DNA from: Halobacterium rubrum
Lineage (GTDB): Archaea > Halobacteriota > Halobacteria > Halobacteriales > Halobacteriaceae
Length of the DNA: 64,000 nucleotides
Reading direction: 5' to 3'
NCBI RefSeq assembly: GCF_021729015.1
Contig: NZ_JAJQQZ010000001.1
Span: 558,001 to 622,000, forward strand
Position 1 is the first letter of the stretch; the number at the start of each line of letters is the position of its first letter. Both the position numbers and the translations under genes were made by a program. The notes beneath the pieces are model-generated. The model was not told the origin of the DNA. It did no database searches and saw only the letters and a program-made list of their open reading frames with translations. This document shows, one piece after another, positions 1 to 64,000 of this stretch.

Positions 1-597
1 CGCGACCTCGCCGCCGCGGTCGGCGTACTCCTGCAGCCACGCGCCGGTCTCCGTGGAGACGCCGACGGCGGGAATCTCGCCCTCGCGGCCGAAGCGCAGC
101 GACCCCGTCGGGGGCAGCTGGCCGTCCTTGTGGTTGTAGAAGACGAAGCCGGCGGCGCCGTCGTCGACTGCCCGGCCGTACTTCTCCATGCGGTGGACGA
201 GCCGGCCGCCCGGCGGGCTGTCAGTCGAGGCGAGTACGACGGCACCGTCGACGTCGGCGCTGTCGAACTCGTCGTCGGTCGCGTACCCGACGTCGACCAG
301 CCCGCCCGAAGCGGCTCCGGCGGGCGAGTACGGGAGTGCAATCGCCTCGAACTCGCGGTCAGTCGGTTCGGTGACGCGCAGCGAGCAGTCGCCCCGGGTC
401 CAGACCGGGAGGTCGAACGAGGTCGTTGCGACGTCGCGAGCGCCCGCGTCGCGGAGCGCCCCGGCAGTTATCTCGGCGGCTCGGCGCTCGCCCTCGTGGC
501 CGGCGAGCCGGTGGTCGAGTTCGGTCAGGGCGGTGAGCACGTCCCACGGCGTCTCGTCGGTCCACGCCCGTCCGAGGGCGCGGGCTTCCTCAGTCAT
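1..597 (-). CDS. M28-family metallopeptidase with PA domain, C-terminus outside window
   Basis: The first 199 codons run off the left edge. The N-terminus (MTEEARALGRAW) is followed by a segment typical of M28 aminopeptidases (LTELDHRLAGHEGERRAAEIT, then a predicted second helix and TSFDLPVW). A protease-associated-like region follows (about residues 95-199), with VDGAVVLAS and AGFVFYNHKDGQLPPTG. The zinc ligands of M28 enzymes would lie in the missing part, so activity cannot be judged. No signal peptide is visible, suggesting a cytoplasmic enzyme trimming peptides. It is divergent from oligoendopeptidase F at 701, so both share the 103-bp spacer as promoter region. Family assignment rests on the N-terminal pattern only. 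Confidence 0.72.
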   Translation of the reverse strand, partial: MTEEARALGRAWTDETPWDVLTALTELDHRLAGHEGERRAAEITAGALRDAGARDVATTSFDLPVWTRGDCSLRVTEPTDREFEAIALPYSPAGAASGGLVDVGYATDDEFDSADVDGAVVLASTDSPPGGRLVHRMEKYGRAVDDGAAGFVFYNHKDGQLPPTGSLRFGREGEIPAVGVSTETGAWLQEYADRGGEVA

Positions 598-700
598 ACT
601 CCCGTGTACGGTGGCGGGACAGTTAATTTCGCGGGCGGGCGGCGGCAAGGCCGCTGCCGTTTGCCAACGTTTAACCGACCGCACGCGAACGCTGAGGCGT

Positions 701-2491
701 ATGAGTAGTGTCCCCGAACGCGAGGAACTGGACGACGAGTACAAGTGGGACCTCGAGTCCATCTACGCGACCGACGAGGACTGGGAGGACGGTTTCGAAG
801 CCCTCCAGGCGAAGCTCGAGGACCTCGAGGCCTACGAGGGCCGTCTCACCGAGGACGGCGACACGCTGCTGGACGCACTGGAGCTCCGGGACGACATCTA
901 CCGAGAGGCCGAGAAGGTGTCGTCGTACGCACGGATGCGCTCGGACGAGGACACCCGCGATCAGGAGTACCAGGCGCTGCGGGCTCGCGGCGCGAGCCTC
1001 ATGACCGAGGTCTCGTCCGCGACCTCCTTCTTCGACCCCGAACTCCAGGACTGCACGCGCGAGGAGCTGCAGGCGATGGTCGAGGAGACGCCCGACCTCG
1101 AGGAGTACGAGCACTACTTCGACGACGTGCTGCGGATGAAGCCGCACACGCGCTCCGCCGAAGTGGAGGCGCTGCTGAGCGACCTCGGCGAGGTGTTCGG
1201 TGCGCCCAGCGACGCCTACAACATGCTGACCGACGCCGACCTCGAGTTCCCGACCGTCGAGGACCCCGACGGCGAGGACGTCGAGATCTCGCAGGCGAAC
1301 TTCACGAAGCTCCTCAAGGAGCCCGACCGCGAGTTCCGCCAGACCGTCCACGAGGAGTTCTACGAGACCATCGGCGACGTCCGGAACACCATCGGGTCGA
1401 CGATGAAGAACCAGATGAAAAAGGACGTCAAACTCGCCGAGGCGCGGAACTACGACACCGCCCGGCAGGCCGCCCTCGACGACGGCAACATCCCCGTCGA
1501 GGTCTACGACACGCTCGTCGACACGGTCGACGACAACCTCGACAAGCTCCACCGCCACGCCGACCTCAAGCGGGAGGCGCTGGGCGTCGACGAGCTGGAG
1601 ATGTGGGACCTCTACATGCCCATCGTGGACTCCGAGAGCCCCGAAATCGGCTACGAGGAGGCCCGCGAGCACGTCGTGGAGGCGGTCGCGCCGCTCGGCG
1701 ACGACTACCAGCAGCGCGTCGCCGAGGGACTGGACTCCAACTGGGTGGACGTCTACGAGAACCGCGGGAAGCGCTCGGGCGCCTACTCCGGCGGCACCTA
1801 CGACACCCAGCCGTTCATCCTGATGAACTACCAGGACGACATCTCCTCGATGTTCACCCTGGCCCACGAGCTCGGCCACAGCCTCCACAGCCAGTACACG
1901 AGCGAGCAGCAGCCCTACGTCTACTCGCAGTACGAGATCTTCGTGGCCGAGGTCGCCTCCACGGTGAACGAGGCGCTGCTCGTCAACCACCTGCTGGACA
2001 CGGTCGAGGACGACCACTTCCGGCGGCACATCCTCAACGAGTACCTCGAGCGCTTCCGGTCGACGCTCTACCGGCAGACGCTGTTCGCCGACGTCGAACA
2101 GCGCCTCCACGAACTCACCCGGGAGGGCGAGGCGCTCACGCCGGACCGAGTAGACGACGTGTACGGCGACCGCAAGCGCGCCTACTACGCGAACGCCAAC
2201 GTCGACGACCACATCGAGCGGGAGTGGATGCGCATCCCGCACTTCTACTACAACTTCTACGTCTTCCAGTACGCGACCGGCATCTCGGCCGCCGTCGCGC
2301 TCGTCCAGGACATCCTCGAGGAGGGCCAGCCCGCCGCCGACCGCTACCTGGAGTTCCTCGAACGCGGCTCCAGCGAGTACCCGCTGGAGCTGCTGCGGGA
2401 CGCGGGCGTCGACATGTCCACCAGCGAGCCCATCGAGCGCGCGCTCGGCGTCTACGACGACTACCTCGGCGAGGCCGAGGACCTCGTCTGA
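701..2491 (+). CDS. pepF: Oligoendopeptidase F (M3 family zinc peptidase)
   Basis: A 596-residue protein, the usual length for M3B oligoendopeptidases. An N-terminal helical lobe (about 1-200) precedes the catalytic domain. The zinc motif HELGH is at about residues 389-393 and is followed by the downstream Glu region of M3 enzymes (EIFVAEVASTVNEALL). The family is known to cleave short cytoplasmic peptides, which fits a role downstream of the proteasome whose ATPase is encoded next. The ATG at 701 was chosen because it begins MSSVPEREELDD and the open frame upstream lacks protein-like composition. The gene is followed by a perfect inverted repeat and then PAN on the same strand. Confidence 0.95.
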   Translation: MSSVPEREELDDEYKWDLESIYATDEDWEDGFEALQAKLEDLEAYEGRLTEDGDTLLDALELRDDIYREAEKVSSYARMRSDEDTRDQEYQALRARGASLMTEVSSATSFFDPELQDCTREELQAMVEETPDLEEYEHYFDDVLRMKPHTRSAEVEALLSDLGEVFGAPSDAYNMLTDADLEFPTVEDPDGEDVEISQANFTKLLKEPDREFRQTVHEEFYETIGDVRNTIGSTMKNQMKKDVKLAEARNYDTARQAALDDGNIPVEVYDTLVDTVDDNLDKLHRHADLKREALGVDELEMWDLYMPIVDSESPEIGYEEAREHVVEAVAPLGDDYQQRVAEGLDSNWVDVYENRGKRSGAYSGGTYDTQPFILMNYQDDISSMFTLAHELGHSLHSQYTSEQQPYVYSQYEIFVAEVASTVNEALLVNHLLDTVEDDHFRRHILNEYLERFRSTLYRQTLFADVEQRLHELTREGEALTPDRVDDVYGDRKRAYYANANVDDHIEREWMRIPHFYYNFYVFQYATGISAAVALVQDILEEGQPAADRYLEFLERGSSEYPLELLRDAGVDMSTSEPIERALGVYDDYLGEAEDLV

Positions 2492-2543
2492 CCCGGCAGC
2501 GCTCGCGCCGAATCGCCGGGCAGCGTCGGACGCGTGACCGCCG

Positions 2544-2560
2544 GTAGGCGTTCAGCCTAC
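2544..2560. promoter_or_regulatory. 6-bp inverted repeat between pepF and PAN
   Basis: GTAGGC and GCCTAC arms flank a 5-nt spacer, ending 41 nt before the PAN start codon. It could be the end of the pepF transcript or an operator upstream of PAN. The sequence alone does not decide. Confidence 0.4.
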
Positions 2561-2601
2561 CCAAAGGAACTTCTACGCGGGGACCCTAGCGGGGGCAACG
2601 A

Positions 2602-3840
<1,239 letters not shown>

Positions 3841-3870
3841 GTATTCTTCGCCCGGCCGGCTAGGCCGGGT

Positions 3871-4350
3871 ATGTCCAGTCGGATTCGAGTGGCGTGGGGC
3901 ACCGGCGCCGCGCCCACCGAGATGGCGGCCTACGACGCCGCGCTCGCGGACGCGAACCTCCACAACTACAACCTCGTCGGCGTCTCCTCGGTGATTCCGG
4001 CCGACGCCGGCGTCGACGCCGTCGGGACGGCGCCCGACCTCGGTCCCGCCGGGAACAAACTGACCGTCGTCGAAGCGCACGCGAACACCGCCGGCCCGGG
4101 GCACACGAGCGCGGCGCTGGCGTGGGCCGAACGCGGCGACGACCCCGGCCTGTTCTACGAGGCAGCCGGCGAGACCAGCGACGACGACGTCGAATCCCGG
4201 GTGACAGCCGGCATCGAGGCCGGCCTGGACCTCCGGGGCTGGGACGCCGACGACCCCGCAGTCCGGAGCGTGACAGTGGAGGCCGAACCGGGCGAGCACG
4301 CCGCCGCGGTCGTCGTCGCCGCCTACGGCGACAGCGACCCCGTCTGCTGA
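3871..4350 (+). CDS. pdaD: Pyruvoyl-dependent arginine decarboxylase
   Basis: A 159-residue protein of the pyruvoyl arginine decarboxylase family, which makes agmatine from arginine for polyamine synthesis and for the agmatidine modification of archaeal tRNA-Ile2. The self-cleavage site is visible as VSSVIP. The Ser39-Ser40 pair matches the family's processing site, where the second Ser becomes the pyruvoyl group. A Gly/Pro-rich stretch with the ANTAGPGHTSA segment resembles the family core. Length is close to the Methanocaldococcus enzyme. It begins 30 bp after PAN and may share its transcript. No unusual residues are seen in the visible core. Confidence 0.88.
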   Translation: MSSRIRVAWGTGAAPTEMAAYDAALADANLHNYNLVGVSSVIPADAGVDAVGTAPDLGPAGNKLTVVEAHANTAGPGHTSAALAWAERGDDPGLFYEAAGETSDDDVESRVTAGIEAGLDLRGWDADDPAVRSVTVEAEPGEHAAAVVVAAYGDSDPVC

Positions 4351-4407
4351 CTGCGAATCCTACCCACACTACAAGGACTATACGTGACCGACACCTAGGG
4401 AGACGAC

Positions 4408-4773
4408 ATGCACGGAAACGCGCCGTTCAGCGGGCCGGAGACGACCACCGCCGACCTCAGCGGGGACCAGCGCCGTGCGCTGCGGACGAGCATCGCGCAG
4501 ATCGCGTCCCTGACCCGCGAGTTCCTGCCGGACGAGTACGTCGTCGGCTCCGAGATATCCAGTGGCTCCAGCGGCGTCCAGGTCACGGTCGCCGTCCGGC
4601 CGCCCGCCGGCAACCCCGTCAGCGCGGGGTTCACGCCGGAGTTCGAGGACCTCGCGGACGACGACCTCATCCCGACCGAGGACCGCGAGGAGGTCGCCCG
4701 TGGCCTCGCCGCCAGCGCGGCGCTGCAGGTCAAACACGCGCTCGGCGACGACGTCCCCGAGACCGCGCGATAG
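4408..4773 (+). CDS. Conserved haloarchaeal protein (DUF5811-like)
   Basis: A 121-residue soluble protein with no signal peptide or membrane segment. It has an N-terminal Gly/Pro-containing tail (residues 1-20), a helix with QIASLTREFLPDEY, and a mixed alpha/beta core containing VQVTVAVRPPAGNPVSAGF. I recall similar proteins as a haloarchaea-specific family of unknown function, probably DUF5811, but that label is from memory. It follows pdaD on the same strand and is convergent with the aIF5B gene, ending 21 bp from it. No catalytic motif is visible. Confidence 0.6.
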   Translation: MHGNAPFSGPETTTADLSGDQRRALRTSIAQIASLTREFLPDEYVVGSEISSGSSGVQVTVAVRPPAGNPVSAGFTPEFEDLADDDLIPTEDREEVARGLAASAALQVKHALGDDVPETAR

Positions 4774-4794
4774 AACGAGTCTCCGTTCTGCCGT

Positions 4795-6606
4795 CTACTT
4801 CCCCCAGAAGGGGTCGCGCTTGCGCATGATGTCCAGGTAGGACTTCAGCGCCTCGCGTTCGTCGGCGGGAATCTCCTCGCTGAGCTCCTGGTCGAGGACC
4901 TTCGCGTGCTTCTCGGGGAGGTCGACCCAGAGCTCGTCGCCCTCTTCGATGTCGCGGCCGACGGTCGGGCCGTCGATGGAGACGCTGACGCGGTTGCCCG
5001 CGCGGGCTTCGTCGACGTCCTCGCCCTGGTCCTGGATGCCTTTGACGACGCCGACGCGGTCGAGGTCGTTGCCCTCGACGAGGCCGACCGGCGTGTTGCG
5101 CTTGAGGGTGCCCGAGACCACTTCGACGCCGACGACCGCCGGGTCGTTCTGGCGGAACACGTGGTCTTTCAGGATGCGGAAGCGCGCCGGCCGCACGATG
5201 TTGTCGAAGATGGCCTCCTTCTGTTCGCGCTCCTGTTGCTCGACGAACTCCTCGTAGTCCTCGACGAGCTGGTAGATGACGTCGCTGGCGAACAGCCGCA
5301 CGCTCTCCTCCTCGGCTTTCCGTTCGGCCGCGGGGAGCACGTCGACGTTGAACCCGAGGAGGACGCGGTGTTTCTCCTCGTCGACGGTCGTCGCCATCGC
5401 CACGTCGCGGGGCGCGATGTCGCCGACCTCCGCCGCCATCACGGGAATCTCGGCCTCCTCGAGGGCGTTCACGAGCGCCTCGAGGCTGCCGAGCGTGTCG
5501 GCTTTCACGACCACGCCCTCCTCCTCGGTCTCGACGGCGACCTCGGCGAGTTCGGCCTCGACCTCGGCGACGACCTGCTCGACGTCGCGGTCGCCGACCA
5601 CGCGGACCGGCGCGCCCGCCATCGCGTCGTCGAGGTCGGGCGCCGCGATTTTCAGCCCCGCTGCGGCCTGCATCTCGTCGACGTCGTCGAAGCGCTTCTC
5701 GGTGCGGATCTCCGCGAGTTCGCGGGGTTTCAGGAGCGCGCGCACCTCGGTGACGATGGGGTCGTTCTTCGCGCCGACGACGATCTCGTCGCCCGCGCGG
5801 ACGGTGCCGTCGTAGAGGATGACGTCGACGGTCTTCCCGAAGCCCTGTTCGTCTTTGACCTCGAGGACGGTGCCGGCGCCCGGCCCCGTCACGTCGACCT
5901 CCATCTCGGCTTTCATGTACCGCTGGGCCAGCCCCATCAGGACGGTCAGGAGGTCCGGGACGCCCTCTCCGGTCTCGGCGGAGACCGGGATGACGCCGAC
6001 GTTCTTCTGGAAGTCCTGCACCCGCCAGTAGAGGTCCGAGGAGAACCCCTCGTCGGACATCTCGCCGATGAGCTCGTACAGCGCCTCGTCGAGGTCCGAG
6101 CGCACGCGGTCGCTCTGGTCGTCGTAGGTGCCCTGGACGGGCGCGTCCGGGTTCGGGTTCCAGCCGGGCGTCGTGTCGATCTTGTTGGCGGCGACGACGA
6201 ACGGCGTCCCCGTGTCCTTCAGGATGCGGATGGCTTCCAGCGTCTGTGGCTGGAAGCCGTCGTTGACGTCCACGACGAGGATGGCGATGTCGGCGAGCGC
6301 GCCGCCCCGCGAGCGCAGCGTGGAGAACGAGTGGTGGCCGGGTGTGTCGATGAACAGCAGCCCCGGGAGGTCGAACTCGGTGGGGTCGACGAGGCTGCCC
6401 GCGACCTCAGAGACGGTCTCCAGCGGCACGGCGGTCGCGCCGATGTGTTGCGTGATGGCGCCGGCTTCGCCCTCGATGACTGCCGAGCCCCGAATCTTGT
6501 CCAGCAAGCTGGTCTTCCCGTGGTCGACGTGGCCGAGGACGGCGACGATGGGCGTCCGCAGGTCCCCGGGGTCGTCGTCTTCGGTGGTTGTGTCGGCGTC
6601 GGACAT
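4795..6606 (-). CDS. infB: Translation initiation factor aIF5B (InfB family GTPase)
   Basis: A 603-residue archaeal IF2/eIF5B homologue that joins ribosomal subunits and positions initiator tRNA using GTP. G1 GHVDHGKT lies at residues 25-32, the G3-like DTPGHHSF follows, and G4 ANKID comes after it. The C-terminal half contains the EF-Tu-like domain II, the long linking helix (EEFVEQQEREQKEAI) and domain IV ending with PFWGK. I chose the ATG giving MSDADTTTEDDD. A longer frame exists upstream (to 6675), but its 23 extra codons have no family counterpart. No intein is present, although IF2-type genes sometimes carry one. Confidence 0.95.
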   Translation of the reverse strand: MSDADTTTEDDDPGDLRTPIVAVLGHVDHGKTSLLDKIRGSAVIEGEAGAITQHIGATAVPLETVSEVAGSLVDPTEFDLPGLLFIDTPGHHSFSTLRSRGGALADIAILVVDVNDGFQPQTLEAIRILKDTGTPFVVAANKIDTTPGWNPNPDAPVQGTYDDQSDRVRSDLDEALYELIGEMSDEGFSSDLYWRVQDFQKNVGVIPVSAETGEGVPDLLTVLMGLAQRYMKAEMEVDVTGPGAGTVLEVKDEQGFGKTVDVILYDGTVRAGDEIVVGAKNDPIVTEVRALLKPRELAEIRTEKRFDDVDEMQAAAGLKIAAPDLDDAMAGAPVRVVGDRDVEQVVAEVEAELAEVAVETEEEGVVVKADTLGSLEALVNALEEAEIPVMAAEVGDIAPRDVAMATTVDEEKHRVLLGFNVDVLPAAERKAEEESVRLFASDVIYQLVEDYEEFVEQQEREQKEAIFDNIVRPARFRILKDHVFRQNDPAVVGVEVVSGTLKRNTPVGLVEGNDLDRVGVVKGIQDQGEDVDEARAGNRVSVSIDGPTVGRDIEEGDELWVDLPEKHAKVLDQELSEEIPADEREALKSYLDIMRKRDPFWGK

Positions 6607-6787
6607 AGTAGAATCCTCCGAGAGAACGGTCGTTACGCGTACAGAACGGGTCGCGGGGTTTAATTCCATCGTCACGCCCGTGGTGTGGCGCCGCCGACGG
6701 GCGCGCTACGGGCCGACTGTTGCCCGCGATTCGCCGGCGCCCGTCCGCTGAGACGACCCGGTGGCGACCCCGCGCCGCCGGCGGCAG

Positions 6788-7339
6788 TCACTTCTCGACG
6801 ACGACAGTCCCGACCATGCCGAACGACTGGTGGGGCGCACAGTAGTACTCGTACCGGCCGCCCACCTCGAACGTGAACTCGTAGACGTAGTCGCTGTCGT
6901 ACGTCTCGTTCTCGCCGCCGGGCGTCCCGGTCCAGTCGGCGTCGGCCGGCTGGCTGTCCGGGCGGACGTTGTGGCCGCTGCTGGCCCACTCCCAGCGAAC
7001 CGTCTCGCCGGTGGCGACGGTGACTTCCTCCGGCGTGAAGCGCGTCTGTCCGTCCGCGCCGACAGTCACGACCGTCGCATCTTCCGTTCCGCCGTTCGTC
7101 GTGGTGGTGTCTGCGGCCGTCGTCGCCGTCTCCGTCTCGGTGGCTGTCGCGGTCTCCGTCGTGCCGTCGTCCCCGCCGCCGCCGTACGCGCCGCCACCCG
7201 CATCGTCGTCACTGGTCGGCGTCGTGGTGTCCTCGCCGTCGCCGCCACCACCGCCACCGCCGTCGTCGGTGCCGGTGCAGCCAGCGAACGCTGCGGCGAG
7301 CGTGCTCGCTCCCGCCGCGAGGACGCGTCGACGTTTCAT
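6788..7339 (-). CDS. hcp: Halocyanin-like blue copper lipoprotein
   Basis: A 183-residue exported electron carrier. The N-terminus MKRRRVLAAG is a Tat-type signal and AFAGC is a lipobox, so the protein is predicted to be anchored by lipidated Cys on the outer face of the membrane. A Gly/Asp/Thr-rich linker (about 30-90) leads to a plastocyanin fold. The copper ligands are visible: His in SSGHNVRP, then Cys, His and Met in YYCAPHQSFGM. Halocyanins are thought to shuttle electrons between membrane complexes. The start at the MKRRR methionine was chosen over an upstream MVSAS because it yields a proper Tat signal. It is a single gene, divergent from the PRC-barrel gene. Confidence 0.9.
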   Translation of the reverse strand: MKRRRVLAAGASTLAAAFAGCTGTDDGGGGGGGDGEDTTTPTSDDDAGGGAYGGGGDDGTTETATATETETATTAADTTTTNGGTEDATVVTVGADGQTRFTPEEVTVATGETVRWEWASSGHNVRPDSQPADADWTGTPGGENETYDSDYVYEFTFEVGGRYEYYCAPHQSFGMVGTVVVEK

Positions 7340-7518
7340 GCTAGCAGAGACCACGGCACTGACAAAGAGTGTTCGCCCAGACTCGCCCCACGTCTGGCAC
7401 GCCCGCGGTCCCCGCCGGACCGTCGAACGCCGTCCAGCTGGCCGAGCGGGCGGGGCGCGTGCGTCGCGCGTCCGACGACCCCGCGGGGTTTATGTGAATC
7501 CCGGCAGTCCCCACGTGT

Positions 7519-7758
7519 ATGGCCGACATCCTCGCCGAGAACCTCTCCGGGAAGGCCGTGATGGGGTCGGACGGCACGGAGCTCGGGATGCTGTACAACA
7601 TCACGATGGACCTGAAATCCGGGAAGCTCGAACACCTCCTCGTGGAGCCGACCGAGGAGTCCGTCGCGGCGGACTTCCCGGCCGACGACGAGGGCCGCTA
7701 CCGGGTGCCGGTAGGCCGCGTCCAGGCAGTCAAAGACTACATCGTCGTGCAGCGGTAG
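7519..7758 (+). CDS. PRC-barrel domain protein
   Basis: A 79-residue protein that is essentially a single PRC-barrel: GKAVMGSDGTELGMLYN at the start and RYRVPVGRVQAVKDYIVV at the end. PRC-barrels occur in RNA-processing factors such as RimM and in archaeal cell-division proteins (CdpB family). This stand-alone copy is 1 bp from the nob1 homologue, so an RNA-related role is plausible but inferred. Its ATG is the first of the frame. No membrane segment is present. Confidence 0.85.
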   Translation: MADILAENLSGKAVMGSDGTELGMLYNITMDLKSGKLEHLLVEPTEESVAADFPADDEGRYRVPVGRVQAVKDYIVVQR

Positions 7759-7759
7759 C

Positions 7760-8218
7760 GTGCGAGTCCTCGACGCCTCCGCGTTCATCCACGAGTACGA
7801 CGCCGACGGCTCGACGGCGTCGGTGCCGGAAGTCCGCGAGGAGCTGACGGACTCGGCGGCGTTCCGCTTCGACGCCGCCTCCGGCAGCGGCATGCAGGTC
7901 CACGTCCCCGGACAGGATGCCCGCGAGCGTGTGCGCCGGGCGGCGACGACGACGGGCGACGACGACGTGCTCTCGGAGACCGACCGGCGCCTGCTCGCGA
8001 CCGCGCACGAGCTGGACGCGACGCTCGTCACGGACGACTACGCGATGCAGAACGTCGCCGACGAGCTCGGCGTCGACGTCGACGTCATCGCGCAGGACGG
8101 CATCAACGAGCGCCGCGACTGGCGCTTCCAGTGCCAGGGCTGCGGCCGCGAGTTCGACGACGACCGCGACCGGTGTCCGGTCTGCGGGAGTCCCCTCGAA
8201 CGCAAGAATCCGGGCTAG
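7760..8218 (+). CDS. nob1: Nob1-like rRNA maturation endonuclease (PIN domain plus zinc ribbon)
   Basis: A 152-residue protein starting at GTG. It opens with VLDASAFIHEY, the first acidic residue of a PIN nuclease, and further acidic positions appear in LSETDRRLL and ATLVTDDYAMQN. The C-terminus carries a zinc ribbon with CQGC and CPVC pairs. This domain order is that of archaeal Nob1, which cleaves pre-16S rRNA at its 3' end during small-subunit maturation. Translation is likely coupled to the preceding PRC-barrel gene, whose stop codon is separated by one base. Its 3' end overlaps a small convergent gene by 3 bp. Confidence 0.9.
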   Translation: MRVLDASAFIHEYDADGSTASVPEVREELTDSAAFRFDAASGSGMQVHVPGQDARERVRRAATTTGDDDVLSETDRRLLATAHELDATLVTDDYAMQNVADELGVDVDVIAQDGINERRDWRFQCQGCGREFDDDRDRCPVCGSPLERKNPG

Positions 8219-8349
8219 TCGCAGACCTCGAGGCCGGCCTCGACGAGCTGGTGGAGTACCTCCTGCTCGGAGATGCCGTACTCCCGGGCGAGCTCCTCGA
8301 TGTCCGCTGCGAGCGGGTCCTCGCAGACGACCGAGTACTTCCGAGGCAT
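8215..8349 (-). CDS. Small 44-residue protein, possible ribbon-helix-helix type
   Basis: The frame encodes MPRKYSVVCEDPLAADIEE at the N-terminus and then a helix with EYGISEQEVLHQLVEAGLEV. A short beta-like N-terminus followed by two helices is reminiscent of small CopG/RHH regulators, although the strand is not typical, so function is open. It overlaps the end of nob1 convergently by 3 bp. Codon use is high-GC like its neighbours. A TATA-like AT-rich tract lies just upstream on this strand (near 8378-8386), about 30 nt from the ATG, which supports it being a real gene. Confidence 0.6.
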   Translation of the reverse strand: MPRKYSVVCEDPLAADIEELAREYGISEQEVLHQLVEAGLEVCD

Positions 8350-8405
8350 GTCACTCGGTTTCACGCCGCGAGCACGTAATACTTAGTCAGCCCCGCGTCT
8401 GACGC

Positions 8406-9464
8406 TCACGAGAACTGGAGGTACGCGACCCCGAACTGGACGGCGTCGTACACGCCGTGGACGACGACGGGCGCGAACAGGTCGTCGGTGCGCTCGTAGG
8501 CCACGCCGAGCACGAGGCTGACGACGAACACGCGCGCCAGCGTGACGAGCACGGCGCCCGGGGCGGCCGCGCCGGCGTACGCCAGCACGTGGCTGGCGGT
8601 GAACACGAACGACGCCACGACGACGGCGCTCCACCGCGAGTACGCGCCGTAGAGGAACTTCTGGACGCCGTTGCGCGCGAGCAACTCCTCGCCCGGCCCG
8701 ACGAACAGCAGCGAGACAACCGCCAGCGGCGGCAGAATCTCGGGGTTGTCCCGCGCGGTCTCGACGAGACCGTGGGTGCTCTGTGGCAGCGAGAACGTCG
8801 TGACCACGAGGTTCAGCGCGAGGTGCAACGCGAAGATGGCGGCGACGCCGGCGCCGGCGACGACGAGGTCGCGGCGGCCGGGAACGCTGACGTCGATGCC
8901 GCCGTCGAACGACCGCACGAACGCCACGCCGGCGAGCCCGATGCCGGCGCTGGCGACGGCGGTGTTCGTCGGCCACTGGAAGACGGGCTCGGCGGGGACG
9001 AACCCGATGGCGGCCGCCGCCAGCAGGCCCCCGAAGACGAGCGCGGCCGCGGACACCACGGTGGCACCGAGGGTCGCCCGCTCGCGGTCGCGGACGCCGT
9101 CGCGGTCGACGCCGGCGACGGCCGCCGCACCGGCTGCGAACGCGCCGAGGCCGGCGAACAGCGCGACCATCGGTCCCGCCGCGAGCCGGCCGCCGAGCGC
9201 GAGGACGCCGGCGGCCGCCGCCAGTGCGAGCGCCCCGCCGGCTGCTGTCGCGACGTAGTCGAGCCAGCCGGGGCCGCTACCGTGGCGCCGTGCGGCGAAC
9301 GCCAGCGTCGCGGCGGCGGCGAGCCCGCCGGCCACCTGCGCGACCAGCGACGGCGCCGGCGTCCAGTCGAGGAACGCCGACGCCAGTCCGACGCCGCCCA
9401 CGACGAACCCGACAGTCTGCGCGTACCGGTCTGTCACGTCCGGCCGTCGGGACGCCGCCGACAT
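8406..9464 (-). CDS. CPBP (CAAX/Abi) family intramembrane metalloprotease
   Basis: A 352-residue polytopic membrane protein, with about eight or more hydrophobic segments from residue 15 onward. The CPBP motifs are visible near the C-terminus: EExxxR as EELLAR at about 255, FxxxH as FTASH at about 287, and HGVYDA at about 334. The family cleaves substrates within the membrane or is involved in bacteriocin immunity. No substrate is suggested by context. The start MSAASRRPD was chosen because the frame upstream is low-complexity shadow sequence of pgi. The gene begins 9 bp after the pgi stop on the same strand, so it is probably the second gene of a pgi operon. Confidence 0.86.
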   Translation of the reverse strand: MSAASRRPDVTDRYAQTVGFVVGGVGLASAFLDWTPAPSLVAQVAGGLAAAATLAFAARRHGSGPGWLDYVATAAGGALALAAAAGVLALGGRLAAGPMVALFAGLGAFAAGAAAVAGVDRDGVRDRERATLGATVVSAAALVFGGLLAAAAIGFVPAEPVFQWPTNTAVASAGIGLAGVAFVRSFDGGIDVSVPGRRDLVVAGAGVAAIFALHLALNLVVTTFSLPQSTHGLVETARDNPEILPPLAVVSLLFVGPGEELLARNGVQKFLYGAYSRWSAVVVASFVFTASHVLAYAGAAAPGAVLVTLARVFVVSLVLGVAYERTDDLFAPVVVHGVYDAVQFGVAYLQFS

Positions 9465-9472
9465 AGGCTTGC

Positions 9473-10750
9473 CTACTCGACGACGAGCGAGTCCGTCTCG
9501 GGCAGCGCCTCGTCGCCGCGCAGGAGGTCGCGGGCGGCGTCTTTCCCCCACTCGACGGCTGGCTGAGTGAACGTCTCGACGCCGTAGAGCTCGCCGGCGA
9601 GCACGCAGGCCGCCTCGAAGTCGTACAGCAGCCGACCCACGGAGTGGGCGTCGACGGCGGGAATCTCGACCCGGACCGACGGTACGCCGGACTCGGCGAG
9701 GCTGGCCTCCGTCGCCTCGAACTCGGCGTCGAGCAGGTCGCCGAGGTCGCCGCCCGCGAGGTAGTCCAGGCCCGCCATGTCGGTCTCGGGAATCGCGCAA
9801 TCCGGCCGCGACTCGGGCCGCACCATCGTCACGAGCTTGTCCCGGGGACCGGCGCGGTAGAGCTGGAGCTGGCTGTGCTGGTCGGTTGCGCCGAGGGCTC
9901 GCGCCGGCGTCTGTCCGAGGCCGTCTTTCCCCAGGCTCTCCGCCCAGAGCTGTGCGAACCACTCTCCGAAGGTCTCCAGTCCCTCGGCGTAGGGCAGCAT
10001 CGCGTTCACGCCGGCGCCGCGCAGGTCCAGCGCGTACGCTGCTGCGCCGTAGGCGTACGCGGGACAGTCGTACAGCGACCCGGCGAGCGCGTCCCGGCCC
10101 TCGGCTGCACCCACCAGGAGGGCGTCGACGTCGACGCCGGCGAGCGCGGCGGCGGGCAGCGCGACCGTCGACAGCGCCGAGAACCGGCCGGGAACGCCTT
10201 CCGGCGCGTCGAGTACGGGCAGGTCGTGCTCGTCGGCGAGGTCCCGGAGGTTCCCCGCCTCACCGGTCGTGACGAGCGTGCGGTCGGCCCAGTCGACGCC
10301 GGCGTCCGCCATCGCCTGCCGGACGACGAGGAAGTTCGCCAGCGTCTCGGCGGTCGTCCCGGACCGCGAGACCACGTGGACGGCGGTCGACGAGAGGTCG
10401 AGGTCGTCGAGCAACCGCCGGACGTGCGCCGGGTCGACGTTGTCCAGCGCGTGGTACTCGAGGTCGTCGCCGAGCGCGTCCACGAGCGTCGCGGCGCCGA
10501 GCGCGCTCCCGCCGATGCCGACGGTCAACAGCGTCTCGGCGTCCGAGAGCGGCGCGACGGCGTCCGTGATTGGCTGCGGGTCGGCTGTCTCCGGGAGATT
10601 CAGCGCCTCGTACCCGAACTCGCCGTCGTCCATGCCGGCGGCGATGCGGTCGTGGGCGGCGCCGACGCGGTCGTCCAGCCGGTCCAGCGCGTCCGCGGGG
10701 ACGCCCGGTCGGGCGGTCGCGGCCAGCGCGTTCCCGATGTCTACTCGCAT
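9473..10750 (-). CDS. pgi: Glucose-6-phosphate isomerase
   Basis: A 425-residue phosphoglucose isomerase of the classic SIS-fold family, interconverting glucose-6-phosphate and fructose-6-phosphate. Family signatures include GIGGSALGAATL (phosphate loop, about 77-88), VVSRSGTTAETLANF (second SIS phosphate site) and the C-terminal region GRLLYDFEAACV leading to TQPAVEWGKD. It is shorter than bacterial enzymes of about 550 residues, as is common in haloarchaea. The ATG giving MRVDIGNAL is the only sensible start. In haloarchaea the enzyme serves gluconeogenesis and polysaccharide precursor supply. Confidence 0.93.
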   Translation of the reverse strand: MRVDIGNALAATARPGVPADALDRLDDRVGAAHDRIAAGMDDGEFGYEALNLPETADPQPITDAVAPLSDAETLLTVGIGGSALGAATLVDALGDDLEYHALDNVDPAHVRRLLDDLDLSSTAVHVVSRSGTTAETLANFLVVRQAMADAGVDWADRTLVTTGEAGNLRDLADEHDLPVLDAPEGVPGRFSALSTVALPAAALAGVDVDALLVGAAEGRDALAGSLYDCPAYAYGAAAYALDLRGAGVNAMLPYAEGLETFGEWFAQLWAESLGKDGLGQTPARALGATDQHSQLQLYRAGPRDKLVTMVRPESRPDCAIPETDMAGLDYLAGGDLGDLLDAEFEATEASLAESGVPSVRVEIPAVDAHSVGRLLYDFEAACVLAGELYGVETFTQPAVEWGKDAARDLLRGDEALPETDSLVVE

Positions 10751-10905
10751 GTGGGGACCGGCGTCGGCCGGCTACTTCAGGGTAGCTAGTCCGGGCCGGT
10801 GTCGCCCCCTCGCCACGCACCGGTGGCCGGGCGTCCCGCCGCCGCGAACCCGGCGGTGGCCGGGAGTCGCCGCGCTTTTGCTCGCCCGGCCCCGACCTCG
10901 GAGCG

Positions 10906-11451
10906 ATGGGACGGTTCGACAGTTACTCCGGCCTGCTGACGGCGTTCCCGTACGCGTTCCGGGCGTCCGACTCGCGGCTGTTCAGGAGCTACGCCGTCGT
11001 CAGCGCCGTGCTCGGCGGCCTGTTCGCGTTCCTGATGGCGGGCGCGCTGGTCGTGCTCGTGGCGAACACGACCGGCGCGACCGGCGGGTCGCTGACGCTC
11101 TCCCGGACGTTCTACGTCGTCATCGGGCTGTTCGTGTTCTTCCCGCTGGTCGCGCCCGTGTTGCTGGTGGCGCGCCGCCACCGCCGCGAGCTTCCGGTCA
11201 GCGAGCGCTACGACCCCGCGCTGGCGGTCGCCGGCTACCTGTTCGCGTTCTCCGTCTACCTCGGCGTCGTCGCGTCGATGCCCGCCGAGTACGAGGTCGG
11301 TGGGGAGCTGACGACGCGCCCCGAACCCAGCGGCGCCCTCGTCGCGCCCGTCGTGGAGGCGCTGTACGCGCTCCCGTCGGTGTTCTCGCCGGTGGTGCCG
11401 CTGGCGGGCGCGCTCGTCGTGTACGCCGTCCACCGGCGCCTGCGCGCCTGA
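10906..11451 (+). CDS. Haloarchaeal integral membrane protein, four predicted TM segments
   Basis: A 181-residue protein with four hydrophobic segments, at about residues 28-54, 66-90, 104-121 and 150-172. They are separated by a basic cytoplasmic loop with ARRHRRELP and an acidic outer loop with SMPAEYEVGGE. This follows the positive-inside rule. I do not recognise a functional family and no catalytic motif is seen. The start at MGRFDSYSG is the first ATG after the intergenic region that separates it from the divergent pgi. The small protein at 11506 follows on the same strand. Confidence 0.65.
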   Translation: MGRFDSYSGLLTAFPYAFRASDSRLFRSYAVVSAVLGGLFAFLMAGALVVLVANTTGATGGSLTLSRTFYVVIGLFVFFPLVAPVLLVARRHRRELPVSERYDPALAVAGYLFAFSVYLGVVASMPAEYEVGGELTTRPEPSGALVAPVVEALYALPSVFSPVVPLAGALVVYAVHRRLRA

Positions 11452-11505
11452 GCCCGTGGGCCGCCTTCGAAACAGTGAACCGCCGAGGCGGCCTACCGGC
11501 TGGCA

Positions 11506-11979
11506 ATGAGCGACCAGCGCGAGAAGACGGCGACGTTCCTCGTGACGGAGGTCAGCGAGGAGTCCGCGATTCTCACCGACGTCTCGGACGCCCAGGTGCA
11601 CACGCTCTCGGAGAACCCCGGCGTCGAGGCCGGCGACGTCCTCGAGGCGACGGTGGCGCCGGACCCGCCGATGGACGTCACGTACAGCGTCGTCGACGTG
11701 GCGGAGCGCAAGCAGATTCCGGTGCGCGTCAGCGAGGAGACGCCGACGCCCCAGACCCGCGAGATGGCCGAGGACCTCCCGCAGGGCGAGCTCGCGACCA
11801 CCGAGCGCGCCGGCGTCGGCGAAGTCCACGTGCTGTCGGTGGGCGCCGACGCGGTCGAGGACGCCGTCGCGGACGTCGCCGACGACCAGCAGACGGTGTC
11901 GCGGGCAGCCCGCATCGGCATCGAGCGCGTCGAGATCCGGTCCGGCGAGGACTTCGTGAGCGTCCGCTACCTCCCCTGA
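11506..11979 (+). CDS. Conserved haloarchaeal protein (DUF5812-like)
   Basis: A 157-residue soluble, strongly acidic protein. The N-terminal half (TATFLVTEVSEESAILTDV, then VLEATVAPDPPM) looks like a small beta-barrel, and a second conserved part has VHVLSVGADAVEDAVADV. I recall this as a haloarchaea-restricted family, probably DUF5812, with no assigned role. It lies 54 bp after the membrane protein at 10906 on the same strand and is convergent with the gene at 11987. No cofactor motif is visible. Confidence 0.6.
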   Translation: MSDQREKTATFLVTEVSEESAILTDVSDAQVHTLSENPGVEAGDVLEATVAPDPPMDVTYSVVDVAERKQIPVRVSEETPTPQTREMAEDLPQGELATTERAGVGEVHVLSVGADAVEDAVADVADDQQTVSRAARIGIERVEIRSGEDFVSVRYLP

Positions 11980-11986
11980 GCGCGGT

Positions 11987-12292
11987 TCAGCTCGGACCGG
12001 TCTCGCTCTGGACCGCCCAGCCGGAGTCGACGCCGCAGGCCTCGCGCTCCTCGAAGTGGAGGTCGGTGTCCGCGTCGAGGTCGCCGTCGCCGCCGACGGC
12101 CTCGACGACCAGCGGGACGTCGGGGCTGTCGCCACAGCAGCCGACGTCGAGGAACACGTTCCAGGTGTCGCCCTCGCGGGCCGGGCCTTTCGTCTTCTTG
12201 AGGTAGGCGCGCATGTGGTCGGTGGTGAGCTGGTCGTACCCCCAGTCGGAGACGTCGGCGGGGTACGACAGCGTGACGCTGTCGGTCGCCAT
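11987..12292 (-). CDS. Small conserved haloarchaeal protein of unknown function
   Basis: A 101-residue protein beginning MATDSVTLSYPADVSDW. It contains a paired cysteine GCCGDSPD at about 51-58 and a further Cys near 86, which could bind metal or form a redox centre, but the spacing matches no motif I know. The region DHMRAYLKKTKG is basic and may be an interaction helix. It is convergent with the DUF5812-like gene, 7 bp away. A GTG two codons upstream is an alternative start. Confidence 0.6.
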   Translation of the reverse strand: MATDSVTLSYPADVSDWGYDQLTTDHMRAYLKKTKGPAREGDTWNVFLDVGCCGDSPDVPLVVEAVGGDGDLDADTDLHFEEREACGVDSGWAVQSETGPS

Positions 12293-12330
12293 GGTCACGT
12301 GTAGGCGTGGCACGCGTTTGGGGCTGTCGC

Positions 12331-12936
12331 CTACTCGTCCAGCCAGACGCCGACGGCGTCGATGTCGGCCCGGAGGTACCGTGCGCCCAGCGTGGCCGCG
12401 AGGAGCGCGCCGACCGCGTTGAAGACGACGTCGAAGACGGTGTCCTCGACGCCGTAGACGACCAGAACCGGGTCGAGCGCGAGCGCCACGGCCGCTTCGC
12501 GTGCGGCCCACTCCGCCACCTCCCAGAGGACGCCGAGCGCCAGCGTGAGCAGGAAGATGAAGACGGTCAGGAACGACCGCGGGAAGTGGAGGTCGTCGCG
12601 GTGCTCGTCGAGGGCGCGCGCGGCGGCGTAGCCGGCGGCGGCCACGACCGCCGCGGAGAGCCCGTGCGTGAGGTGGTCGAACCACCAGACGGTGTCGTAC
12701 GCGCCCAGCATCCCGGCGGCGTGGAGGAAGACCGCGACGGCGACCAGCAGGGACGCGCCCGGGGACAGCCACAGGTGGTAGTCGCGGCGGAGGACGACGG
12801 GCAGGAACGTGACGGCGAGTCCCAGGACGCCGTTGACCACCACGGCGACGTTCCGGGTGGCGACGCCGACGACTACGATGGCCGCGATGCCGGCCTGCAG
12901 CGCCCGGACGAGCAGCGTGGCTGGCTTCCGGCGCAC
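12331..12936 (-). CDS. DUF2238-like integral membrane protein
   Basis: A 201-residue protein starting at GTG with about six hydrophobic segments. The segment YDTVWWFDHLTHGLSAAVVA, with Asp and His in a membrane-embedded context, and GVLWEVAEW further on resemble the DUF2238 family. Polar residues within the helices suggest proton or metal chemistry, but no function is known. The final acidic tail VGVWLDE ends at the stop. It is downstream of nothing on this strand and divergent from the gene at 13058. Confidence 0.65.
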   Translation of the reverse strand: MRRKPATLLVRALQAGIAAIVVVGVATRNVAVVVNGVLGLAVTFLPVVLRRDYHLWLSPGASLLVAVAVFLHAAGMLGAYDTVWWFDHLTHGLSAAVVAAAGYAAARALDEHRDDLHFPRSFLTVFIFLLTLALGVLWEVAEWAAREAAVALALDPVLVVYGVEDTVFDVVFNAVGALLAATLGARYLRADIDAVGVWLDE

Positions 12937-13057
12937 GACCTAGCGGTCGCGGCCGCGGGCCGTAAACTCTCGGGGCGGCGGGTGAGAACGGCACTCCCGG
13001 ATTCTGACCTCTCGAAGGCGACGCACTCAAGTGCAGGGGTTCCCTACTCGTGGGTAC

Positions 13058-13660
13058 ATGATGGCGACGACGCACGCGATGGCCGGGCTCGCAGTCGCGG
13101 CCCTCGCCACGCTCGCCGCCCCCGAACACGCCCCCGTGCTCGCCGCCGCCGGGCTCGCGGGCGGCCTGTTCCCGGACCTCGACCTCTACGCCGGTCACCG
13201 TCGCACCCTCCACTTCCCCGTCTACTACGCGGTCGCCGCCGCAGCAGCCGTCCCTGTCGCAGCGCTCGCGCCCGGCGCGTGGACGCTCGCCGCAGCCGTC
13301 TTCCTCGCCGCCGCCGCCCTCCACGCCGCCAGCGACGTCCTCGGCGGCGGCCTCGAACTCGAACCCTGGCGGGAGACCAGCGAGCGCGCCGTCTACAGCC
13401 ACTTCCACGGCCGCTGGCTGCCGCCCCGGCGGTTCGTCCGCTACGACGGCTCCCCCGAGGACGTCGTGGTCGCGGTCGGCCTCGGCGTCCCCGCCGCGCT
13501 CGCCTTCGAGCCGACAGTACAGCGCGTCGTCGGCGCCGCGCTCCTCGTCTCCGTCGGCTACGCCGTGGTCCGCCGCCGCCTCCCTCGGCTCGTCACCTGG
13601 CTGGTCGGTTTCGCGCCCACCGCCGTCCGCAGCCGGCTCCCCGAACGATTCCTCGACTGA
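13058..13660 (+). CDS. DUF457-type membrane-bound metal-dependent hydrolase homologue, copy 1
   Basis: A 200-residue membrane protein beginning with the family hallmark MMATTHAMAG, followed by GGLFPDLD, GHRRTLHFP, LHAASDVLGGG and a C-terminal PPRRFVRYDGSP. The histidines and aspartates in these motifs fit a metal centre of the YdjM/DUF457 family. Four to five hydrophobic segments are seen. A second copy with the same motifs is encoded at 59288, 46 kb away. Either of the adjacent ATGs at 13058 and 13061 could be used. The actual substrate of this family is not established. Confidence 0.8.
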   Translation: MMATTHAMAGLAVAALATLAAPEHAPVLAAAGLAGGLFPDLDLYAGHRRTLHFPVYYAVAAAAAVPVAALAPGAWTLAAAVFLAAAALHAASDVLGGGLELEPWRETSERAVYSHFHGRWLPPRRFVRYDGSPEDVVVAVGLGVPAALAFEPTVQRVVGAALLVSVGYAVVRRRLPRLVTWLVGFAPTAVRSRLPERFLD

Positions 13661-13741
13661 CGCCACCGCCGGTGTGGACGGCCCGCGCCCGCGCTGCCGG
13701 GGATAAGAAGCCTTAACCAGCGCCGAATCCCACCGGCAGGC

Positions 13742-14599
13742 ATGTCACGGTTCGAGGTCCCGGACGTCGACCTCAGCCAGTACTCGATGCGGCAGACCGT
13801 CGCCCCGCCGCTCGCTGTCCTGGTCGTCGCGCTCGCCGTCATCGGCGGGTGGATGGCCACCACCGGCGCGCCGGCAAACCCCGGCATCGAGTTCACTGGC
13901 GGGTCGGAGATGGTCGCAGAGTCAGACGCCTCCCAGTCCGAAGTGCGGACCGCCTTCGAGACTGAACCGGCCTCCATCCGGCAGGTCGGAACCGGCGGCG
14001 ACCAGTACCTCGTGACCTTCCAGACCGAGACCGTCCCGGACATCCGGGACGACGCCTCGGTCTCCATCGACGTCGTGCAGTCACAGGAGGTCTCCCCGAC
14101 GTTCGGCTCGTCCACCCAGCAGCTCGCCCTGTTCGGCGTCGCGGGAGCCTTCCTCGGCATGAGCCTGCTCGTGTTCGCGCTGTTCCGGACGTTCGTCCCG
14201 AGCATCGCCGTCGTCGTCTCCGCGTTCAGTGACATCGTCGTGCCCGTCGCGCTCATGAACGTCCTCGGCATCCAGCTCTCGCTGGGGACGGTCGCGGCGC
14301 TACTGATGCTCATCGGTTACAGCGTCGACTCCGACATCCTCCTGAACAACCACGTGCTCCGGCGCTCGGGGGGCTTCTGGGAGAGCGTCGACCGCGCGAT
14401 GAAGACCGGTGTCACGATGACTATCACCTCCATCGCCGCGATGGCCGTGATGACCGTCGTCTCCTACATCTTCGGCATCCAGCTGATGACCGCGATCGGC
14501 CTCGTCCTCGTGATGGGCCTGACCACTGACCTCATGAACACCTACATGCTGAACGTCACGCTGCTTCGCTGGTACAAGTTCGAGGGGGTGGCACAATGA
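13742..14599 (+). CDS. secF: Protein-export membrane protein SecF
   Basis: A 285-residue SecF: one N-terminal TM segment (about 18-40), an extracytoplasmic loop including NPGIEFTGGSEM, then five TM segments. SecF signatures are FSDIVVPVALMN and the GYSVDSDILLNNHVLR stretch. With SecD it forms an RND-like complex that uses ion flux to promote late steps of Sec translocation. The last codons overlap the secD start (ATGA), indicating translational coupling. The secF-secD order is the archaeal arrangement. The protein starts at the first ATG, about 80 bp after the DUF457 gene. Confidence 0.95.
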   Translation: MSRFEVPDVDLSQYSMRQTVAPPLAVLVVALAVIGGWMATTGAPANPGIEFTGGSEMVAESDASQSEVRTAFETEPASIRQVGTGGDQYLVTFQTETVPDIRDDASVSIDVVQSQEVSPTFGSSTQQLALFGVAGAFLGMSLLVFALFRTFVPSIAVVVSAFSDIVVPVALMNVLGIQLSLGTVAALLMLIGYSVDSDILLNNHVLRRSGGFWESVDRAMKTGVTMTITSIAAMAVMTVVSYIFGIQLMTAIGLVLVMGLTTDLMNTYMLNVTLLRWYKFEGVAQ

Positions 14600-16140
14600 G
14601 CTGGCTCCGCGAGAACTGGCGGGTGGCCACGCTCGCACTCCTGCTGGTCGCCAGCTCCGTCGCACTGTTCGCGCCGGGCGTCGGCGCGAGCGGCGGCAGT
14701 GGTGGTGCCGCCGGCGGCCAGCAGGCTACGGCGGCCAGCGGCCCGACGAACCTCAACTACGGCCTCGAACTCTCCGGTGGCGTCCGCCTCCGGGCGACAG
14801 TCACCGGCGTCACCGCCGAAGGCGTCGACGTTACGGTCGACAACGAGGCGGCCATCTCCGAGGAGGTCGCCGCAGCCCTCGACGTCGAACGCGGCGACGT
14901 CCGCGCTCGCCCCGCCGGCGACACCGTCGAGGTCTACCAGGACGTCGAACCGAGTGCGCTCGCAGACGCCCTGACCGCCGCGGGCTACGAACCCGACACC
15001 ACCCGCGTCGGTGTCACGCAAGCAACCCGGGACAACATCGTCAACATCATCGGCTCGAAGGTCGACGCGACCGGGTTCGGTGGCGCGGACGTCACGGACA
15101 TCGAGACCCAGACCGGCGACCGCACGCACTACATCGTCGTCGAGGTGCCGGGGCAGAACGCCTCGCAGGTCCAGAGCCTCATCGAGGGCCGCGGCGAAGT
15201 CGAACTCTGGGCGTACTACCCCGGTGACAACGGCACCCAGCAGAACGAGACGGTCCTCCGCGGCGAGGAACTCGTCGAAGTCGACCAGCCCGACCGGAAC
15301 CGCCAGGGGCGCCCCATCGTCCCCGTCCAGCTCTCGCAGGACGCCGCCGAGCGCTTCGCCAGCGACATGCAGCGCTACGGGTTCACGTCCCAGCAGGGCA
15401 TCAGCAACTGCCAGTTCCCGGACGGCGGCTACTGCCTGCTGACGATGCTCGACGGCGAGGAGGTCTACAACGCGAGCATGGGGCCGACGCTCGCCCCCGA
15501 CCTCCAGTCCGGTGACTTCGTGAACAACCCGACGTTCACCATCACGGCGAACTCCATGGAGGAGGCCCGGACCCTGCAGGTGAACCTGCAGGCCGGCGCG
15601 CTCCCCGCCGAACTCCAGTTCCAGGACTCCTACTACGTCTCCCCGAGCTTCGCGGACCGCTACAAACCGCTGACGCTCGTCACCGGTATCGCGGCCGCAA
15701 TCGCGGTCGCGCTGATGGTGTTCCTCCGGTACGGCGAGCCGAAAGTCGCTATCCCGATGGTGTTCACGGCGCTGTCGGAAGTCGTCATCCTGCTCGGGTT
15801 CGCCGCCGTCTCCGGGCTGGCGCTGGACCTCTCGCACCTCGCCGGGTTCATCGCGGTGATCGGGACGGGGGTGGACGACCTCGTCATCATCGCCGACGAG
15901 GTGATGACAGAACAGGTGTCCTCCTCGCGGGTGTTCCAGAGCCGCTTCCGGAAGGCGCTGTGGGTCATCGGCGCCGCGGCAGCCACCACCATCATCGCGA
16001 TGAGCCCGCTGGCCGTGCTGAGCCTCGGTGACCTGCGCGGGTTCGCACTCATCACCATCCTCGGCGTGCTCGTCGGGGTCATCGTCACCCGGCCGGCGTA
16101 CGGCGACGTGCTGCGCCGCCTGCTGACGGACAACCGGTAA
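14596..16140 (+). CDS. secD: Protein-export membrane protein SecD
   Basis: A 514-residue SecD. It has an N-terminal TM segment (about 8-28), a large outer domain with a Gly/Ser-rich start, the conserved LNYGLELSGGVRL motif near 51-63, and a C-terminal block of TM helices with the IGTGVDDLVIIADEVM signature. It overlaps secF by 4 nt. The outer loop is more acidic than bacterial homologues, as expected in high salt. It works with SecF and SecYEG in protein export, which matters here for the large surface proteins encoded downstream. Confidence 0.95.
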   Translation: MSWLRENWRVATLALLLVASSVALFAPGVGASGGSGGAAGGQQATAASGPTNLNYGLELSGGVRLRATVTGVTAEGVDVTVDNEAAISEEVAAALDVERGDVRARPAGDTVEVYQDVEPSALADALTAAGYEPDTTRVGVTQATRDNIVNIIGSKVDATGFGGADVTDIETQTGDRTHYIVVEVPGQNASQVQSLIEGRGEVELWAYYPGDNGTQQNETVLRGEELVEVDQPDRNRQGRPIVPVQLSQDAAERFASDMQRYGFTSQQGISNCQFPDGGYCLLTMLDGEEVYNASMGPTLAPDLQSGDFVNNPTFTITANSMEEARTLQVNLQAGALPAELQFQDSYYVSPSFADRYKPLTLVTGIAAAIAVALMVFLRYGEPKVAIPMVFTALSEVVILLGFAAVSGLALDLSHLAGFIAVIGTGVDDLVIIADEVMTEQVSSSRVFQSRFRKALWVIGAAAATTIIAMSPLAVLSLGDLRGFALITILGVLVGVIVTRPAYGDVLRRLLTDNR

Positions 16141-16206
16141 CCCGGCGGCTCCCCCTCGCCGGCGGCGGTGCAGTACGCTTTTTGCGTTCGGGCACCCGGT
16201 ACGCCC

Positions 16207-17379
16207 ATGACTTCGGTTCGTCGCCTCGGAGCGGCCGCCACCGTCGCCCTGACGGGCGCGGCGGTCGTCGCCGTGATGGCCGTCCACGTCGCGACCGCGC
16301 AACCGCCGATGTCGGGCCTGCTGCTCGCGGGGTTCGGGAGCCTCGTCGGGCTGGCGCTCGTCGCTGCCGGTGTCGGACTCGTCTGGCTGGACGTCTCCCC
16401 CGAGCACGCGCTCCGCGTGGCAGGCTGGAACGTGCTGGGTGTCGTCGTCATCGGTGCGGCGCTCGCGCTGCTGTTCGCGTACCAGGGCGCCGTCGCGTCG
16501 GTACCTGCCGCACCCGTCTTCTCGGGGACGGTCGTGGTCGCCGTGAGCGCAGTCGCACACGTCCTCATCGGCATCAACGACGTGCGCCGCATCCGGGCGA
16601 CCGAGCTCGCCCGCCAGCGCCAGAAACTCGACGTGCTGTCCCGCGTGGTCCGCCACGACCTCCGGACGCTCGCCCAGCTCCTCTACAGCTACGCGAACCG
16701 CGTGGAGGCGGCCGCCGCCGGCGACGACGACCCGGAGGCGGTCGCAGCTGCCGTCCACGAGGCCGGTGCTGACCTCTCGAGCATCCACGAGCAGAGCAAG
16801 CTCGTGCAGGACCTCGTGGACGGCGAGGCAGCTACTCGCCGCGTCGACCTCGCGGCCCTCGCCGGGGACGTGGCAAGCGACGCCCGCGACGCACACCCGG
16901 ACGCCACGGTGACAGTCGGCGTGGCGGACGGCCTCGCCGTCGAGGCCGGTGACTACCTCCGGGACGCGCTCTCGGAACTGCTCGAGAACGCCGTGGAGCA
17001 CAGCTCCACGAGCCCTGACTCGCAGGCTCGTCAGGACGCTGTAGAGCACAGCTCCACGAGCCCTGACTCGCAAGCTCAGCAGGACGCCGCCGAGCACCAC
17101 GACGGAGAGGCTTCGGGGGTGACCGTCGAACTGTCGGCGGCCCGAGTCGCCGGCGGTGACAGGGTGGCGGTGTCGGTGAGCGACGACGGCTCCGGCATCC
17201 CGGCGGGCGAGCGCGCCGTCGTCACCGGCGAGACAGACGTCACGCAGCTCGACCACGCCAGCGGCCTCGGGCTCTGGGTCGTCCGGTGGGTCGCCGACGC
17301 CTACGGCGCCGACCTCTCGTTTTCCAGCAGCGAGGCCGGCGGCACCACGGTCACGCTCGAACTGCCGGCCGCGGCGTGA
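16207..17379 (+). CDS. Membrane sensor histidine kinase with N-box repeat insertion
   Basis: A 390-residue kinase with four N-terminal TM segments (about 8-30, 36-60, 70-95, 98-125) and no large outer sensor domain. The HisKA helix has VVRHDLRTL with phospho-acceptor His150. The HATPase domain has N-box ELLENAVEH (Asn261), G1 DDGSGIPAG and G2 GLGLWVVRW. Directly after Asn261 the protein carries two 16-residue units, each AVEHSSTSPDSQA plus three residues, followed by a third AAEH. This is an in-frame insertion of about 32 residues described separately. It is alone on its strand after secD. The cognate regulator is not evident. The ATG giving MTSVRRLG was chosen because the signal-like hydrophobic helix follows it. 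Confidence 0.9.
   Translation: MTSVRRLGAAATVALTGAAVVAVMAVHVATAQPPMSGLLLAGFGSLVGLALVAAGVGLVWLDVSPEHALRVAGWNVLGVVVIGAALALLFAYQGAVASVPAAPVFSGTVVVAVSAVAHVLIGINDVRRIRATELARQRQKLDVLSRVVRHDLRTLAQLLYSYANRVEAAAAGDDDPEAVAAAVHEAGADLSSIHEQSKLVQDLVDGEAATRRVDLAALAGDVASDARDAHPDATVTVGVADGLAVEAGDYLRDALSELLENAVEHSSTSPDSQARQDAVEHSSTSPDSQAQQDAAEHHDGEASGVTVELSAARVAGGDRVAVSVSDDGSGIPAGERAVVTGETDVTQLDHASGLGLWVVRWVADAYGADLSFSSSEAGGTTVTLELPAAA
16990..17085 (+). repeat. Two tandem 48-nt palindromic units inside a kinase N-box
   Basis: Unit 1 spans 16990-17037 and unit 2 spans 17038-17085. They differ at only four positions. Each encodes 16 residues, so the frame is kept. Unit 1 contains a perfect 8-bp hairpin (CGTGGAGC at 16992-16999, loop ACA, GCTCCACG at 17003-17010), followed by CCTGAC and GTCAGG arms. 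A third, partial AVEH-like start (GCCGCCGAGCAC) follows at 17086. Nearly the same block occurs in the kinase gene at 27238-28743. Confidence 0.9.
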
Positions 17380-17403
17380 CGACCGCCGCCGCCTCGCGCC
17401 CAC

Positions 17404-18156
17404 TCAGAAGTCGGTGAGCTTCGCCTCGGTGGCGCCCTTCGCGTCCAGCCCGAACTCCGCCAGCTCGACGAACTCCAGACCGTTGTCGCGGAGCGCCCGT
17501 TTCACGCGCTCGGACGCCGACGGCGCGACCAGCATTCCTCTAACGTCGTCGTTCGATTCGTCGTACAGCTCCACGTACCGCTTCAGCTGGTCGAAGTGGT
17601 TCAGCGTCGCCTGGATGCGCTTGACCTCGACGACGACGGGCGTGCCGGCCTCGTCGACGGCGTAGAAGTCCACGAAGCCGTACTTCGTCTCGCGCTCGTG
17701 CTCGACGATGCGCAGGCCCGCTTCCAGTTCCTCGGGGTTGGCCTCGATGTACTCGTGCATCTCCGCCTCGGTGCCGGACTCCTCGTAGGTCGCGCCGTCC
17801 TCGGCGTCGAAGCGCGTGACGCCGTACACCTCGTGCAGCCGGGTCTCGACGCGCTCGCTGGGGTTGGTGCGGCGCGCCAGCAACACGGCCTCGTCGTCGC
17901 TCACGCGGGCCTCGACGGTGCCGCCGCCCGGCATCCAGTTCACGGGCTTGTGGCCCGTCGGCTGGTGGACGAGGAAGGTGCCGTCGGGCTTCGCCACGAG
18001 CAGCCGGTCGCCCGCGGCGAGGTAGCCGCTGGTGCGGCCCTCGTACTCCACCTCGCAGCGCGCCTGCACGCTCAACACGGCGCCGTCCCGGAACGCGGCC
18101 TTCGCGGCGTCCACGAACGCCTCGGGGTCCGGCGCGTCGAGAGTCTCTGCGGCCAT
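17404..18156 (-). CDS. nucS: Endonuclease NucS/EndoMS
   Basis: A 250-residue homologue of the archaeal NucS nuclease, which in the family cleaves mismatched or branched DNA and works with the sliding clamp. The N-terminal DNA-binding domain includes RCEVEYEGRTSGYL and PVNWMPGGG. The C-terminal RecB-like nuclease has YGFVDFYAVD followed by VVVEVKR, giving the D-ExK catalytic set, and then QLKRYVEL. The last residues, EAKLTDF, resemble a degenerate PCNA-binding box with Glu in place of Gln. It is monocistronic, convergent with the kinase and divergent from the antiporter. Confidence 0.92.
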   Translation of the reverse strand: MAAETLDAPDPEAFVDAAKAAFRDGAVLSVQARCEVEYEGRTSGYLAAGDRLLVAKPDGTFLVHQPTGHKPVNWMPGGGTVEARVSDDEAVLLARRTNPSERVETRLHEVYGVTRFDAEDGATYEESGTEAEMHEYIEANPEELEAGLRIVEHERETKYGFVDFYAVDEAGTPVVVEVKRIQATLNHFDQLKRYVELYDESNDDVRGMLVAPSASERVKRALRDNGLEFVELAEFGLDAKGATEAKLTDF

Positions 18157-18228
18157 CGCGTCGACAGTGGCCGCGAACGCCCGTTAAACGTGTGGATTGC
18201 GCGACCCGTCTCGCACGACGAAGCTGGG

Positions 18229-18234
18229 TTTAAA
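18229..18234 (+). promoter_or_regulatory. TATA box for the NhaC-type antiporter
   Basis: TTTAAA is centred about 27 nt upstream of the ATG at 18259, consistent with a leaderless transcript from that codon. Confidence 0.6.
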
Positions 18235-18258
18235 CAGTTAGAAATGAATCAGCGTTGT

Positions 18259-19869
18259 ATGTCAGAGTTCGGCGCACTCTCCGTCGTCCCGCCGTTGCTG
18301 GCCATCGTGCTGGCCATCGTCACGCGGAAGGCGGTGCTGTCGCTGTTCGTCGGCGTCTGGGCCGGTGCGGTCATCTTCACCGGTGGCGTCGGTCTCGAAC
18401 AGACCTTCGACTGGATCGCCCGCTCGATATCACAGGTGTCCGCCGAGGGCGAGGGGTCGACCTTCCACGCCCAGATTATCCTGTTCACGCTCCTGCTCGG
18501 GTCGGCCGTCGCGATGATCTGGCGGCTCGGCGGCAGCCACGCCGTCCGCGACTGGGCCATCCAGCGCATCCACAGCAAGCGCTCGGCCGGCATGGTCGCG
18601 TGGCTGCTCGGCCTGCTGCTGTTCTTCGACGACTACGCCAACACCGCGGTCGTCGGCTCCACGATGAAAGACGTCTCCGACCACCTCGGCGTCTCCCGGG
18701 AGAAGCTCTCCTACATCGTCGACTCGACGGCCGCGCCGGTCGCCACCCTCGCCATCTCCTCGTGGGTGGCGTTCCAGCTGTCGATGATCGACGCCGGCTA
18801 CGAGGCGACGAACGTCCCGGCCGCCGACCGCCCCGGGTCGTTCGAGATCTTCCTGCAGGCCATCCCGTTCAACATGTACTCGATTCTCGCCGTCGTGATG
18901 GTCGCTATCGTCGTCCTCAGCCGGCGCGACTTCGGCGAGATGCTGGCCGCCGAACACCGCGCCTCGACGACGGGCGCGGTCACCCGCGAGGACGCCAACC
19001 CCATGCAGGACGTCGAGGAGGAACTCGGCGAGCCGAGCGTCGAGAACCCCAAGCTGCTGTCCTTCTTCGGGCCCATCGCCGTCCTCATCGCGGTCACCAT
19101 CGGATCCGCGCTGTACACCGGCTACGCGCCGGGCGCCACCCTCTACGACATGGTGGTCGACGCCGACTACGCGCTCGCGCTCATCTTCGGGTCGTTCGCC
19201 ATGGTGGTCTCGACGTACGTCCTCGGGTGGGCGTACGGCATCCTCACGCTCGGCGAGAGCGTCGACACCACCATCGACGGCTTCGGCATCATGCTCACCG
19301 CCGTCACGATTCTCGTGCTCGCGTGGTCCATCGGAAACGTCGTCGACGCGCTGGGCACGGCCGACTACGTCTCTGGCGTCGTCGAGGCGTTTCTCACGCC
19401 CGAACTGCTGCCCGTGGTCGTGCTGTTCACAGCCGCGTTCGTCGCGTTCTCCACGGGGAGTTCGTGGGGCACGATGAGCATCGTCACCCCCATCGCGGTG
19501 CCGGTCGCGTGGGAGCTCACCGGCACCCACACGATGGTGTCGGCGGTCGTCGGCGTCGTGTTCTCCGGCGCCATCTTCGGCGACCACGCCTCCCCCATCT
19601 CCGACACGACGGTGCTTTCGGCGACGTTCACGGGCGCCGACCTCATCGACCACGTCCGCACCCAGCTCTACTACGCGGTGACGGTCGTCACCGTCGCCGC
19701 CCTCCTGCTCGTCGTCTGGGGGTACACGCGAATCACGCCGTGGCTGCTGCTGCCGGTCGGCGTGCTCGCGCTCGTCGGCCTCGTCTACGGGTTCTCGGAA
19801 CTGGACGCCAACCGCCGCGGCATCGACGCCAGACAGTCCAGCGCCCCGACGCCCGCGGACGACGACTAG
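18259..19869 (+). CDS. NhaC-family Na+/H+ antiporter
   Basis: A 536-residue transporter with about twelve hydrophobic segments. NhaC/YuiF-type motifs are visible: LLFFDDYANTAVVGSTM near 116-132, AAPVATLAISSW, and STGSSWGTMSIVTPI in the C-terminal half, then FGDHASPISDTT. The family exchanges Na+ for H+ or transports small anions. In a halophile, Na+ extrusion is the likely role. An earlier in-frame ATG at 18244 is possible, but TATA spacing favours 18259. It is convergent with rnhB and overlaps that gene's end by 4 bp. Confidence 0.9.
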   Translation: MSEFGALSVVPPLLAIVLAIVTRKAVLSLFVGVWAGAVIFTGGVGLEQTFDWIARSISQVSAEGEGSTFHAQIILFTLLLGSAVAMIWRLGGSHAVRDWAIQRIHSKRSAGMVAWLLGLLLFFDDYANTAVVGSTMKDVSDHLGVSREKLSYIVDSTAAPVATLAISSWVAFQLSMIDAGYEATNVPAADRPGSFEIFLQAIPFNMYSILAVVMVAIVVLSRRDFGEMLAAEHRASTTGAVTREDANPMQDVEEELGEPSVENPKLLSFFGPIAVLIAVTIGSALYTGYAPGATLYDMVVDADYALALIFGSFAMVVSTYVLGWAYGILTLGESVDTTIDGFGIMLTAVTILVLAWSIGNVVDALGTADYVSGVVEAFLTPELLPVVVLFTAAFVAFSTGSSWGTMSIVTPIAVPVAWELTGTHTMVSAVVGVVFSGAIFGDHASPISDTTVLSATFTGADLIDHVRTQLYYAVTVVTVAALLLVVWGYTRITPWLLLPVGVLALVGLVYGFSELDANRRGIDARQSSAPTPADDD

Positions 19870-20504
19870 AAGTCGTCCAGCGCCGACTGCTCGGCGGCCG
19901 CCAGCGCGTCCTCGCTGGTCTGCCACGACGACCGCGCGCACGCCGGCAAGGCGCCGTGTTCGCGGACGTGTGCTTCGAGGAACTCACGGGTAGTCGGGTC
20001 GCTCGGGTAGCCCGACCCGACGTCCGTGCCGTACTCGTCGGCGAGCGCGTCGACGTGGGCGTCCCGGGCGACCTTCGCCACGACGCTGGCCGCCGCGACG
20101 AGGGCGTACTCGTCGTCGGCGCCGTGCTCTGCGGTCACGTCCACGTCGGCCGGGACGCCGTCGGCGACCCGGCGGCCGAACCGCTGCTCGTCCACGTCCC
20201 CCGCGTCGACGTACCCGGCTGTGCCGTCGTCGGCGACCGCCGACAGCGCCTCGACCTGCGCCGCCACGGTGAGCCCGTTCATGTCCGTCTCCGGGTCGTC
20301 GATGCGTTCGACGGGAATCTCCGCGACCCCGACCCGCATCGACGCCCGGATGCGCTCGTCCAGCGTCTCCCGGCGGCCGGGCGCGAGGCGCTTGGAGTCC
20401 GCCACGCCGTCCGGGAGGTCGGTGGGGTCGCCCGCGACCGCCGCCGCGAACATCGACCCCAGTACCGGCCCCTTCCCCGCCTCGTCGACGCCGAACCGGG
20501 TCAT
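19866..20504 (-). CDS. rnhB: Ribonuclease HII
   Basis: A 212-residue RNase HII that removes ribonucleotides and RNA primers from DNA. The N-terminus carries VDEAGKGPVLG with the first catalytic Asp-Glu pair (residues 7-8). Later acidic residues occur in YVDAGDVD and the VVAKVARD region. The C-terminus is QSALDDF, an exact QxxLxxF PCNA-interaction box at residues 206-212. It begins 1 bp after the pus10 stop, so the two genes are probably cotranscribed. The gene overlaps the antiporter end convergently by 4 bp. Confidence 0.95.
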   Translation of the reverse strand: MTRFGVDEAGKGPVLGSMFAAAVAGDPTDLPDGVADSKRLAPGRRETLDERIRASMRVGVAEIPVERIDDPETDMNGLTVAAQVEALSAVADDGTAGYVDAGDVDEQRFGRRVADGVPADVDVTAEHGADDEYALVAAASVVAKVARDAHVDALADEYGTDVGSGYPSDPTTREFLEAHVREHGALPACARSSWQTSEDALAAAEQSALDDF

Positions 20505-20505
20505 C

Positions 20506-21783
20506 TCAGGGCAGGTACTCGGTGTCCTCGAAGGACTCCGTCTCGCCCTCGACGGCGACCACGTCGAGCGCGGTGACCTCGGCGCCGACGTCGAGCAGCC
20601 CGGCGAGACTCGGGTTCGTCCGCCCCTCGTCGCTGGAGACGAGCTCCTTGATGTAGAGCCCGCCCTCGCCCTCGATTTCGACCGTCGCGTGCGTGTCGTC
20701 CTCGCGCTCGGCCTCGATGTCGTAGACGTCGCGCTCCCGCACGAGGTGCGCGCGCCGGTGGTCGACGCGATTCGGGGTCTCCTGCTCGATGGTCCCGCCG
20801 TCCAGGGTTTCGATTGCGCGCTGGAGGTCGTCGTCGCTCACGGGTGCGTCGAACGCGACTTCGGCCCGGTAGCGCTTCCGGGCGTCCAGCTCCTTCACGC
20901 GCTCGACCATCTCGTAGTCGGCGACCTCGACGCCCTCGACCTCGACTTTGCCGTCGGCGAAGTCGTTGATGGCGTCCTCGAGCGCGTCGGCGTCCGGGTG
21001 GCGGTCCTGTGGCTCCTCGACCTCGACGACGAACGGCCGGCCCGTGCCGAGCATCAGCGCGTCGATGTCCTCGCGGCCGGCCCCGTGGAACGACTCGGCC
21101 GACCCGTCCATCGCCTCCACGACCGGCGGCGCGGTGAGCTGTTCGACGCTCTCGGGGTAGAGGAAGCCGGTGCCGTCGCAGTGCGGGCACGGCGAATCCA
21201 CGAGCGTCCCAGTGCCGTTGCAGTCCGAGCACGGCCACTTCGTCTGGGGAATCCCGCGCTCGAGCTTGCGGTACCGGCCGTAGACGAACGCCGAGTTCAC
21301 CGTCACGTCGACGGTCTCGGCCTCGACGTCGAGTACGCCGAGCACGTCCGGCCGCCCGAAGTCCACCTCGGCGCCCGTGCGCTCCCCGACGCGCTTCCCG
21401 ACCTCGCGGTTGCACTCGGACTTGAACAGCTCGCCCGCGTCCTCCTCGAGGCCGGCCAAATCGCGCAGCATCGTCTCGTTCTCCTCGACGAGCGGCGGCG
21501 CCTGCGTCCCCACCTGGTAGGTGTCGAACGTCACGTCCTCGATGGCGTCGACGACGAGGTCCGCGAACTCGTCGAACCGGCTCGACGCCCCCTCGCACAC
21601 CCAGCACGCCTCCTCGGGTGGCTCGTAGGGCTCGTCGTCCTCCAGCGCGACCGTCGTCCGCAGCGCACGCCCGCGCTCGGCGTTCGACAGCCCGAAACTC
21701 CGCTCCGCGAAGCACCGCCCGAGGCAGGCGTCACACACCGGGTTCTCCGCCAGCACCGCCCGCGCGTCCTCCAGGATGGTCAT
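20506..21783 (-). CDS. pus10: tRNA pseudouridine synthase Pus10
   Basis: A 425-residue archaeal Pus10, which makes pseudouridine 54 (and 55) in the tRNA T-loop. The N-terminal THUMP-like domain contains CDACLGRCF and CWVCEGASS, the zinc cysteines, and a second zinc site is seen in CSDCNGTG and CPHCDGTG. The catalytic motif is GREDIDALMLGTGRPF, with the nucleophilic Asp. I chose the ATG giving MTILEDARA rather than an upstream ATG at 21837. TrmY, which methylates the same pseudouridine 54, is encoded 1.8 kb away. A broken copy of this gene's 5' end lies at 22227-22385. Confidence 0.94.
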   Translation of the reverse strand: MTILEDARAVLAENPVCDACLGRCFAERSFGLSNAERGRALRTTVALEDDEPYEPPEEACWVCEGASSRFDEFADLVVDAIEDVTFDTYQVGTQAPPLVEENETMLRDLAGLEEDAGELFKSECNREVGKRVGERTGAEVDFGRPDVLGVLDVEAETVDVTVNSAFVYGRYRKLERGIPQTKWPCSDCNGTGTLVDSPCPHCDGTGFLYPESVEQLTAPPVVEAMDGSAESFHGAGREDIDALMLGTGRPFVVEVEEPQDRHPDADALEDAINDFADGKVEVEGVEVADYEMVERVKELDARKRYRAEVAFDAPVSDDDLQRAIETLDGGTIEQETPNRVDHRRAHLVRERDVYDIEAEREDDTHATVEIEGEGGLYIKELVSSDEGRTNPSLAGLLDVGAEVTALDVVAVEGETESFEDTEYLP

Positions 21784-21858
21784 GGGCGTTTCGTAGGCGG
21801 CCGGTGGTACGTACTCTTCGGTCCGCGAGCGCGCCACTGGGCGTCCGTCAGCGCCGGG

Positions 21859-22188
21859 CTACCCGAGGAGCACGCCACCAGCGACGCCGGCGACCCCGAG
21901 CGCGAGGAAGAAGCAGAGGTACAGCAGGCGGCGCGAGGCACCCGACTCGGTCGGGGCGCTGAAGACGCTGTCCTGGTCGACGTGGGTCTCCGTGGACTCG
22001 GCGCCCTCGTTGAGGCTCGCGGTGCCGGCGAGCAGCCCGACGGCCGAGAAGCCGCCGAGCATGTACACCAGCGCCGGGATGTAGATCGAGACGGACTGCC
22101 AGTCGGCGAGCGCGAACCCGAGTCCGGCGACGACGGCGGCCGCGACGCCGCCGTACAACGCGGGCGAGACGAGGAGTCGGAGGTTCAT
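21859..22188 (-). CDS. Small haloarchaeal membrane protein
   Basis: A 109-residue protein with three hydrophobic segments (about 6-27, 34-54 and 88-107) separated by a soluble loop with NEGAESTETHVDQDSVF. The N-terminus MNLRLLVSPALYGG is typical of a membrane insertion start. I do not recognise the family beyond its haloarchaeal look. It lies 75 bp upstream of pus10 on the same strand and may be cotranscribed. It also marks the last high-GC gene before the AT-rich island. Confidence 0.65.
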   Translation of the reverse strand: MNLRLLVSPALYGGVAAAVVAGLGFALADWQSVSIYIPALVYMLGGFSAVGLLAGTASLNEGAESTETHVDQDSVFSAPTESGASRRLLYLCFFLALGVAGVAGGVLLG

Positions 22189-22226
22189 ACTCTATACCCG
22201 ACAGGAAAACGTGAAAAAAGTAGCGG

Positions 22227-22385
22227 CTACCCCTCCAGAATTTTCTCGTACTCGGCGTTCGAGACGTCGAACCGCGGCTCCTCAAACACCGGCAGAGGCA
22301 GGCGTCGCAGACCAGACCTTCCGTGCGCCCCTCAAGACGGTCGCGTGGGTGTTCTCGGGTGCCCGTGGTACGTACGCTTCGGTCC
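22227..22385 (-). pseudogene. Degenerate duplicate of the pus10 5' end
   Basis: This stretch aligns with 21676-21824, the start of pus10 and the bases just upstream of it. A 24-nt block at 22361-22384 matches 21801-21824 at 22 positions, and a 62-nt block around 22251-22312 is alignable with one gap and roughly three quarters identity by eye. Read on the minus strand, VCDACL and then, after a frameshift, RFDVSNAEYEKILEG can be recognised against VCDACLGRCFAERSFGLSNAE. It ends in TAG at 22227-22229. The frame is broken, so it cannot make a Pus10. It borders the AT-rich island. Confidence 0.6.
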
Positions 22386-22444
22386 TTGGGTCGGATTTGG
22401 ACGCCTCATGACGAAGAAATCAGCTTCACCACCTTTCACTGACC

Positions 22445-22451
22445 ATAAAAT
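22445..22451 (+). promoter_or_regulatory. TATA-like box of the island gene pair
   Basis: ATAAAAT lies about 34 nt upstream of the ATG at 22482, within a run of AT-rich sequence, and is the best promoter candidate for the two-gene unit. Confidence 0.5.
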
Positions 22452-22481
22452 ACAACTCCACTACTTGTGTGAATCCGAGTA

Positions 22482-22688
22482 ATGGCCAGTGGAGGAATTG
22501 ACTTTGAAGGGCTTCTTGACGTGGTGATGATTGCGCTCTTGGGTGTTCTCGCTTACTTAATTTATACAGAATCAAGAGGCGGAGATATTTCGGCTGTAAT
22601 TGATACCGTTACTGAACTCGCGATGCCATTCTTCCTTATGCTGGTTCTGACTTTCGGAGTTTTAAAAGTCCTCTCGGGGGTGTCCTAA
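22482..22688 (+). CDS. Small two-TM membrane protein of AT-rich island
   Basis: A 68-residue protein with two hydrophobic helices (about 9-27 and 43-65) and a short polar connector YTESRGGDISAVIDT. Codon use is clearly AT-richer than in neighbouring genes (TTA, ATT, AGA codons), pointing to foreign origin. I do not recognise it. The next gene starts on the base after its stop codon (TAA then ATG), so the pair is almost certainly one translation-coupled unit. The size and topology recall holin-like or small accessory membrane subunits, but that is speculation. Confidence 0.65.
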   Translation: MASGGIDFEGLLDVVMIALLGVLAYLIYTESRGGDISAVIDTVTELAMPFFLMLVLTFGVLKVLSGVS

Positions 22689-23456
22689 ATGCGGGCAGTT
22701 ACACCAACCATTGATGACTTAATAACGAGAGGCGTTCCTGGCGTAGTGCTGTTTTTAGCAGTGACTTTCGAATTTTTCCAGTCGACAAACGGTTGGCTCG
22801 AACCCAACGCGAAATTAGTGATTGTCCTTACTGGCTCCTACACTGTGGGAACATTCATTGATGTCCACAAGCACGACGTATTTTCCCCACCTCCGTTCTT
22901 TAGGAAAGTCTTGTACGAAGAGACAGGGAATCCGGGTTTTCTTCGGTTGACTACGAGAGCTAAGCTACGGCTACGCCAAAGTCGAGGAATCGGTCTATGG
23001 AATGACGCTCCCATCCTCCCTGAAATCGAAACTTGTCCTGATTATGGTCGGAAGTCGATCTTCTCTAAAAACGGGGGGTCATTAACTCAGCAATTAGAGA
23101 CCACACTTGGTGAAGATGTCACTCCAAATCGGCTTACTCATGCTTGGACGGAGTTAGAACGGCAAGCCCTCCCTGAATTGGGTCGTACGGGTCAAAATCA
23201 CCATACGGTGTACCATTTCATCCTGAATCTAGCGATTGGTATCACGTTTGGCTCTCTCCTGCTTCTCTTCCCGCTTTCTCAGGGAAAGTACGTGTCAGTG
23301 ACCACCGGAGCACTCATTACTGCTTTCTTCGCACTCCTGCTAATGGTTGAGTTAAGTGTTGTCGGAAAGTATGGGACAAGATACGCGAAAAGCTTGGTGC
23401 AAGGGATGTATTTATCGTCCAATCCATCAACCACCCGTTATCCAGTCTCATCATAA
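22689..23456 (+). CDS. Four-TM membrane protein with central soluble domain, AT-rich island
   Basis: A 255-residue protein with two N-terminal hydrophobic helices (about 15-31 and 40-57), a central soluble region of roughly 115 residues, and two C-terminal helices (about 176-198 and 204-225). The soluble region has DVHKHDVFSPPPFFRKVLYEE, several basic residues (TRAKLRLRQSRG) and an acidic LETTLGEDVTPN part. A soluble domain held between two TM pairs suggests a sensor or effector facing the cytoplasm. The base composition is AT-rich like that of its partner at 22482. No enzymatic motif is recognised. Confidence 0.65.
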   Translation: MRAVTPTIDDLITRGVPGVVLFLAVTFEFFQSTNGWLEPNAKLVIVLTGSYTVGTFIDVHKHDVFSPPPFFRKVLYEETGNPGFLRLTTRAKLRLRQSRGIGLWNDAPILPEIETCPDYGRKSIFSKNGGSLTQQLETTLGEDVTPNRLTHAWTELERQALPELGRTGQNHHTVYHFILNLAIGITFGSLLLLFPLSQGKYVSVTTGALITAFFALLLMVELSVVGKYGTRYAKSLVQGMYLSSNPSTTRYPVSS

Positions 23457-23578
23457 CGGATTAGCTCACCCCCTAAAACAAAGCCGTCCGCTTTGACGCA
23501 TTCTTTGTGAAATTACTCAATTTTGGTCCCCTCCCCAAACCCGATGCACGTAAGCGCCCCCGCTCCGACACACCACGC

Positions 23579-24171
23579 ATGAGACAGTTCGCCGTTCTCG
23601 GTCACGACGCCCCCACGACGCCGGACTTCCCGCTCGACGACTTGCCGGGCGCAGGCGGCCGGCTGGACGTCCTCTGTCGCTGCGTGAGTTCGGCGCTGTT
23701 CCTCTCGCACGGAATCCGGGAGGACGTCGAGGTCTTCCTCGTCCTCGGCGACGAGGTGACGGTGCGCATCGACTCCCGCGAGCTCCAGTACATGAGCCCC
23801 GACGAGCGCAACGTCGCCGGGCTGCTGAAGCAGGCGCTGGAGGCCAGAGACCGGGCCATCGGCCACCAGGAGGCCGAGTCGTCGCCGGGCATCCACGTCT
23901 CGAAGCGCGGCTTCGAGGCGGTGCTGGACGACGCCGTCTCCGGGACGGTCGTGACGCTGCACGAGGACGGCGACGCGCTCGCCGCCGTCGAACCCCCCGA
24001 GGACCCGACGTTCGTGCTGTCGGACCACCGCGACTTCACCGAGCGCGAGGCCGGCCTGCTCGCCGACGCCAGCGACCAGCGCGTGCGCGTCGGGCCAGAA
24101 GTGCTGCACGCCGACCACGCGATCACGGTCGCGCACAACTACCTCGACACCGACGGCTTCGAGGGGTACTG

Positions 24172-24172
<1 letters not shown>
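23579..24172 (+). CDS. trmY: tRNA (pseudouridine(54)-N(1))-methyltransferase TrmY
   Basis: A 197-residue SPOUT methyltransferase that converts pseudouridine 54 to N1-methylpseudouridine in archaeal tRNA. Family landmarks are [21 protein letters not shown] at the N-terminus, [27 protein letters not shown], and the knot region [13 protein letters not shown] with [15 protein letters not shown]. The ATG lies at 23579-23581. Its stop overlaps the next start by one base (TGATG). Pus10, which makes its substrate, is encoded nearby at 20506, with the AT-rich island between them. Confidence 0.94.
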
Positions 24173-26938
<2,766 letters not shown>

Positions 26939-27034
26939 GCCGGTCGAACGCCCGGTCCGCCGCCCGTCACCGGCTCCTAGTTCGCTTCGCCGATTCGGAA
27001 CCGTTAAACCGCCCACGTGCGTTCTGTCGAGTGC

Positions 27035-27107
27035 GGGCCGGTGGGGTAGCTTGGTATCCTTCGGCCTTCGGGTGGCCGTAACCGCGATTCGAATTCGCGC
27101 CGGCCCA
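27035..27107 (+). tRNA. tRNA-Pro (anticodon CGG)
   Basis: A 73-nt cloverleaf without CCA. The acceptor stem is GGGCCGG paired with CCGGCCC, followed by discriminator A. The anticodon stem CGGCC/GGCCG encloses loop TTCGGGT with anticodon CGG at 27069-27071 and G37, as is usual in tRNA-Pro. The T-arm has stem CGCGA/TCGCG with loop TTCGAAT. No intron is seen. A short T run (CTTTTC) follows directly and may terminate transcription. Confidence 0.95.
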
Positions 27108-27126
27108 CTTTTCCCGCATTCGCGGC

Positions 27127-27145
27127 GACTCACAAGCGGTGAGTC
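27127..27145. terminator. 7-bp hairpin downstream of tRNA-Pro
   Basis: GACTCAC and GTGAGTC flank a 5-nt loop, 20 nt after the tRNA. It may mark the end of a read-through transcript or be a structural element between the tRNA and the convergent kinase gene. Confidence 0.35.
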
Positions 27146-27237
27146 CGTCGGCCGGCTCTTGGTAGTGGTACTGCTACTGCTGGTGTTCTTCGCGCGTCGC
27201 GCTCGCTGCCGTCACGCCTGTCGACGCGAGCTCGCCG

Positions 27238-28743
27238 TCACTCGAACTCGACGTCGGTGAACTCGAAGCGCGCACCGCCTTTCGGTCCGGTGGTGAGGTC
27301 GACGGTCCAGCCGTGGGCTTCGGCGATTCGTCTGACGATGGTGAGGCCGAAGCCGGTGCCGTCCGACGCCGACGTGTGACCGGGTTCGAACACCTGCTGG
27401 CGGTCGCCCTCGGGAATCCCGGAGCCGGTGTCTTCGACGTAGAGGCCGTGGTCGCCGACACGGCCGACGCGGACGGTCACGCCGGGGCCGCCGTGCTCTA
27501 CGGCGTTGTCGGACTGCCCTGCAGTCCGACTGGCTGTCGAACCGTGTTCGACAGCGTCCTGACGAGCCTGCGAGTCAGGGTTCGTGGAGCCATGCTCCAC
27601 GGCATTCCGGAAGAGGTTCTCGAAGACGTGCTGGAGCCGGCTGCGGTCGCCGTGGACGACGGCCTCGTCGGCGTCGTCCACGACCTCGATGCTGTCGTCG
27701 TCGCCCGTGGGGACGTGCTTCCAGCAGACGCCGAGCAGGTCCGCGAGCGCGACGGGTTCGGGGTCGGTGACGACCTGGCCCTGTCTGGCGAGTGTGAGGG
27801 TGTCGGAGACGATGTCGTCCATGCGGTCCAGCGCCGCCACAATGGGTGCGAGGTGGTCGCTGTCGCACTCCTCGCCGAGCAGTTCCGCCCGGCCCTGCGC
27901 GATGTTCAGCGGGTTCCGGATGTCGTGGGAGACCACGGACGCGAACTCGTCGAGCTGTTTGTTCCGGCTGCGGAGCTGGCGTTCCCGCTTGACGCGCTCG
28001 GTGACGTTCCGGGTGATGCCGACAATTTGGGAGACCTCGCCGTCCGCGAGGACGGGCGCGAGGTTCGTCTGCCAGAACCGCGCGCCGGTCTCGACGGGGA
28101 CTTCCTCCTGGTACGTGATGGATTCGCGGGCGTTCGCGCACCGGTGGTAGTTCGCCTGCAGTTTCGCGCCGAGGTCGTCGCCGAAGACCTCCATCGGGGT
28201 CTTCCCCTTGACTTCAGCAGTCGTGATGCCGGTCTGTTCCTCGTAGGTGACGTTCAGGCGCTCGAACCGGAACGTGTACCCCGAGCCGTCCGGCTCGACG
28301 TCGAGGAAGAAGATGCCGTCATCGACGGTCTCCAGCAGGGTCTCGTACTCCTCGGCGAGCTCCTGGTGGCGTCGCTCCCGGCGCTTCCGTTCGGAGATGT
28401 CGCGGCTGTTCACGAGGATGCCGTCGATGTCGGCCTCGTCGCCCGTTCGGTCCTGTAGCGTCGCCTCGATCCAGCACCAGGACCCGTCGGCGTGCCGGAA
28501 CCGCGTCTCGACTGTTTGCGTGCGGACGTCCTCGGACTGGAGTGCTTCGATGGCGTCGGCGACGGCAGCCCGGTCGTCGGGGTGCTGGTACTCGTAGCCG
28601 GTCTCACCGACGAGGTCCTCGGGGTCGTAGCCGAGTGTCCCCTGCACCGACGGACTCACGTAGGAGATGGTGCCACTGGAGTCGATGACCGTCGTGACGT
28701 CGGCTGATTCCTCGACGAGCGTCCGGTGCAGACCGCCGTCCAT
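27238..28743 (-). CDS. PAS-PAS histidine kinase with N-box repeat insertion
   Basis: A 501-residue soluble kinase. PAS domain 1 (about 1-120) opens with VEESADVTTVIDSSGTISYV and ends with a PAC-like RDISERKRRER. PAS domain 2 (about 130-255) has a PAC end RNVTERVKRER. HisKA has FASVVSHDIRNPLN with phospho-His near 272. The HATPase N-box has FRNAVEHGST (Asn380), with G1 VEDTGSGIPEG and G2 GTGFGLTIVRR. Between the first NAVEH and a third NAVEH sit 33 extra residues, described separately. It reads towards the tRNA and heads a cluster of signalling genes. A TATA box at about 28768-28775 places the start of a leaderless mRNA at the ATG. Confidence 0.92.
   Translation of the reverse strand: MDGGLHRTLVEESADVTTVIDSSGTISYVSPSVQGTLGYDPEDLVGETGYEYQHPDDRAAVADAIEALQSEDVRTQTVETRFRHADGSWCWIEATLQDRTGDEADIDGILVNSRDISERKRRERRHQELAEEYETLLETVDDGIFFLDVEPDGSGYTFRFERLNVTYEEQTGITTAEVKGKTPMEVFGDDLGAKLQANYHRCANARESITYQEEVPVETGARFWQTNLAPVLADGEVSQIVGITRNVTERVKRERQLRSRNKQLDEFASVVSHDIRNPLNIAQGRAELLGEECDSDHLAPIVAALDRMDDIVSDTLTLARQGQVVTDPEPVALADLLGVCWKHVPTGDDDSIEVVDDADEAVVHGDRSRLQHVFENLFRNAVEHGSTNPDSQARQDAVEHGSTASRTAGQSDNAVEHGGPGVTVRVGRVGDHGLYVEDTGSGIPEGDRQQVFEPGHTSASDGTGFGLTIVRRIAEAHGWTVDLTTGPKGGARFEFTDVEFE
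27493..27606 (-). repeat. Hairpin-built in-frame insert in kinase N-box
   Basis: Three NAVEH-coding copies are separated by hairpins: a perfect 8-bp stem (27583-27590 with 27594-27601, loop 3), CCTGAC/GTCAGG arms (27558-27563 with 27574-27579), a perfect 9-bp stem (27534-27542 with 27546-27554, loop 3) and a perfect 10-bp stem (27508-27517 with 27521-27530, loop 3). The segment 27552-27604 matches 16990-17042 in the other kinase at 50 of 53 positions by eye. Confidence 0.9.
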
Positions 28744-28767
28744 GCATCCCCGTAGGCAGCGATCCGG

Positions 28768-28775
28768 AATAAAAG
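28768..28775 (-). promoter_or_regulatory. TATA box for the PAS kinase gene
   Basis: On the minus strand this reads CTTTTATT, about 27 nt upstream of the ATG at 28743. Confidence 0.5.
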
Positions 28776-28810
28776 AGTGGCATACCCCGAGTGCGTCCGG
28801 TTCGAGTGGC

Positions 28811-29461
28811 TTATTCCGACGGGTCGAAGCGCCGCCAGTCGCGGTCGTGGCTGGGGAGGCCGGTGGTCCGGAGTTCCGGGCCGTCGCCGTCGTCGCGGAC
28901 GTCGATGCGGCCGGCGCAGAACTGCGCGAGCGTCGCGACCTCGCGCTCGTCGTGGTTCGTGGGGTCGACGAACAGGACGCCGAACCCGTCGACGCTGTCG
29001 ATACGGCCGACGAGCGTGTGCACGAACCGGGAGACGGTCTTGAGGTCGCTGAACGTCAGCAGCGTGGAGACCGAGTAGAGGCCGGTCCGGACGCGGTCGA
29101 CGTCGCTGTCGGCGAACGACCGGTGGAGGTCGGAGAACCGCATCCCGATGCCGGTGAGGTCGGTGGGACCGGCGACGGTGAGCAGGCGGGCGGGGACGCT
29201 GGGTTCGTCGTCGCTGACGCAGTCGATGATGGCGGCCTGGTCTTCGAAGACGGAGACGCCGGCGCGCTGGCAGTCCTCGACGACGCGGTCGGCGCTCTGG
29301 TTCGTGGTGACGACGATAGCGCCCTCGCCGTGGGGACCGGCGAGCATGCGGAGCGCGAGGCTGCGGGTGCCGGCGTGCGTGGGGCCGGCGACGAGCACCG
29401 TGGTGCCGGGGCGGATGTCGTCGACGGGGAGGCCGTCGAACGTGTAGTCGTCGTCACTCAC
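28811..29461 (-). CDS. RecA/KaiC-like protein with degenerate P-loop (DUF7504-like)
   Basis: A 216-residue protein starting at GTG (VSDDDYTFDGLPVDD). It looks like the haloarchaeal KaiC/RadA-like proteins found beside receivers. VLVAGPTHAGTRSL occupies the Walker A position but lacks the Lys, having Thr-Arg instead of Lys-Ser/Thr. The Walker B-like strand is GFGVLFVDPTNHDE. The remainder (TLLTFSDLKTVSRFVHTL) fits the fold. ATP hydrolysis is therefore doubtful, and a signalling or scaffold role is inferred. It overlaps the preceding receiver-GAF gene by 8 nt, so the two are translationally coupled. Confidence 0.75.
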   Translation of the reverse strand: MSDDDYTFDGLPVDDIRPGTTVLVAGPTHAGTRSLALRMLAGPHGEGAIVVTTNQSADRVVEDCQRAGVSVFEDQAAIIDCVSDDEPSVPARLLTVAGPTDLTGIGMRFSDLHRSFADSDVDRVRTGLYSVSTLLTFSDLKTVSRFVHTLVGRIDSVDGFGVLFVDPTNHDEREVATLAQFCAGRIDVRDDGDGPELRTTGLPSHDRDWRRFDPSE

Positions 29462-30365
29462 CGCCGTCACCTCCGGACCCGGCGGCCGGAGTGGTCGTGG
29501 CGGTGTCTTCGGCGGCCCGGCGGCGGAGTTCGAACTGGTCCATCGCTTCGGCTGCGAACGACTGGAGGAGCTCGCGGTCGCGCTCGGAGAACGTCCCGGG
29601 TTCGTCGTCGTGCAGGCAGAACACGCCGATTCGGTGGCCGTCGGGCGTGACGAGCGGGGCGCCGGCGTAGAACCGGAGTTCTGCCTCCCGGAGCGTGTCG
29701 TTGTCCGCGAATCGGGGGTCATCTTGGACGTTCTCGACGACCGTGACGTCGTCGTCGAGGATGGCGTACGTGCAGACCGTGGCGTCCCGCTCGAGGGTGT
29801 CGAAGACGCTGCCGTGGCAGGCGACGAACTCCTCTTCGTGGGCGTCGAGGAGGCCGACGGTGGCTGTGGCGACGCCGAACAGTTCGCCGGCGAGGTCAGT
29901 GAGGCGGTCGAGGGCGTCGCGGAGGCCCTCGGCGTCGACGGCGTACCGGTCGAGGGCGGCGAGCCGGGCGTCCTCGTCGTCCGGCAGCGGGTACGCCGTC
30001 TGGCTGAGGAACGCGAGGCTGTGCTCGACGAGGCCGACGAGGTCGTCGTGGGCGGTGTCGCTGCCGCGGTGGAGGTACTCGGCGACGGTGTCGCCGAAGG
30101 CGGCGGTGTCGATATCGTCGAGCGGCGTCTCGGTGAAGAGGATGCAGGCGGCGTCGGGGGCGTGGTCGCGCGCGGTCCGGATGAGTTCGAGGCCGGTGCC
30201 GTCCGGGAGGTTGTGTTCGGTGACGACGCAGTCGACGCCACCGTCGGCGAGCACGTCGAGCGCGCCGTCGACGGTCCCGCTACCGGCGGTCTGGAACCCG
30301 GCATCGGCGAGCGCCCGCCGCGTCGCCTCGCGAGCGTCGGCGTCGCCGTCTACGCAGAGAATCAT
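29454..30365 (-). CDS. Receiver-like plus GAF domain protein
   Basis: A 303-residue protein. The receiver fold (1-120) has the acidic N-terminal patch CVDGDADAREA, but the phospho-acceptor strand reads CVVTEHNLPDGTG, with Glu where Asp is expected. The conserved Lys near YLHRG is Arg. A GAF domain follows (about 150-285), with DLAGELFGVATATVGLLD and RFYAGAPLVTPDGHRIGVFCL. It is probably a constitutively on-state or non-phosphorylated pseudo-receiver with a ligand-sensing GAF. The ATG (MILCVDGD) is about 27 nt from an AT-rich TATA-like tract. It is coupled to the RecA-like gene at 28811. Confidence 0.85.
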   Translation of the reverse strand: MILCVDGDADAREATRRALADAGFQTAGSGTVDGALDVLADGGVDCVVTEHNLPDGTGLELIRTARDHAPDAACILFTETPLDDIDTAAFGDTVAEYLHRGSDTAHDDLVGLVEHSLAFLSQTAYPLPDDEDARLAALDRYAVDAEGLRDALDRLTDLAGELFGVATATVGLLDAHEEEFVACHGSVFDTLERDATVCTYAILDDDVTVVENVQDDPRFADNDTLREAELRFYAGAPLVTPDGHRIGVFCLHDDEPGTFSERDRELLQSFAAEAMDQFELRRRAAEDTATTTPAAGSGGDGGE

Positions 30366-30473
30366 ACCCGAGCAAGTGACTGCGTGGTAGTAAGATTTCG
30401 GGGGTATCGGTGCCCGGACCACCCTGACAGCCCATGCCGAACAGGGTTCCGGCGGGCAGTGCTACGGAGTCGC

Positions 30474-30779
30474 ATGAATGACGCTGCGTTCGAGGCGGTG
30501 GCGGACGGCGACCGGAGAGCCCTCCTCGTGCAGCTCGCAGCCACCAGCGACCGGGACGAACCGCTCAGCGTCTCCGGGGACGTCGTGGAGCGGGTGGAGC
30601 AGGGCGCCGACCGGCAGGCCGTCGCGCTGCGCTTCCACCACGTCCACCTCCCGAAGCTGACCGACCTCGGGTACGTGACGTGGGACCAGTCCAGCGGGAC
30701 GGTGCAGCCGGGCCCGGCGTTCGACGACCTGCGGCCGCTGCTGGCCGCCGTGGTAGCCGACGAGCGGACAGTGTACTGA
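30474..30779 (+). CDS. Winged-helix (ArsR-like) small regulator
   Basis: A 101-residue protein: AFEAVADGDRRALLVQLA at the N-terminus, a middle part with VALRFHHVHLPKLTDLGYVTWDQSSGTV, and PAFDDLRPLLAAV at the end. The pattern 'KL...GYV.WD..SGTV' is the wing of haloarchaeal winged-helix regulators (DUF7344-like family). It is divergent from the receiver-GAF gene at 30365 and convergent with the HTH-10 regulator, so it sits inside the signalling cluster. DNA binding is inferred from the fold only. Confidence 0.75.
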   Translation: MNDAAFEAVADGDRRALLVQLAATSDRDEPLSVSGDVVERVEQGADRQAVALRFHHVHLPKLTDLGYVTWDQSSGTVQPGPAFDDLRPLLAAVVADERTVY

Positions 30780-30806
30780 CCCGGGGCGTCGCCGGCAGTC
30801 GTCTCG

Positions 30807-31475
30807 TTACTGCGTCCTCGCCGCGTCGGCTTCGGCGACGGCGAGCGTGTTCTCGACGAGCGCGATGGTGGCCCGGCGCAGGCGCTCGGTGATGGCCTGG
30901 TCGGAGACGCCGAACTCGTCGGCGAGCTCTTGCGTCGACACCTGCCGGGGGATGTCGTAGTAGCCCTCGCGGACGGCGTACAGGAGCGTGCTCCGCTGTA
31001 CTTCGGTGAGCCCGAACCAGGGGGAGTCGCCGGGCTTGGTCGGGTTGTAGATGCGGGTGACGTCGAGCGTGACGTGGGCGTTGTCGCAGTACTCCTTGAA
31101 CGCGGAGAGCGCGCCGTGGTCGGAGAACCGCAGCTCGAACTCCCACGTGTGGGCGTGGCCGGTGGCGGTGAGGAGGTGGGCGCCGGTCTCGAGGAACCCC
31201 TCGAAGACGAGGTCGCGCTCGTGGCGCCAGCTCAGCGAGTAGAAGACCTTGTCCTCGTGTTCGTTGACCTCCAGGAGCTGTTCGACTGAGGGGTGGTCCC
31301 GGACGTTCGACTCGAAGGCGTCCCGGGTCTCCGACCGCACAGAGAAGAAGGGGACGGCGGTCTCGCCGAGGGGAACCATCTCCTCGAGCTCGATGGTGGT
31401 GGCGCCCTCGACGTCGAGAATCCGCCCGAGCTCGAACTCGCTGGCGGGGATGGACACCTCCGCGATGACACTCAT
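30807..31475 (-). CDS. Bat-type HTH-10 transcriptional regulator
   Basis: A 222-residue regulator of the bacterioopsin-activator-like family common in haloarchaea. The N-terminal ligand-type domain (1-150) has SIPASEFELGRILD and FSLSW-like features (VFYSLSWRHERD). The C-terminal HTH-10 domain has GLTEVQRSTLLYAVREGYYD and STQELADEFGVSDQAITERLRR. Two large palindromes lie upstream of its promoter, suggesting regulation by a dimeric factor, possibly autoregulation. A TATA-like ATAAATA (31508-31514) is about 35 nt from the ATG on this strand. Target genes are unknown. Confidence 0.88.
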   Translation of the reverse strand: MSVIAEVSIPASEFELGRILDVEGATTIELEEMVPLGETAVPFFSVRSETRDAFESNVRDHPSVEQLLEVNEHEDKVFYSLSWRHERDLVFEGFLETGAHLLTATGHAHTWEFELRFSDHGALSAFKEYCDNAHVTLDVTRIYNPTKPGDSPWFGLTEVQRSTLLYAVREGYYDIPRQVSTQELADEFGVSDQAITERLRRATIALVENTLAVAEADAARTQ

Positions 31476-31516
31476 TGTAGACGTGTAGTAGTAGCCGGCA
31501 GAGACGGATAAATACA

Positions 31517-31540
31517 GGCCGCTTGGCTCACCAAGCGGCC
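31517..31540. promoter_or_regulatory. Perfect 10-bp palindrome upstream of HTH-10 gene
   Basis: GGCCGCTTGG and CCAAGCGGCC flank CTCA. It lies directly upstream of the TATA-like tract of the regulator gene. The same CTTGG-N4-CCAAG core recurs 31 bp away. Confidence 0.65.
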
Positions 31541-31547
31541 GAATTCT

Positions 31548-31563
31548 GCTTGGTACACCAAGC
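31548..31563. promoter_or_regulatory. Second CTTGG-N4-CCAAG palindrome
   Basis: GCTTGG and CCAAGC flank TACA. Its centre lies 27 bp from the centre of the first palindrome, about two and a half helical turns, as in paired operators. Confidence 0.6.
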
Positions 31564-31697
31564 TAATCGGTGCCTTATTCCGGCCAGGTCCCCTCGTGTG
31601 AAACGGACGCGCCGCCGGAAGCGAAGCTCGAGTTGCCAGCGGGACTCTACCGGTCCCGGCTCTCGTTCGATGGAGCGCCAGTCCGTCCGTACTCACT

Positions 31698-31883
31698 ATG
31701 ACCGGCGACGCACTCTCCGACACCGACGTCTCGACGCCCGCGAAGTTCAACGCCGTCCTCACCGAGCTCCTCGTCCGCGCACACGCAACCGACATCGACG
31801 TGCAGGGCGCGTGGGCCTGCCGCTCCAGCGACGGGGCACCCGACTGGGAGGCCTCGGTCGTCGAACTCGACGACGGGGACTGA
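31698..31883 (+). CDS. Small conserved haloarchaeal protein
   Basis: A 61-residue acidic protein with FNAVLTELLVRAHATDIDVQ followed by GAWACRSSDGAPDWEASVVEL. The pattern WxCR...PDWE is one I recall from many small haloarchaeal proteins of unknown function. No metal-binding cluster (only one Cys) and no membrane segment are present. It lies alone between the HTH-10 regulator, from which it diverges, and the P-loop kinase. Confidence 0.6.
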   Translation: MTGDALSDTDVSTPAKFNAVLTELLVRAHATDIDVQGAWACRSSDGAPDWEASVVELDDGD

Positions 31884-31966
31884 CCCGCAGACGCCCCCGC
31901 GGTGCTGCTGGCCAGCCCGATTCCACAGTTTCATATTCCCGGCGAGTCGTCACTCAGTCGATTACC

Positions 31967-32506
31967 GTGAGCGGGGAGTCCGTCTCAACAGAGGCCGGGT
32001 CGGCGAGGGGGAGCGAGCCGCGGCTCGTCGTCGTGTGTGGGCTGCCGGGCGCCGGAAAGACCACCGTCTCGGAGCACGCCGTCGACACCCTCGACGCCGA
32101 GCTGTTCCGCACGGACGTGGTCCGCAAGGAGCTGTTCCCGGAGCCGGAGTACACGCCCGAGGAGGTGCGCGCCGTCTACGACGAACTCCTCGCGCGGGCG
32201 GCAGCCGCGCTGCGCGACGGCGACCCCGTCGTGGTCGACGGGACGTTCAAGGAGCGCGAGTTGCGGGGGGACGCCCGCCGGACCGCCGAGCGCGTCGGCG
32301 TGCCGTTCGACCTCGTGAAAGTCGAGTGCGAGGAAGACGTCGTCCGCGAGCGCATCCGGGCGCGGTCGGGCGACGAGAGCGACGCCGACTTCGCCATCCA
32401 CCAGCAGTTCCGCGAGCAGTTCGAGTCCATCGCGGGCGAGTACGCGCTCGTGGACAACTCCGGGACCCTCGAGGAGACGCTCGGGCAGGTCAACGACGTC
32501 TTCTAG
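31967..32506 (+). CDS. P-loop kinase-like ATPase (AAA_33 / zeta-toxin-like fold)
   Basis: A 179-residue protein starting at GTG. Walker A is GLPGAGKTT near 24-32. A lid and base-binding part follow with FRTDVVRKELFPEP, and the Walker B-like strand is DPVVVDGTFKERELR. The late region has RIRARSGDESDADF. This pattern belongs to small-molecule kinases and polynucleotide-kinase-like enzymes (AAA_33), in which a hydroxyl is phosphorylated. The substrate cannot be told. A TATA-like TTTCATATT at 31929-31937 supports the GTG as start of a leaderless mRNA. Confidence 0.75.
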   Translation: MSGESVSTEAGSARGSEPRLVVVCGLPGAGKTTVSEHAVDTLDAELFRTDVVRKELFPEPEYTPEEVRAVYDELLARAAAALRDGDPVVVDGTFKERELRGDARRTAERVGVPFDLVKVECEEDVVRERIRARSGDESDADFAIHQQFREQFESIAGEYALVDNSGTLEETLGQVNDVF

Positions 32507-32559
32507 ATCGGTGCACTGCGCGCGGTAGCCTTTTCTCCGGACGACGCCAACCGCCGGGC

Positions 32560-33159
32560 GTGACCGACGACGACGCCGACGCCGACAACGAGGCCGACGG
32601 CTACGGAAACGCCAGCGACGGCGCCGACCCGCTGGCGTGGGAGACGACCAGCAGCGGCGTGCCCTACACGTGTCCGGGCTTCGAGATTCGCCGCGACGAG
32701 GTCCGGCTGCCCGACGGCACCGAGACCGACTACGACTACCTCCACGACGACCCGGCCGTCGTCGTCCTCGGGTTCACGCCCGACGACGAGGCCGTGGTGC
32801 TCGTCGAGGAGTGGCGCCACGCCGTCGGTCGCGTGAACCGCGCGCTCCCCGCCGGCAGCGTCGAACCCGGCGAGGACCTCGCCGCCGCCGCCCGCCGCGA
32901 GTTCGGCGAGGAGACGGGCTACGAGCCCGACAGCATTGAGCAGTACGCGACCTACGAGCCCGCCAACGGCATCAGCGACGCCGTCCACCACTACTTCGTC
33001 GCCCGCGGCTGCACGCCGACCGGCAGCCAGTCGCTGGACGACGACGAGTCCATCCGGGTCGACACCCAGTCCTACGACGACCTCGTCGCCGCCGTCCGCG
33101 ACGACGAGATTCGGGACGGCCGCACCGCGCTCGGCGTGCTCCAGCACGAACTCGCGTAG
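32560..33159 (+). CDS. NUDIX hydrolase (ADP-ribose pyrophosphatase type)
   Basis: A 199-residue protein from a GTG start, with an acidic disordered N-terminus (about 1-30). The Nudix box is complete, running from GSVEPGED to REFGEETGY, with all acidic metal ligands present. Upstream EEWRHAVGRVNRALPAG and the downstream YEPANGISDAVHHYFVARG resemble ADP-ribose or ADP-sugar pyrophosphatases. A house-cleaning role for nucleotide sugars or NAD breakdown products is likely. It follows the kinase gene by 53 bp and could be cotranscribed. Confidence 0.85.
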   Translation: MTDDDADADNEADGYGNASDGADPLAWETTSSGVPYTCPGFEIRRDEVRLPDGTETDYDYLHDDPAVVVLGFTPDDEAVVLVEEWRHAVGRVNRALPAGSVEPGEDLAAAARREFGEETGYEPDSIEQYATYEPANGISDAVHHYFVARGCTPTGSQSLDDDESIRVDTQSYDDLVAAVRDDEIRDGRTALGVLQHELA

Positions 33160-33189
33160 CTTTATCAGCGCCCGCCGCCTGCCGCCGGC

Positions 33190-33360
33190 ATGGGCGTCAT
33201 CGTCTACGAGGACCCGCAGGGCGGCGTCACCGAGTGGCCGACCGACGACGACCGACTGAAGTACGACGAAGCCACCGGCCACTGGCTCGTGAAGACTGGC
33301 GACGGCACCGTCCGCCGCATCCCCCGGGAGCGCGTGTTCTACGTCGAGCAGGACTCCTGA
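33190..33360 (+). CDS. Small 56-residue conserved-looking protein
   Basis: The frame encodes [17 protein letters not shown], then [17 protein letters not shown] and [13 protein letters not shown]. It looks like a small beta-sheet protein of about four strands. Acidic composition and high-GC codons match the genome. It sits 30 bp downstream of the NUDIX gene and 52 bp upstream of tgtA on the same strand, consistent with a real gene in this run. A TATA-like TTTATC lies near 33161, about 27 nt before the ATG. Function unknown. Confidence 0.65.
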
Positions 33361-33412
33361 CGGCCGTCACCGAAGGCAAGCCTCAAGCGCGCGAGGTGGC
33401 TACCCCGGTGCA

Positions 33413-34888
33413 ATGAGAGACGTCTTCGAGGTCGGCGCACAGGACGGCCTCGCCCGCATCGGCGAACTCGACGTGCCCCGGGCGGGGGTCACCGTCGAGA
33501 CGCCGACCCTGATGCCGGTCGTCAATCCCAACCTCATCACGGTCGAGCCGTCGCGGTTCGCCGACGACTTCGGCGCCGAACTCCTCATCACGAACTCCTA
33601 CATCATCAACAACGACGAGGCCCTCAGGGAGCGCGCGCTCGACGAGGGCCTCCACGAGATGCTGGGCTTCGACGGCGCCATCATGACCGACTCGGGGAGC
33701 TTCCAGCTCGCCGAGTACGGCGAGATCGACACGGACACCGAGGCCATCCTCGAGTTCCAGCGCGACATCGGCAGCGACATCGGCACCCCCGTGGACATCC
33801 CGACGCCGCCGGACGTCGACCGCGAGCGCGCCGAAGACGAGCTCGCGACCACGCAGGAGCGCCTCGAACTCGCCGAGACCGTCGACGTCGGCGACATGCT
33901 CGTCAACGCCCCCGTGCAGGGGTCGACGCATCCCGAGCTCCGAGAGCGCGCGGGCGAGCACGCCTACGGCACCAGCCTCGACCTGTTCCCAGTCGGGGCG
34001 GTCGTCCCGCTGATGAACCAGTACCGATACGACGACATGACCGAGGCCGTCCTCGGCGCGAAGCGCGGGCTCGGCCGCGACGCCCCCGTCCACCTGTTCG
34101 GCGCCGGCCACCCGATGATGTTCGCGCTCGCCGCCGCGCTGGGCTGTGACCTCTTCGACTCCGCCGCCTACGCCATCTACGCCCGCGACGACCGCTATCT
34201 GACAGTGTCGGGCACGAAGCACCTCGACGACCTCCACTACTTCCCGTGTGACTGCCCGGTCTGCGCCGACCACAGCCCGCAGGCCGTCCAGGACATGGAC
34301 GGCGACGACCGCGAGCGCCTGCTCGCCGAACACAACCTCCACGTCTCCTTCGGCGAGATTCGGCGCGTCAAGCAGGCCATCAAGTCCGGGAACCTGATGG
34401 AGCTGGTCGCCGCCCGCGCTCACGCCCACCCGAGCACGCTCGACGGCTACCGCGCCCTGCTCGACCACGCCGACCAGCTGGAGGCGAGCGACCCCGCGAG
34501 CAAGGACGCGTTCTTCTACACGAGCGCGGAGAGCGCGCGCCGCCCCGAGGTCCTCCGGCACCACCAGCGTCTCGACCGGCTGGACGTCGACGGCGACGAC
34601 GTCCTGCTGACCGAGGGCGCCAGCAACCACCGGTACGACGAGTCCTGGAACGTCCTGCCGCCGTTCGGCCCGTACCCGTCCGCGCTAGCCACCACCTACC
34701 CGCTGACGGCGGAGACGCCCGACAAGATGGACCGGGCGGGCTACGAGGCCGCCGCCGAGGGCGTCGCGCGCCTCGCCGACGCTAACCCCGACACCGAGTT
34801 CACGCTCGCCCACGACGGCTGGCCCGAGACCGCCCTCGCGACGCTCCCCGAGCGCGTCGACCTCTACAATTCTGCGACAGGGGAGTAG
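33413..34888 (+). CDS. tgtA: Archaeal tRNA-guanine(15) transglycosylase (TgtA)
   Basis: A 491-residue enzyme that swaps guanine 15 in tRNA for preQ0, the first tRNA-level step to archaeosine. The TIM-barrel domain has [16 protein letters not shown] (active-site Asp in the TDSGSFQ motif), [12 protein letters not shown], and the zinc site CDCPVC plus a downstream His. The C-terminal part (about 390-491) is an extra region, but a separate PUA domain is not obvious. Such truncated TgtA proteins pair with ArcS, which carries the PUA. ArcS starts 60 bp downstream on the same strand. Confidence 0.95.
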
Positions 34889-34948
34889 CTCCCCAGGGCA
34901 GGCGCCGAAAGGCAAGGCAATTGGGCGCGCGCCCCCCAGAGAGCACTA

Positions 34949-36706
34949 ATGACCGACTACTTCGAGGTCCACGAGCGCGACGCCGCGGCGCGCGTGGGCG
35001 AGCTCCGGCTCTCGGAGCCCGTGACGACGCCGGCGCTCGCGGACGACGTAATCGAGGACGCCGGCAGCCGGTGGACGCAGCCCCAGGAGACGCCCGAGGG
35101 CGACGAGTCCGTGCTGACCGTGCTGCCCCACCGGGCGTTCCCGTCGGGGACCGCCGCCGAGGTCGAGGAGTCGTTCGCGCCCGACTACCCCGACGTCGAC
35201 TACCCGAGCGCCGCCGTCGTGTCGCCCGAGACTGCACAAGACTTTGGCGCCGACGCCTACGTGCTGTCGGGCGCGCCCGGCACCGTCGGCCACGGGTCGG
35301 CGTTCCGCGACGCAGTCGTCCAGACCCGGGACGCCGTCCCGGACGACACCGCGCTCTACCTCTCCGGGGTCGCCACCCCCCGGAACGTCGCCGTGCTCGT
35401 GTACGCCGGCGTCGACCTCGTGGACGCCGATCGCGCCGTCGTTCGCGGCACGCAGGGCCGCTACCTCACCACCGAGGGCGAGTACGACCTCGCCGACCTC
35501 GACGAACTCCCGTGTTCGTGTCCGGCCTGCCAGCAGCCAGCCGCAGAGTTCGACCGCGAGGACTGCGTCGACCACAACGTCAACGCGCTCGAAGCCGAAC
35601 TCGGACGGGTCCGGCGCCGCATCCGGGACGGCCGGCTGCGGGACTACGTCGAGGGGCAGGCCCGCCACACGGCGTGGCTGACCGCCGCACTCCGCGAGTT
35701 CGACCAGCAGTACGGCTACGTCGAAGAGCGCACGCCCGCCTACCGCGACTCGCTTTTGCTGTCGTCGACCGAGGACGCGCTGCGCCGCGTGGAGATCCAG
35801 CGCTTCGCCGACCGCGTCACCAGCCGGTACCGGAAGCGCCTCGACGGCCACCCGCTGTTGCTCGTGCCGTGCTCCGCCCGGAAGCCGTACAGCGACTCCC
35901 AGAGCCACCGCCAGTTCCAGGACGCCGCCAGCTACCGGGCGCACATGGTGTCGATGACGTCGCCCATCGGCGTCGTCCCCCAGGAGCTCGAACTCACGTA
36001 CCCCGCCCAGCACTACGACTCCGTGGTGACGGGGCGCTGGAGCGCCGAGGAGAAGGACTTCGTCTCGCAAGTCCTCCGGCGCTACCTCGAACGTACCGAC
36101 TACTCCCGCGTCATCGCGCACGTCCCGCCGGAGGGCTACCGCGACATCTGCGAGCGCGTCGCCGCCGAGGTCGACGTCCCCTTCGAGTTCACGGTCGAGG
36201 ACCACCCGACGACCGACGAGAGCCTCGGCGAGCTGAACGCCGCGCTCGCCGGCGAGGACAAGATCTGGGTGCAGGAACGCGAGCAGGCCACGCTGAAGGC
36301 CGTCGCCGACTTCTACTTCGGCGACGGCGCCGGCGACGAGGTCTTCGCCGACATCGAGGTGCAGGGCCGGTACCCGAAGCTCCAGGCGCTCGACGCCGAC
36401 ACCGGCGACCAGCTCGCGGCGCTCGTCCCCCAGTACGGCTCGCTGTCGTTCACGCTCGCCGGCGCCCGGAAGTGGGTGGCCAGCGACGCCCCCACGAAGC
36501 GCGTCGAGATCGACGGCTTCGTCCCGCAGGGCAGCGTGCTCGCGCCGGGCGTCGTCGACGCCAGCGACGACATCCGGGTCGGCGACGAGGTCGTCGTCGA
36601 GGGGCCGGCGGCGTTCGCCGTGGGGCGCGCCGAGATGCCGGGACCGGCGATGGCCGATGCGACCCGCGGCATGGCGGTGCAGGTCCGGCACTCCGTGGAA
36701 AAGTAA
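34949..36706 (+). CDS. arcS: Archaeosine synthase subunit alpha (ArcS, TgtA2)
   Basis: A 585-residue protein. The N-terminal part resembles a degenerate TGT fold with zinc cysteines CSCPAC. The central lysine-adding core has LLVPCSARKPYSDSQSH near 306-320. The C-terminal PUA domain is seen in ADIEVQGRYPKL, KRVEIDGFVPQGSVLAPGV and EVVVEGPAAFAVGRAEM. The family adds lysine to preQ0-tRNA, after which the radical-SAM partner RaSEA (53770-54849) forms archaeosine. The gene follows tgtA and probably shares its transcript. Confidence 0.95.
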   Translation: MTDYFEVHERDAAARVGELRLSEPVTTPALADDVIEDAGSRWTQPQETPEGDESVLTVLPHRAFPSGTAAEVEESFAPDYPDVDYPSAAVVSPETAQDFGADAYVLSGAPGTVGHGSAFRDAVVQTRDAVPDDTALYLSGVATPRNVAVLVYAGVDLVDADRAVVRGTQGRYLTTEGEYDLADLDELPCSCPACQQPAAEFDREDCVDHNVNALEAELGRVRRRIRDGRLRDYVEGQARHTAWLTAALREFDQQYGYVEERTPAYRDSLLLSSTEDALRRVEIQRFADRVTSRYRKRLDGHPLLLVPCSARKPYSDSQSHRQFQDAASYRAHMVSMTSPIGVVPQELELTYPAQHYDSVVTGRWSAEEKDFVSQVLRRYLERTDYSRVIAHVPPEGYRDICERVAAEVDVPFEFTVEDHPTTDESLGELNAALAGEDKIWVQEREQATLKAVADFYFGDGAGDEVFADIEVQGRYPKLQALDADTGDQLAALVPQYGSLSFTLAGARKWVASDAPTKRVEIDGFVPQGSVLAPGVVDASDDIRVGDEVVVEGPAAFAVGRAEMPGPAMADATRGMAVQVRHSVEK

Positions 36707-36734
36707 CAAGGCGTTCGGCGCCGTCTGAGCGCCC

Positions 36735-37184
36735 GTGCGCGTCGAGGACGTGATGACGACGGCCGTGGTGTCGGTGCCGGCGGCGGTGTCCCTGCACGAG
36801 GCTGCCGGCCGGATGCTCGACGCTGGCGTCGGGAGCGTCGTCGTCACGACCGACGGCGACCCGGCGGGGATTCTCACCGAGTACGACTTCGTCGACGCCG
36901 GCCACGAGCACGACGACCGGTCGTTCACCGAGATTCCGGTGTACGCCGCGGCCTCCCGGCCGCTGGAGACCGTCGAGCCGACGGCGACCGTAGACAGGGC
37001 GGCCCACCAGATGCACGAGACGGGCGTCAGCCACCTGCCGGTGGCCGACGGGCTGGACCTCGTCGGCATCGTCACGACGACCGACCTCGTGGGCGTCCGG
37101 GACGAACTCGACGACGACGCGGAGCGCGCGCTCCGCGAGCGCGCCGACTGGACGGCGAGCGGCAGTCCGGGCGGGACAGACTGA
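36735..37184 (+). CDS. Two-CBS-domain protein
   Basis: A 149-residue protein from a GTG start made of a tandem CBS pair: DVMTTAVVSVPAAVSLHEAA with GSVVVTTDGDPAGILTEYDF (about 1-60), and ASRPLETVEPTATVDRAAHQM with HLPVADGLDLVGIVTTTDL (about 70-120). CBS pairs bind adenosine nucleotides and sense energy charge. No enzymatic domain is attached. It begins 28 bp after arcS and may be in its operon. Confidence 0.88.
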   Translation: MRVEDVMTTAVVSVPAAVSLHEAAGRMLDAGVGSVVVTTDGDPAGILTEYDFVDAGHEHDDRSFTEIPVYAAASRPLETVEPTATVDRAAHQMHETGVSHLPVADGLDLVGIVTTTDLVGVRDELDDDAERALRERADWTASGSPGGTD

Positions 37185-37203
37185 CGCCGGGACGCCGTCG
37201 CTC

Positions 37204-38460
37204 CTAGAGATAGCCGAGGTCTTCGAGGTGGTCGTCGATGTCGAGCTCTTCGACCTGTTCGAGAGGCTGGCCGCGTTCGGGCAGCAGGCGCTCCATCCGG
37301 GCTTCGACCTCGCTGTCCTCGATGCGGCGCAGCTCCCGGGGGTCGGATTCGAGGTCGTACAGTTCTGCGTCCCAGTCCCTGTCGGGGTAGGTGACGTACT
37401 TGTAGCCGTCGGCGCGCACGGCCCGCGCCCAGTTGCGCTCGCGGTGGAGGGAGGCGCCACACGCCCGGAGGTACGCCGGCCGGTCGTCGCTGGTGGCCGC
37501 CGTCACGGGCTCGCCGTCGACGTCGTTGGCGGGTCGTTCGTCGACGCCGAGGGCGTCCAGCAGCGTCGGGAGGACGTCGACCTGCCGGAGCTGGGCGTCG
37601 ACGCTCCCGGACTCGACGCCCGGCCCCGAGAGCACGAACGGGACGTTCGTCGTGAAGTCGTAGACGTTCTCGCCGTGGCCGTTCTCCAGGTAGTGGTCGT
37701 CGACGTCGGGGCCGCGGCCGTCCCACCGGCGGTTCAGGGCCGCGACCGGGGCGCGGAGGTCGACGCCGCCGTAGTACTGCGCGGCGTCTCGCAGCGACTT
37801 CAGGACGAGCCGCAGCGGCGAGTTCCGGAAGGTGACGCTCTCGCCGTGGTCGCCGAGGAACGCCACGACGGTGTCGTCGGGGACGGCGTCGACGAGGTCA
37901 GCGAGGTCGCGGTCGAGCGCCGAGAGCGCCCGGCCGTACGGCGTCGCGCCGTACTCGGGGCTGTCGAACTCGGCCGGGACGTGGACGTCCTCGTGGAGCT
38001 CCCAGAGGTGGACGAACGCACCGAACGGCTCCGGCATGGCGTCCAGCCGGTCCAGTATCTCGGGCTTCCAGCCGCGGAACAGGTCGGCGTCCTCGGCGCG
38101 GTGCTCGTACACGTCGAAGCCGCGGTCGAGGCCCGTCTCCGGCAGGAGGGGGCCGGTGACCCGCGCCTCGGTGTGGTAGCCGGCGTCACCGAGCACGGTC
38201 CCCAGCGGGTCGACGTCGTCGGACAGTGTCCCCCGGCGCAGCGACATGACGCCGTTGCGCTCGTTGTAGGTGCCGGTGAGGAGGCTCGCCATCGCGGGCG
38301 TCGTCGTCGTGGTCGACGAGTAGACGTTCGAGCAGTCCAGCCCGCCGGCGCGCAGCGAGTCCAGGAACGGCGTGTCGGTGCGGTCGCTGCGCACGGCGTC
38401 GTCGCGCAGGCAGTCCACGCAGAGTACCAGGAGGTTCGTGGGCGTGTCACTCGCCGTCAT
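37204..38460 (-). CDS. Sulfatase-like alkaline-phosphatase-superfamily protein
   Basis: A 418-residue protein of the sulfatase/phosphatase superfamily. The metal-binding N-terminus is LVLCVDCLRDDAV, and the second metal site is FLGDHGESVTF. In sulfatases the catalytic residue is Cys or Ser in C/S-x-P-x-R. Here the site reads STTTTTPAMASLLTG, with Thr and no Arg, so it is not a formylglycine sulfatase in the strict sense. The C-terminal part ends LEDLGYL, a tail shared with other haloarchaeal relatives and with the neighbour's LESLGYK. No signal peptide is visible. It overlaps the next gene by 4 nt. Confidence 0.85.
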   Translation of the reverse strand: MTASDTPTNLLVLCVDCLRDDAVRSDRTDTPFLDSLRAGGLDCSNVYSSTTTTTPAMASLLTGTYNERNGVMSLRRGTLSDDVDPLGTVLGDAGYHTEARVTGPLLPETGLDRGFDVYEHRAEDADLFRGWKPEILDRLDAMPEPFGAFVHLWELHEDVHVPAEFDSPEYGATPYGRALSALDRDLADLVDAVPDDTVVAFLGDHGESVTFRNSPLRLVLKSLRDAAQYYGGVDLRAPVAALNRRWDGRGPDVDDHYLENGHGENVYDFTTNVPFVLSGPGVESGSVDAQLRQVDVLPTLLDALGVDERPANDVDGEPVTAATSDDRPAYLRACGASLHRERNWARAVRADGYKYVTYPDRDWDAELYDLESDPRELRRIEDSEVEARMERLLPERGQPLEQVEELDIDDHLEDLGYL

Positions 38461-39416
38461 ACTTTGTAGCCGAGGCTCTCCAGTCGGTCGTCGACGGTCG
38501 TCTCGTCGGTCGATGCTCCCTCGCTCTCGCCGTCGTCGCTACTGCGAGCGCCGGGGTCGTAGGCGCCGGTGTCGCTGGCGGTCGTCTCGCACCACGGGAC
38601 CTCCCGGAGCGCCGGCAGGTCGACGCCGGCCGGGTGGCCGTAGATGTGGTGCTCGCCGAACGCGTTGCCGTGGTCGCCCGTGAGCACGGCGGTCTCGGCG
38701 TCCACGTTCGACAGCAGGAGTTCGACGTCCGCGAGGACGGCTTCGAGGTTGCGCTCGTAGTCCGCCCAGACGTCGTCGACGCTCCGGCGGCCGAACCGGA
38801 GCTGTTCCCAGACGGACATCGGCTGGTCGCCCCAGTCGGCCAGCGCGATGCCGTCGTCGTCGCCGCCGCCGCCCCCGTCGCCGGTCTCGTCGTCGCCGAA
38901 GACGGTGGGGAAGTGGGGCTGCATGTAGTGGACGACCAGCCGGTCGGTGTCGTGGTCGCGGCCCGCGCGAATCGCCGCGTCGGTCAGCGGCCGGGGCGGA
39001 ATCGTCCCGCGGTCGTCGTCCCACGCGTCCCGCCAGACCTCCTCGCAGGCGCCGAACCGGTCGGTGTCGATAGTGCGCGAGGAGTAGGGGTTCCCGGTGA
39101 CGTACGAGACCTCGGCGAGGGCGTCGTCGCTGGCCGCGCCGAAGACGGATTCCAGCCACTCCGTCGACGAACTCGCCGGCGAGGTCGCGGTCCCCCCGAC
39201 ACCGAACGGATAGTCGCCGCTGCCGACGACGTCCGCGAACACGTCGGCGCGGCAGGCGTCGAGGACGACCAGCAGGTCCCAGTCCGCGTCGAGTACCGGG
39301 TCAGGCGACGCAGTCTCGGGACGAACGGAGAAGTACGTGCGGTAGACGAACTCCCGGACCGCGTCGAAACCGGCGTGTCGGAGGCTTCGACCCGCGGTAA
39401 TGAGTGAAGAGCTCAT
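38457..39416 (-). CDS. Second alkaline-phosphatase-superfamily protein
   Basis: A 319-residue protein related to the previous one. It has DWDLLVVLDACRADVFADV as the metal site, TATSPASSSTEWL in the nucleophile position (Ser/Thr-rich, no Cys) and VLTGDHGNAFGEHHIYGHP as the second metal site. Two acidic Gly/Asp-rich loops (about 175-190) are low-complexity. The tail ends LESLGYKV, matching its partner. Its stop and the next start overlap (ATGA). Such pairs occur near surface-glycan genes, so a role in sulfate- or phosphate-bearing glycans of the S-layer is an inference. Confidence 0.78.
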   Translation of the reverse strand: MSSSLITAGRSLRHAGFDAVREFVYRTYFSVRPETASPDPVLDADWDLLVVLDACRADVFADVVGSGDYPFGVGGTATSPASSSTEWLESVFGAASDDALAEVSYVTGNPYSSRTIDTDRFGACEEVWRDAWDDDRGTIPPRPLTDAAIRAGRDHDTDRLVVHYMQPHFPTVFGDDETGDGGGGGDDDGIALADWGDQPMSVWEQLRFGRRSVDDVWADYERNLEAVLADVELLLSNVDAETAVLTGDHGNAFGEHHIYGHPAGVDLPALREVPWCETTASDTGAYDPGARSSDDGESEGASTDETTVDDRLESLGYKV

Positions 39417-39764
39417 TGGTGGGTGCTATGCGGAACTCCGTCGTTCACGCGGCGTGGGACGACACAGAGCTACATTACTGCTACGCTTCCTGGCGGTCCT
39501 GTCTCCGATTGGTGGCGTCGTGATCTCACTCGTGCGTCGCGATTGGGTTGTCTCCTGACTCCCACCGTGGGTCTGGCACCCCCATAGTAAGTACAAAGAC
39601 ACGAATGCCGGGAAACTACGTCTATCGGTCTGGGCGGGTGCCTAATACGGTCTGGGAAGCCGCAGCGGCCCCGAAAAGCTACTCGGCGCGACTAAATGTA
39701 AGTCTACCATAATTATCCATACTTTCAAGTTAATCATCCACCATTAACCACGTGTGCCCAGATC
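39417..39764. other. 348-bp AT-richer intergenic region
   Basis: No gene is supported. It separates the divergent phosphatase pair from the small gene at 39765. The right half (about 39690-39750) is clearly AT-rich, with several possible TATA tracts such as ATAATTAT and TTAATCAT. The left half contains GC-rich segments that might be decayed coding sequence, but I recognise no protein in them. Confidence 0.5.
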
Positions 39765-40034
39765 ATGCGGGGAGATAACAAAGCCGGGGCGATTCGGAGA
39801 GGAACTGAACCGCCGGAGTACGAGAATCCCGAATGGGTCGTATCGAAGTCACTGCTCGAGGTCAACGACGCCTGTAGTCGAACGCTAGAGGAATTTCTGC
39901 TACAGGCGACTCGGCCCGAGAATGACCTCTCTGCCGAAGCGCTAGAAGAACAGATGGACGACCTGATCACGCGACACGAGCGCCTGATTGCCGAACTGGA
40001 ACTGGCGAAGCGAGCACTTGGCGATCTAGAGTAG
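39765..40034 (+). CDS. Small hypothetical helical protein
   Basis: An 89-residue protein, not recognised. It is mainly helical: PEWVVSKSLLEVNDACSRTLEEFLLQ, then a long helix AEALEEQMDDLITRHERLIAELELAKRAL that could form a coiled coil. Codon use is closer to neutral GC than in the rest of the window. It is the first of a run of small genes between the phosphatases and the S-layer gene. An AT-rich promoter region lies just upstream. It may be an accessory gene of a decayed element. Confidence 0.55.
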   Translation: MRGDNKAGAIRRGTEPPEYENPEWVVSKSLLEVNDACSRTLEEFLLQATRPENDLSAEALEEQMDDLITRHERLIAELELAKRALGDLE

Positions 40035-40092
40035 CGGTGCTCCTCCGTTCTTTTCGGGCACCACGCCCACCTACTAATAGCACGTAGCTAGT

Positions 40093-40112
40093 GGGGAACC
40101 CCGGGATATATG
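40093..40112. promoter_or_regulatory. Palindrome abutting a TATA box before the PhiH1-like regulator
   Basis: GGGGAACCCC (40093-40102) immediately precedes GATATATG (40105-40112), which lies about 27 nt upstream of the ATG at 40138. The arrangement would suit an autorepressor site over the BRE/TATA region. Confidence 0.5.
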
Positions 40113-40137
40113 TTATGTAGGGGTCATTGTCCTCCCA

Positions 40138-40425
40138 ATGAAACTCGCAGTCCCGACGGACTTCGAGGTGCTGGAGGCCTTATCTGACGGGAAGCGTAAC
40201 AACGCTGTCAACATCTCACACATGCTCGACAAGAATCGTGCATACATCAACACCCGCCTCCCCGTCCTCGCGGATTACGGACTGGTCGAGCGCGTCGGTC
40301 CGGCGTCGAACAGCGGGCTCTACGAGATTACGGAGAAGGGGCAGGTCGTCGTCGAGCACCGAGAGGTCTACGAGGAGAGCGTCGAGGACTTCGAGGAGTT
40401 CGTGGCTGAGAAACTCGAAGCGTAG
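40138..40425 (+). CDS. PhiH1 repressor-like winged-helix protein
   Basis: A 95-residue regulator. LEALSDGKRNNAVNISHMLDKNRAYINTRLPVL forms the winged helix-turn-helix, and DYGLVERVGPASNSGLYEITEKG forms the wing. The end is an acidic helix (EESVEDFEEFVAEKLEA) for dimerisation. This is the pattern of haloarchaeal proteins related to the repressor of halophage PhiH. Many copies are chromosomal and not viral. Its own promoter carries a palindrome at the TATA box. A leaderless mRNA is likely. Confidence 0.82.
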   Translation: MKLAVPTDFEVLEALSDGKRNNAVNISHMLDKNRAYINTRLPVLADYGLVERVGPASNSGLYEITEKGQVVVEHREVYEESVEDFEEFVAEKLEA

Positions 40426-40796
40426 CGCCTGCTGATCCGGGAAACCCGGCGATACACCACAACTCTCCTCTCTCGCGCGGTAATTCACGGCTTAAATTCG
40501 TTCTCACGGCGTCTCGTTCGCCACCGACGAGTGTCAGGTTTCCACCACTTCTTAATGGTTCTTCGAGCGCACGCGAGGAGTCGCTACGCATCCTGATTCT
40601 GGCGTTCGAAACGGCCCGTTCGCGCCGTAGATCGATTTAGACTCCCTATACTCCGTATTCTGCCGGTTGTTACCTCTACCATATACCGACGGTATCTATA
40701 AGTACTATCAGGTAAAATCATTGAACTGTCTGGTCACGAAGTCACCAGACTTCACCCAACCAGAATGGAACGCACTCGGAGAGAATGCAAGCAAGA
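40426..40796. promoter_or_regulatory. Long AT-rich promoter region of the S-layer transcript
   Basis: No gene is supported in these 371 bp. An inverted repeat ATACC-GAC-GGTAT lies at 40683-40695 and abuts a TATA-like TCTATAAGTA (40695-40704). This would start a transcript near 40725, some 70 nt before the small RHH gene and about 335 nt before the S-layer gene. A second imperfect repeat, CTGGT/ACCAG, lies near 40731-40749. Confidence 0.5.
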
Positions 40797-40967
40797 ATGA
40801 CAGTCTCGGATGACGGCGACGGCGACGACACGCGCGCCACCACGCGGACGACCATCGAGGTTAGCCGCGAGGTGTGGCGGCAGGTGCGCAGCGACGCTGT
40901 CGCCGAGGGACAAAACGTCTCACAGAAACTCGAGGAGGTGCTCGAGGATTACTACGACCTCGACTGA
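40797..40967 (+). CDS. Small ribbon-helix-helix type protein upstream of the S-layer gene
   Basis: A 56-residue protein: TTRTTIEVSREVWRQVRSDA followed by GQNVSQKLEEVLEDYYDLD. A beta strand with alternating residues and two helices fits a CopG/Arc-type RHH DNA-binding fold. An upstream in-frame ATG at 40785 is possible. It is the only gene between the promoter region and the S-layer gene, 91 bp upstream of that start. A strong hairpin follows its stop codon. It may be an autoregulator of the S-layer operon, by inference. Confidence 0.65.
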   Translation: MTVSDDGDGDDTRATTRTTIEVSREVWRQVRSDAVAEGQNVSQKLEEVLEDYYDLD

Positions 40968-40970
40968 CGC

Positions 40971-40990
40971 GCGGTACGGCGGTGTACCGC
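40971..40990 (+). terminator. 7-bp hairpin between RHH gene and S-layer gene
   Basis: GCGGTAC and GTACCGC flank a 6-nt loop, 3 nt after the RHH stop. It could attenuate, stabilise or process the downstream S-layer message. No T run follows, so simple termination is not certain. Confidence 0.45.
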
Positions 40991-41058
40991 CGGAAACCAC
41001 GGCGAGAGGCATCGCTGGCGAACTGACTGCGGTGCAGACGAAACTCGAAGACACGTAA

Positions 41059-44000
41059 ATGATACAGAACGAAACTTACGACAAGGTCCGCGCGGTCTTC
41101 CTGACGGCGCTGATGATCGGCTCCGTCTTCGGTGCCGGCATCGCGTTCTCGGGAGGGGCTGCTGCGGCTACTACCTCAATCGAACTGAGCGACAACCTCG
41201 TTCAGGGCGGTGAGGATTTCGATGTTAATGGTACAGTCAATGCGAATGGTACCGTCCACGCATTCATTGACAAGAATGGAGACGGTGTGTATCATTCTGC
41301 GAACGATACACATCTCGGTAAACTGGACGTGGACGATTGGGAAAGCGACAACGAGTTCTCGATCACCTCTACTAGTACACCAACCGACAGTGGAACGTAC
41401 GACGTGTACGTGTTCCAGGACGAGGGTGGATCGGGGACTACCATCGACGATGGCGATGCAGGTGAGCGCTATGCGACCCTGCAGGTCGACGCCGACGAGC
41501 CAACCTTCGGTGACACGTCCGACCGCAAGGTAACGGACGAGAAGCCGACGGTGAGCCTCGGCATCTCCGACGCCAACACGTCCGTCGACCCGTCGAGCAT
41601 CGAGATCGACTTCTCGAACGGTGGCAACGTCATCTACGAGGTCAACGAGACCGGGAGCGACCACGATGGGATCGTCTACGACAACGGCGAACTCACCATC
41701 GACTTCAGCAACGACGCGCTGAAACCCCTGATGGACGGGACGGAGTACGACGTCAGCGTGACCGCCGCCGACGAGGTCGGTAACTCCAACACCACGAGCT
41801 TCAAGGTCGACGTCGACACGACTGCCCCGACCTTCACGCTCGTTCAGCCGACCGACGGCGGCCTCTACGAGGACCCCGAGCAGACCATCGAGGTCAGCAT
41901 CAAGGGTGGCGACATCAACGACAGCACCGCCGAGCTGACCATCAGTGGTCCCAACGGCGACTACAGCTACACGAACAACAGCTCGGACACTGGTGTCTAC
42001 GACGCCAGCTCGGACACGTTCACGGTGGAAGCCGGTGGGAATGGCGACATCCCCGAACTCCCGAACGGCACCATCACGGTTGACGTGAGCGCAGCCGACA
42101 ATCACGGCAACGCGAACTCTGCCTCGTACGCGTTCGAGGTGGACAACAAGCAGCCGTACGTCCAGGACGTCGCTGTCAACCAGTCCGAGAAGGGCGACGA
42201 CGAGCCGCCCGTCACGGAGGAGGACAGCACGATCTCCGTCGGCATCGAGTTCAACGAGGACGTCGATGCCAGTACGGTCGAAGCCGAGATCACGGCCGAC
42301 GGCACGACCGTGACGCTGGACTCGTTCAAGGACGACCAGGACGAGGCCGGTGAGGACACCGTCTATCAGTACTACGACGTTCTGCCCGCCTTAGACGATA
42401 TCGAGAACGACTCCGTGGAGGTCGTCGTCACCGCTGGCGAGGACATCGCTGGCAACGACGCCGACCTCACGAAAGGCGACAACTCCACGACGTTCGCCAT
42501 CGACACCATCGAGCCGGACGTCACGGTTGACCCCCTCGGTGGTCCGCTCGAGGGTCGCTGGGACATCGCTCAGGAAGTCTCCGTCGACAAGGCCGACGGT
42601 AACGACGTCCACATCGGCTGGATAGAGACTGGTGATACGTTCACGAAGAAGAACAAGAAGAGCGTGACGCTGTTCGAGCACCCCGGTTCCGTCGACACGC
42701 GGGACATCACCGAGGGTGACATCACCATCGTTGCGTTCGCTGAGGACGACAACGGGAACTTCGACAAAGGCTCTGCTGACGTTATCGTCGACAACTTCGA
42801 GCCGAAGGTCGAGTACAGTGGTCCGGAGGTCCTGACCGCGACCGACACCGGTGTCGACTACGACGTCGCCGACCTGGTCACGGTCTCCGACAACGGTACT
42901 AACGACGCCAGCGCCTACGGGTACTACGAACTCGGTCCGAACGAGGACCCGAGTAGTCTGAGCTGGAGCGACTTCACGCAGTCCTCGAAGTTCACGGCTG
43001 ACAGCGACCAGACGTACGTCTTCGCCGCCCAGGTCGAGGGCAAACTGCTCAAGACCAAGCCCGTCGACGCGAAGACGGTCGACATCGAACTCGAGGACGA
43101 CGACGAGGACGGCAAGCTCAACCTCACCGTCACCTCGCCCGTCGAACTCGACGGTCTGACCGTCACCATCGAGAGCGACGACGGCTACTACAAGCAGTAC
43201 AAAGAGACGTTCGCACTGTCCGGCCACATCGAGGAGACCGGCGAGCGGACGTACACGATGGTCTACGACGCGCCGCGCGACGGCGACTTCAAGGCCACCA
43301 TCGACGACGCTTCGCTGGTGAACGGTCTCGACCTCACCGACGCCGGGTCGGACACGGCCCGCGCCATGGGCGACGAGCCCAACATCGGTGACGCCGACGT
43401 GATCGGTCTCGGTGAGACCGGGACCGAGGTGCTCGTCCGGTTCACCGAGCCCGTGCAGGGCGTCGATAAAGGCGACTTCGACTTCCTCGGTGACGGGAAC
43501 GTGGTTGGCATCGACGGCGAAAATGACGACGACGGTAAAGTCGTCCTCACGTTCGACCGCGAGATCCAGACCGGCGACGAGGACGCCCGCCTCACTGTCG
43601 ACCCGGGCGTGTTCGGGGACTACGACGACCCCTCGACCCTCAACAACGAAGACAGCGAGTTCGTCGACTCCGTCGAACTCAAACTCCAGAAGGGACAGAA
43701 CTTCGTCTCGGTGCCGCTCGAGGCGGGTTCGGTCTCGTTCGACGAGCTGAAGAACAACGACGAGCTGGACCACGTCGAGGCCATCTGGACGTACGAGGAT
43801 GGCGAGTGGCTCAGCTACAGCCCCGGTGCGAAGGACAACTCGCTGACGGCCCTCGAGGGCGGTCAGGGGTACATCGTGAAGGCCGACGGTACGGCCTACA
43901 TGGACGTCCGCGGGTACACGGTGTACGACGGGGACGCCAGCGACAAGATGGAGCCGGACAGTCCGTCCATCCAGGACGTCGACGCTGGCTGGAACCTCCT

Positions 44001-46662
44001 CGGTCACTTCCAGGAGGGCACCCAGTCGGTCGGCCAGGCGCTCACGCCGCTCGACGGCCAGACTTACGACGCGATGTCTGGCGACACCGGCTTCAGTGTC
44101 TCGCAGTTCGAGATTGGTGAGGGCTACTGGGTCTTCACCGACGAGGACGGCCTCCACGCCCCCGTCGAGTACGGCGGCATGGAAAGCGAGAAGCCCGACG
44201 TCACGGCGTCGGGTGACAGTCTGTTCAGCGACACGCCGGCCAACGGCAAAGACGTGGACCTCGAGGTCGGCGTCACGTCCGAACAGCAGATCAGCAGAGT
44301 CATCGTCGACGCACCGAAGCTCGGTATCGACCACCAGGCGCTCAGCTACAAGCAGAGCACGAAGACGCTCGGTGACCTCTTCGAGGCCAACGGTGTCACC
44401 GTCGACTACGATGCGGGCTACGACGGCAAGAAGATCGATGTGATGGTCTACGCCGTTGACGCCCACGGGAACGTCGGCACGTACACCGAGACGGTCGACC
44501 CGGTCAACCGGTCCGGCATCGTGAGCATCACGGACGCCGACTTCTCGGACCTGACTCAGGGTGACACGGCGAACGTCACCGTCTCCACGGAGTACGACGC
44601 CGACGGGTTCCACGATGCGAAGCTCGTCGTCGAGAACAGCACCGGCGTCGAGATTGGCAGTGAAGCCGACCCCGCCGAGGACGGCTCACAGAACGTCAAC
44701 GTCTCGCTCACCGATCTCGACAACGGCGAAGAGATCACTGCGAAGCTGATTGACGCAGGTGAAGCCAGCGACTACGTCGTTCCGAACTCGACGGACTGGA
44801 GCGAACTCGCAGACGACACTTCGGACGCCGAGGGCCTCACGAACCTCGCGTACACCGAGAACAGCCCGTCCACGATTCGTGGAACTGGCGCTACCGCCAT
44901 CGACACTGCAGCGAGTTCGGTGAGTGATGATACGGTCTACGTCGAAAGCGGTGTGTACGACTCGGTCACCATGGACAACCAGGGCGTGACCGTCGTGGCT
45001 GCTCCCGGTGTGAGCCAGGAGCAGGCAACAATCACTTCTTCCGGTACTTCGCTGACTCTGAGCGCTCAGAACGTTGGAATTGATGGGTTCACCATCAATA
45101 CGACTGATTCGAGCGCGCAGATGATTGCCCTGAACGCTGATGGCTACACAATCGCCAACAGCGAGCTGAACGTCAGCAATGGTGCTGTCGCCGCGTACGG
45201 TAACGGTGCCAACAACGGCCAGCTGATGGCCAATACCTTCATCCTCGGTGATGGTACCAACAACGGAATCCGTCTCGATGGCACTACTGGTACAACCTTC
45301 GCGCACAACACCTTCGAGCAGGTGAAAATCTCTCAAGGTTCGAACACTCCGCAGGGGATTCTGTTGAGCAACACCGCCGACACGGTCGTTCACGACAACA
45401 CTTTCGAAGGTGTCGAAAGCGGCCAGGCGGTGCTCGTCACCAGTAAGCACGACGACGCAACGAACATCTCGATCACGGACAATGATGTGGCGGGATGGTC
45501 CAACGGTGTCTACCTCCTGGAGAACGGCGGTAACAACATCTCCGAAGTCGACATCGTAGGCAATGATATCAGCGCTAACAGCACTGATATCCAACTGTAC
45601 GACCTCTCTGGGTACGAAGGGTTCACCAGTATCAACAGTCAGGATAGCCCTGGCCTTGAGAGTGTTCTATTAGCTGACAATAATGTCGGCAGCGTTGATG
45701 TCTCCGGAGTCGACTACACGAAGCCGTCGCTCGACTCTGCAAGTAAAGTGGATGACACGACGATTGAAGTCACGCTGAGCGACTCCGGCTCGGGGCTCGC
45801 TCCGAGCACGATCTCAGCCAGTGACTTCAGTGTCAGCTCGGGGAGCATCTCCGGCATTGATAAGTCGAGCATCTCTTCGGGCGATTCGACCGGCACGGTC
45901 ACGATCAACCTCGCGAGTGCTGTCGACTCGTCCAGCGTTGACGTGTCGATCGCCGGATCCATCGAGGATACCGCGGGCAACACGCTGACGAGCGGTACCG
46001 TAACGGCGTCCAACATGGACGGCGTTGCACCGACGCTTGATTCCGCGAGCAAGGTTGACGACACGACTATTGACGTCACCATCAGTGATGGTGTCGACGT
46101 GAATGAGTCGACTATCGCCGCAAGCGACTTCAGCCTGAGCGCGGGCTCGGTCGCCAGCATCTCGACGAGCGAGAGCGGTGGTACGACGACCGTGACGCTG
46201 AACCTCGCGAATGCGGTTGACGCGTCGAGCGTTGACGTGTCGATCGCCTCCGGTGAGACGATTGCTGACACGTCCGGCAACCAGCTGGACGACACGGCGA
46301 GTGCGGTGACGGCGTCCAACATGGACGGCGTTGCACCGACGCTCGATAGCGCCTCGTCGACCACATCGGGTGGTACGACGAATGTTACTGTGACGCTCAG
46401 CGAAGCCGGTAGTGGGTTCAACGAGACGTCCATCGAACAGGCCGACTTCAATGTTACTGCTCAGGACGGAACGACCGTCACCATCAACAGCATTGACAAG
46501 AGCTCGGTCACCGATGGAGCCACCGGGTCGACCACCGTCACGCTGACTCTGGATGGTGACTACTCCACCAACACGCTGACTGCCGAGATTGTCAGTGGTT
46601 CTGGCGGAATCTCTGACCAGGCCGGCAACAGCGTGACGTCCGCCAGTACGTCAGTCAACTAG
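41059..46662 (+). CDS. Giant S-layer-like surface glycoprotein
   Basis: An 1867-residue secreted protein. The signal peptide (MIQNETYDKVRAVFLTALMI and then AGIAFSGGAAAA) matches the haloarchaeal surface-glycoprotein signal. Several Ig-like or cadherin-like domains follow (about 35-870), with VDTTAPTFTLVQP type joints. An S-layer core-type segment has GQNFVSVPLEAG (about 878) and GWNLLGHFQEG. A right-handed beta-helix region follows (about 1291-1552; repeated N-T-F and I-x-x-N-x-I patterns), and three C-terminal Ig-like repeats run to the end (1553-1867, beginning DSASKVDDTTIEVTLSD). There are many Asn-x-Ser/Thr sequons. The protein ends SASTSVN, with no PGF-CTERM, TM helix or basic tail, which is unusual for an S-layer glycoprotein. 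Confidence 0.85.
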   Translation: MIQNETYDKVRAVFLTALMIGSVFGAGIAFSGGAAAATTSIELSDNLVQGGEDFDVNGTVNANGTVHAFIDKNGDGVYHSANDTHLGKLDVDDWESDNEFSITSTSTPTDSGTYDVYVFQDEGGSGTTIDDGDAGERYATLQVDADEPTFGDTSDRKVTDEKPTVSLGISDANTSVDPSSIEIDFSNGGNVIYEVNETGSDHDGIVYDNGELTIDFSNDALKPLMDGTEYDVSVTAADEVGNSNTTSFKVDVDTTAPTFTLVQPTDGGLYEDPEQTIEVSIKGGDINDSTAELTISGPNGDYSYTNNSSDTGVYDASSDTFTVEAGGNGDIPELPNGTITVDVSAADNHGNANSASYAFEVDNKQPYVQDVAVNQSEKGDDEPPVTEEDSTISVGIEFNEDVDASTVEAEITADGTTVTLDSFKDDQDEAGEDTVYQYYDVLPALDDIENDSVEVVVTAGEDIAGNDADLTKGDNSTTFAIDTIEPDVTVDPLGGPLEGRWDIAQEVSVDKADGNDVHIGWIETGDTFTKKNKKSVTLFEHPGSVDTRDITEGDITIVAFAEDDNGNFDKGSADVIVDNFEPKVEYSGPEVLTATDTGVDYDVADLVTVSDNGTNDASAYGYYELGPNEDPSSLSWSDFTQSSKFTADSDQTYVFAAQVEGKLLKTKPVDAKTVDIELEDDDEDGKLNLTVTSPVELDGLTVTIESDDGYYKQYKETFALSGHIEETGERTYTMVYDAPRDGDFKATIDDASLVNGLDLTDAGSDTARAMGDEPNIGDADVIGLGETGTEVLVRFTEPVQGVDKGDFDFLGDGNVVGIDGENDDDGKVVLTFDREIQTGDEDARLTVDPGVFGDYDDPSTLNNEDSEFVDSVELKLQKGQNFVSVPLEAGSVSFDELKNNDELDHVEAIWTYEDGEWLSYSPGAKDNSLTALEGGQGYIVKADGTAYMDVRGYTVYDGDASDKMEPDSPSIQDVDAGWNLLGHFQEGTQSVGQALTPLDGQTYDAMSGDTGFSVSQFEIGEGYWVFTDEDGLHAPVEYGGMESEKPDVTASGDSLFSDTPANGKDVDLEVGVTSEQQISRVIVDAPKLGIDHQALSYKQSTKTLGDLFEANGVTVDYDAGYDGKKIDVMVYAVDAHGNVGTYTETVDPVNRSGIVSITDADFSDLTQGDTANVTVSTEYDADGFHDAKLVVENSTGVEIGSEADPAEDGSQNVNVSLTDLDNGEEITAKLIDAGEASDYVVPNSTDWSELADDTSDAEGLTNLAYTENSPSTIRGTGATAIDTAASSVSDDTVYVESGVYDSVTMDNQGVTVVAAPGVSQEQATITSSGTSLTLSAQNVGIDGFTINTTDSSAQMIALNADGYTIANSELNVSNGAVAAYGNGANNGQLMANTFILGDGTNNGIRLDGTTGTTFAHNTFEQVKISQGSNTPQGILLSNTADTVVHDNTFEGVESGQAVLVTSKHDDATNISITDNDVAGWSNGVYLLENGGNNISEVDIVGNDISANSTDIQLYDLSGYEGFTSINSQDSPGLESVLLADNNVGSVDVSGVDYTKPSLDSASKVDDTTIEVTLSDSGSGLAPSTISASDFSVSSGSISGIDKSSISSGDSTGTVTINLASAVDSSSVDVSIAGSIEDTAGNTLTSGTVTASNMDGVAPTLDSASKVDDTTIDVTISDGVDVNESTIAASDFSLSAGSVASISTSESGGTTTVTLNLANAVDASSVDVSIASGETIADTSGNQLDDTASAVTASNMDGVAPTLDSASSTTSGGTTNVTVTLSEAGSGFNETSIEQADFNVTAQDGTTVTINSIDKSSVTDGATGSTTVTLTLDGDYSTNTLTAEIVSGSGGISDQAGNSVTSASTSVN
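46003..46343 (+). repeat. Direct repeat within the C-terminal Ig-like domains
   Basis: A 35-nt sequence beginning ACGGCGTCCAAC is present identically at 46003-46037 and 46309-46343, 306 nt apart, i.e. exactly 102 codons. It marks the domain joint NMDGVAPTLDS. Recombination between the copies would add or remove one Ig-like domain in frame. Confidence 0.85.
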
Positions 46663-46726
46663 CACAGCGAACTAACCAACCCTTCCAATTTCCAAATTTC
46701 CGCAACACGAACCACCTGTCATAGGC

Positions 46727-46736
46727 AAAAAATATA
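46727..46736 (+). promoter_or_regulatory. TATA-like box before the anchored surface protein
   Basis: AAAAATATAC lies roughly 20 to 25 nt upstream of the ATG at 46752. This suggests that the gene has its own promoter in addition to read-through from the S-layer gene. Confidence 0.45.
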
Positions 46737-46751
46737 CTGATGATACATACC

Positions 46752-47939
46752 ATGAATTGGCAACGTTCGGCGGCTCGACTGCTCGTCGTGGTCGTCGTGT
46801 TGATGACAGTGACCGGCGCGTTCGTGCCGGCCGTCGCGGCGACAGCCGACGGCCCACCAGAGCCCCCGCAGCGGTACTTCGGTACCGTCTCGGACAGCGG
46901 CGGCTCGCCGGTCGGCGGCCTCACCGTGGAAGTGACGCAAAACGGTGACGTCGTCGCCGAGGACGTAACGGACAGCGACGGCTACTACGACCTGCAGGTG
47001 AACACGAGCGACGTGAACACGGACGAGCAGGTCACGATCGCCGTCCAGGAACAGACAAAGTCCCGCGACGTCAGCGTTGGTGGGTCGACGCAGGTCGACT
47101 TCACGGTCAGCACTGACACCGTCGCGGGCGGCTCCGAGGACCTCGACGAGAACGGTGACGCGACGGTGACGCTCGGTACGGACGAGGTCGACAACGTCGC
47201 CGTCGACCTCGAGAGCGGGACGACCGGGACCCTGAGCGTGCGCCAGACGTCGGGTCCGGCGGACGGTGCGCCCGAGCCCGATGGCGTCTCGGTCGCAGCG
47301 TACCTCGACATCGAGGCGCCCAGCGGGTCGTCCGGTTCGGTGACCGTGACGGTCACGCAGAGCGCACTCGACGACGCTGGCCTCGCCGTGGAGGACGCGA
47401 ACATCCTCCACTACACCGACGGCTCGTGGGACACCCTCGAGACGTCAGTTGTCGACGAGTCCGGCGACAACGTGGCGCTGCGTGCCGACGTCACCGAGTT
47501 CTCGCCGTTCGCCATCGCCGGCACGAGTGATACCGGCGGTGACGACGGTACCGGTGGTGACGGCGGCACCGGCGGTGACGACGGCACCGGTGGTGACGAC
47601 GGCACTGGCGGTGACGACGACGGTAGCAGCGATAACACTGGTGGTGCCGGCGGCGGTGGCGGTGGCGGTGGTAGTGATACCACCACCACGACCGCGACGC
47701 CGACCACTACGTCGACGCCGACGACGACGCAGCAGCCGACGGACACGACCACGCCGACGGATACGACCACGCCGACGGACACGGCCACGCCGACGACGAC
47801 GCAGCAGCCGACGGACACGACCACTCCCTCCGGACCGTCCGACGTCGATGACGGACCCGGACTCCTCTTCATCGGAGGCATCGCGGTGGTCCTGCTGGCA
47901 GTCGTCGGGACGGTGTACCTCGTGTACGTCCGCGAATAG
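46752..47939 (+). CDS. Membrane-anchored surface protein with Gly/Asp and Thr-rich stalk
   Basis: A 395-residue protein: signal peptide (MNWQRSAARLLVVVVVLMTV and then AFVPAVAA), a carboxypeptidase-regulatory-like domain (YFGTVSDSGGSPVGGLTVEV, about 38-100), a PGF-pre-PGF-like domain (SVTVTVTQSALDDAG to EFSPFAIAG, about 150-255), a GGDDGTGGD repeat linker, a Gly run, and a long Thr/Pro stalk (TTTQQPTDTTTPTDTTT). A C-terminal TM helix is followed by YVRE. This is the wall-spanning stalk design of haloarchaeal exoproteins. It follows the anchorless S-layer protein and could serve as its membrane attachment, by inference. Confidence 0.78.
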   Translation: MNWQRSAARLLVVVVVLMTVTGAFVPAVAATADGPPEPPQRYFGTVSDSGGSPVGGLTVEVTQNGDVVAEDVTDSDGYYDLQVNTSDVNTDEQVTIAVQEQTKSRDVSVGGSTQVDFTVSTDTVAGGSEDLDENGDATVTLGTDEVDNVAVDLESGTTGTLSVRQTSGPADGAPEPDGVSVAAYLDIEAPSGSSGSVTVTVTQSALDDAGLAVEDANILHYTDGSWDTLETSVVDESGDNVALRADVTEFSPFAIAGTSDTGGDDGTGGDGGTGGDDGTGGDDGTGGDDDGSSDNTGGAGGGGGGGGSDTTTTTATPTTTSTPTTTQQPTDTTTPTDTTTPTDTATPTTTQQPTDTTTPSGPSDVDDGPGLLFIGGIAVVLLAVVGTVYLVYVRE

Positions 47940-48074
47940 CCCGACTACCAACCCACTTTTTTCGAGCGCGAGTCGAGAACCACCGCTCCGTCTGCCGGCA
48001 GTACTGACGAGTAGCGTGTGACTGTCACGTCCTATGGACCGAGTGCGAACGATCGAGCGGACCGAGCCGGCTGT

Positions 48075-48338
48075 TCACGAACTACGACGGTGGAGAATAT
48101 CGTCGAGGACGTAGAGTCCGAAGGGGACGGTTCCACAGACGACCGCGAAGAGGGCGACCTCGAGTTCCGCTTCGCCGAACTTGTCGATGTAGATCTGGAG
48201 GCTCCCGTCGAACACGTAAGCGAGGAGGACGAGCATCCCCAGGAGCATGACCGAGAAGCCTCCGAGCAGGATGGTGTACCAGGCGATGAACCTGCGGAAC
48301 TTGTTTCGACGCGTTCTCTCCGTTTCGTGGTTGGACAT
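48075..48338 (-). CDS. Small two-TM membrane protein
   Basis: An 87-residue protein with a basic N-terminus (SNHETERTRRNKFRRF), hydrophobic segments at about 20-43 and 58-79, and a basic end DDILHRRSS. The loop contains GSLQIYIDKFGEAELE. I do not recognise it. It is convergent with the surface-protein gene. The start MSNHETERTRR is preferred over an upstream in-frame ATG at 48368 because it begins with a typical positively charged inside end. Confidence 0.6.
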   Translation of the reverse strand: MSNHETERTRRNKFRRFIAWYTILLGGFSVMLLGMLVLLAYVFDGSLQIYIDKFGEAELEVALFAVVCGTVPFGLYVLDDILHRRSS

Positions 48339-48610
48339 TCTGGGTCCGGGCCTGGAAGTTCCGAGCACTCAGAGACGCTTTGTTACAGGGGGCATGTCCA
48401 CGGGTGGGTCCGGTTAACGACTGAGACAGCTGTTCGCTCCTGAGTCACTGGTCGGAGAGTCCATGGAGTCGGAGCACGAGAGCGCCTGCGGTAACTGACA
48501 CCCTCTGGGCGGCGAGAACCGCCAGTAAGATACCAATATCCTTCGAGGAAGACAGAGGCGGGGAGGCGTACTCGCTCCCGTGTTCGCTCGAACTCGCAGA
48601 CTCCTGTGCG

Positions 48611-49678
48611 TCAGTCGTCGCCGGGTTCGACGTCCAGTGGCCGGTCTGGGTTGGCGTTGGACGCAGCGGCGGGCATCCCGAACTGGTGGTCGCCAGTGAC
48701 TTCGACGGCGCCGCGCCGGACGGTGGCGTCCCCGGCGAGGTGGACCCGGACCGCTTCGACCAGCGCCTCGGCTTCGAGGGGCTGGCCGCGCGCCCGGAGG
48801 TCCTCGACGCCGGCGTCCGGCGGGACGGTGAACGCGCGCTGGGTGAGAATCGGCCCCTGGTCGAGGTCCGTCGTGACGTAGTGGGCGGTGACGCCCGCCA
48901 CGCGGACGCCCGCCTCGACGGCCTGCCGGTAGGCCTGCGCGCCGGGGAACGCCGGCAGCAGGCTCGGGTGGACGTTCACGATGCGGCCGGCGTACCGGAA
49001 GACGACGTCCGGGCTGAGGATGCGCATGTACCGCGCGAGCAACACGAGGTCGACGTCGTACTCGTCGAGCAGCGCCAGCAGGCGGTCCTCGTCGGGCGTG
49101 CCGGACTCGTCGCCGATGTCGTGGAACGGGACGCCGTGCTCGTCGGCAATCGGCTGGAGGTCGTCGTGGTTGCCGACGACGACCCGGACCGGGGCCTGCA
49201 GGTCGGCGTCCAGCACCGCCCGCAGGCAGTGGTCTTCTTTCGTGACGAGGACGGCGATACCGTCGTCGCGCTCGCCCGGGAACCGGACCGTGACGTCGAC
49301 ACCGAGGTCCTCGCCGGTCGCGTGGAGTTCCTCGCGGAACGCCTCGCGGTCGGTGACGGGCGCCCCGCCCCGGTCGAAGCCGCTGCTCGCGGCGTCGCCG
49401 TCTTCTCGCGGGCTTCGCCCGCTCGAACGGTTCGAGGGACTTCGTCCCTCGCTACTCGCTCGTTCGGGAGTCTCGCTGCGCTCGGCCCCCAGGTCCGCCA
49501 GAAGTGTCATCCGGAAGACGCCGTCCCTGACTGTCTGTTCGACGTCCTCGATGTTCGCGCCGTGCTCGAACAGCAGTCCGGTGACCGCGGCGACGATGCC
49601 GGTGCGGTCGGCTCCGACGACCGTGATCTCGGTGTGGCCGTCGGCCGCTGCGCCCGTGGACTGCTGCTCGCTGGGCAT
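48611..49678 (-). CDS. purU: Formyltetrahydrofolate deformylase (PurU) with insertion
   Basis: A 355-residue protein. The N-terminal ACT domain (15-62) starts ITVVGADRTGIVAAVTGLL. The C-terminal formyltransferase-like domain has VLVTKEDHCLRAVL, VGNHDDLQPIADEHGVPF, LARYMRILSPDVV, NVHPSLLPAFPGAQAY and the catalytic Asp in DLDQGPILTQ. PurU releases formate from 10-formyl-tetrahydrofolate for purine synthesis. In haloarchaea it might instead supply the PurN step. Residues 65-106 are a hydrophilic insert made of hairpin DNA. Divergent from purS, 126 bp away, so purine genes flank a shared promoter region. Confidence 0.9.
   Translation of the reverse strand: MPSEQQSTGAAADGHTEITVVGADRTGIVAAVTGLLFEHGANIEDVEQTVRDGVFRMTLLADLGAERSETPERASSEGRSPSNRSSGRSPREDGDAASSGFDRGGAPVTDREAFREELHATGEDLGVDVTVRFPGERDDGIAVLVTKEDHCLRAVLDADLQAPVRVVVGNHDDLQPIADEHGVPFHDIGDESGTPDEDRLLALLDEYDVDLVLLARYMRILSPDVVFRYAGRIVNVHPSLLPAFPGAQAYRQAVEAGVRVAGVTAHYVTTDLDQGPILTQRAFTVPPDAGVEDLRARGQPLEAEALVEAVRVHLAGDATVRRGAVEVTGDHQFGMPAAASNANPDRPLDVEPGDD
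49361..49486 (-). repeat. Hairpin-built in-frame insert in purU
   Basis: Three consecutive perfect hairpins with 3-nt loops occur: 49408-49413 with 49417-49422, 49422-49427 with 49431-49436, and an 8-bp stem 49433-49440 with 49444-49451. They encode the Ser/Arg/Gly-rich stretch ASSEGRSPSNRSSGRSPRE at the joint between the ACT and catalytic domains. The arms overlap or abut each other. I recall this Ser/Arg-rich segment from other haloarchaeal proteins, from memory only. Confidence 0.85.
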
Positions 49679-49803
49679 ACGCGCAGAGACGTCGTCGACC
49701 GGGATACGTGTGACCCGGCCACGACACGCCGAACCAATCCACGAACGTGCATTACGAGATATTTCCACAAGAGTAATTGGGCACGGTCGACCACACTACG
49801 GTG

Positions 49804-50058
49804 ATGACCGCGTACACCGCCACGGTGACGGTCCGACTGAAGCGGGGCGTCCTCGACCCCGAGGCCGAGACCACCCAGCAGGCGCTCGAGCGCCTCGGGT
49901 TCGAACTCGGCGACCTCCGGTCGGCCGACCGCTTCGAGATCGACCTCGACGCAGACGACGAACACGAGGCGGCCGAGCGCGCCGACGAGATGGCCGAACG
50001 CCTCCTCGCCAACCCGACCATCCACGACTACGACGTGGCGGTCGAACCCCGCGAATGA
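49804..50058 (+). CDS. purS: Phosphoribosylformylglycinamidine synthase subunit PurS
   Basis: An 84-residue PurS. TATVTVRLKRGVLDPEAETTQQALERLGF is the family start, and ADEMAERLLANPTIHDYDV the end. It forms a complex with PurQ and PurL that makes FGAM. It precedes purQ on the same strand, separated by about 80 bp containing an imperfect inverted repeat. purL is not within the window. The ATG at 49804 was chosen over an upstream frame because it begins MTAYTATVTV. Confidence 0.93.
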   Translation: MTAYTATVTVRLKRGVLDPEAETTQQALERLGFELGDLRSADRFEIDLDADDEHEAAERADEMAERLLANPTIHDYDVAVEPRE

Positions 50059-50062
50059 CTTC

Positions 50063-50107
50063 CGAAAGACGGTCCTGCTCGCTGCGCTTTGCGGGCTGCG
50101 ACTTTCG
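50063..50107. repeat. Inverted repeat between purS and purQ
   Basis: CGAAAG (50063-50068) and CTTTCG (50102-50107) bracket a stretch with CTCGCTGCGCTTTGCGG, similar in style to the hairpin-rich insert elements elsewhere in the window, but lying outside a coding frame. Confidence 0.5.
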
Positions 50108-50137
50108 ACGTCACACTCGCCACCGGGGGTGGCTCGC

Positions 50138-50812
50138 GTGACGGTCTCGGTCGTCCGCTTCGGCGGCTCGAACTGCGACCGGGACGCCGTCCGTGCCCTC
50201 GAGTACCTGGGCGTCGACGCCGACATCGTCTGGCACGAGGACGGCCTCCCGGCGGACACCGAGGGCGTTGTCGTCCCCGGTGGCTTCTCGTACGGCGACT
50301 ACCTCCGGGCCGGCGCGATGGCCGCCCAGTCGCCCGTCATGGACGAGGTCCGCGCGCTCGCCGACGACGGCGTCCCCGTCCTCGGCGTCTGCAACGGCGC
50401 CCAGATCGGCTGCGAGGCCGGCATGACGCCGGGCGCGTTCACGACGAACGCCAGCGCGCGCTTCCAGTGCGAGCGCGTCCACCTCCGCGTCGAGAACGCC
50501 GACACGCCGTGGACCGCCGCCTACAGCGAGGGTGACGTCCTCGAAGTCCCCATCGCGCACGGCGAGGGCCGCTTCGAGATCGGCGAGGACGCCTACGACG
50601 ACCTCGTCGCCGACGACCGCGTGCTCTTCCGGTACTGCGACGCCGACGGCGAGGTGACCGACGAAGCGAACCCGAACGGTTCGACGGGCGCCGTCGCCGG
50701 CCTCACCGGCGACCGCGACAACGTCGCCGTCATGATGCCCCACCCCGAGCGCGCGACGCTCCCCGAACTCGGCGCCACCGACGGCCAGGGCGTCCTCAGC
50801 GCGTTCGCCTGA
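50138..50812 (+). CDS. purQ: Phosphoribosylformylglycinamidine synthase subunit PurQ
   Basis: A 224-residue glutaminase subunit starting at GTG (VTVSVVRFGGSNCDRD). The class I glutamine amidotransferase motif VLGVCNGAQIG holds the nucleophilic Cys, and the His-Glu pair is in MMPHPERATLPEL. It delivers ammonia to PurL for FGAM synthesis. An in-frame GTG at 50129 adds three residues and cannot be excluded. It is convergent with the ferredoxin gene, ending 4 bp from it. Confidence 0.94.
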   Translation: MTVSVVRFGGSNCDRDAVRALEYLGVDADIVWHEDGLPADTEGVVVPGGFSYGDYLRAGAMAAQSPVMDEVRALADDGVPVLGVCNGAQIGCEAGMTPGAFTTNASARFQCERVHLRVENADTPWTAAYSEGDVLEVPIAHGEGRFEIGEDAYDDLVADDRVLFRYCDADGEVTDEANPNGSTGAVAGLTGDRDNVAVMMPHPERATLPELGATDGQGVLSAFA

Positions 50813-50815
50813 CCG

Positions 50816-51151
50816 CTACGCGTCTCCACCCCCGTCCTCGACCTTCTGCCCCCAGAAGCCGTCGTGTTTCGTGACGGTGACGTCGCCCTTGACGCTCGTC
50901 TGGCAGGCCAGCCGCAGCCCGCTGTCCGACTCGTGGGGCGGGAACGACAGCCGGCGCTCCTCCTGGCTCGTCGGCTCGCTGACCTCGCCGGACACTTCGA
51001 CTGCACACGTCCCGCAGGTCGCCATCCCCCGGCAGTTCAGGCTGTCCGCGAGGCCGTTGTGCGGCGTCTCGCCGGCGTCTTTGAGGGCGTCGCGGAGCAC
51101 GGCGCCCGCCTCGCACTCGATCTCCCGACTTTGGTAGTGAATTGTTGGCAT
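50816..51151 (-). CDS. [2Fe-2S] ferredoxin-like protein
   Basis: A 111-residue protein beginning MPTIHYQSREIECEAGAVL. The cluster ligands are in NCRGMATCGTCAVEVSG (Cys spacing of the C-x5-C-x2-C kind) with a fourth in LRLACQTSVKGD. This is the plant/adrenodoxin-like beta-grasp ferredoxin, a soluble electron carrier. The C-terminal KHDGFWGQK and acidic GGGDA tail are seen in haloarchaeal versions. It is convergent with purQ and divergent from the hydrolase gene. Confidence 0.9.
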   Translation of the reverse strand: MPTIHYQSREIECEAGAVLRDALKDAGETPHNGLADSLNCRGMATCGTCAVEVSGEVSEPTSQEERRLSFPPHESDSGLRLACQTSVKGDVTVTKHDGFWGQKVEDGGGDA

Positions 51152-51266
51152 ATCTCGTTCGAGGGGCGCCACGCCCAACAACGTTCCCACGACCACCAGT
51201 CGGTCGTCGCCCGACCGGGGCCGACGACCGGGCGGTTCTTTGTCGGTCGCGCCGACAGCTACGACC

Positions 51267-52097
51267 ATGAGCCGCTCGGGTCGGTCCGCGCTGGTCGCCC
51301 GTCGCCGGCGGGAACGGGTCGCCGTCTGGGTCGTTGGCCTCCTCGTGGTCGCCGCCGCTGTCGGCGTCGGGTGGGCGGCGACGCCCTACCACGACGCCCG
51401 TGGGAGCGTCGCCGGCGTCGAGGCCCGGGACGACGTCACCGTCGAGCGCACCGGCGCAGGCGGGTACGTCCTCCGGCCGACGGGGACCGACACGGACACG
51501 GGCCTCGTGTTCTACCCCGGGGCGCGCGTTCACCCGGACGCCTACGTCGAGTCGCTCGCCCCGCTCGCGAGCGAGGCCGGCGTCACCGTCGTCGTCCCGA
51601 AGCTCCCGCTGAACCTCGCCGTCGTCGACTACGGGCTGGCGAACACGGGCGTTCGCCCGCACGCCGCCGAGCGCGCGATGGCGGCCCGAGACGGCGTCGA
51701 GGAGTGGTACGTCGGGGGGCACTCTCTCGGCGGCGCGATGGCGTGCCGGTACGCCGCCGGGAGCGAGGACGTCTCCGGGCTGGTGCTGTACGGCTCCTAC
51801 TGCGACGTGGACGTCTCCGACCGCGCGGACCTCGCCGTGCTGAGCGTCGCCGGGGCGGACGACGGCGTCCTGAACCGGGCGGCGTACGAGGACTCCCTCG
51901 CGAACCTCCCCGGGTCGGCGCGCGTCGTGGTGGTGCCGGGCGTCAACCACACCCAGTTCGGGACGTACGTCGGCCAGGACGCCCCCTCGGGGACGACCTT
52001 CGAGACCGCCCACGAGCGACTGAACGGCGTCGCAGTCCCGTGGTTCCAGAACCGGACCAATACCGTCGGGCTGGCTCGCGGCCGGCCGGCGGGCTGA
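51267..52097 (+). CDS. Membrane-anchored alpha/beta hydrolase
   Basis: A 276-residue protein with an N-terminal basic stretch and a TM anchor (about 20-40). The nucleophile elbow is YVGGHSLGGAMACRYA with the catalytic Ser. A likely acid and His lie in SVAGADDGVLN and VVVPGVNHTQFG. This is the alpha/beta-hydrolase type related to dienelactone hydrolases. The catalytic domain follows the anchor and is likely outside the membrane. The substrate is unknown. The ATG giving MSRSGRSALVARR was chosen as start. Confidence 0.83.
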   Translation: MSRSGRSALVARRRRERVAVWVVGLLVVAAAVGVGWAATPYHDARGSVAGVEARDDVTVERTGAGGYVLRPTGTDTDTGLVFYPGARVHPDAYVESLAPLASEAGVTVVVPKLPLNLAVVDYGLANTGVRPHAAERAMAARDGVEEWYVGGHSLGGAMACRYAAGSEDVSGLVLYGSYCDVDVSDRADLAVLSVAGADDGVLNRAAYEDSLANLPGSARVVVVPGVNHTQFGTYVGQDAPSGTTFETAHERLNGVAVPWFQNRTNTVGLARGRPAG

Positions 52098-52100
52098 CTG

Positions 52101-52796
52101 CTACTTCGGCACCCAGACGAGCGGGTGGTTGCGCCACATCCAGCGCTCCTCGGGCTTGTCGACGACCGCCCAGAAGCTCCGCGGCCACGTGTCGAGTGCG
52201 TCGTGGATGGCGTCGTAGGACAGCGTGCTCTCGCCGTCGACGACGAGACCGAACCGCTCGGCGTACCGCTGCGGGTCGACTTCCTCGGGTGGATCGTCGA
52301 GGACGCGGCCGTAGTGCGCTCGCCCGAGGTCGTTCGTGTACGTGAGCACGAGGTCGCCGCCGGGCGCGACGGCGTCGTACAGCGACCGGAGCGCCGTCTC
52401 CGAGTCGGCGACGTACTCGAGGGTGTGACAGCACGCCACGAGGTCGAACTGACGGCCAGGGTCGAAGTCGGGGAGGACGCCGCGCTCGAAGGCGACGTTC
52501 GACGCGTCCTGCTCTGCCGCGCGCTCGCGGCTCTCGGACAGCACCGACGCGGCGGCGTCGTAGCCGACGACCTCGGCGTCGGAGTAGCGGTCGGCCAGCG
52601 CGAACGTCAGGGCGCCGCCCCCGCAGCCCACGTCGGCCACGGTCGCCGGCGCGCCGCGCTCGGCGGCGAACGCTGGCACGAGGTCGACGGCGTGGTGGGC
52701 TGCGGCGTTCGCGCTCTCGCGGTCCTCGTCGTCGGCGTCGGCCCAGAACGCCCCCCAGTCGATGGTCTCGGGGTGCGTGGGGTCGTCGCCGGTCAT
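52101..52796 (-). CDS. Class I SAM-dependent methyltransferase
   Basis: A 231-residue protein. SAM-binding motif I is TVADVGCGGGALTFAL, the acidic loop is VVGYDAAA, and motif IV is FDLVACCHTLEYV. The C-terminal part has RWMWRNHPLVWVPK. The family includes small-molecule, lipid and tRNA methyltransferases, and I cannot tell which applies. It is convergent with the hydrolase, 3 bp away. Its long upstream region (396 bp) has no gene. Confidence 0.82.
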   Translation of the reverse strand: MTGDDPTHPETIDWGAFWADADDEDRESANAAAHHAVDLVPAFAAERGAPATVADVGCGGGALTFALADRYSDAEVVGYDAAASVLSESRERAAEQDASNVAFERGVLPDFDPGRQFDLVACCHTLEYVADSETALRSLYDAVAPGGDLVLTYTNDLGRAHYGRVLDDPPEEVDPQRYAERFGLVVDGESTLSYDAIHDALDTWPRSFWAVVDKPEERWMWRNHPLVWVPK

Positions 52797-53192
52797 CGTC
52801 GGTCGGTCGCGTCGGCGGGGTCGGGGGTGACTGTCAGAGACTGGGCACTGCCGGTACCGTCGGCTGGGGAGTTGGCTGGCATGGTGGCGTCGAGACTGCG
52901 GGGTGGTCTGCGGGCGCTACGAGCTGCCGCGCCAGTGCTCGGGTGATAGCGGCGCGGAGCAGACGCTATGGGGGACTGATAGAAGAAGCCACCGATTTAA
53001 TTTCGTTTTGACTCTTGCTTAATTATTAACACCCTGGGGATTTAGTGGTTTTTCCGAACTCGCTGACAGGTCACCGCTCGACCAGCGACTGTCGACCCCC
53101 GCTCCGCCGGACACTGAGCCGAGGCCCCTGCTGGTGGCTCGCACAGTGCCGCCACCGAAACAGTGTAGCCGCTCGTCTCCGCATACCCACGC
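52797..53192. other. 396-bp region without a supported gene
   Basis: Between the methyltransferase and the small gene at 53193. An AT-rich stretch (about 52990-53050; TTTAATTT and TTAATTATT) probably serves as promoter. A short open frame of 39 codons (52830-52949) could exist on the plus strand, but I see no homology or promoter for it. The remaining GC-rich part shows nothing recognisable. Confidence 0.4.
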
Positions 53193-53366
53193 ATGGGCTT
53201 CGGCAAACACCTCACGAACGGCATCGTCTCGCTCGTCGTCAGCGTCGCCGCCACCCTGCTCGCCGCCGACGACGGCGACGGCCCCTGGGAGCTCGAACAG
53301 GTCGCCCTCGCCGTCGCGGTGTCGGCGTTCCTCTCCGGGTTCTTCACGAGCTACTTCGCCGAGTAG
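53193..53366 (+). CDS. Small 57-residue membrane protein
   Basis: The frame encodes MGFGKHLTNGIVSLVVSV, then ATLLAADDGDGPWELEQ and VAVSAFLSGFFTSYFAE. Two hydrophobic segments (about 10-25 and 39-54) with an acidic loop form a hairpin. Codon use is high-GC. I do not recognise it. It lies between the gene-free stretch and the gene at 53415 on the same strand. Confidence 0.6.
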   Translation: MGFGKHLTNGIVSLVVSVAATLLAADDGDGPWELEQVALAVAVSAFLSGFFTSYFAE

Positions 53367-53414
53367 CGCCGGCCCCGGGGAAACGCCGATACGGCGCCCG
53401 CGCCTAGCGCACTC

Positions 53415-53753
53415 ATGGACGAACCAGCACCGGCCGGCGACGACTGGCCGGACCGCCCGCTGTCCCCGAGCGAAGCCAGCGACCACCTCGACGCCGCCGA
53501 GGACGTGCGCGCCGTCTGGGTGATGGACCACGACGACGGCGTGCGCTCCACGGTCGTCCCCGACGACGCCCCAGAGGACGCGGTCGTGGACGTCGTCCTC
53601 GAGACGACCACGGGCTTCGAGATGTACAGCTACACGCGCGGCCAGTGGATGGACTACGGCACGCAGCGCCACGACGACGAGGACGCCCCCTCGATGGCGG
53701 GGACGCTGGAGAGCTACCGGGTGCTCGCCGGGGACTCGGAGCTGTCGACGTGA
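53415..53753 (+). CDS. Small acidic hypothetical protein
   Basis: A 112-residue soluble, acidic protein: PLSPSEASDHLDAAEDVRAVWVMDH followed by RSTVVPDDAPEDAVVDVVLE and GFEMYSYTRGQWMDYG. The mixture of strands suggests a small alpha/beta domain. I do not recognise it. It is convergent with the radical-SAM gene, 16 bp away. Confidence 0.6.
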   Translation: MDEPAPAGDDWPDRPLSPSEASDHLDAAEDVRAVWVMDHDDGVRSTVVPDDAPEDAVVDVVLETTTGFEMYSYTRGQWMDYGTQRHDDEDAPSMAGTLESYRVLAGDSELST

Positions 53754-53769
53754 GGTCGCCCGCCGGCCG

Positions 53770-54849
53770 TCACTCGGCCAGCGGGAGGTTGTAGGCGGTC
53801 TCCCGCTCGACGACCACGTCGTGGGTCGCCTCGCACTCGCAGGACACCTCCGAGAACACCGACGGGTCCTGCCGCAGGTCGAAGTCCTTGATGGCCTTCT
53901 GCACGAGGTCGTCGCACTCCCCGCAGTTGTGCGGCCCGCGGTCGCTGCCGTGGCCGACCGGGTCCGAGACGACGATGGCGTCGACGTCCGCCGTCGACTC
54001 CAGCACCGCTGCGACCGACCAGAGCCACGGTGGCCGGTAGCCGCCGCGGAAGTGCAGCTGGTCGACCATCGTGTACTGCTGGACGTTCGTCGGGTTCATC
54101 GACACCGTGTGGCAGCCCTCGACGGCCGCACAGCGCCGAATCGAGGACTGCATGTCCTCGATGGCGTCGCTCTCGGAGAGGAACGGCGGCTTCATGAGGA
54201 GGTACGCCTTCACGCCGGCGTCGGCCTCCAGCGCCTCCGCGCAGGCGGCCTCGAAGTCGCTGAAGTCGAAGTACTTGTTCACGCAGTCGTGGCGCACCCG
54301 GTCGGTCGCCGTCTCCAGCCCGACCGCCACGTCCGTCTCCAGGCCGACGCCGGTGAAGTCCGCGAGCTTCTCGCGCTCGACGAAGTCCGGCAGGCTCTCC
54401 ACGACGATGCGCTCGCGGTCCGCGAACGTCTCGGCGATGGCCTGCCGGGTCTCGGCGGGGACCTCGCGCTCGTCGAGGAACGACCCGCTCGTGTAGATCT
54501 TGATGAGCCCGGCTTCCTCGTCGGCCTCCTCCCGTTCGTGGGCGAGACACTCGTCGATCTGTGCCATCAGGTCCTCGTGGGCGACCGACCCGCCCTCGAC
54601 GGACTCGGCGACGTACCCGCACATCGTGCAGCCGCCGGCCCGCGCCCACCGGCAGCCGCCCGTGTTCAGGATGATGGTGAGGCTGTCGTAGACGCCGTCG
54701 GGCGTGTTGTCCTCGTCCAGCCAGACCCGCGTGGGCTCCCGGGGGTCGTAGTCCTTGGCCCCCTTCTCGTCCCGCAGCTCCCGCATCACCTTGTTGTGGG
54801 CGTCCATCCCCCGCCCACGCTCGTAGACCTCCGCGCTCGGCTCGCTCAT
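53770..54849 (-). CDS. Archaeosine synthase radical-SAM subunit (RaSEA, ArcS beta)
   Basis: A 359-residue radical-SAM protein (Elp3-like). The cluster-binding cysteines are in NTGGCRWARAGGCTMCGY, with spacing wider than the standard CxxxCxxC. Further conserved parts are LIKIYTSGSFLDEREV, VVESLPDFV, VAVGLETATDRVRHDCVNKYF and a C-terminal zinc-like set HNCGECDD and CECEATHD. The family completes archaeosine synthesis with ArcS by cleaving the lysine adduct on preQ0-tRNA. tgtA and arcS are encoded 17-20 kb away in this window. The start MSEPSAEVYERG was chosen over upstream shadow residues. Confidence 0.92.
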   Translation of the reverse strand: MSEPSAEVYERGRGMDAHNKVMRELRDEKGAKDYDPREPTRVWLDEDNTPDGVYDSLTIILNTGGCRWARAGGCTMCGYVAESVEGGSVAHEDLMAQIDECLAHEREEADEEAGLIKIYTSGSFLDEREVPAETRQAIAETFADRERIVVESLPDFVEREKLADFTGVGLETDVAVGLETATDRVRHDCVNKYFDFSDFEAACAEALEADAGVKAYLLMKPPFLSESDAIEDMQSSIRRCAAVEGCHTVSMNPTNVQQYTMVDQLHFRGGYRPPWLWSVAAVLESTADVDAIVVSDPVGHGSDRGPHNCGECDDLVQKAIKDFDLRQDPSVFSEVSCECEATHDVVVERETAYNLPLAE

Positions 54850-54989
54850 TGCCCGCGAACAGGACTCGCGGCCGTAAATCGGCTTCGTCTGGGTCCGGCG
54901 GCCCCGTCGACCGAACACCACTCCGCAACTAGTGTGACAGCATCCCACAAATCTAAACCGTTTTAGTGGTTCCGGGAGAGGCCACGAAC

Positions 54990-55175
54990 GTGAGCAAAGC
55001 GACCTTCGAACTGTACGAGGACGAGGCCGGACAGTACCGCTGGCGGCTCGAACACGACAACGGCAACATCATCGCGGACTCCGGCGAGGGGTACGCGTCC
55101 AAACAGAAGGCCCGCGAGGGCATCGAGTCGGTGAAGACCAACGCCGCAGACGCCGACGTCGAGGAACTCGACTGA
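54990..55175 (+). CDS. DUF1508 (YegP-like) protein
   Basis: A 61-residue protein starting at GTG: SKATFELYEDEAGQYRWRLE, then NIIADSGEGYASKQKAREGIESVK. This is the single-repeat DUF1508 domain found widely in haloarchaea. The fold is known from YegP, but the function is not. A TATA-like TCTAAA (54952-54957) lies 33-38 nt upstream. It is divergent from the radical-SAM gene. Confidence 0.9.
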   Translation: MSKATFELYEDEAGQYRWRLEHDNGNIIADSGEGYASKQKAREGIESVKTNAADADVEELD

Positions 55176-55192
55176 CGAGTCGGCCCGCACCG

Positions 55193-55208
55193 GCGGGCTG
55201 TCGACACC
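55193..55208 (+). terminator. 6-bp GC hairpin after the DUF1508 gene
   Basis: GCCCGC and GCGGGC flank ACCG, 17 nt after the stop codon. It is a candidate 3' end, though no T run follows. Confidence 0.4.
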
Positions 55209-55276
55209 GGTCGCGCAGTTCGCCACGACCCTCCTGCGACCCGCCGTTCTTGTGCCACGAACACGTAGCACACGGC

Positions 55277-56365
55277 ATGTCCGTCCGGGGCGCGCTCGCT
55301 GCGGCCGTCGACTGGCTGGAGCCGCGGCCCCGCCTCGTCGACTGGTCGCTGTTCGCGCTCGTCGCCGCCGAAGCCGTCACCGGCCTGGTCTCGTTCACCC
55401 TCGGGACGCCGTCCGACTGGCCGGTGTTCTGGGCCCACCGCGCACTCGGCGTCGCCATCGTCGCGCTGCTGGCGTTCAAGCTCGCTCGGGTCCGCCGGAA
55501 CCTCACGAACCCACGACGCTGGCGGCGCTCCACCGCGCTGTCCGTGCTCGCCGCCGTCGCCGCCGTCGGCGCGCTCGGCACCGGCGTCGCGTGGGTGTTC
55601 GGCCTCGACGTCCGTGTCTCGCTGTGGACGCTGCTGTCCGTCCACGTCGCGTTCGGCCTGCTGTTGCTGGTCGTCGTGCCGCTGCACGCCGCCACCCGGT
55701 TCCGGCTGCCGCGCCGTGAGGACGTCGAGGGCCGGCGCACCGCGCTCCAGTACAGCGCGCTGCTCGTCGCCGGCGCCGTCACGTACCGCGCCCAGCAGGC
55801 GGCGAACCGTGTGCTCGGCACGGCTGGCGCCGACCGCCGGTTCACGGGCTCCCAGCCACGCGAGGGCGACGGCAACGACGCCTTCCCCGTCACGTCGTGG
55901 GTCGCCGACGACCCCCAGCCCGTCGACGTGGAATCCTACCAGCTCGCCGTCACCGGCCGCGTCGCGGACTCGCTGGCCCTGCCCGTCGACGAAGTGGCGG
56001 CCGGCGACGCGGAGCGCGCGCTCCTCGACTGCACGAGCGGCTGGTACACCGTCCAGGCGTGGCAGGGAGTCCGCGTCGCCGACCTGCTCGACGCCGCCGG
56101 CGGCACGACCGACGGCGCCAGCCACGTCCGGTTCGTCTCCGTCACGGGCTACCGGTGGACGCTGCCCGTCGACGAAGCGCGCGACGCCCTGCTCGCGACG
56201 CACGTCGGCGGCGAGCCGCTGACGCACGGCCACGGCGCGCCGGTCCGGCTGGTCGCCCCCGGCCGCCGCGGGTTCCAGTGGGTGAAGTGGGTGACGCGGG
56301 TGGAAGTGCGGGCCGGCCCCGACCCCGCGCAGTGGGTCGTGACGCTCGTCAGCGGCTTCGACTGA
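55277..56365 (+). CDS. Membrane-fused molybdopterin-dependent oxidoreductase (SUOX-like)
   Basis: A 362-residue protein. Four N-terminal TM segments (about 18-145) include cytochrome-b-like histidines (WAHRALGVAIV, LSVHVAFGLLLLV). The C-terminal domain (about 185-355) is the sulfite-oxidase molybdopterin fold: LDCTSGWYTVQAWQGVRVADLL with the Mo-ligand Cys, and VRLVAPGRRGFQWVKWV. The fusion is a typical haloarchaeal form of YedY/MsrP-like enzymes. No Tat signal is seen, and topology suggests the catalytic domain is linked to membrane electron transfer. It overlaps the next convergent gene by 17 bp. Confidence 0.85.
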   Translation: MSVRGALAAAVDWLEPRPRLVDWSLFALVAAEAVTGLVSFTLGTPSDWPVFWAHRALGVAIVALLAFKLARVRRNLTNPRRWRRSTALSVLAAVAAVGALGTGVAWVFGLDVRVSLWTLLSVHVAFGLLLLVVVPLHAATRFRLPRREDVEGRRTALQYSALLVAGAVTYRAQQAANRVLGTAGADRRFTGSQPREGDGNDAFPVTSWVADDPQPVDVESYQLAVTGRVADSLALPVDEVAAGDAERALLDCTSGWYTVQAWQGVRVADLLDAAGGTTDGASHVRFVSVTGYRWTLPVDEARDALLATHVGGEPLTHGHGAPVRLVAPGRRGFQWVKWVTRVEVRAGPDPAQWVVTLVSGFD

Positions 56366-56687
56366 CCGCGGCGGCGACGGCGCCGACGGCGGCGCCCGCG
56401 AGGTTCGCGACGGCGTCGCCGAGGCTCGCCCCACGACCGACCATCGGCTGGAGCACTTCGACGCCCGCACCGAACCCGGAGACGGCGAGAACGACACTCA
56501 CGAGCGTCCGCCGGCCGGCGTCCTCCACGGCGCGCGTCGCCGCGAACGCTACGGCCGCGTACCCGGCGAGGTGCGCGAGCTTGTCGGCGCCGGTCGGGAC
56601 ACTGTCGCCGTCCGGAACCGGCACGAGCGACGTCGCGAGCACGACGACCGCGAGCGCGACAGCGACGCCGGCCCAGCGTCGCCGCAT
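56349..56687 (-). CDS. VanZ-like small membrane protein
   Basis: A 112-residue protein with three to four hydrophobic segments. The VanZ-like motif DKLAHLAGYAAVAFAATRA is near 35-53, and GVEVLQPMVGRGASLGDAVANL follows. The function in archaea is unknown. Its end overlaps the molybdopterin oxidoreductase by 17 bp. It lies 2 bp downstream of purC on the same strand, so it is probably in the purC transcript. Confidence 0.75.
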   Translation of the reverse strand: MRRRWAGVAVALAVVVLATSLVPVPDGDSVPTGADKLAHLAGYAAVAFAATRAVEDAGRRTLVSVVLAVSGFGAGVEVLQPMVGRGASLGDAVANLAGAAVGAVAAAVSRSR

Positions 56688-56689
56688 CG

Positions 56690-57772
56690 TCACTCCGGCT
56701 CGAACGCGGACAGCGCCTCCCCGAGCGGCGGCGCGTCCGCGAACCACTCGTGGCCCGTGTAGCGGTTCGCGCCCGCCGCGTACAGGTCCGCGGTCGCCTG
56801 CAGAATCTCGGGCGGCAGCGGGTCCGGAGACGCCTCGCACAGCGACTTCCAGTCGGCGACGCCGCGCTCGTCGGCTTCCTGCTTGGCCGCCTTCACGGCC
56901 TCGACCCAGTCGGGGTCGCTGCGCTTGTAGAACTGCCGCACCGCCTCCTTGGAGACCTCGCGGCCGTCGAACCGGAAGCGGTTCTCGTCGAACGTCCCGA
57001 CGACGTCGGCCACCCGGAGCTCGCCGTCGACGTACAGGCACTCGATCTTGCCGTCCTCGTGGACGAACCCGGTCTCGGCGGCGCGCTCCGTGACGACCTC
57101 GTTCACGCGCCGAGCGAGCGCGTCCAGTTCGGCGATGCCGGCCGCGCCGGCGATGCGGTCGGCTTCGGGATTCGAGAGGTAGCGGTCCTGCTCCTCGTAC
57201 TTCGTGGAGAACTCCACGACGGTGTCCGGGAGGTCGACGGGCTCGTCGGGCCACTCGCTCGCCTCGAGGCCGACGTCGGCGGGGTCACACCGCGTCCGCA
57301 GGCTCGACCCGACGGGCACGCTGTTGCGGAACACGACCTCCAGCGGCACGAGGTAGTTCTCGCCCGCCGCCTCGTGGTACTGGTCGTAGTCGTAGGCGCC
57401 GCCCTCGAAGGGCAGGTCGGGGACCTGCGTGAGGCCGACGACCATCTCGCTCGGCACCTCGGGCGCGTCCGCGAGGGCGACGGTGTCGCCGTCGGGTGTG
57501 CTCGCTCGCGGGTCGCCGTGCTTCTCGCTCGCGCTGTCCGCGGAACGTGGTTCCGCGCGGACCCCTTCGTAGTGCGTCGGCACGCCCTCGGCCTCGAGGA
57601 GCTCGAAGTTGAACGCGCCCATCGTGCAGAGGCTCGCACCCTTCCCCGGAATCAAGTCGGGCATCTCGCCCCAGTCGAAGACGGAGTACCGGTCGCTGAA
57701 CTCGAAGACGCCCCGACCGAGCGCGTCCCGGGTGGGGTCTGACTCGACGCGGAGGTCCTTGACGCTCGCCAT
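56690..57772 (-). CDS. purC: SAICAR synthetase (PurC) with insertion
   Basis: A 360-residue protein. The start [21 protein letters not shown] and then [19 protein letters not shown] is that of haloarchaeal phosphoribosylaminoimidazole-succinocarboxamide synthase. Later parts are [30 protein letters not shown] and [26 protein letters not shown]. It condenses CAIR with aspartate in purine synthesis. Residues 72-96 (between EGVPTHYEG and VALADAPE) are an extra stretch encoded by hairpin DNA. It begins close to divergent cofH. Confidence 0.93.
57485..57559 (-). repeat. Hairpin-built in-frame insert in purC
   Basis: A perfect 8-bp hairpin (57539-57546 with 57550-57557, loop 3) with additional near-complementary outer arms codes for part of [23 protein letters not shown]. 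It sits in a surface loop position of PurC. This is the fourth such in-frame hairpin insertion seen in the window. Confidence 0.75.
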
Positions 57773-57921
57773 ACCGCTACACCCGCGACCCCACCCCATC
57801 AATCTTTCACTCTCGTGCCCACAAACCCCCGGTTCGGACTGGAGATGTGCACGTTCGTGGTGTCGCACGGGGGCCTGCCGCTGTGGCAGGGTTTTTGGCC
57901 GTGCGAGCAGTGCCATCGACA

Positions 57922-59283
57922 ATGAGCGACGCCAGCGCCGACCTCGACTTCGACGTGGTCCCCGAGACCGACCAGTCGTTCGAGAACGCGCTGGGGAAGG
58001 CACGCGACGGCGACCGGCTCTCGGTGGACGACGGCGTCGAACTCATGACGACCGGCACCGACAGTGAGGGCATCGACCCCCGGCGCAAGGAACTCGTCCT
58101 CGAGGCCGCCGACCGCCGCCGCGCAGAGGTCGTCGGCGACGAGGTGACGTTCGTCGCGAACCTCAACAACAACGTCACCACGGCCTGCAACACGGGCTGC
58201 CTGTTCTGTAACTTCAAGGACACCGCCCACCGGTTCGAGGCCGACAACGACGAGACCCACGCAGGCTTCACGAAGACCCCCGCGGAGTCGAAGGCGGCCG
58301 TCGCCGACGCCGTCCAGCGCGGCGTCTCCGAGGTCACCTCGGTCTCCGGCCTCCACCCCGCGTTCGGCCTGAACGACGCCCACCGCGCCGTCCTCGACTC
58401 CGAGAACCCCGAGCACAACTACAAGCCCCCGGAGGTGTACGACACCGATCCGACGACGTACGTCGACCAGATTGCGGCGATGAGCGAGGCCGGCGCCCAC
58501 GTCCACTCGATAACGCCCGAAGAAGCCCACCACGCCCAGCGCGGCGTCGACTGGGGCTACGACGAGGTCTACGGGACGCTGGCCGACGCCGGACTCGACA
58601 CCGTCCCCGGGACGGCTGCCGAGATTCTCGTCGACGAGGTCCGGGACGTCATCTGCCCCGGGAAGATGACGACCGACGAGTGGGTCGCCGCGATGGAGGC
58701 AGCCGCCGACGCCGGGCTCCCGATGACCTCCACCATCATGTACGGCCACGTCGAGAACGCCGCCCACCGCGTGAAGCACCTCGACGTCGTCCGGGACCTC
58801 CAGGACCGCACCGGCAACATCACCGAGTTCGTCCCGCTCTCGTTCGTCCACGAGCAGACCCCACTCTACGAACGCGGCGTGGTCGACTCGGGTGCCAGCG
58901 ACGCCGAGGACGAACTCATGATCGCCGTCTCCCGCCTCTATCTGGACAACGTCGACCACATCCAGTCCTCGTGGGTGAAGTTCGGCGACGCGAAGGGCCT
59001 CAAACTCCTGAACTGCGGCGCCGACGACTTCATGGGCACCATCCTCAGCGAGGAGATCACGAAGCGCGCCGGCGGCCAGCACGGCGAGTTCCGGTCGGTC
59101 GCCGACTACGCCGAGATGATTTCGGCCATCGGCCGCACGCCCGTCGAGCGCTCCACGGACTACACCGAGCGCCGCGTCCTCGACCCCGACGCCGACGTGC
59201 TCGGCCCCCGGCTCGGCCCCGAAGCCGACGGCACGCCGCTCGTCCCGGAACGCACCACGCCAGCCGGCGCCGCCGACGACTGA
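57922..59283 (+). CDS. cofH: FO synthase subunit 2 (CofH)
   Basis: A 453-residue radical-SAM enzyme for the 5-deazaflavin FO of coenzyme F420. The [4Fe-4S] cysteines are in [12 protein letters not shown]. Further conserved parts are [49 protein letters not shown] and [15 protein letters not shown]. It joins tyrosine-derived aminomethyl phenol chemistry with CofG. A second member, CofG, is encoded on the opposite strand 600 bp away. The ATG at 57922 was chosen over an upstream frame. Confidence 0.95.
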
Positions 59284-59287
59284 CGCC

Positions 59288-59845
59288 ATGATGGCCACGA
59301 CGCACGCCGCGATGGGCGTCTGCCTCGCGACACTCGTCCTTCCGGTCGCCCCCGAGTTCGCTGTACCCGCCGCGCTCGGCGCCATCGCCGGCGGCGTCTT
59401 CCCGGACCTCGATGTCGCCGTCGTCGCCCACCGCCGGACGCTGCACTTCCCCGAACACTACTGGCTCGCCGTCCTCGCTGTACTCCCCGTCGCGGTCGTC
59501 TGGCCCGCGCCGGAGACCGTCGCCGCCGCGTTCTTCGCGCTGTCCGCGGCCGTCCACTCCGTCAGCGACGCCTTCGGCGGCGGCCTCGGCGCCCGCCCCT
59601 GGGACAACGACGACCAGCGCGGCGTCTACTCGCACCACCGCGGCGAGTGGATTCCGCCCCGCCGGTGGATTCCCTACGACGGCTCGCCCCGCGACCTCGC
59701 CGCCGCAGCCACGCTCTCGCTGCCCGGCCTGCTGCTGTTCGGCAGTCCGGTCCGGGAACTCACCGCCGCGATGGTCGCGCTCTCCGCCGTCTACGTGCTC
59801 GTCAGGAAGCCGCTGGGGAACTTCGCCGCCCGCCACGACCTCTGA
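59288..59845 (+). CDS. DUF457-type membrane-bound metal-dependent hydrolase homologue, copy 2
   Basis: A 185-residue membrane protein with MMATTHAAMG, GGVFPDLD, AHRRTLHFP, VHSVSDAFGGG and PPRRWIPYDGSP. These are the same motifs, in the same order, as in the protein at 13058. The two are clear paralogues. It starts 5 bp after cofH and may be in its transcript. It is convergent with cofG. The function of the family is unknown. Confidence 0.82.
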   Translation: MMATTHAAMGVCLATLVLPVAPEFAVPAALGAIAGGVFPDLDVAVVAHRRTLHFPEHYWLAVLAVLPVAVVWPAPETVAAAFFALSAAVHSVSDAFGGGLGARPWDNDDQRGVYSHHRGEWIPPRRWIPYDGSPRDLAAAATLSLPGLLLFGSPVRELTAAMVALSAVYVLVRKPLGNFAARHDL

Positions 59846-59884
59846 ACCGCCGTAGAACAGCCGCTCCAACCGGACCGCTGCCGG

Positions 59885-60979
59885 TCAGTCCGCCAGCACC
59901 GACCGGTAGCGCTCACCGTCCCGGATGGCTTCGCCGATGCGCTCGCTCACCCACTCGTTCTCGACGCCCTCGTCTGGCAGGAACCGCTCGTAGATGGGCA
60001 GCCGCTCCCGGAGCCCCACACCGCCGTGGTCCGCGATGTCCTCCAGCTCGCGGACCGCCGGCCACGCGTAGTCGGGGTTGATGTAGTCCTCGGTGACGGG
60101 TGAGACGCCGCCGAGGTCCTCCACACCGCAGTCCAGCAACGCCCGGGCGTCGGCGAGGTTCGGCGGCACCTGCACGGCCACCGACTCGGGGAGCACGCCC
60201 CGGGCCATCGCCACCGCCCGCCGCATCGTCGCCTCGTCCGGCGGCGCCTCGTCCCAGCGCTCGTTCGGGCTCACCGGCTGCACGATGACCTCCTGGACGT
60301 GGCCGTAGCGCTCGTGGAGCGCCCGGATGGCGAGCAGGCTCTCCGCGCGGTCCCGCCAGCTCTCGCCGATACCCACGAGGATGCCGGTCGTGAACGGCAC
60401 ACCGAGTTCGCCCGCTGTCCGAATCGTGTGCAGGCGCTGGCCGGGGTTCTTCGCGCGGGAGCCGGAGTGGGCCTGCACGTCCGCCGTCGTCTCCAGCATC
60501 ACGCCCATCGACGCGTTCACGTCAGCGACCAGTTCCATCTGCGCTCTGGTCTGGTCGCCGGGGTTCGCGTGCGGCAACAGCCCCTCCTCGAGGGCGATCT
60601 CGCAGGCAGCCCGCAGGTACTCGTGGATGGAGTCGTAGCCCCACTCCGCGAGCTGGTCGTGGACGGCAGTGTAGCGGTCGTCCGGGTCGTCACCGAACGT
60701 GAACAGCGCCTCCGTGCAGCCCGCCTCGGCGCCCGCCCGGCACTGCTCGCGGATCTCCCCGGGGCTCAGCAGGCTCGCCTCCCCGGGCACGTCGTAGTAC
60801 GTGCAGTACGTACACGTGTACCGGCACGCAGTCGTCAGCGGCAGGAAGACGTTGCGCGCGAACGTGAGCTCGTCAGCCGGCTCCACGTCCGCCGGCCGAA
60901 CCTCCAGCGCGCGCTCGACGTCGCTCTCGCGAACCGAGACGTCGACGCCGTACTCGTCGGCGCCCGGAATCCCGGTCAC
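59885..60979 (-). CDS. cofG: FO synthase subunit 1 (CofG)
   Basis: A 364-residue radical-SAM enzyme starting at GTG (VTGIPGADEYG). The cluster motif is TTACRYTCTYCTYYDV. Other conserved parts are EALFTFGDDPDDRY, GLLPHANPGDQT, MLETTADVQAHSGSRAKNPG and VIVQPVSPNERW. With CofH it builds FO. It is translationally coupled to the membrane-protein gene at 60976 by a 4-nt overlap, which in turn follows cofC on the same strand, so cofC, a membrane protein and cofG probably form one operon. Confidence 0.95.
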   Translation of the reverse strand: MTGIPGADEYGVDVSVRESDVERALEVRPADVEPADELTFARNVFLPLTTACRYTCTYCTYYDVPGEASLLSPGEIREQCRAGAEAGCTEALFTFGDDPDDRYTAVHDQLAEWGYDSIHEYLRAACEIALEEGLLPHANPGDQTRAQMELVADVNASMGVMLETTADVQAHSGSRAKNPGQRLHTIRTAGELGVPFTTGILVGIGESWRDRAESLLAIRALHERYGHVQEVIVQPVSPNERWDEAPPDEATMRRAVAMARGVLPESVAVQVPPNLADARALLDCGVEDLGGVSPVTEDYINPDYAWPAVRELEDIADHGGVGLRERLPIYERFLPDEGVENEWVSERIGEAIRDGERYRSVLAD

Positions 60980-61446
60980 GGCTCGCCCTCGCTGTCACCA
61001 CCGGCCACTGCCGCCGACGCCGCGGCCGGCCCCCCCGGCCGGTAGATGTCGTAGTTCCGCGCGACGAACACGCCGTACCCCAGCGCCACGGCGGCGCCGA
61101 CGACCGCCGTCCGCGCCAGCCCGGCGACCGACGGCCCGAGCACCGCCACGGCACCTAGTCCCGCGACCACGCCGCCCGTCGCGCCGGCGAGCGCGAGGTC
61201 CGCGACGAGCGCGCTACTGGGCTGTCGCTTCAGCAGTTCCGTCCGCTCGTTGTTCCCCAGCGGCGTGTACGCGTCGGCCAGCGCCAGTATCGCCGGCACG
61301 ACCGCGCCCGCGGCCGTCGGCGTCGCCATCCACCGCGGCACGCCCGCCGCACCCAGCGCCGTCACCAGCACCGCGAACAGCGCGACGGCGAGCGCGCCGA
61401 CGCCGACGAGCGCCCCGAACGCCCGCGCGAACGGACTCCAGTTCAT
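60976..61446 (-). CDS. Haloarchaeal membrane protein between cofC and cofG
   Basis: A 156-residue protein with three to four hydrophobic segments (about 8-33, 43-58, 83-103, 107-125). The middle loop LADAYTPLGNNERTELLKRQPSS is polar, with a basic end. It overlaps cofG by 4 nt and lies 25 bp after cofC, so it is embedded in the F420 operon. I do not recognise its family. A link to F420 metabolism is guilt by association. Confidence 0.65.
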   Translation of the reverse strand: MNWSPFARAFGALVGVGALAVALFAVLVTALGAAGVPRWMATPTAAGAVVPAILALADAYTPLGNNERTELLKRQPSSALVADLALAGATGGVVAGLGAVAVLGPSVAGLARTAVVGAAVALGYGVFVARNYDIYRPGGPAAASAAVAGGDSEGEP

Positions 61447-61471
61447 ACCCACCCGTCCGGGGTTCGGGCGC

Positions 61472-62116
61472 TTAGTCGTTGGGTTCGACCACCGGCTCGC
61501 CGTCCCGCACTGCGAGCGCGTACCCGGCGTCGGCGAGCCAGTCGGCCGCCCGGCTGTCCGTGCCACCGTGCACCAGCACGTCCACGAGGTCCTGCTCGTC
61601 GTCGACGTCCACAGCCAGCCGGAACGAGTCCACGGTCGTCACGTCCAGTCCGGCCCGCTCCGCCGCCGCGACGTGGTCCCGGAACGACGCCCCGTGGTAG
61701 TCGACGGCGAACCCGGGCTCGCGGACGACCAGCGCGTTCGTCCCGCCCGCCGTCCCGGGCGCGATCACCACGTCGCCGTCGGCGTCGAACAGCCGCCCGA
61801 CGCAATCGGGCGTGGCGAGCGCGAGGTCCGCCATCACCACCGCCACCGGCAGCGCTTCCTCGTCGAGTACATCCTGTACGGCGACGGACAGCGACCGGTC
61901 GTCGACCGACACCGGCACCCCCACGTCTCGGTCGACTGACGCCGTCGCCAGCAACTCCGGCTCCCCGCCAGCGCCCCGCACGGCGTCCAGCACGTCCGCC
62001 AGCATCGCTTCCGCGAACTCGCGGCGCTCCCGCTCGTCGTCTCCGCCGTCACCGTCGAAAACCGCAGCGAGGCGAGAGTTCGGATTCCGCGGGTCGAACG
62101 GCACGACCGTCCGCAT
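61472..62116 (-). CDS. cofC: 2-phospho-L-lactate guanylyltransferase (CofC)
   Basis: A 214-residue nucleotidyltransferase that activates phospholactate with GTP for F420 side-chain assembly. The NTP-binding start is MRTVVPFDPRNPNSRLAAVF, the metal site VVMADLALATPDCV, and the phosphate loop region VVIAPGTAGGTNALVVREP. The fold is like MobA/GlmU nucleotidyltransferases. It lies 2 bp after the surface protein gene at 62119 on the same strand. Confidence 0.93.
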   Translation of the reverse strand: MRTVVPFDPRNPNSRLAAVFDGDGGDDERERREFAEAMLADVLDAVRGAGGEPELLATASVDRDVGVPVSVDDRSLSVAVQDVLDEEALPVAVVMADLALATPDCVGRLFDADGDVVIAPGTAGGTNALVVREPGFAVDYHGASFRDHVAAAERAGLDVTTVDSFRLAVDVDDEQDLVDVLVHGGTDSRAADWLADAGYALAVRDGEPVVEPND

Positions 62117-62118
62117 CG

Positions 62119-62910
62119 TCAGCCCAGCTTGTCGTACGTGTCCCGCTGCTGGAGGTACCAGTAGCCGATTCCGGCCACCACCAGCACCAGCACCAGCGCG
62201 ACGCCCCCGTACAGGAGCAACTGGGTCTGCTGGGCCGAACTCGCCGCGTTGTTCGCAGCGGACTCGGCCTCCTCCGCGTTATTGGCCGCCTCCTCGAAGT
62301 TCCCCGTATTGTAGAACTCGATGGCGTCCTCGAGGTCGCCCTCGGCGCCGCTGACGCTCGCGCCGCCGGACTGTGCGCTCTCGATAGCGGTCTGGGCGTC
62401 ACTGATCGCCGTCCGCGCCTCCTGGCTGGCGGAGGTGTACGGTCGCGTGTCGAACGTCGACAGCACCGTACTCGACCCGCCCTCCTGGGTCTGCTCGAAG
62501 GACGCGTACGTGATCGTCTGCTCGGGGTCGTAGCTCCACTCGAAGGCCGACGCTTGCGGCACCGTGCCCTCGATGCTGACCTCGACGCGCGTCACGCCCG
62601 ACGACGCCTGGAGCTGGTAGGTCATCTCCTGACCCGTCAGCGTCTCCTCGCTCACCTGGTTGCCCGCGTTGTCGAACGTCTGGACCTGCCACGTGACGTC
62701 CGTCAGCTGCGTCTCCGCCCGAAGTGTCCACTGCTCGTAGTCGCTGAACGGGTCGGTCACTTCGAACGTTGTCGACTGCTGTTCCCCGACCTGCGCCGTG
62801 CCCGGCGCGTCCCCGTCGACCGACACCGCGGCTACCGGCACCGCGGCCACTGCGAGTAGCGTCACGACGGCGAGGACGGCCCCGAGCTCAGAATAACGGC
62901 TCGAGTTCAT
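62119..62910 (-). CDS. Single-pass exported protein with helical stalk
   Basis: A 263-residue protein: signal peptide (about 1-28, ending PVAAVSV), an extracytoplasmic beta-sandwich-like domain (about 30-135, with STTFEVTDPFSDYEQWTLRA), a helical Ala/Glu-rich segment (about 150-215, EEAANNAEEAESAANNAASS), and a C-terminal TM helix with a basic/polar end YLQQRDTYDKLG. It follows cetZ with a 23-nt overlap, so it may be cotranscribed with a cytoskeletal gene. Function unknown. ATGs at 62910 and 62913 are both possible. Confidence 0.75.
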   Translation of the reverse strand: MNSSRYSELGAVLAVVTLLAVAAVPVAAVSVDGDAPGTAQVGEQQSTTFEVTDPFSDYEQWTLRAETQLTDVTWQVQTFDNAGNQVSEETLTGQEMTYQLQASSGVTRVEVSIEGTVPQASAFEWSYDPEQTITYASFEQTQEGGSSTVLSTFDTRPYTSASQEARTAISDAQTAIESAQSGGASVSGAEGDLEDAIEFYNTGNFEEAANNAEEAESAANNAASSAQQTQLLLYGGVALVLVLVVAGIGYWYLQQRDTYDKLG

Positions 62911-64000
62911 CATCGTCGTCTTCGACTAACTCCTCCAAGTTGTCTTCGCTTTCCTCCCGAATCTCGTCGATGTTGTCCTGCGCTTCGATGGCGACTTCCT
63001 GCAGCTCCTTGATGCGCGGGACGTTGTTCACGCCGGACAGAATCACGACGGACGCGACCTGCTGGGAGTCCGGCACCGGGTAGTCGCCACCCCGGACCTC
63101 CATCGAGCCGGTCTGCTCCTCGAGCCACTTGCGGCCGCGCTCGATGCCTTTCCGGTTCAGGTACTTCGGCGGCCCCGCGGTCACGAGCAGCGCGCGCTCC
63201 GCGCCCTCGATCTCGCAGGGGAGCGTCAGCCGACCGAGCGCCGCCTTCCGCACGAGACTCGTGATGCGGTTCGTCGTCGACGCCGAGTCCTCGACCGGGT
63301 CGTCGTCACCCTTGAACCGCGACAGTAGCCCGCTTCCGCTGCCGCCGTCGTTGTCGACGGTCTCGGAGGCGTACCCGATGGTGGAGACGCCGCCTCCCGC
63401 GAGCGTGTTGATGATCTCGCTGGAGTCCACGACGGACTCGGCGACGTCGCCGCCCTGCTCGACCTCCCCCGCGCCGAAGAGGATGCCGAAGCGTGTGACG
63501 ATCTCCTCGTTGATCTCGTCGTAGCCGCCCTGGACGGACTCACCCGACTTCCGCCAGGCGTCGTTGTCGAACACGAGGAGGTTGTCGACCTCCCGGACGA
63601 ACGTCTGGAAGGACCGCGCGGCGTTCAGCGTGTAGATGCCGCCCTCGTCGCTCCCGGGGAGCACGCCGAGGCCGTAGACGGGTTCGGTGTAGATGCGCTT
63701 GAGGTGTTTCGCGATGACGGGCGAACCACCGGAGCCGGTGCCACCACCGAGCCCAGAGATGACGAGGAACGCGTCGACCTCGTGGACAGGAATCGAGTCG
63801 ATGGCCCCCTGTACCTCGTCGATGTCCTCCTCGGCGATCTCCGCGCCGAGCTCGTTGTCCGCGCCCACCCCGTGTCCCTTGACGCGGGACTGCCCGATGA
63901 GGACGCGGTTCTCTTGCGGCACGTGCTCCAGACCCATTAGGTCGGCCTTGGCGGTGTTGACGGCGACAGCGGCGCGCACGATGTCCGAACCGTGGCGCTT
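62888..64000 (-). CDS. cetZ: CetZ-type tubulin/FtsZ superfamily protein, N-terminus outside window
   Basis: The last 370 codons of a tubulin-like GTPase. The signature GGGTGSGGSP (tubulin T4 loop) is visible, preceded by DAFLVISGLG. Other shared parts are VAVNTAKADLMGLEHV, VYGLGVLPGSDEGGIYTLNAARS and LVFDNDAWRKSGES. This is the haloarchaeal CetZ family, which controls cell shape and motility, rather than FtsZ1/FtsZ2. The acidic C-terminal tail is EDNLEELVEDDDDELEPLF. The nucleotide-binding N-terminal part (T1 loop) is beyond the right edge. Confidence 0.92.
   Translation of the reverse strand, partial: KRHGSDIVRAAVAVNTAKADLMGLEHVPQENRVLIGQSRVKGHGVGADNELGAEIAEEDIDEVQGAIDSIPVHEVDAFLVISGLGGGTGSGGSPVIAKHLKRIYTEPVYGLGVLPGSDEGGIYTLNAARSFQTFVREVDNLLVFDNDAWRKSGESVQGGYDEINEEIVTRFGILFGAGEVEQGGDVAESVVDSSEIINTLAGGGVSTIGYASETVDNDGGSGSGLLSRFKGDDDPVEDSASTTNRITSLVRKAALGRLTLPCEIEGAERALLVTAGPPKYLNRKGIERGRKWLEEQTGSMEVRGGDYPVPDSQQVASVVILSGVNNVPRIKELQEVAIEAQDNIDEIREESEDNLEELVEDDDDELEPLF

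Follow-up and report, generated by a model that had tools for sequence, protein, structure and literature searches.

Tandem units in a Halobacterium rubrum histidine kinase gene as probable copies of a haloarchaeal double-hairpin element

The analysed window is a stretch of 64,000 nucleotides of the Halobacterium rubrum genome (contig NZ_JAJQQZ010000001.1, positions 558,001 to 622,000 of the forward strand), and positions of features are given within it. A histidine kinase gene (16168..17379, +; HATPase_c, Pfam PF02518) carries an insertion composed of two in-frame tandem units of 48 nt, located at 16990..17037 (+; peptide AVEHSSTSPDSQARQD) and 17038..17085 (+; peptide AVEHSSTSPDSQAQQD). These score 75.4 and 60.5 bits, respectively, with R1, a covariance model of the unit whose E-values are rough. 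Each unit codes for the peptide AVEHSSTSPDSQA(R/Q)QD, and the array was also detected by Tandem Repeats Finder and a repeat finder. The earlier note on this sequence had described the two tandem units correctly, with four differences between them; our recount gives five mismatched positions over the 48 nt. It had also reported a perfect 8-bp stem with a 3-nt loop in unit 1, and this hairpin, here termed hairpin A, is indeed found at 16992..17010 (+; CGTGGAGC ACA GCTCCACG). In unit 2, the same stem contains one mismatch and one T-G pair. A second hairpin in each unit, termed hairpin B, had been overlooked; in unit 1 it occupies positions 17014..17035 (+; CCTGAC tcgcaggctc GTCAGG). DNA folding of the stretch gave a z-score of -2.4 relative to shuffles. 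Unit 2 is followed on its 3' side by GCC GCC GAG CAC CAC GAC, the beginning of which (GCC GCC GAG CAC; 17086..17097, +; GCCGCCGAGCAC) resembles a partial third copy and is the continuation of the host gene.

Orthologues of the window kinase were found in 13 other genomes of the family. Alignment with close homologues, which had been suggested as a way of defining the borders, gave empty orthologues and 96 nt extra in the window kinase. The insert is absent in all ten orthologues whose N-box was read out, and the remaining three have open frames of 358-359 codons, compared to 412 in the window kinase. The closest orthologue (79% identical) reads ENACEH-HDDG, versus ENAVEH-(32 residues)-HDGEAS in the window kinase, and its DNA has GCG TGC GAG CAC CAC GAC where the window kinase has the partial third copy, which is the end of the host N-box. 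Since orthologues in the family lack it, the insert is a recent, clean insertion of 96 nt. In the solved histidine kinase PrrB, N-box residue 63 is directly joined to the next strand at residue 64, and in the PDB alignment residues 281-316 of the window kinase are extra at this junction. This comparison places the insert in the loop that joins the N-box helix to the following strand, leaving the N-box unbroken. The N-box had been thought to be rebuilt at the far side of the insertion; instead, the Asn of the first copy stays in place as the N-box Asn, and the later copies begin with Asp and lie in the loop. Likewise, several placements of the insertion are equivalent, that directly behind the catalytic Asn being one of them, and the empty sites favour a border after AAC-GCC (Asn-Ala).

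A third 48-nt unit is present in the window at 27556..27603 (-; R1 73.5 bits), within a second histidine kinase (open frame about 27241-29055, -), and is followed by a variant unit (27524..27555, -) that has a different perfect spacer hairpin (GTCGGACTGC agg GCAGTCCGAC). Across the H. rubrum genome, the unit was found in four other kinases, including the one within the window. Their units are 92-96% identical to those of the window kinase, their proteins are 33-40% identical to it, and the DNA flanks of the units shared among the kinases of this genome are widely different. Kinase arrays reach eight N-box-type copies (locus L023), and arrays of identical units also exist (L013). Units in different genes of the same genome are 0.88 identical, compared to 0.80 between genomes (0 of 2000 label permutations, indicative only because related sequences are not independent). 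In seven kinase spacers, the position of hairpin B is taken by alternative hairpins that have no sequence similarity to it, for example GGACTGC..GCAGTCC, AGAACGC..GCGTTCT and TTCAGAACC..GGTTCTGAA, with stems of 9-10 bp in some units; other palindrome families may therefore use that slot. Elsewhere in the window, Tandem Repeats Finder detected two adjacent tandem arrays with units of 18 and 36 nt (47532-47824).

A protein search of 292 genomes of the class found the repeat in 169 genomes, representing 50 of 77 genera. The R1 model matched 101 of 145 Halobacteria genomes, in 43 of 58 genera, and the richest genome has 31 copies. Among genomes sampled across the phylum, it matched 9 of 19 Halobacteria genomes and had no match in about 100 genomes of other classes. 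We also used a hairpin B pattern (CCTGMYTCGCANRCTCRKCAGG), for which the backward reading gave no match in 194 genomes. In the 257-Gb GTDB collection this pattern matched 54 stretches, 48 of which are haloarchaeal (Natrinema, Haloarcula, Halosimplex, Halorientalis, Natronorubrum, Natrialba, Haloterrigena, Halovivax and others); the six bacterial matches have no unit context and look like chance. The search of haloarchaeal genomes that the earlier note had proposed thus finds the unit both in other kinases and in unrelated genes. In the open-access literature we found no earlier description of the element; its peptide appears in no paper there, the papers listed as matching its loop sequence look unrelated, and the RepRanger paper contains no word starting with "halo".

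The 48 haloarchaeal loci comprise 25 kinases, 12 rhodanese/metallo-beta-lactamase proteins, 5 corrin (CbiE-like) methylases, 4 glutamyl-tRNA synthetases (GluRS), one unknown protein and one locus without unit context. The names GluRS and CbiE-like methylase are putative, as read from the sequences; Pfam assigned the corrin methylase to TP_methylase. All true copies of the form captured by the hairpin B pattern share one frame, A-x-E-x-x-S-x-S-P-x-S-x-x-x-Q-D. The rhodanese/metallo-beta-lactamase protein has the unit at three sites, two of which are filled in one genome (L102), and a Halostagnicola corrin methylase contains three tandem units. Using R1 and Pfam, we identified further single hosts, namely MutL, a VLRF1-type release factor, a Rieske protein, a PglZ protein and an AAA protein, as well as hosts with the element in reverse orientation, CobN, isoleucyl-tRNA synthetase (IleRS) and a glutamine amidotransferase. 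Empty sites in relatives were found for four genes, the window kinase, GluRS, the corrin methylase and IleRS. The corrin methylase site is filled in 7 and empty in 22 of 29 congeners, with insertions of exactly 48 nt. The GluRS site has the unit in only 2 of 40 family genomes, and a sister genome, 92% identical, has the site empty. Within the genus to which the window belongs, IleRS has a 57-nt reversed insertion in two genomes, and probably in a third, and uninterrupted matches in the other ten. The copies that we call recent are insertions of exact multiples of 48 nt, or of 57 nt in the reversed case.

The order of parts in the element is a border (N)AC-GCC, hairpin A (8 bp, 3-nt loop), the segment GAGCCC, hairpin B (6 bp, conserved 10-nt loop TCGCAnnCTC) and a border GGAC-GCC. 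With its two hairpins the element measures 48 nt (or 51, 57), and it contains no reading frame for a transposase. In GluRS the host codon (AAC GCC) is retained in the left flank and the GAC GCC at the right end belongs to the element, from which we place the border after (N)AC-GCC, as a reading of that alignment; a methylase locus (L300) fits this border less well, since it is the right copy that resembles the host at this locus and not the left one. Among 39 sites, base -1 is C in all 39 and the right flank is mostly GCC. The start of the element matches its own right flank better than the flanks of other sites (0 of 2000 shuffles, again indicative only). ACGCC stands on both sides of the element, where a target duplication is indistinguishable from a recreated target, and the homology shared at the new sites amounts to only about 5-12 nt. 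The inserted length is a multiple of three nucleotides in 16 of 16 coding and 16 of 23 intergenic insertions, coding or intergenic status at these sites having been assigned by eye.

The pairing of the stems was assessed against the peptide that they encode. Third codon bases were examined in 156 protein-selected copies: those of Val and Ser (V3:S3) are paired in 132, compared to 63 expected if independent, and those of Glu and Gly in 131, compared to 77 expected; most possible stems occur among these copies. In 100 distinct 16-codon units, hairpin A has on average 7.50 of 8 pairs versus 5.24 ± 0.14 under synonymous shuffling with the codon usage of the genes, and hairpin B has 5.38 of 6 pairs versus 3.47 ± 0.07 under synonymous shuffling. 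A harsher null, in which codons were permuted within positions, gave 6.44 for hairpin A and 4.74 for hairpin B. Neither of these sets, nor that of the intergenic form described below, was selected on pairing. Counts from the model-built alignment are biased, because that alignment was chosen partly by pairing, and were not used as proof. The amino acids of hairpin B vary with the stem (PDSQARQ, PASQAQQ, PRSQAPE), and VEHGST is replaced by GRRSAS, DGASSV or EGQSPS with the hairpins intact. At five loci (L049, L051, L052, L072 and L074) hairpin A has lost the whole peptide yet stays a hairpin. The stems covary strongly and the loops and ends are fixed. The conserved feature of the unit is its nucleic-acid structure.

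Other candidates were rejected. An ancient protein loop is ruled out by the empty orthologues, a slippage repeat private to one kinase by the copies in other genes, chance pairing from codon bias by the two codon null models, and a known RNA family by an Rfam search of 4227 families, which returned only a neighbouring tRNA and chance matches. The earlier note had allowed that the insert would be simply an old protein loop if all orthologues carried the same residues with normal codon divergence and no conserved hairpin; this fails on the empty orthologues, on pairing far above the synonymous-codon expectation, and on the occurrence of the unit in unrelated genes with empty sites.

Weaker matches, 48-57 nt in length, are for the most part extragenic and contain an 11-nt loop (TCGCTNNGCTC). 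When its arms were left unconstrained, a pattern for this form (GAGCCCTNNNTCGCNNNGCTCNNNAGGAC) found 69 sites in 35 of 145 genomes and, read backwards, had no match among the 145 genomes. The free arms (NNN) are fully complementary in 60 of the 69 sites, with ten different stems; about one such site would be expected by chance. The two forms have loop ends, the segments GAGCCCT and AGGAC, and borders in common, and we infer from this that the coding unit probably descends from, or shares ancestry with, this intergenic form. At three loci, elements of the intergenic type overlap the first 6-8 nt of tRNA genes on the opposite strand (L182 1511-1567, L357 1474-1529 and L361 1501-1566), as if the tRNA 5' end had served as the target; these genes encode tRNA-Thr CGT twice (different families) and tRNA-Gly CCC. 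At three further loci (L353, L355 and L356, near 1480), elements lie directly 3' of a tRNA-like T-arm (GGTTCGAATCC / GGTTCGACTCC) between tRNA-Val and tRNA-Phe, where no tRNA is predicted; this T-arm perhaps belongs to an intron-containing tRNA. Within the window's genus, seven intergenic copies share longer flanks (AAAGCTAC ... GCTAAAA), and therefore a longer intergenic repeat family exists.

Among known systems, the element is best regarded as a protein-coding palindromic family analogous to the Rickettsia palindromic elements (RPE), a sequence relation not being expected. The likeness in principle proposed in the earlier note holds, through in-frame copies in unrelated genes and empty sites. 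RPE and the Wolbachia protein-coding palindromes are found in frame in many unrelated, often conserved genes, as well as between genes and in RNA genes, with the host protein tolerating the extra peptide (PMC2229807, PMC10969869). In Halobacteria, similarly, the palindromic repeat stands in frame in several unrelated protein genes, orthologues without it exist for four of them, and the related form with the 11-nt loop occurs outside coding genes. However, RPE are single long stem-loops of about 105-150 nt, with a 12-bp terminal inverted repeat that the haloarchaeal element lacks, and reside in intracellular bacteria, whereas the haloarchaeal elements are 48-nt double hairpins of free-living archaea that form tandem arrays, recreate a short fixed target and show strong stem covariation. 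Coding palindromic repeats fused into protein genes are also reported from an archaeon of a different lineage, Methanocaldococcus jannaschii (Suyama et al. 2005, as cited in PMC2229807 and PMC2996958). The PATEs of Haloquadratum walsbyi are transposase-free, have near-terminal palindromes and a short targeting sequence, and can be as short as 52 bp (PMC3119063). Like the PATE/IS605 class, the haloarchaeal element has palindromes near both ends and no terminal inverted repeats; homogeneous PATEs, in contrast, are conserved along their whole length, whereas the element has fixed loops and ends, variable stems and many in-frame gene copies. REP/BIME sequences resemble it as short hairpin repeats with intergenic copies, but REPs seldom overlap coding regions (PMC12306157), whereas coding copies of the element are frequent and no GTAG-type tag was seen in it. 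REPs are mainly extragenic and the top-scoring class of the element is almost all coding, although its weaker intergenic form would fit. Its ends, GCC... and ...GAC, do not form the terminal inverted repeat of a MITE. The double-hairpin elements of Allomyces (Paquin et al. 2000, as cited in PMC2800124) are also described as very short, mobile-like and made of two hairpins but, unlike the haloarchaeal element, are mitochondrial.

In our interpretation, held with a probability of about three in four (0.74), the window kinase has gained a haloarchaeal double-hairpin element in two tandem copies, and this element spreads by hairpin-guided insertion or template switching. The outcome itself is observed: exact insertion, tandem growth, spread to unrelated genes, retained pairing and fixed borders. 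The earlier suggestion that a palindromic sequence here is mobile or duplicates itself, and recreates its target, is supported, with insertions read as presence or absence between species. Mobilisation is proposed from that same pattern, and its most likely route would be hairpin-guided insertion 3' of (N)ACGCC. All comparisons are between species, among which no strain-level new insertion was seen, and no transposase was found linked to the element. As with IS605-type or REP/PATE elements, a single-stranded hairpin form may be cut and then joined immediately 3' of a target resembling ACGCC; alternatively, the element may be copied in by template switching at this short homology. Since the element ends in GACGCC and so restores its own target, further copies would land in register, or would arise by slippage, and tandem arrays would follow. 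Coding copies would persist only where a polar loop is tolerated and the inserted length is divisible by three. The kinase N-box loop (DNA GAGAACGCCGTSGAR) would be the commonest tolerant site and hence a hot spot, since it has codons that match the target and since kinases, a very large family in haloarchaea, are so numerous. Only paired variants would multiply, the stems staying paired because the folded shape is recognised or promotes template switching. Against this reading, the variability of the stems greatly exceeds that of known IS605 or REP hairpins, and tandem growth with homogenisation within kinases could be plain slippage and gene conversion.

One arm of the main explanation can be stated more sharply, as a terminal-only IS605-type derivative, a PATE of the Haloquadratum kind, on which a Y1 transposase would act in trans. 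The two near-terminal palindromes, the absence of terminal inverted repeats, a length near that of the 52-bp terminal-only PATEs and a short fixed target on the 5' side make this possible, although the hypervariable stems and the ambiguous presence of a target duplication turn the odds somewhat against it, and no complete IS605-type element bearing such ends came up in searches aimed at the unit itself. In the other arm, hairpins would stall the replication fork and the unit would be inserted by a template switch at short homology, with no dedicated enzyme. This would account for the exact unit length, the direct repeats found at both borders, the tandem arrays and the hairpins whose two arms have both become perfect; repeat-mediated events at short repeats have been reported in haloarchaea (PMC3119063). 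Insertion in both orientations, at sites with very short homology and with very precise borders, speaks against it, and we consider it rather unlikely. An origin with no transposition at all, by slippage duplication in one kinase followed by gene conversion between paralogous kinases in polyploid cells, is improbable: kinases predominate among the hosts (25 of 48 haloarchaeal loci), identical-unit arrays occur and units are homogenised within genomes, but the unit also resides in non-kinase genes (GluRS, rhodanese/metallo-beta-lactamase, corrin methylase, MutL, IleRS), the flanks of shared units in the kinases of this genome differ widely, and new sites share very little homology. Selection on the protein, with the peptide VEHGST-SPDSQARQD as a functional linker or regulatory loop, would suit the conserved frame and peptide and the polar loops of halophilic proteins, but is refuted in the main by the covariation, amino acids changing freely where base pairs are kept and synonymous-site pairing far exceeding expectation, and, with a different peptide coded by the reversed form in IleRS and with intergenic forms existing, is most improbable.

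Until now, protein-coding palindromic elements were a peculiarity of Rickettsia and Wolbachia, apart from a single report in archaea. The haloarchaeal double-hairpin family spans at least 43 genera of free-living archaea, some of them growable and genetically tractable, with clean within-genus empty sites and tRNA synthetases among its hosts; element movement, retention of frame and the overriding of protein sequence by structure become testable. As a caution, the repeat-rich loops of haloarchaeal kinases should not be taken for conserved protein motifs. More tentatively, at a little under even odds, the family may be a class-wide selfish element that is recognised by its shape and not its sequence, with freely drifting paired stems, fixed loops and ends and a self-recreating target that allows tandem growth, and that lives mainly inside conserved proteins. 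If this is true, nucleic-acid structure would dictate the amino acids that a host protein carries.

Follow-up and report, generated by a model that had tools for sequence, protein, structure and literature searches.

The DNA analysed here, referred to as the window, is a stretch of 64,000 nucleotides from Halobacterium rubrum carrying two histidine kinase genes with a nearly identical block of sequence (Table 1). Comparison of the minus strand at 27603-27551 with the plus strand at 16990-17042 gave 50 identical bases out of 53, the same count as in the initial annotation, whose interval (27552-27604) is out of register by one base. A 27-base pattern taken from the block matches the window three times against 0.00 expected, which excludes chance. 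Amino-acid identity between the two proteins is 35% across 269 aligned residues, the insert counted in. Outside the block their codon-aligned DNA is 54% identical, with third positions at the background level of 53%; similarity is therefore limited to the block. The initial annotation had described the kinases as otherwise different in sequence, which these values bear out, and the silent-site comparison that it proposed gives the same picture. Equally high identity outside the block, which it took as the sign of recent duplication, was looked for and is absent. Both genes encode histidine kinases, as expected if they were recent duplicates with the block merely their best-conserved part, but the divergence outside the block rules this origin out, kinase 1 orthologs lacking the block also speak against it, and its probability is negligible. 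Elsewhere in the window, an ORF of 1867 codons (41059-46662, plus strand) has no Pfam match at 1e-5.

Table 1. Features of the two carrier kinases and their inserts, in window coordinates
Feature	Position	Strand	Evidence
Histidine kinase 2 (PAS-PAS-HisKA-HATPase_c), host gene	27238..28743	-	Pfam PAS_4, HisKA, HATPase_c; ORF translation
Asn-Ala codons of the N-box (AATGCCG) on the target side, flanking the insertion on the left	27600..27606	-	Sequence
Unit 1 of kinase 2 insert, 48 bp: V hairpin + A hairpin + ACGCTG	27552..27599	-	
Hairpin V1: CGTGGAGC-ATG-GCTCCACG	27583..27601	-	RNAfold; covariation over 177 distinct units
Hairpin A: CCTGAC-TCGCAGGCTC-GTCAGG	27558..27579	-	RNAfold; covariation
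Unit 2 of kinase 2 insert, 51 bp: V hairpin + B hairpin + ACGCCG	27501..27551	-	Sequence
Hairpin V2: GCTGTCGAAC-ACG-GTTCGACAGC, 10-bp stem	27533..27555	-	RNAfold
Hairpin B: GTCGGACTGC-AGG-GCAGTCCGAC, 10-bp stem	27508..27530	-	RNAfold; B units with other perfect stems
Histidine kinase 1, second carrier	16168..17379	+	Pfam HATPase_c
Kinase 1 first 48-bp unit	16994..17041	+	Unit pair absent from syntenic G126 ortholog
Kinase 1 second 48-bp unit	17042..17089	+	Unit pair absent from syntenic G126 ortholog

The block is built from a repeated unit. Its core form is 48 bp long (16 codons) and consists of hairpin V, which encodes VEHGST and has a stem of 6-8 bp with a 3-nt loop, followed by hairpin A, which encodes SPDSQARQ and has a 6-bp stem with a 10-nt loop, and a terminal ACGCCG. 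In 45- and 51-bp versions hairpin A is replaced by a B hairpin with a perfect stem of 7-10 bp, variable in sequence, and a 3-nt loop. Perfect hairpins with a 3-nt loop are 14-fold denser than in the flanks. By inspection, the ends of the 48-mer (CGGAGC...ACGCCG or TGGAGC...ACGCCG) reveal internal hairpins only, with no obvious terminal inverted repeats spanning it, and four of its six frames are open. The encoded peptide is hydrophilic, each unit contributing 15-17 residues, and in arrays DAVEH stands at every unit boundary. In kinase 2, the copy closest to unit 1 among the sampled loci matches it at 47/48 bases and belongs to a further kinase of this genome, and the B type of unit 2 recurs in another kinase of the genome and across Halobacteria. 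RNAfold folds the kinase 2 insert region into four tandem hairpins (z = -5.55); the two further hairpins with 3-nt loops noticed at first are present, with stems of 10 and 10 bp rather than 9 and 10. In an AlphaFold2 model of kinase 2 (mean pLDDT 84.5), the N-box helix still contains the first NAVEH, and the insert lies between this helix and the next strand as a low-confidence stretch (pLDDT about 42-56), which fits a predicted tolerated loop.

Several features of the stems indicate that maintenance acts on the nucleic acid. Over 177 distinct units, 94% of cells are paired in V and 92% in A, compared with shuffled means of 83% and 79% (maxima 85% and 82%), and sliding the partners out of place lowers pairing to 52% or less; because the units are related by descent, the shuffles overstate significance, and stronger evidence lies in how many different paired states occur. 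V pair 5-11 is GC in 87 units and AT in 74. Both this pair and pair 2-14 occupy silent third positions in the histidine kinase frame, and they switch jointly among GC, CG, AT and TA. The inner pairs of hairpin A vary together with the amino acids, and the stem residues that change in step with complementarity are D, A, R, P, G and V. The usual codons of the unit are rare in the window (CCT 2%, GCT 5% and CGT 7% of their families). Where the residue is the same, codons are conserved better in the insert than in the flanks of the rhodanese/metallo-beta-lactamase (MBL; 0.93 vs 0.72) and glutamyl-tRNA synthetase (GltX; 0.96 vs 0.74) hosts described below, and less clearly so in the CbiE-like host. 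It is the strong covariation of the stems, synonymous in V, together with the retention of rare codons, from which this conclusion is drawn. Neighbouring V hairpins, moreover, alternate their synonymous codons more than in any of 2000 shuffles. The two units of kinase 1 (16994-17089) break this rule with almost identical V hairpins, and their insert folds less cleanly, into a mixed structure (z = -2.83), which perhaps reflects a young tandem copy.

These patterns bear on two readings in which the unit is kept for what it does in the gene product. In the first, it would be a peptide module with a function of its own, serving as a regulatory or spacer loop, under protein-level selection and acquired repeatedly by kinases and enzymes. 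Strict use of a single frame and orientation although most frames are open, conservation of DAVEH at every array boundary and long persistence in several lineages are all as such a module would have it. Nevertheless, stem residues track complementarity, silent sites covary, rare codons are kept and adjacent V hairpins alternate synonymous codons, while the hosts have no common function and near-identical orthologs are patchily filled, so that we regard a peptide role as distinctly improbable. In the second, the hairpins would act in mRNA, for example by slowing ribosomes or marking processing sites, and would be kept by selection on RNA folding. The orientation fixed relative to transcription, the strong folding of the kinase 2 insert and the alternation of adjacent V hairpins, which avoids cross-pairing, agree with this proposal, but the same gene is patchily filled between close relatives and the tandem units of kinase 1 give a mixed fold; a role in mRNA seems unlikely to us.

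The initial annotation had suggested a survey of the histidine kinases of the genome and its relatives. A whole-genome search with the block identified five carrier kinases, all with the block at the N-box, the other listed matches being bare N-boxes only; in genus mates, the insert is absent from 7/7 orthologs of kinase 1, and the syntenic G126 gene differs from kinase 1 by exactly 96 bp, or two units. Over 66 bp from the N-box codons, three kinases (kinase 2 and those at C1:532760 and C1:355365) share 94-98% identity, forming an island of ~80 bp once the upstream ENLFR codons are included. Their upstream windows, from 31 bp out, are only 43-53% identical, and downstream of the island identity is 17-27%, with one pair at 53%. 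The island and the insert-free orthologs make the original preference for movement or gene conversion over descent largely right. Gene conversion plausibly accounts for the tract shared among N-box kinases; copies outside kinases are not explained in this way.

Such copies were found when a degenerate pattern of hairpin A was scanned, by exact match, over 84,980 species. The scan returned 45 stretches, 42 of them in Halobacteria and the other three chance matches, and the haloarchaeal copies lie inside ORFs in one orientation and in the SPDSQARQ frame. Among class-wide pattern matches, 125 of 128 copies are in frame and in the same orientation, the remaining three being chance matches with three mismatches; no intergenic, antisense or other-frame copies occur among the pattern matches examined. 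The main site across Halobacteria is the histidine kinase N-box, right after the ATP-binding motif. The unit is not confined to kinases and the N-box, as the other hosts demonstrate. These are the MBL protein, with two main insertion sites, both in G058, and a third in a relative (L222); a tetrapyrrole methylase (TP_methylase), CbiE-like (precorrin methylase) by residue similarity; GltX; and two proteins without a Pfam match. Non-kinase copies sit at Asp/Asn/Tyr-Ala codons. In one protein without a Pfam match (L171 of G264, 332 aa), the low-complexity central part contains several kinds of unit, as though linkers accumulated them, and a further unit type, encoding roughly GRRSASSEPSVADAPED, is common to four kinases (L204, L209, L211 and L117) and a CbiE-like gene (L229). 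Likeness is 0.744 for copies from different gene families of a single genome, compared with 0.799 for copies from different species. Ongoing jumps between the gene families of a genome are thus unsupported, and since cross-family copies within a genome are not especially alike, such jumps are rare or old.

Filled and empty versions of the same gene delimit the unit precisely, orthologs differing by exactly 48 or 96 bp. The MBL genes L087 and L327 are 95.5% identical and differ by exactly 48 bp after ACGCCG, the empty DNA reading ACCT-ACGCCG-ACGACC and the filled DNA ACCT-ACGCCG-[48 bp ending ACGCCG]-ACGACC; three more pairs differ in this way at about 93% identity. Empty GltX homologs read NAEEYDE, with AACGCCGAGGAG in some, and filled GltX has 16 additional codons after AACGCCG. 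The CbiE-like gene likewise differs from its empty homologs by 16 codons. ACGCCG thus stands on both sides of the insert and once in clean empty sites (MBL site 2 and GltX), whereas some empty sites match it in part; it may be a target-site duplication or microhomology, and the two leave the same trace here. Duplication of the whole NAVEH codon block as a target site was rejected, because the repeats differ systematically in synonymous codons, and the passage from clean empty sites to a 48-bp unit with only ACGCCG repeated contradicts it as well. Nor is the left arm of V always derived from the host: the empty sites of GltX and MBL site 2 lack it, although MBL site 1 in G040 has it. A preferred target made by the NAVEHGST codons, themselves a hairpin, had been proposed at the outset. 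The N-box is indeed favoured, but the proposal is too narrow for unrelated proteins filled at Asp/Asn/Tyr-Ala codons, and hairpin V, which does exist, is often part of the element, as the armless empty sites attest. The feature common to intact empty sites is ACGCCG.

Presence of the unit is patchy among near-identical orthologs. In a FastTree phylogeny of 48 MBL members, filled genes stand among empty ones in several separated lineages at sites 1 and 2, and the sister pairs G153/G101 and G050/G082 differ in state. An empty gene (G114) within a filled clade suggests loss, and the Halomicrobium-like left flank of G034 indicates that some transfers probably moved whole tracts. At the GltX site, the insert is shortened or degraded in two loci (L332 and L335), whose remnants, NAAEPGSDSQAQQDAE and possibly GVSEPDDEAADADE, suggest in-frame decay alongside precise loss. 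Most of the change under way now seems to consist of gain and loss at sites that were occupied long ago, in part through transfer, together with conversion among kinases.

A discrete 48-bp unit therefore occupies several unrelated in-frame sites, with ACGCCG on both sides and with hairpins kept as nucleic acid. We think that the block is probably one instance of an in-frame mobile palindromic element of Halobacteria that is short and non-autonomous. Such an element would be placed after an ACGCCG coding Asp/Asn/Tyr-Ala, with the host frame undisturbed and an ACGCCG at either side. Its copies would spread as DNA, either by hairpin-based transposition with an enzyme supplied in trans or by template switching at the short stretch of homology that ACGCCG provides; the data favour neither route. 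Gene conversion through the N-box may then homogenise the kinase copies, and recombination between the direct repeats could remove copies precisely. Stem perfection would be explained most simply if template switching corrected one arm against the other, possibly with some help from selection, and a hydrophilic peptide in a surface loop would leave the element tolerated rather than used. Some observations sit uneasily with a mobile element. No recent cross-family jump was caught (0.744 vs 0.799), the 48-mer has no obvious terminal inverted repeats, some empty sites hold only part of ACGCCG, and the total absence of intergenic, antisense and other-frame copies is odd for a free mover. Of the ACGCCG sites in the window, about 41% have the right register, so that at least eight independent sites would all be in register with a probability near 0.001 without selection or targeting; the target explains the restriction of register and strand only partly.

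An account without autonomous movement overlaps with the template-switching route. Here, template switching and ectopic gene conversion through ACGCCG microhomology or conserved N-box DNA would carry the unit as a hairpin-prone passenger. The presence of ACGCCG at both ends, a kinase island that takes in N-box DNA, and published evidence that template switching can create hairpins and maintain them with compensatory changes (PMC8794818) all accord with it. However, a 6-bp homology is very common, yet the same unit recurs in one orientation and register in several gene families, a recurrence that needs target choice or strong later selection. We hold this account to be a serious contender, though one that we would not expect to prove correct. 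Returning to the mobile element, a more specialised version of it would be mobile DNA adapted to life inside ORFs alone, which recognises Asp/Asn-Ala DNA in one register, adds exactly 16 codons, encodes a tolerated loop, rebuilds its hairpins by template switching and leaves no non-coding copies. This version is speculative and somewhat unlikely; if it were true, movement, folding and translation would all be written into one set of 48 bases.

The closest known counterparts are the Rickettsia palindromic elements (RPEs), which are about 150 bp long, about half of the first 44 lying in ORFs (Ogata 2000, 2002, summarised in PMC10969869). Like the haloarchaeal unit, RPEs are short palindromic repeats found in frame in unrelated coding genes, with a conserved peptide and no transposase of their own; the corresponding traits seen here are in-frame copies in histidine kinase, MBL, CbiE-like, GltX and other genes, hairpins, and empty orthologous sites. 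Unlike RPEs, the unit is archaeal, 48 bp long and composed of two hairpins, has ACGCCG on both sides, favours the kinase N-box and lies only in ORFs, no copies outside genes, as RPEs have, being present among the pattern matches examined. We set it apart from the RPE families proper by its size and its restriction to Halobacteria in the scan of 84,980 species rather than by sequence comparison. PARCELs are also coding repeats with dyad symmetry that form tandem arrays in codon multiples and spread by transfer and shuffling. They are, however, tandem amphipathic repeats of 25 residues in ORFs lacking assigned functions, whereas the haloarchaeal units encode 15-17 hydrophilic residues and interrupt conserved enzymes; the unit is not a PARCEL. 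REP/BIME sequences and MITEs, which among haloarchaea include the PATEs of Haloquadratum walsbyi, are small, hairpin-forming, non-autonomous repeats. REPs are extragenic, and MITEs and PATEs are longer, have inverted repeats at their termini and, in most cases, either interrupt genes or flank them. The haloarchaeal unit resembles REPs in being small and hairpin-forming and differs from them in its coding location, and it lacks the terminal inverted repeats spanning the element that characterise MITEs. Quasipalindrome template-switch mutations make the arms of hairpins perfect and so yield paired compensatory changes, in coding DNA too (PMC8794818, PMC8604942). They account for the upkeep of the stems and not for the arrival of a 48-bp unit in new genes.

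We found no description of the haloarchaeal in-frame palindromes or of their peptide motif in the open-licence literature, which is weak evidence of novelty. In-frame coding palindromes have so far been discussed mostly as a Rickettsia oddity. The haloarchaeal copies advise caution, in that a repeat at the active-site motif of a kinase can reflect an event in the DNA instead of an innovation in signalling. Coding palindromes spread through an entire class of archaea, in genes whose filled and empty forms are nearly identical, make insertion, loss and hairpin repair testable in easily grown organisms, and whether perfect hairpins are kept by template switching or by selection has a natural test in the paired synonymous changes.
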